Positions 1 through 9,632 of a stretch of DNA of 9,632 nt are shown piece after piece (position 1 is the stretch's first letter; each line of letters starts with the position of its first letter). This stretch comes from Anaerolinea sp. (GTDB taxonomy: Bacteria > Chloroflexota > Anaerolineae > Anaerolineales > Anaerolineaceae): positions 1 to 9,632 of the forward strand of contig PNNU01000097.1 of NCBI GenBank assembly GCA_013824385.1, in the 5' to 3' direction. The translations under genes and the position numbers were made by a program. A model generated the notes under the pieces. The model had not been told where the DNA came from and searched no databases. It saw only the letters and a list, made by a program, of their open reading frames with translations.

Positions 1-1
1 T

Positions 2-418
2 GGTACTTCTTACCCAGGTACAGTAACCGCTTTGGAAGATGTTGAAGCATGGTTAATTCCTTCACAAGTTCTTATGCTTCTCGTTAAGCAATATCCTGCC
101 CTTGCTCTAGCAATTATCCAAAGATTAAGTGAACGTGTGTTGCACTATATTGGACTTGTCGAGGATTTGTCTTTAAGGAGTGTAGAAGCTCGCCTAGCCA
201 GCACTTTGCTGCGTAATGCAGAACTGCAAAACGAGCAACTGGTTGTCTCACGCCGTGAATGGACCACGCTGGATGAAATGGCAGTACGATTGGGGACAGT
301 TCGCGATGTGCTCAGCCGGGCAATGAAAGTATTGGAGACAGAAAATCTGATCATTGTGAATAAACAATCCATCCAGCTTATTAACCCCCAAGGATTGGCT
401 GAAAGGGCAGAAAGATAG
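2..418 (+). CDS. Crp/Fnr-family transcriptional regulator, C-terminal part (5' end outside window)
   Basis: The frame is open from base 2, so this is the last 138 residues of a longer protein; the Leu (TTG) at 32 is internal. What remains is the end of the cyclic-nucleotide-like sensor domain (YPGTVTALEDVEAW), the long dimerisation helix (about residues 25-75) and a winged helix-turn-helix (about 84-130). The recognition helix reads RDVLSRAMKVLE, giving a D-x-x-S-R pattern where classical FNR has E-x-x-S-R. Proteins of this family sense oxygen, NO, CO or cyclic nucleotides, but the sensor part is missing here, so the signal is unknown. It lies upstream of, and in the same direction as, the gene cluster beginning at 702, and I infer it may regulate that cluster. 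The family call is secure; the subfamily and target are not. Confidence 0.9.
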   Translation, partial: GTSYPGTVTALEDVEAWLIPSQVLMLLVKQYPALALAIIQRLSERVLHYIGLVEDLSLRSVEARLASTLLRNAELQNEQLVVSRREWTTLDEMAVRLGTVRDVLSRAMKVLETENLIIVNKQSIQLINPQGLAERAER

Positions 419-601
419 TCCATTTTAATAATTCAAATGCCCGAGTAAAAATTTAATCTCGATGCAACGCTACTATTTAAGTTTCCGCAACCACAATCTT
501 GTTTAATTCTACTTCCCAAAAGCTCTTTTTGGATTTCAACCCTCTCCATTTGGACAAGAAGGTCAATAGATTACGGCCAGTGATCTCCAAAATATAGCTG
601 G

Positions 602-633
602 AAGGATAACACCTGTCAAGAAGGCATAACACC
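602..633. repeat. Short direct repeat, possible operator
   Basis: AAGGATAACACC (602-613) recurs as AAGGCATAACACC (621-633), differing by one inserted C. The conserved ATAACACC cores are 20 bases apart, about two helical turns, so both copies would face the same side of the DNA. It lies some 70-100 bases before the BON gene start. That fits a tandem binding site, but the repeat is short and could be chance. Confidence 0.35.
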
Positions 634-640
634 ATACGAT
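613..640 (+). promoter_or_regulatory. Weak sigma70-like promoter candidate for the gene cluster
   Basis: CTGTCA (613-618) and TACGAT (635-640) each match 4 of 6 positions of the -35 and -10 consensus, with a 16-base spacer. The pair overlaps the direct repeat at 602-633. A regulator bound there would touch RNA polymerase. The match is poor, and the call rests mostly on position. Confidence 0.2.
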
Positions 641-701
641 AAAAGTCGTATTCATAAGAGGGTCTGTGCAATACACTGAATTTGGAGTGATTTGCAGAAA
701 C

Positions 702-974
702 ATGAATACTTCTTTTGCAAGTAGCAGGGATGAAAAGATACGAAAAGAAATTCTCTTGGTATTTTCAAAAGGATTGGGAGAGGATTTAAACTTACGTGTG
801 GGTGTACTCAATGGCATTGCACATCTTGCAGGTACGGTTAACTCCATGGTGAAACGTCAAACTGCTGAAGAACTCGCCAAACAAGTCGTTGGCATCCGGG
901 GAGTGGTTAACCGTATCGAAGCACCTGGCGCTCCCAGCCCATCCCGAGCAGTCAATTTGGATTTAAACAATTAA
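702..974 (+). CDS. Small BON-domain protein
   Basis: A 90-residue protein whose residues 10-72 fit a single BON domain. It has an N-terminal helix (DEKIRKEIL), then a strand with the typical Gly turns (VLNGIAHLAGTV), a second helix with R-x-x-A-E-x-L, and the closing GIRGVVNRIEA. BON domains in other proteins bind phospholipids or act as envelope accessory domains. No signal peptide or membrane segment is seen, so this copy looks cytoplasmic or membrane-peripheral. I chose ATG at 702 because the domain begins soon after it. A GTG at 666 in the same frame would add 12 residues without domain content. The purine-rich GGAG at 684-687 is rather distant. It is the first gene of the cluster and ends 19 bases before the next start. 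Confidence 0.8.
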   Translation: MNTSFASSRDEKIRKEILLVFSKGLGEDLNLRVGVLNGIAHLAGTVNSMVKRQTAEELAKQVVGIRGVVNRIEAPGAPSPSRAVNLDLNN

Positions 975-993
975 CAGGAAGAGGTATCTTGGC

Positions 994-1245
994 ATGACAA
1001 AGTGGTTATCGAAATGGTTAAGGAAATTTCATCGCTGGATCGCTGTGCCGACTGCAATTGCTATTCCGGCAGTGCTCATTTTAAAACTTGTCGGTAGCAA
1101 AGAATTACTGGAATTATGGCAAAAACTGGAGAAAATTCCCTCCATCTTGATGCTGATCATGGCTTTGAGTGGCGCGTATTTATTTCTGATCCCTTACATT
1201 GCCAAAGGACAGCGCAAGAAAAGAATATCAGCGAAAGAAGGATAA
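994..1245 (+). CDS. Small two-helix membrane protein, PepSY-helix-like
   Basis: An 83-residue protein with a basic, amphipathic N-terminus (KWLSKWLRKFHRW), a hydrophobic segment at about 15-34, a short loop rich in Lys and Glu, a second hydrophobic segment at about 50-70, and a basic tail (KGQRKKR). The R-K-x-H-R-W leading into a helix resembles the first helix of PepSY-type membrane proteins, where the His can lie near a heme or redox partner. That likeness is weak. The start is supported by GGAAGAGG at 977-984, nine bases upstream. It sits between the BON and cupin genes. Function is unknown. Confidence 0.7.
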   Translation: MTKWLSKWLRKFHRWIAVPTAIAIPAVLILKLVGSKELLELWQKLEKIPSILMLIMALSGAYLFLIPYIAKGQRKKRISAKEG

Positions 1246-1308
1246 TATCTGACTTCACAGATTACTCCATTACTAATTTCCATATAGGTAAACAAGGAAA
1301 AATATTTT

Positions 1309-1662
1309 ATGAAAATCGTGAAGACCTTTGAAACAGCAGAAATTCCAAATCCACATTCCATCAGTGTACGAGCTTTGTTTGTAAGTGAATCGGCGCAATT
1401 TGAACATTTATCGCTTGAACCAGGGCAAGTGCAAAAAAAACATGTCGCCCATACCAACGTTTACCTTTATATATTGAACGGCACAGGGATTTTGGAAGCA
1501 GGTGAAGAGACCATCTCTCTTTCCGCTGATATGCTGGTGGAAATGCCGTCTGAAACACCACACCGCTTGATTAACGATAGCAATTCTCAGTTGCGATTGT
1601 TAAATATGAAAGCTCCAAGGCCAACAAATCCCACGAATATCCTTGTAGAAGGTAGAGGGTGA
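1309..1662 (+). CDS. Single-domain cupin protein
   Basis: A 117-residue protein covering one small beta-barrel cupin. Motif 1 is PGQVQKKHVAH followed by YILNGTG, giving His45 and His48. The usual metal-binding Glu of motif 1 is replaced, with Tyr and Leu in that area. Motif 2 (MPSETPHRL) supplies His85. A metal site of three His is therefore possible. Stand-alone cupins of this type can be metal-dependent enzymes, sensors or binding proteins, and the substrate cannot be read from sequence. The start has only a modest AAGGAAA ribosome site. The stop TGA at 1660-1662 is one base before the ATG of the CopD-like gene, so the two are almost certainly co-translated. Confidence 0.85.
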   Translation: MKIVKTFETAEIPNPHSISVRALFVSESAQFEHLSLEPGQVQKKHVAHTNVYLYILNGTGILEAGEETISLSADMLVEMPSETPHRLINDSNSQLRLLNMKAPRPTNPTNILVEGRG

Positions 1663-1663
1663 A

Positions 1664-2155
1664 ATGACTGTACAAACCTTAGTCTTTGCTTTTGTGACAT
1701 TCTTACACGATCTTTTTACCGTGATTTGGATGGGTGGTCTGATTGTCACTGTGATTAGCTACCTGCCTTCTCTTAAAGAAGCATTAGGGCCTGGTCCACA
1801 GGTCAAAAAAGTAATGAGTGCTTTTCAAAACCGTCAAAGCATATGGGTGTATATCAGCATGGGTGGACTAATACTTACCGGTCTATTATTGAGTAACCGA
1901 AATCCGGAATTTGATTCCTTATTTGGCTTTGGTAATGCGTACACAGTTGCCTTGTCGATCAAGCATATTCTAGTCATCCTCATGATTGGAATCACGCTGT
2001 ATCGCAGTCTGATTTTAAGTCGTCCGCAAGCTGTGATGACGCCGGAAAAAGAACAATTAAGCTTTAAGCTCTTGATCATAAATGTATTTCTAGCCGTTGC
2101 CGTGCTTTTCTCCAGTGGATTGGTTTCTGCGCTTGCCAAACCATTTTCTGGTTGA
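1664..2155 (+). CDS. CopD-like four-helix membrane protein, possible heme b binder
   Basis: A 163-residue protein with four hydrophobic segments (about 8-32, 57-77, 95-117, 132-156). Helix 1 contains FLHDLFTVIWMGGL with His15, and helix 3 starts SIKHILVILM with His101. A buried His in helix 1 before I-W-x-G-G and another in helix 3 is the layout of CopD, HemJ and DUF2269-type membrane proteins, where such pairs can ligate heme b. That is a structural likeness rather than a proven homology. The ATG is preceded by AGAGGG (1654-1659) lying inside the end of the cupin gene. In this cluster it could act as an electron-carrying or heme-handling subunit. Confidence 0.65.
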   Translation: MTVQTLVFAFVTFLHDLFTVIWMGGLIVTVISYLPSLKEALGPGPQVKKVMSAFQNRQSIWVYISMGGLILTGLLLSNRNPEFDSLFGFGNAYTVALSIKHILVILMIGITLYRSLILSRPQAVMTPEKEQLSFKLLIINVFLAVAVLFSSGLVSALAKPFSG

Positions 2156-2181
2156 AGGTAATTGGTTATTTTTAGTTCGTA

Positions 2182-2195
2182 ATTGATATTTCAAT
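2182..2195. promoter_or_regulatory. Short dyad upstream of the eight-helix protein gene
   Basis: ATTGA-TATT-TCAAT is a perfect inverted repeat with 5-base arms and a 4-base spacer, placed about 30 bases before the next start codon. The arms recall FNR/DNR half-sites (TTGAT...ATCAA), but the TTGA-TCAA spacing is 4 rather than 6 bases, so it is not a canonical box. It may be an operator for an internal promoter, or chance in AT-rich DNA. Confidence 0.25.
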
Positions 2196-2223
2196 ACAAA
2201 AACACCAAAAAGGGAGAGTAACA

Positions 2224-3027
2224 ATGAAAAACAACACAAAATTGGGAGCTGGTTTGGCGATTATTGGCATCTTGACTGGATTGCTGTTCTTTTATCTGAT
2301 AGCAGCCCAATACAATCCTGTCATTGATGCGCATGTTGTGACTGGTCGAACAGATGAAGCCACTTCTGTCAGCATTACATTTGCTGTTCTCGGATGGATT
2401 GGAATCACTGCCGGAGCCATATGGACAGTAGCTTTTTATGGTTTCCTTCGAAAAGAAAAGTGGGCCTGGTTGTTGGGAACAATAGCCTCAACCATCCAAC
2501 TCCTGGCAGGATTTTTCCCCATGATCCCCGCCATGGATGGCGATTTACCACCTTCAACCATGATTGTGTTTATTATTGCAGCCGTATTATGGTTTGGAAT
2601 GCTTCTCATTCACGGGGTTAAGAAGAATATCATTTTATTGGCATTCGTTGCCGGCCTGGCTTATGTACTCACTTTTATTGACGGTGTCGCTCCAATTTCT
2701 AAATATGTGTCTACAAAAGGTATTGATCCGTTTTGGAACGGAGTTTATGCCATATCACAGCAAGTAAGTTGGTGGGGTGCTGCAGCCTGGGCGATTTTCA
2801 TTTTTGCCCTATTAGACAAAAAATCGTGGGCTATTCCGATGGCAATATTTGCAGGATCAATGTCCATGATAGCAGGATATCCCATGGGGATAAACAACGC
2901 TTTGTTTGAAGTGCATCGCTTCTCCATGTTCCTGCCTGCACCGCTAATCAGCACTGCCCTGGTCATTTACCTGGTCCTGCCAGGAACGCGCAAGATGCTC
3001 GAAAATTGGAATAAATCGGAATCATAA
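2224..3027 (+). CDS. Eight-helix membrane protein of unknown family
   Basis: A 267-residue, very hydrophobic protein with about eight membrane segments: near 8-28, 50-72, 79-100, 111-130, 133-153, 174-196, 201-222 and 233-254. His37, His120 and His231 lie at or near membrane boundaries. A Met-rich stretch (GSMSMIAGYPMGI) lies between helices 7 and 8. I do not recognise a family. The start has a strong GGGAGAG ribosome site at 2212-2218. The gene is followed after 20 bases by the 491-residue His-rich membrane protein, so a role as its partner subunit or quinone-interacting anchor is conceivable. That idea comes from position only. Confidence 0.8.
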   Translation: MKNNTKLGAGLAIIGILTGLLFFYLIAAQYNPVIDAHVVTGRTDEATSVSITFAVLGWIGITAGAIWTVAFYGFLRKEKWAWLLGTIASTIQLLAGFFPMIPAMDGDLPPSTMIVFIIAAVLWFGMLLIHGVKKNIILLAFVAGLAYVLTFIDGVAPISKYVSTKGIDPFWNGVYAISQQVSWWGAAAWAIFIFALLDKKSWAIPMAIFAGSMSMIAGYPMGINNALFEVHRFSMFLPAPLISTALVIYLVLPGTRKMLENWNKSES

Positions 3028-3047
3028 AACGAATATGGAGTGTTCCT

Positions 3048-4523
3048 ATGCAATTAATTAAAGACCGATTAAATTTCCTCTTTAATTCTACAAAAGGGTT
3101 GATCCTGGTAGCAATCGCAATGATCGCTGTTACCACAGCCATTTGGGGAATGCTTTCAGGGCCAATGGCAGAGATGGGCGTGCGGGAAGTAGTCATCAAA
3201 CTTTTCAATATGGATTTGCTGCAAGCAGAACGAGAAGGGCGAATTATCATTCTGTATCACTCGATTGCCATGGCAGTTGTTGCGATCGAGACATACATGA
3301 TTACAAGCCTTTTGAAGATGAAAGCTTTCTTAAAGACAACCATCAACGTCATCATCACAGTCGGCTATATCTTGACCATGATCTTCGGGATGGGATTCGC
3401 CTACTTCGGTCATAATTGGGCATTCCATGGTGTATATATCTTTGGTCTTTCGTTAATCTTTTTTGCCGGTGTGCTGTTGGTGATAGCCCTCTGGCCGTGG
3501 AATAAAGAATACTATCAACCGGACAATTCCTATTCACGCACCAAAAAAGGGGTGGATATTGAGCGTGTGGCGTTTTTTGCTACCGCGCTGACCACGGTAA
3601 TTTCAGCGCTTTTTGGTGCGATCCCGGGTTCGTTTTTCGGCAATGGATTTGAAGTCTTTTTGGCCGAAAATATTATCAGAATCCCAGAAAAAACCACGAT
3701 GGAGTATTCAGTCATCGGACATTTGCACATTATGTTAGCGCTGATCGCAATCATGATCACGCTCATCATTGGTCGCTGGCTGAATTTTAAGGGAATTCTT
3801 CACAAGTTTGCCATGCCACTCATGATTCTGGGTACTGTTGTACTTAATCTCGGAGTATGGGGGGTAGCTACCCCGCTCGAACCTATCGCTCATATGGTTA
3901 TTTACACAGGCGCAACGCCCTCCATGTTGGCGGCACTCCTTCTGCTCGTTTGGAGCTGGAATAAACTTATCCGTGATGGCACAGCCAATATGCAGAAACC
4001 AACTTTCGGACAAAAACTTGGTGCATTGGTACGTGATCCACTCAAGTTTGGCCCAACATGGCAGATGCTTTATATGAACTTCACAACCAGTTTTCTCGGT
4101 ATCTTCATGGCAATACGCCTGGATGAAATATTCCGGGTCTGGCCAGCGCGCGAGGAGCGAATTGAACTGACCGGCCATTGGCATGCGCTCTCGGCGATCA
4201 TCGCCACCATCATCCTGCTTTACTATGGCAATATCATCGGATTAAAAGGAAAAGTACGCCAACTTTATGGGTGGGGAATCATCCTGTTTTCTGACATAGC
4301 GCTGGCTGGCGTGACCATCTTTGAGATGAAACGGCTTTTTATAACTGAAGCTGAACAGCAGCCGTTGGTTAATGGTCTGATGTATGCCATTGACTTTGGG
4401 CTCGGCGCTTTGTTGGTGTTGCTCGCAATCGTCATGGTTTGGAGGCTGACAGATCTTTTCAAAAAGAAAGGCAAATGGACTGTCGAAAAAGAACAGGAAC
4501 TTTCAGAGGAGGTGGCGGATTGA
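3048..4523 (+). CDS. Twelve-helix, His-rich membrane protein, divergent heme-copper oxidase / NO reductase subunit I-like
   Basis: A 491-residue protein with about twelve predicted membrane segments, the size and helix count of heme-copper oxidase subunit I. Candidate ligands are His71 in helix 2 (LYHSIAMAVV), His122 and His127 around helix 4 (GHNWAFHG), His225 and His227 in helix 6 (GHLHIM), His282 at the start of helix 8, and His377 and His379 at the start of helix 10 (TGHWHA). His in helix 2 and H-x-H in helix 10 match the low- and high-spin heme ligands of that superfamily, and G-H-x-H resembles CcoN. The adjacent His-His of helix 7 (CuB ligands) and the helix 6 H-x-x-x-Y are not seen, so the active site must differ. 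GGAG at 3037-3040 supports the start. No CuA subunit or cytochrome c gene adjoins it. It may be an NO reductase-like or other membrane heme enzyme. The family is uncertain. Confidence 0.6.
   Translation: MQLIKDRLNFLFNSTKGLILVAIAMIAVTTAIWGMLSGPMAEMGVREVVIKLFNMDLLQAEREGRIIILYHSIAMAVVAIETYMITSLLKMKAFLKTTINVIITVGYILTMIFGMGFAYFGHNWAFHGVYIFGLSLIFFAGVLLVIALWPWNKEYYQPDNSYSRTKKGVDIERVAFFATALTTVISALFGAIPGSFFGNGFEVFLAENIIRIPEKTTMEYSVIGHLHIMLALIAIMITLIIGRWLNFKGILHKFAMPLMILGTVVLNLGVWGVATPLEPIAHMVIYTGATPSMLAALLLLVWSWNKLIRDGTANMQKPTFGQKLGALVRDPLKFGPTWQMLYMNFTTSFLGIFMAIRLDEIFRVWPAREERIELTGHWHALSAIIATIILLYYGNIIGLKGKVRQLYGWGIILFSDIALAGVTIFEMKRLFITEAEQQPLVNGLMYAIDFGLGALLVLLAIVMVWRLTDLFKKKGKWTVEKEQELSEEVAD
4505..4523 (+). 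promoter_or_regulatory. Ribosome site and TTG start overlapping the upstream stop
   Basis: AGAGGAGGT (4505-4513) lies six bases before TTG at 4520-4522. The TTG overlaps the TGA (4521-4523) ending the 491-residue protein, in the order ATTGA. This decides the start of the next gene. An ATG at 4439 in that frame would give a charged extension in front of the signal peptide and has no comparable ribosome site. Confidence 0.85.
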
Positions 4524-5422
4524 AAAAATTGATTCCAACTCTCATTATCGTGATCTTTTTATTGACCTCTTGTAAACCTGTGGATCTGAATGCGCCCATG
4601 CCTGCTTTTGAAACGGGTGTTAATCCAGATGCCTGGGCAAAAATCCCCGCTGGTGAATTTTACTTTGGTCAGCATAACGACATTCAAACCACTGATGACT
4701 ATGAAATCATGGTGACCGATGTGACTACTGCTCAATACGCAGCCTTCCTCAACAAAGCCCTTGCGGATGGCTATGTCAAAGTAGATGGCGATCAAATCGT
4801 AGGTTATTATCCCGGCGATGAATTTCACGGAGTCAAACACGAGGAATTAATAGCAGAGGGAGATTGGCAATTTATTCCATTGAATGATCCGTCCCAACGG
4901 ATCAAGTTTGATGGAGAAGAATTTTCATCACAAACTGGGTATGAGAATCATCCAATGACGATGGTCACCTGGTTCGGAGCATGGGGTTACTGCGACTACT
5001 TTGATGAGCATCTGCCCTCCGAGCTCGAATGGGAGAAAGCAGCTCGTGGATCTGATACACGTCCCTTCCCCTGGGGAGAAGATATTAAGAGAGAGAACGC
5101 GAATTTTTACTCAAGCCGTGATCCTTATGAGGATATGCGTACCTTTGGCTCCCGAACTACCCCGGTTGGTTTCTACAACGGACAGTCTTATGATGGATAT
5201 ATAACCTTGGATTCTTCATCTCCTTACGGTTTATATGATATGGCTGGAAATGTCTGGCAATGGACAAGCAATGTGTACGAAGGTATGCACTATCGTTTTA
5301 TGCGCGGCGGTTCAAAAGACACCTATGATATGGACCTTCGCATCTGGACGAGGAATAACGCCACGCCCACCTATTTCAGCCCCGGTGTTGGTTTCCGCTG
5401 TGTTCGGAACACTAACAATTGA
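4520..5422 (+). CDS. SUMF1/NirV-like lipoprotein (formylglycine-generating-enzyme fold)
   Basis: A 300-residue protein read from TTG at 4520. Residues 1-17 are a lipoprotein signal (KK then a hydrophobic run) with lipobox LLTSC, giving Cys18 as the lipidated residue, so the mature protein should be anchored outside the membrane. Residues 40-297 follow the FGE-sulfatase fold: IPAGEFYFG, VTDVTTAQYAAFL, MVTWFGAWGYC, LPSELEWEKAARG (165-177), GLYDMAGNVWQWTSN (237-251), MRGGS and GVGFRCV. True FGEs use two Cys. The second is present (Cys294), but the position of the first, in the segment after RGGS, reads YDMDLR with no Cys. Sulfatase activation is therefore unlikely. NirV proteins share this fold and lie beside nitrite reductase genes; this one is translationally coupled to the His-rich membrane protein. 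I infer a structural or accessory subunit. Confidence 0.85.
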   Translation: MKKLIPTLIIVIFLLTSCKPVDLNAPMPAFETGVNPDAWAKIPAGEFYFGQHNDIQTTDDYEIMVTDVTTAQYAAFLNKALADGYVKVDGDQIVGYYPGDEFHGVKHEELIAEGDWQFIPLNDPSQRIKFDGEEFSSQTGYENHPMTMVTWFGAWGYCDYFDEHLPSELEWEKAARGSDTRPFPWGEDIKRENANFYSSRDPYEDMRTFGSRTTPVGFYNGQSYDGYITLDSSSPYGLYDMAGNVWQWTSNVYEGMHYRFMRGGSKDTYDMDLRIWTRNNATPTYFSPGVGFRCVRNTNN

Positions 5423-5468
5423 ACCAAACACACTCGAGCATTGATGCCGCACACTTTTGTGAGTAAAT

Positions 5469-6326
5469 ATGATAAAGAGACTGTTTGAAAAAATCCGTCT
5501 ATTTTGGCCGCTGACCAAGAGCTTGCAAACTGGCTTGTTGGTAGCCACAGGCATGGCCGGATACATGTCAGCGCGCTGCCCCGTGCATAACCTTAGCACC
5601 ATGTTAGGTTTGTTTTTTAGTTTATTGGCTTCGATTGCGGGAAGCACCATTCTCAACATGTGGTGGGACCGTGATATCGATTCAAAAATGGAACGAACGA
5701 AAGCACGCCCTCTGGCATCTGGAAAGATCAAACCGAAAGAAGCCTTATGGGTTGGGTTGATTATTTCCTTCCTGGGTGTAGGCATGGCGCTTTTCATGAA
5801 TATCGGATTCGGGATAATCATCTTTGCCGGGCTGTTTTTCGATGTTGTCGTGTATACCATCTGGCTGAAACGAAGAACATGCTGGAGCATCGTTTGGGGC
5901 GGGATTTCAGGAGGTATGCCCATTCTTGCCGGCAGATACCTCGGTGTAGGTGCATTAGACTGGATTGGAGTTGTCCTGGCGTTGGGAATCCTGTTATGGA
6001 TCCCGACTCACATCTTAACCTTTAATATGCGTTATGCTAAAGACTACCTTAATGCTGAAATTCCAACTGTCGTATCAGTTTATAGTGTAAAAGTAAATCA
6101 CGCAATAATTGCTGGTTCGAGCATCCTTGCAGCTATTGCAATGGGGATGGCGTCGTGGGGAATTGGAATAACATGGGGCTGCTTGCGTTTGCTAAGTGTC
6201 CTTTCGGTAGGGTTGATTTTGTTAGCAATATTTTTGATCTTTCGTCCATCAGAACGCATCAACTTTGGACTTTTTAAGTATGCTTCAATCTATATGCTTT
6301 CATCAATGCTTTTGATGGTCGTTTAA
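5469..6326 (+). CDS. UbiA-superfamily prenyltransferase, heme O synthase (CtaB)-like
   Basis: A 285-residue, multi-helix membrane protein. The first Asp-rich motif is N63-x3-D67-x3-D71 in NMWWDRDIDSKMERTKARPL, the prenyl-diphosphate/Mg site of the family and very close to CtaB. It is followed by YTIWLKRRTCWSIVWGGISG, also CtaB-like. The second motif region reads IPTHILTFNMRYAKDYLNAEIPTV. Here the usual PHF-W of CtaB is replaced by THILTF, while D-Y-x-x-A-x-x-P is kept. CtaB adds a farnesyl group to heme B to form heme O for oxidases. The altered second motif leaves the acceptor open. Its place next to the His-rich membrane protein suggests it supplies a prenylated heme to it. The start has a poor ribosome site, and the stop overlaps the next ATG (TAATG). 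Confidence 0.8.
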   Translation: MIKRLFEKIRLFWPLTKSLQTGLLVATGMAGYMSARCPVHNLSTMLGLFFSLLASIAGSTILNMWWDRDIDSKMERTKARPLASGKIKPKEALWVGLIISFLGVGMALFMNIGFGIIIFAGLFFDVVVYTIWLKRRTCWSIVWGGISGGMPILAGRYLGVGALDWIGVVLALGILLWIPTHILTFNMRYAKDYLNAEIPTVVSVYSVKVNHAIIAGSSILAAIAMGMASWGIGITWGCLRLLSVLSVGLILLAIFLIFRPSERINFGLFKYASIYMLSSMLLMVV

Positions 6327-6808
6327 TGGAAATCAATCTTGACCAGTTACGTAGATTTAAACCCTCTGTACACAAAGAATGGTTATACCTTTCTGCAGGT
6401 TTTGCCTGGTTTGGGGTGGGAGTATTGTTAATCAGCTTTGCTGTAGGTTGGCTAAAACCAGACATTGCTTCTAACATGCTTCTATTAGTTTCATCAGGTC
6501 TAGCTTTAGCTGGCTGCATCTATCATTTTGGATTTTCAAAGCTGGCAAAAAAGAATATTAATCGTATAGGTAATTTGAAAGGCGAAAAGGTCTGTTTATT
6601 TGCATTTCAGGGATGGACGAGCTATCCGCTGGTTTTGATTATGATGTCTCTTGGCATCTACCTGCGCACTTATTCACCGATTCCAAAATCCTTTTTAGCC
6701 ACCCTGTATCTGGGAATCGGTGGGGGTTTGTTTTCTGCCAGCCTGCATTACTTTGAAAAAGCAGCACGCGTTCATCATAATAAAAATCCAGAGACGAAAA
6801 TTCCATGA
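6326..6808 (+). CDS. Four-helix membrane protein of unknown function
   Basis: A 160-residue protein with a soluble N-terminal stretch (1-17), membrane segments near 18-41, 46-68, 97-113 and 121-142, and a basic His-containing tail. A conserved-looking block, FQGWTSYPLVLIMMSLGIYLR followed by IPKSFLATLYLGIGGGLF, forms the second helix pair. I see no catalytic motif. Its ATG overlaps the stop of the prenyltransferase by one base, and its own stop overlaps the next ATG (ATGA). The three are therefore translated together, which suggests they act together in assembly or cofactor handling of the same membrane complex. Confidence 0.75.
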   Translation: MEINLDQLRRFKPSVHKEWLYLSAGFAWFGVGVLLISFAVGWLKPDIASNMLLLVSSGLALAGCIYHFGFSKLAKKNINRIGNLKGEKVCLFAFQGWTSYPLVLIMMSLGIYLRTYSPIPKSFLATLYLGIGGGLFSASLHYFEKAARVHHNKNPETKIP

Positions 6809-7410
6809 AAATAACTATCCTGGATCGAATTCTACTTTTCATAACAAGCTTGGTCTCCGCTTACCAGATTGCAGTTGGTATTGAAGGTTTCAGCACATTA
6901 CCAATGATCTCCTACTCAATAGCTTTTGGTGTTTTGCTTATCGCTACATTGTTGATGCTTATCCTTGGCCTTGAGGTTCTGGATTCAGCTATCGTGGTCA
7001 TCGTTTCGACGATCATTCCACTCAGTCTTGCAACAGGACTCGTCTGGCAACATCTTCCAAATTTCAAGCTCCCTTATTTAATTTTTGCCATAGCTGGTCT
7101 ATTTGCAATAATCGTTACCAGAGCAATTACCATTAAAAACAGGCTGCCCTTATTTGTTCTGATCTTTGTGCATGGGGTTGCTGGATTGACAATTTTCCTT
7201 GTCCCGCTCATGCTGGTGCTTTCAGGTCGAATGCCACTCGGTTATATTCTGCTGAGTATTGGTGGCGCACTCATGGGTTTGGGTGGACTACTTTTGGCAT
7301 TGCACAAAGCAGGTAAACCTTATCTTTCACGCAAGACGATTATCCAAATTCTGCCTGGGTTGTTGCTATTACTGACAGTTCTATTTGTGATTGGTTTTGC
7401 GTTGACATAA
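6805..7410 (+). CDS. Seven-helix membrane protein of unknown function
   Basis: A 201-residue, extremely hydrophobic protein with about seven membrane segments (near 8-26, 33-55, 60-82, 89-109, 115-138, 144-167, 178-200). His83, His123 and His167 lie within or at the ends of helices and could be metal or heme ligands, but no known signature surrounds them. The start ATG overlaps the stop of the previous gene by four bases, without a strong ribosome site of its own, which points to translational coupling. No family is recognised. Confidence 0.75.
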   Translation: MKITILDRILLFITSLVSAYQIAVGIEGFSTLPMISYSIAFGVLLIATLLMLILGLEVLDSAIVVIVSTIIPLSLATGLVWQHLPNFKLPYLIFAIAGLFAIIVTRAITIKNRLPLFVLIFVHGVAGLTIFLVPLMLVLSGRMPLGYILLSIGGALMGLGGLLLALHKAGKPYLSRKTIIQILPGLLLLLTVLFVIGFALT

Positions 7411-7428
7411 TTTCTCTCATCGGTTCCA

Positions 7429-7442
7429 AAATAATATTATTT
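7429..7442. promoter_or_regulatory. Perfect AT palindrome upstream of the last cluster gene
   Basis: AAATAATATTATTT is a perfect 14-base palindrome, 22 bases before the ATG at 7465, and contains TAATAT, which could serve as a -10 box. A TTGACA lies at 7402-7407, but it is 24 bases from TAATAT, too far for a standard promoter. The last gene may have its own promoter or operator here. A/T-only palindromes also arise by chance. Confidence 0.2.
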
Positions 7443-7464
7443 AAAAACCAAAAAGGAGGAACGT

Positions 7465-8166
7465 ATGAGAAACAAATGGTGGGCAAAACTATTGCGGATC
7501 ATTGGAATCGTGTTCATGAGTCTCACGGCAGCGTTTACCCTGATGGGCGGCGCAGGTACATCTTGTGTTGCACTTAACCCAACAGGATTTGGAGGTAAAT
7601 TTGCAGGAATCGCCTCATTCCAATGGCTGTGGATCTTGTTCGTTCTGATCGGTGTTGCTGCCGGAATACTCGGAGTGCGTGCACTTGTGTTACTCATCAA
7701 AGCAAGCAATAAAGCTTATCGTTCTGCTATCATCGCCTTGTTAATTGGAACGATCATCAATGCGATCCATATGGTTGCATCGCGTTCACTGCGGGGTGCA
7801 TCCATGCCAGTGGATGGCGTTTTATATACGAATGTTATTACGTTGATAGTATTTCTTCTCTTCCGTATTCCTGGAATTTGGAAATGTGTGAATTTTGAAA
7901 ATCCTACTGAAAACGAACAAGTAGGTAGAAAAGCAGCAGCTTTTTCGTTGATGATTGTTGGGTTACTCACCCTCACGATACAGTTTATGATGGCTCCGAC
8001 ACATACCATTGATGGGATAAATTATTCAAATGTTTGGCATTTGGTTTTATCCATTATTGGCGTAGGATCAATTCTAGCGGGAGTCCTTACTGCTATTCCT
8101 AACCGCTTCTCCCTAATTAATGTCAAGGCTTTTTGGACGCTCAAAATCTTACAAGAAAGAAATTAA
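7465..8166 (+). CDS. Six-helix membrane protein of unknown function
   Basis: A 233-residue protein with about six membrane segments (near 10-30, 52-78, 86-104, 119-137, 153-174, 181-203). A conserved-looking loop after helix 1 reads GGAGTSCVALNPTGFGGKFAG. His102, His170, His182, Cys34 and Cys141 are the notable polar residues near membrane faces. I have the impression that similar hypothetical proteins occur in Anaerolineae, but I cannot verify this. It has the strongest ribosome site in the window (AAGGAGGA at 7453-7460) and follows the previous gene by 54 bases, so it may be expressed partly on its own. It is the last intact gene of the run. Confidence 0.8.
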   Translation: MRNKWWAKLLRIIGIVFMSLTAAFTLMGGAGTSCVALNPTGFGGKFAGIASFQWLWILFVLIGVAAGILGVRALVLLIKASNKAYRSAIIALLIGTIINAIHMVASRSLRGASMPVDGVLYTNVITLIVFLLFRIPGIWKCVNFENPTENEQVGRKAAAFSLMIVGLLTLTIQFMMAPTHTIDGINYSNVWHLVLSIIGVGSILAGVLTAIPNRFSLINVKAFWTLKILQERN

Positions 8167-8456
8167 GACAACTAGTTCATCCTATTGACAACAAGGAAAC
8201 CAAACTTGGCGCTGGCGACCCCAAAAGACCATTTCATAATTCGAAGGTCATTAGTTCAGAATAAATATTTTTTTATTATTCTGAATTCTCCTGATAAGAA
8301 AATTCTAATTTTTTCACACAACAATCATTGTGCAAATTTAAAGGCTGATGGCACTTCTAAATTTTTATTTGCTAATCAAACCTGAGGATACTAATAACCG
8401 TATACTAAATTGACATTTTTGTATTCAGTTAAGTAAAAGTGCATCCAATTATCTAT
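8167..8456. other. Gene-free stretch between the membrane cluster and the recombinase remnant
   Basis: About 290 bases without a supportable gene. A TTG-initiated open frame at 8185-8385 has no ribosome site and no recognisable motif. The stretch holds the inverted repeat at 8253-8287 and a T6 run at 8309-8314. The junction between the cluster and the mobile DNA must lie here, but I could not find a matching repeat on the far side of the recombinase. Confidence 0.5.
8253..8287. repeat. AT-rich inverted repeat (12-base arms), possible terminator or element end
   Basis: AGTTCAGAATAA (8253-8264) pairs with TTATTCTGAATT (8276-8287), with one G-T pair and an 11-base loop that includes T7. It begins 86 bases after the last gene of the cluster. 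The stem is long, but no T-run follows it directly; the nearest is T6 at 8309-8314. A factor-independent terminator is possible but atypical. A recombination-related end of the adjacent mobile remnant is the other reading. Confidence 0.55.
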
Positions 8457-9354
8457 TTAATCATCCAAAGTTGCCCCTGCCCTTTCAAGGTCATTTGCAC
8501 TTGGTTCAATATATCTACGAGTCGATTGGATAGATTCATGGCCAGCAATTGTAGCAACTTTTTCAATAGTTACGGCCGGTGTTTATTAAGATTTTACAAA
8601 AAGTGTGTCTCAAGCTGTGCGGAGTTGCTTCAATATTGCAAATTCTAGCTAATTCATCAAGAAATCGTTGTATCTCATTTGGCGTCAGTGCATTCCCCCT
8701 TTGCCCAGAAAATATTTCATTGTGAGACGTTGATCCACGGATTGATTAGCATTCAGTTAATGCAGCCCTGGCGTTTAGAATGAGAGGGATGGTACGCATT
8801 TTTCTTCCTTTTCCTTATCGAACAATCAGGTTGCTTTTTCTCTCTGAAAGATCTACATCATTCATTGCTAAATCACTCAATTTCCCTATACGCAACCCGC
8901 TATTTAATAACAGAATTACTATACTTCTATTTCGAATAGCATTTCTTTTTGCTGATTCTGTTTTAGCAGCATTGAAATCTTTATCTAATTGTCGTAATAA
9001 TGCTGATTGTTCCTTCTTCTCCAACCAGCGTATTCCAGAACTCTGTTCCTTTATTCCATGTAATGACGATTATGGGTTCGAGTCAAAATATTTGCTTGAT
9101 ACTGTCCAAGCTCCAAATGCAAGTAAAGCAGCGATTTTCCTATTTAATGTGGCTGCAGCTGCTATTTCCACTGTCAGCAAATAGGATCGATATTCCCTCC
9201 CATCAATACTTGTAAACCCTTTTGGTGAAAATTTTTCACCATTCGTCTGCTCAAACCATTTTTCAAACAACCGAAGGTCCTGTAAATACCCTTCTACTGT
9301 TTTTGAAGACCTGTCCAAGACTTCTAAATACTTTTCGAAAGGTAAATAATCCAT
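8457..9354 (-). pseudogene. Decayed tyrosine recombinase / phage-type integrase (XerC-like)
   Basis: Reading the minus strand from ATG at 9354 (ribosome site AAAGGA eight bases upstream) gives one recombinase of about 298 codons once damage is ignored. The N-terminal SAM-like domain reads SSKTVEGYLQDLRLFEKWF. The catalytic part keeps Arg in LLLNSGLRIGKLSDL, His and Arg in TPHSLRHTF, His in IAGHESIQSTRRY and the Tyr nucleophile in RRYIEPS, ending ATLDD. Three in-frame TAA codons interrupt it (plus-strand 9070-9072, 8815-8817 and 8746-8748). A single extra base near 8572-8579 shifts the frame: GGCCGT where GGCGTA would restore GVTIEKVA. Length and all active-site residues show it was once complete. 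It is now inactive as a full-length enzyme and marks a former mobile element or recombination site next to the cluster. Confidence 0.93.
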
Positions 9355-9382
9355 TTAAGAATCCTTTTGCTGCGTGATTTTG

Positions 9383-9396
9383 GACGGTTAATCGTC
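9383..9396. repeat. Near-palindrome upstream of the recombinase remnant
   Basis: GACG-G-TTAA-T-CGTC is symmetric except for one G/T pair. It lies about 30 bases upstream of the recombinase start. Tyrosine recombinases often act at short inverted core sites near their own gene, so this could be an old attachment core or an operator. There is no second copy in the window to support either. Confidence 0.3.
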
Positions 9397-9460
9397 AATA
9401 TTAGATAATTTTGTTGCGATAATTAGCATTTTTCGCATCACAATGGGTAGTTTTTTGTGC

Positions 9461-9487
9461 TGAACAATAGGTTCTTGCTTGTATAAT
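9461..9487 (+). promoter_or_regulatory. Sigma70-like promoter candidate for the right-edge gene
   Basis: TATAAT at 9482-9487 is a perfect -10 box, about 70 bases before the ATG at 9555. The best -35 is TGAACA (9461-9466, 4 of 6 matches) with a short 15-base spacer. The -10 match is good, the -35 is poor. Confidence 0.4.
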
Positions 9488-9554
9488 TAATATAGAGGCT
9501 TATATATCCGATTTTTATAACCTTTGTTGATAAATGTTAGTAAACAGAGAAAAG

Positions 9555-9632
9555 ATGACTAAAAAAAAAATGAATTTCATGTTGTTGATATGAATAAAAA
9601 CAATCCTACTGAATTTGGGTTGAATAGTGCTT
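9555..9632 (+). CDS. Start of a gene running off the window, frame interrupted at an A10 tract
   Basis: Two overlapping frames are seen. ATG at 9555, after the purine-rich AGAGAAAAG, reads MTKKKMNFMLLI and stops at TGA 9591-9593. ATG at 9590-9592 overlaps that stop (ATGA) and reads MNKNNPTEFGLNSA to the window end, but has no ribosome site. One extra base in the A10 run (9561-9570), or a -1 slip on it, would fuse them as MTKKK-NEFHVVD-MNKNNPTEFGLNSA. Either a short leader peptide is coupled to the gene, or the real start is at 9555 and the A-tract shifts the frame. Too little protein is present to name a product. Confidence 0.4.
9561..9570 (+). repeat. A10 homopolymer at the start of the right-edge gene
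   Basis: Ten consecutive A residues follow codons ATG ACT. Such tracts are prone to polymerase slippage, ribosomal -1 slipping and sequencing error. Here the length decides whether the frame from 9555 stays open. Confidence 0.9.

What the first reader, a model, noticed from the sequence alone, without database searches (positions are those of the whole stretch)
3048..4523. Twelve-helix protein with two GHxH motifs: possible undescribed branch near heme-copper oxidases
The protein has subunit I length and helix count. His71 in helix 2 and His377/His379 in helix 10 sit where low- and high-spin heme ligands are expected, yet the helix 7 His-His pair is absent. Instead there is a second H-x-H in helix 6 (His225/227), a His at helix 8 (His282) and a His pair flanking helix 4 (122/127). 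A different metal centre or a different number of hemes is possible.
Basis: partly seen in the sequence, partly recalled or inferred. Interest (0 to 1): 0.72.

Follow-up and report, generated by a model that had tools for sequence, protein, structure and literature searches.

The report
Divergent heme-copper-oxidase-fold membrane protein family
A large, unnamed family of bacterial membrane proteins folds like the enzymes that breathe oxygen or nitric oxide, but holds a different set of histidines and travels with its own heme-making gene, which points to an undescribed respiratory or gas-detoxifying enzyme.

Summary

An FGE-like lipoprotein follows in 55 of 56 loci, a heme O synthase in 53 of 56. 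In genomes without COX1, the synthase occurs in 9 of 9 carriers and 1 of 16 non-carriers. A sister clade lies beside NOR-like, flavodiiron or hemerythrin genes in 7 of 12 loci. I read it as a heme-O-using HCO-fold oxidoreductase with a non-canonical active site; nitric oxide is the likeliest substrate, not shown. Ten literature searches found no description.

The parts
3048..4523 (+). 12-TM HCO-fold protein (491 aa), the focal gene
3258..3260 (+). His71 codon, TM2; position of the low-spin heme ligand of HCOs
   Evidence: 322 of 322, place checked; role inferred from fold and spacing
3426..3428 (+). His127 codon, start of TM4; no counterpart among the HCO metal ligands (recalled)
   Evidence: 322 of 322
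3720..3722 (+). His225 codon, TM6, first of HxH; by pseudo-threefold symmetry would face the third, normally empty pore
   Evidence: 322 of 322; repeat alignment to His377; orientation inferred
3726..3728 (+). His227 codon, TM6, second of HxH; probable counterpart of the TM6 CuB/FeB His
   Evidence: 322 of 322; repeat alignment to His379; role inferred
3891..3893 (+). His282 codon, TM7/TM8 junction; lone His near the slot of the HCO His-His pair (55 residues after His227; 49-51 in fetched HCOs)
   Evidence: 322 of 322; spacing
4176..4178 (+). His377 codon, TM10; position of the high-spin heme ligand
   Evidence: 322 of 322
4182..4184 (+). His379 codon, TM10; position of the second low-spin heme ligand
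   Evidence: 322 of 322
4520..5422 (+). FGE-sulfatase-domain lipoprotein, probable operon partner. The mechanical ORF starts at 4439; the probable start is the TTG at 4520, overlapping the focal stop codon, with AGGAGG at 4507-4512 (inference)
   Evidence: PF03781 E 2.5e-36; Cys45 of the long ORF 64 of 64 (lipobox reading is mine); start region; within 600 bp downstream in 55 of 56 loci
5469..6326 (+). heme O synthase CtaB/CyoE-like prenyltransferase
   Evidence: TIGR01473 E 5.3e-59, 200.3 bits, under its curated cut-off of 210.3; 53 of 56 loci
6326..6808 (+). small membrane protein, no Pfam family
6805..7410 (+). small membrane protein with one invariant His (His123, 50 of 50)
7465..8166 (+). 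membrane protein often found downstream (29 of 65 loci within 3 kb, same strand)
2224..3027 (+). 267-aa membrane protein directly upstream, no family (relatives in 30 of 65 loci within 3 kb, same strand)
2..418 (+). C-terminal part of a CRP/FNR regulator; in the nearest genome a COX1 + COX2-like pair lies directly upstream of it, outside the window

Best explanation
This is a heme-binding membrane oxidoreductase with the fold of HCO subunit I, in a family of its own. Inferred mechanism: electrons, probably from quinol, enter a low-spin heme held by His71 (TM2) and His379 (TM10). They pass to a second heme, probably heme O made by the adjacent CtaB, held by His377. On the far side of that heme stand His227 (TM6) and His282 (TM7/8 junction) in place of the three-His CuB site, with or without a metal, where a small gas is reduced. 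Nitric oxide is the likeliest substrate, as detoxification or respiration. His225 and His127 may form a further site in the third pore. Shown: fold (by model), His invariance, operon, co-occurrence with CtaB, NO-related neighbours in the sister clade. Inferred: cofactors, electron donor, substrate. My odds by layer: HCO-fold heme protein 0.9, heme O 0.7, nitric oxide 0.4; the confidence figure is for the whole, with NO as best guess.
For: Fold. His invariance. Heme O: CtaB within 2.5 kb downstream in 53 of 56 loci. Nine of 30 carrier genomes tested hold no COX1 protein; all nine have a CtaB at E < 1e-57 and none has CtaA. Of 16 non-carriers without COX1 over the cut-off, one has such a CtaB, the other 15 nothing better than 5e-17 (Fisher P 5e-6, relatedness not corrected). 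Same genus: 6 of 6 clear carriers against 0 of 9 non-carriers. Nitric oxide: 7 of 12 sister-clade loci carry a NOR-like COX1 gene, a DUF438-hemerythrin-PAS gene or a flavodiiron gene on the same strand within 3 kb (the reference genes came from two of these loci, so 5 of 10 without them). The genome nearest the window has such a COX1/COX2-like pair 3.6 kb upstream.
Against: No similarity by sequence profile to any of seven HCO alignments. In the window's own clade the NOR-like gene lies within 8 kb in only 1 of 65 loci, the near-copy of the window, so the NO reading leans on the sister clade. The Glu four residues after the TM6 His, present in the three fetched cNOR/qNOR, is absent. Only two His could serve as CuB-type ligands. 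By the curated cut-off of TIGR01473 only 5 of the 9 carriers without COX1 would count. CtaB is not near in 3 of 56 loci; genome G022 has CtaB and no focal gene. The three loci of an intermediate clade lack CtaB and the NO-related genes nearby. Genome G008, a weak focal match (27% identity, E 2e-5), has no such CtaB.
Confidence: 0.5

Rival explanations
1. A multiheme electron-transfer protein without a catalytic site: His227 is a direct axial ligand of the second heme, making it bis-His, and the protein passes quinol electrons to a partner, such as the NOR-like enzyme in the sister clade or the lipoprotein in the window's clade.
For: Seven invariant His and no HxxxY, HxxxE or His-His motif; a NOR-like COX1 gene beside the focal gene in 4 of 12 sister-clade loci.
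Against: The window's clade shows no obvious redox partner: no CxxCH heme motif in the 12 proteins of the window checked, and the FGE-like lipoprotein has no cofactor known to me. Heme O is, from recall, a feature of HCO active sites rather than of electron carriers.
Confidence: 0.25
2. An oxygen reductase or oxygen scavenger with an unusual active site.
For: HCO fold, heme O synthase, CRP/FNR-type regulators within 8 kb in 40 of 65 loci.
Against: No Tyr four residues after either TM6 His and none conserved across the family in TM7; that O2-reducing HCOs need such a Tyr is recalled. Carriers include Syntrophaceticus schinkii, a strict anaerobe by recall. Cytochrome bd occurs in 19 of 30 carriers and 26 of 44 non-carriers, so it says nothing either way.
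Confidence: 0.12
3. A gas- or heme-sensing or NO-buffering membrane protein working like NnrS, not a turnover enzyme.
For: NO-related neighbours in the sister clade; a NnrS-like gene in 4 of 66 loci of the window's clade.
Against: No PF05940 match at E <= 0.2 in 62 members; no profile similarity to the NnrS-like neighbours.
Confidence: 0.08
4. A heme-O-handling or heme-modifying protein serving CtaB, in place of CtaA.
For: Tight linkage with CtaB; no CtaA in the nine carriers without COX1.
Against: The fold is that of HCO enzymes, and in those nine genomes no COX1 client of the heme was found.
Confidence: 0.05

Closest known systems
cbb3-type oxidase subunit I (CcoN)
   Different: 9-11% identity in these alignments; no TM7 His-His; extra His225 and His127; no profile match to a cbb3/NOR alignment; no CxxCH protein among the window's genes checked.
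cNOR/qNOR (NorB, NorZ)
   Different: No HLWVE motif, no His-His pair, no detectable sequence similarity.
gNOR-like COX1 proteins (TM6 'WWGLDMVADGN'; the label gNOR is recalled, not tested)
   Same: Beside the focal gene in 4 of 12 sister-clade loci and near it in the genome nearest the window.
   Different: These match PF00115 (E about 1e-64) and keep the His-His pair; the focal protein does neither.
NnrS (PF05940)
   Same: Polytopic membrane protein with conserved His and NO context (recalled).
   Different: No family match and no profile similarity.

Membership tests
Heme-copper oxidase superfamily, subunit I | 12-TM fold of subunit I | tested here: met
   Two AlphaFold models; 50 of 50 listed rows in each comparison are HCO enzymes or supercomplexes containing one
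Heme-copper oxidase superfamily, subunit I | Sequence match to COX1 (PF00115) | tested here: not met
   Not among the 16 families matched at E <= 0.2 by 62 members; hhalign to seven HCO alignments at most 4.4%, while four of six HCO-HCO controls gave 97-99.9% and two failed
Heme-copper oxidase superfamily, subunit I | Low-spin heme ligands, one His in TM2 and one in TM10 | tested here: met
   His71 and His379, 322 of 322; heme binding itself not testable
Heme-copper oxidase superfamily, subunit I | High-spin heme ligand, first His of the TM10 HxH | tested here: met
   His377, 322 of 322
Heme-copper oxidase superfamily, subunit I | CuB/FeB site: one TM6 His and a His-His pair at the end of TM7 | tested here: not met
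   TM6 His present; the pair is replaced by a single His282, 55 residues on (49-51 in fetched HCOs)
Heme-copper oxidase superfamily, subunit I | Bound heme and metal in the purified protein | not testable with these tools
   No cofactor data or model coordinates
HCO oxygen reductases | His-Tyr cofactor (Tyr in TM6 or TM7; recalled) | tested here: not met
   TM6 is GHLHIMLA (Met229, Ala231 at +4), TM7 has no Tyr conserved across the family
cNOR/qNOR | Glu four residues after the TM6 His (HLWVE) | tested here: not met
   The three fetched NORs have HLWVE; the focal family does not
NnrS | PF05940 match | tested here: not met
   No match at E <= 0.2 in 62 members; hhalign to NnrS-like neighbours 0.36%
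HCO-type heme O use | Dedicated heme O synthase | tested here: met
   by association only

The most novel reading that the evidence does not exclude
A branch of the HCO fold with three metal sites and no classical copper site: a low-spin heme (His71/His379), a second heme (His377) faced by His227 and His282, and a third heme or metal held by His225 and His127 in the pore that is empty in known HCOs. It would be a separate line of gas-reducing enzymes, widespread in Chloroflexota, that may have split off before the known oxygen and nitric oxide reductases diverged.
Probability: 0.25. Interest if true: 0.9.

Novelty: new variant of a known kind. Interest (0 to 1): 0.74.

Why it matters
HCO-type enzymes carry most aerobic respiration and much of the biological N2O production (recalled). 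Surveys that start from COX1 profiles would miss this family: 3,222 related proteins at E <= 0.001 among 7,999 scored candidates; none of the 120 listed there carries a precomputed Pfam domain, and those with a source name are 'hypothetical protein'. It occurs in 54 of 298 genomes sampled from one class. If it reduces NO, the NO and N2O budget of the habitats of these Chloroflexota lacks an enzyme. If it does not, it is an HCO-fold heme protein with another use. Either way it gives an outgroup with an altered active site for asking which parts of the HCO centre are needed for which chemistry.

Tried and rejected
His122 as part of a metal site: rejected, not conserved. Sequence-level link to HCOs by hhalign, whole length and by helix region: nothing; two of six HCO-HCO controls made from few sequences (NOR vs A 13.6%, NOR vs two B sequences 6.1%) failed too, so the negative is weaker than it looks. 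PDB sequence search with sequence and profile: no relevant hit. Internal repeats as an 'ancestral' mark: TM5-8 against TM9-12 match (95.9%, E 5e-9; 57.8 bits against at most 24 in nine reversed controls), but canonical HCO groups show such matches too (cbb3/NOR 93.8% over 103 columns, gNOR-like 95.6% over 76), so the repeat is not special; control matches of 12-16 columns there come from overlapping segments. TM1-4 against the other two thirds gave nothing. A denitrification island: a 571-aa neighbour in L171 that I first took for a copper nitrite reductase is an Fe-S protein near reductive dehalogenases. NnrS relation: none. Cytochrome bd co-occurrence: uninformative. NrfA co-occurrence: not completed. 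Papers: ten searches listed no paper that I recognised as describing this family; I saw search listings, and passages only of PMC8756737, PMC6094997, PMC11388526 and PMC12569097. The main survey of NO reductases (PNAS 2024, doi 10.1073/pnas.2316422121) is not held, so I cannot exclude that it mentions this family.

Full report
What is there. The window carries, on one strand, a CRP/FNR regulator (cut at the window's start), a BON-domain protein, a small membrane protein, a cupin, a CopD-like membrane protein (30.9 bits, just under the Pfam cut-off), a 267-aa membrane protein, the focal gene, an FGE-domain lipoprotein, a heme O synthase and three more membrane proteins. The lipoprotein's likely TTG start overlaps the focal stop codon behind an AGGAGG.

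The family. P0001 matches no Pfam or NCBIfam model at E <= 1 and no PDB sequence at E <= 10. A protein search found 3,222 relatives at E <= 0.001 among 7,999 scored candidates, 120 of them listed. A genome scan gave 52 loci, mostly Anaerolineae/Chloroflexota, also Calditrichia/Caldithrix, Melioribacteraceae, an Aminicenantes bacterium and Syntrophaceticus schinkii. Carriers were 14 of 41 relatives (two of them partial or weak), 13 of 251 genomes of the phylum and 54 of 298 genomes of a class. A second clade at 32-40% identity was found, and three loci stand between the two (42-43% to the first reference, 48-49% to the second).

Histidines. His71, 127, 225, 227, 282, 377 and 379 are invariant in 322 of 322 sequences of at least 400 aa; so are Arg65, Tyr119, Asp330, Glu370 and Trp409. 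His122 (180 of 322) and His252 (233 of 322) are not.

The active site. The TM2 His and the TM10 HxH stand where HCOs hold their hemes. Of 15 HCOs printed, 13 have a TM6 His, followed 49-51 residues later by the His-His pair; two gNOR-like ones have no TM6 His. From the pair to the TM10 HxH it is 86-105 residues. In P0001 the lone His282 lies 55 residues after His227 and 95 before His377; in clade 2 the figures are 53 and 90. So His282 sits near the slot of the pair, about one helical turn later, at the TM7/TM8 junction. Neither Tyr nor Glu stands four residues after a TM6 His. TM5-8 and TM9-12 are detectable repeats (95.9%, E 5e-9; 86-87% in each clade alone; reversed controls 24 bits or less against 57.8), aligning His225 with His377 and His227 with His379; canonical HCO groups show similar repeats, so this is not special. 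From the pseudo-threefold arrangement of HCOs (recalled), His227 then faces the heme of His377, like the CuB His, and His225 faces the pore between TM2 and TM6, where TM4 brings His127.

Heme O. Without duplicates, 65 loci of the window's clade were counted. Of the 56 with at least 2.5 kb downstream, 55 have the FGE-like gene within 600 bp and 53 have CtaB within 2.5 kb, same strand; the exceptions for CtaB are L034, L057 and L061. Of 30 carrier genomes tested, 21 have a COX1 protein and nine have none (completeness 87-99% for five of the nine, not told for the four reached through loci). All nine have a CtaB at E < 1e-57, five of them over the model's curated cut-off. It lies beside the focal gene in seven; in G294 a fragment lies beside it at a contig end and the better match elsewhere; in S. 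schinkii it is on another contig. None of the nine has CtaA. As contrast I took 44 genomes without a focal match: 22 have CtaB over the cut-off, 28 a COX1 protein over the cut-off. Of the 16 without COX1 (one with sub-cut-off matches, G031) only G022 has CtaB, with no focal gene in the 19 kb around it. Seven genomes with COX1 lack CtaB, five of them of the window's genus, so COX1 alone does not explain CtaB there. In that genus CtaB goes with the focal gene: 6 of 6 clear carriers (G006 with its CtaB on another contig) against 0 of 9 non-carriers; the doubtful G008 has none. These genomes are related, so the P values (5e-6; 5e-4 for 5 of 5 against 0 of 9) overstate independence.

Substrate. In clade 2, 12 loci: NOR-like COX1 in 4, DUF438-hemerythrin-PAS in 6, NDH-2 in 4, flavodiiron protein in 1 within 3 kb, CtaB in 4 within 2.5 kb, all on the same strand; 7 of 12 have at least one of NOR-like, DUF438 or flavodiiron, 4 others have CtaB, one has none. 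The reference genes came from L078 and L079, which are two of the seven, and from the window's near-copy. Several contigs are short. In the window's clade such neighbours are rare: NOR-like gene 1 of 65, flavodiiron 1 of 65, hemerythrin 2 of 65 within 8 kb on either strand, NnrS-like gene in 4 of 66 loci screened (the query's own locus included). The three intermediate loci show none within 3 kb. That DUF438-hemerythrin and flavodiiron proteins serve NO or O2 defence is recalled. Nitric oxide is therefore the best guess, not a result. The absence of the O2-reductase Tyr (its need recalled) speaks against oxygen.

Verdict. A real, large, unnamed family with the HCO fold, the HCO heme-ligand positions and a changed distal site, tied to heme O synthesis. 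It should not be filed as an HCO member in the strict sense, since COX1 match and His-His pair were tested and not met; it very probably works like one in binding hemes in the same frame. Its chemistry is open.

Noticed in passing
9070-9354 (-): N-terminal SAM-like domain of a phage-integrase-type recombinase (PF02899 E 1e-8) in an AT-rich stretch (GC 0.34-0.37 from about 8000 on).
   Followed up: partly
4520-5422 (+): FGE-sulfatase-domain lipoprotein with invariant Cys45, His134, His171 and Cys321 in the numbering of the long ORF (64 of 64); it does not show the two-cysteine motif I recall for formylglycine-generating enzymes.
   Followed up: partly
L171:8109-9326 (+): NnrS-like 405-aa protein (PF05940 E 4e-4, below cut-off) with a HIHANNWGF motif upstream of a focal homologue; relatives in L016, L017, L033 and L172; weakly similar to HCO profiles (73% with all HCOs pooled).
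   Followed up: partly
L168:8568-9467 (-): CtaB 58% identical to the window's in G022, a genome where neither COX1 nor the focal gene was found.
   Followed up: partly
L106:10340-12408 (-): COX1/COX2-like pair whose TM6 lacks His ('WWGLDMVADGN') beside the regulator; similar pairs beside clade 2 focal genes in L079 and L152.
   Followed up: partly
6805-7410 (+): Small membrane proteins related to this 201-aa ORF occur upstream as well as downstream of focal homologues, within 3 kb on the same strand in 46 of 65 loci; one His is invariant (50 of 50). Function unknown.
   Followed up: no
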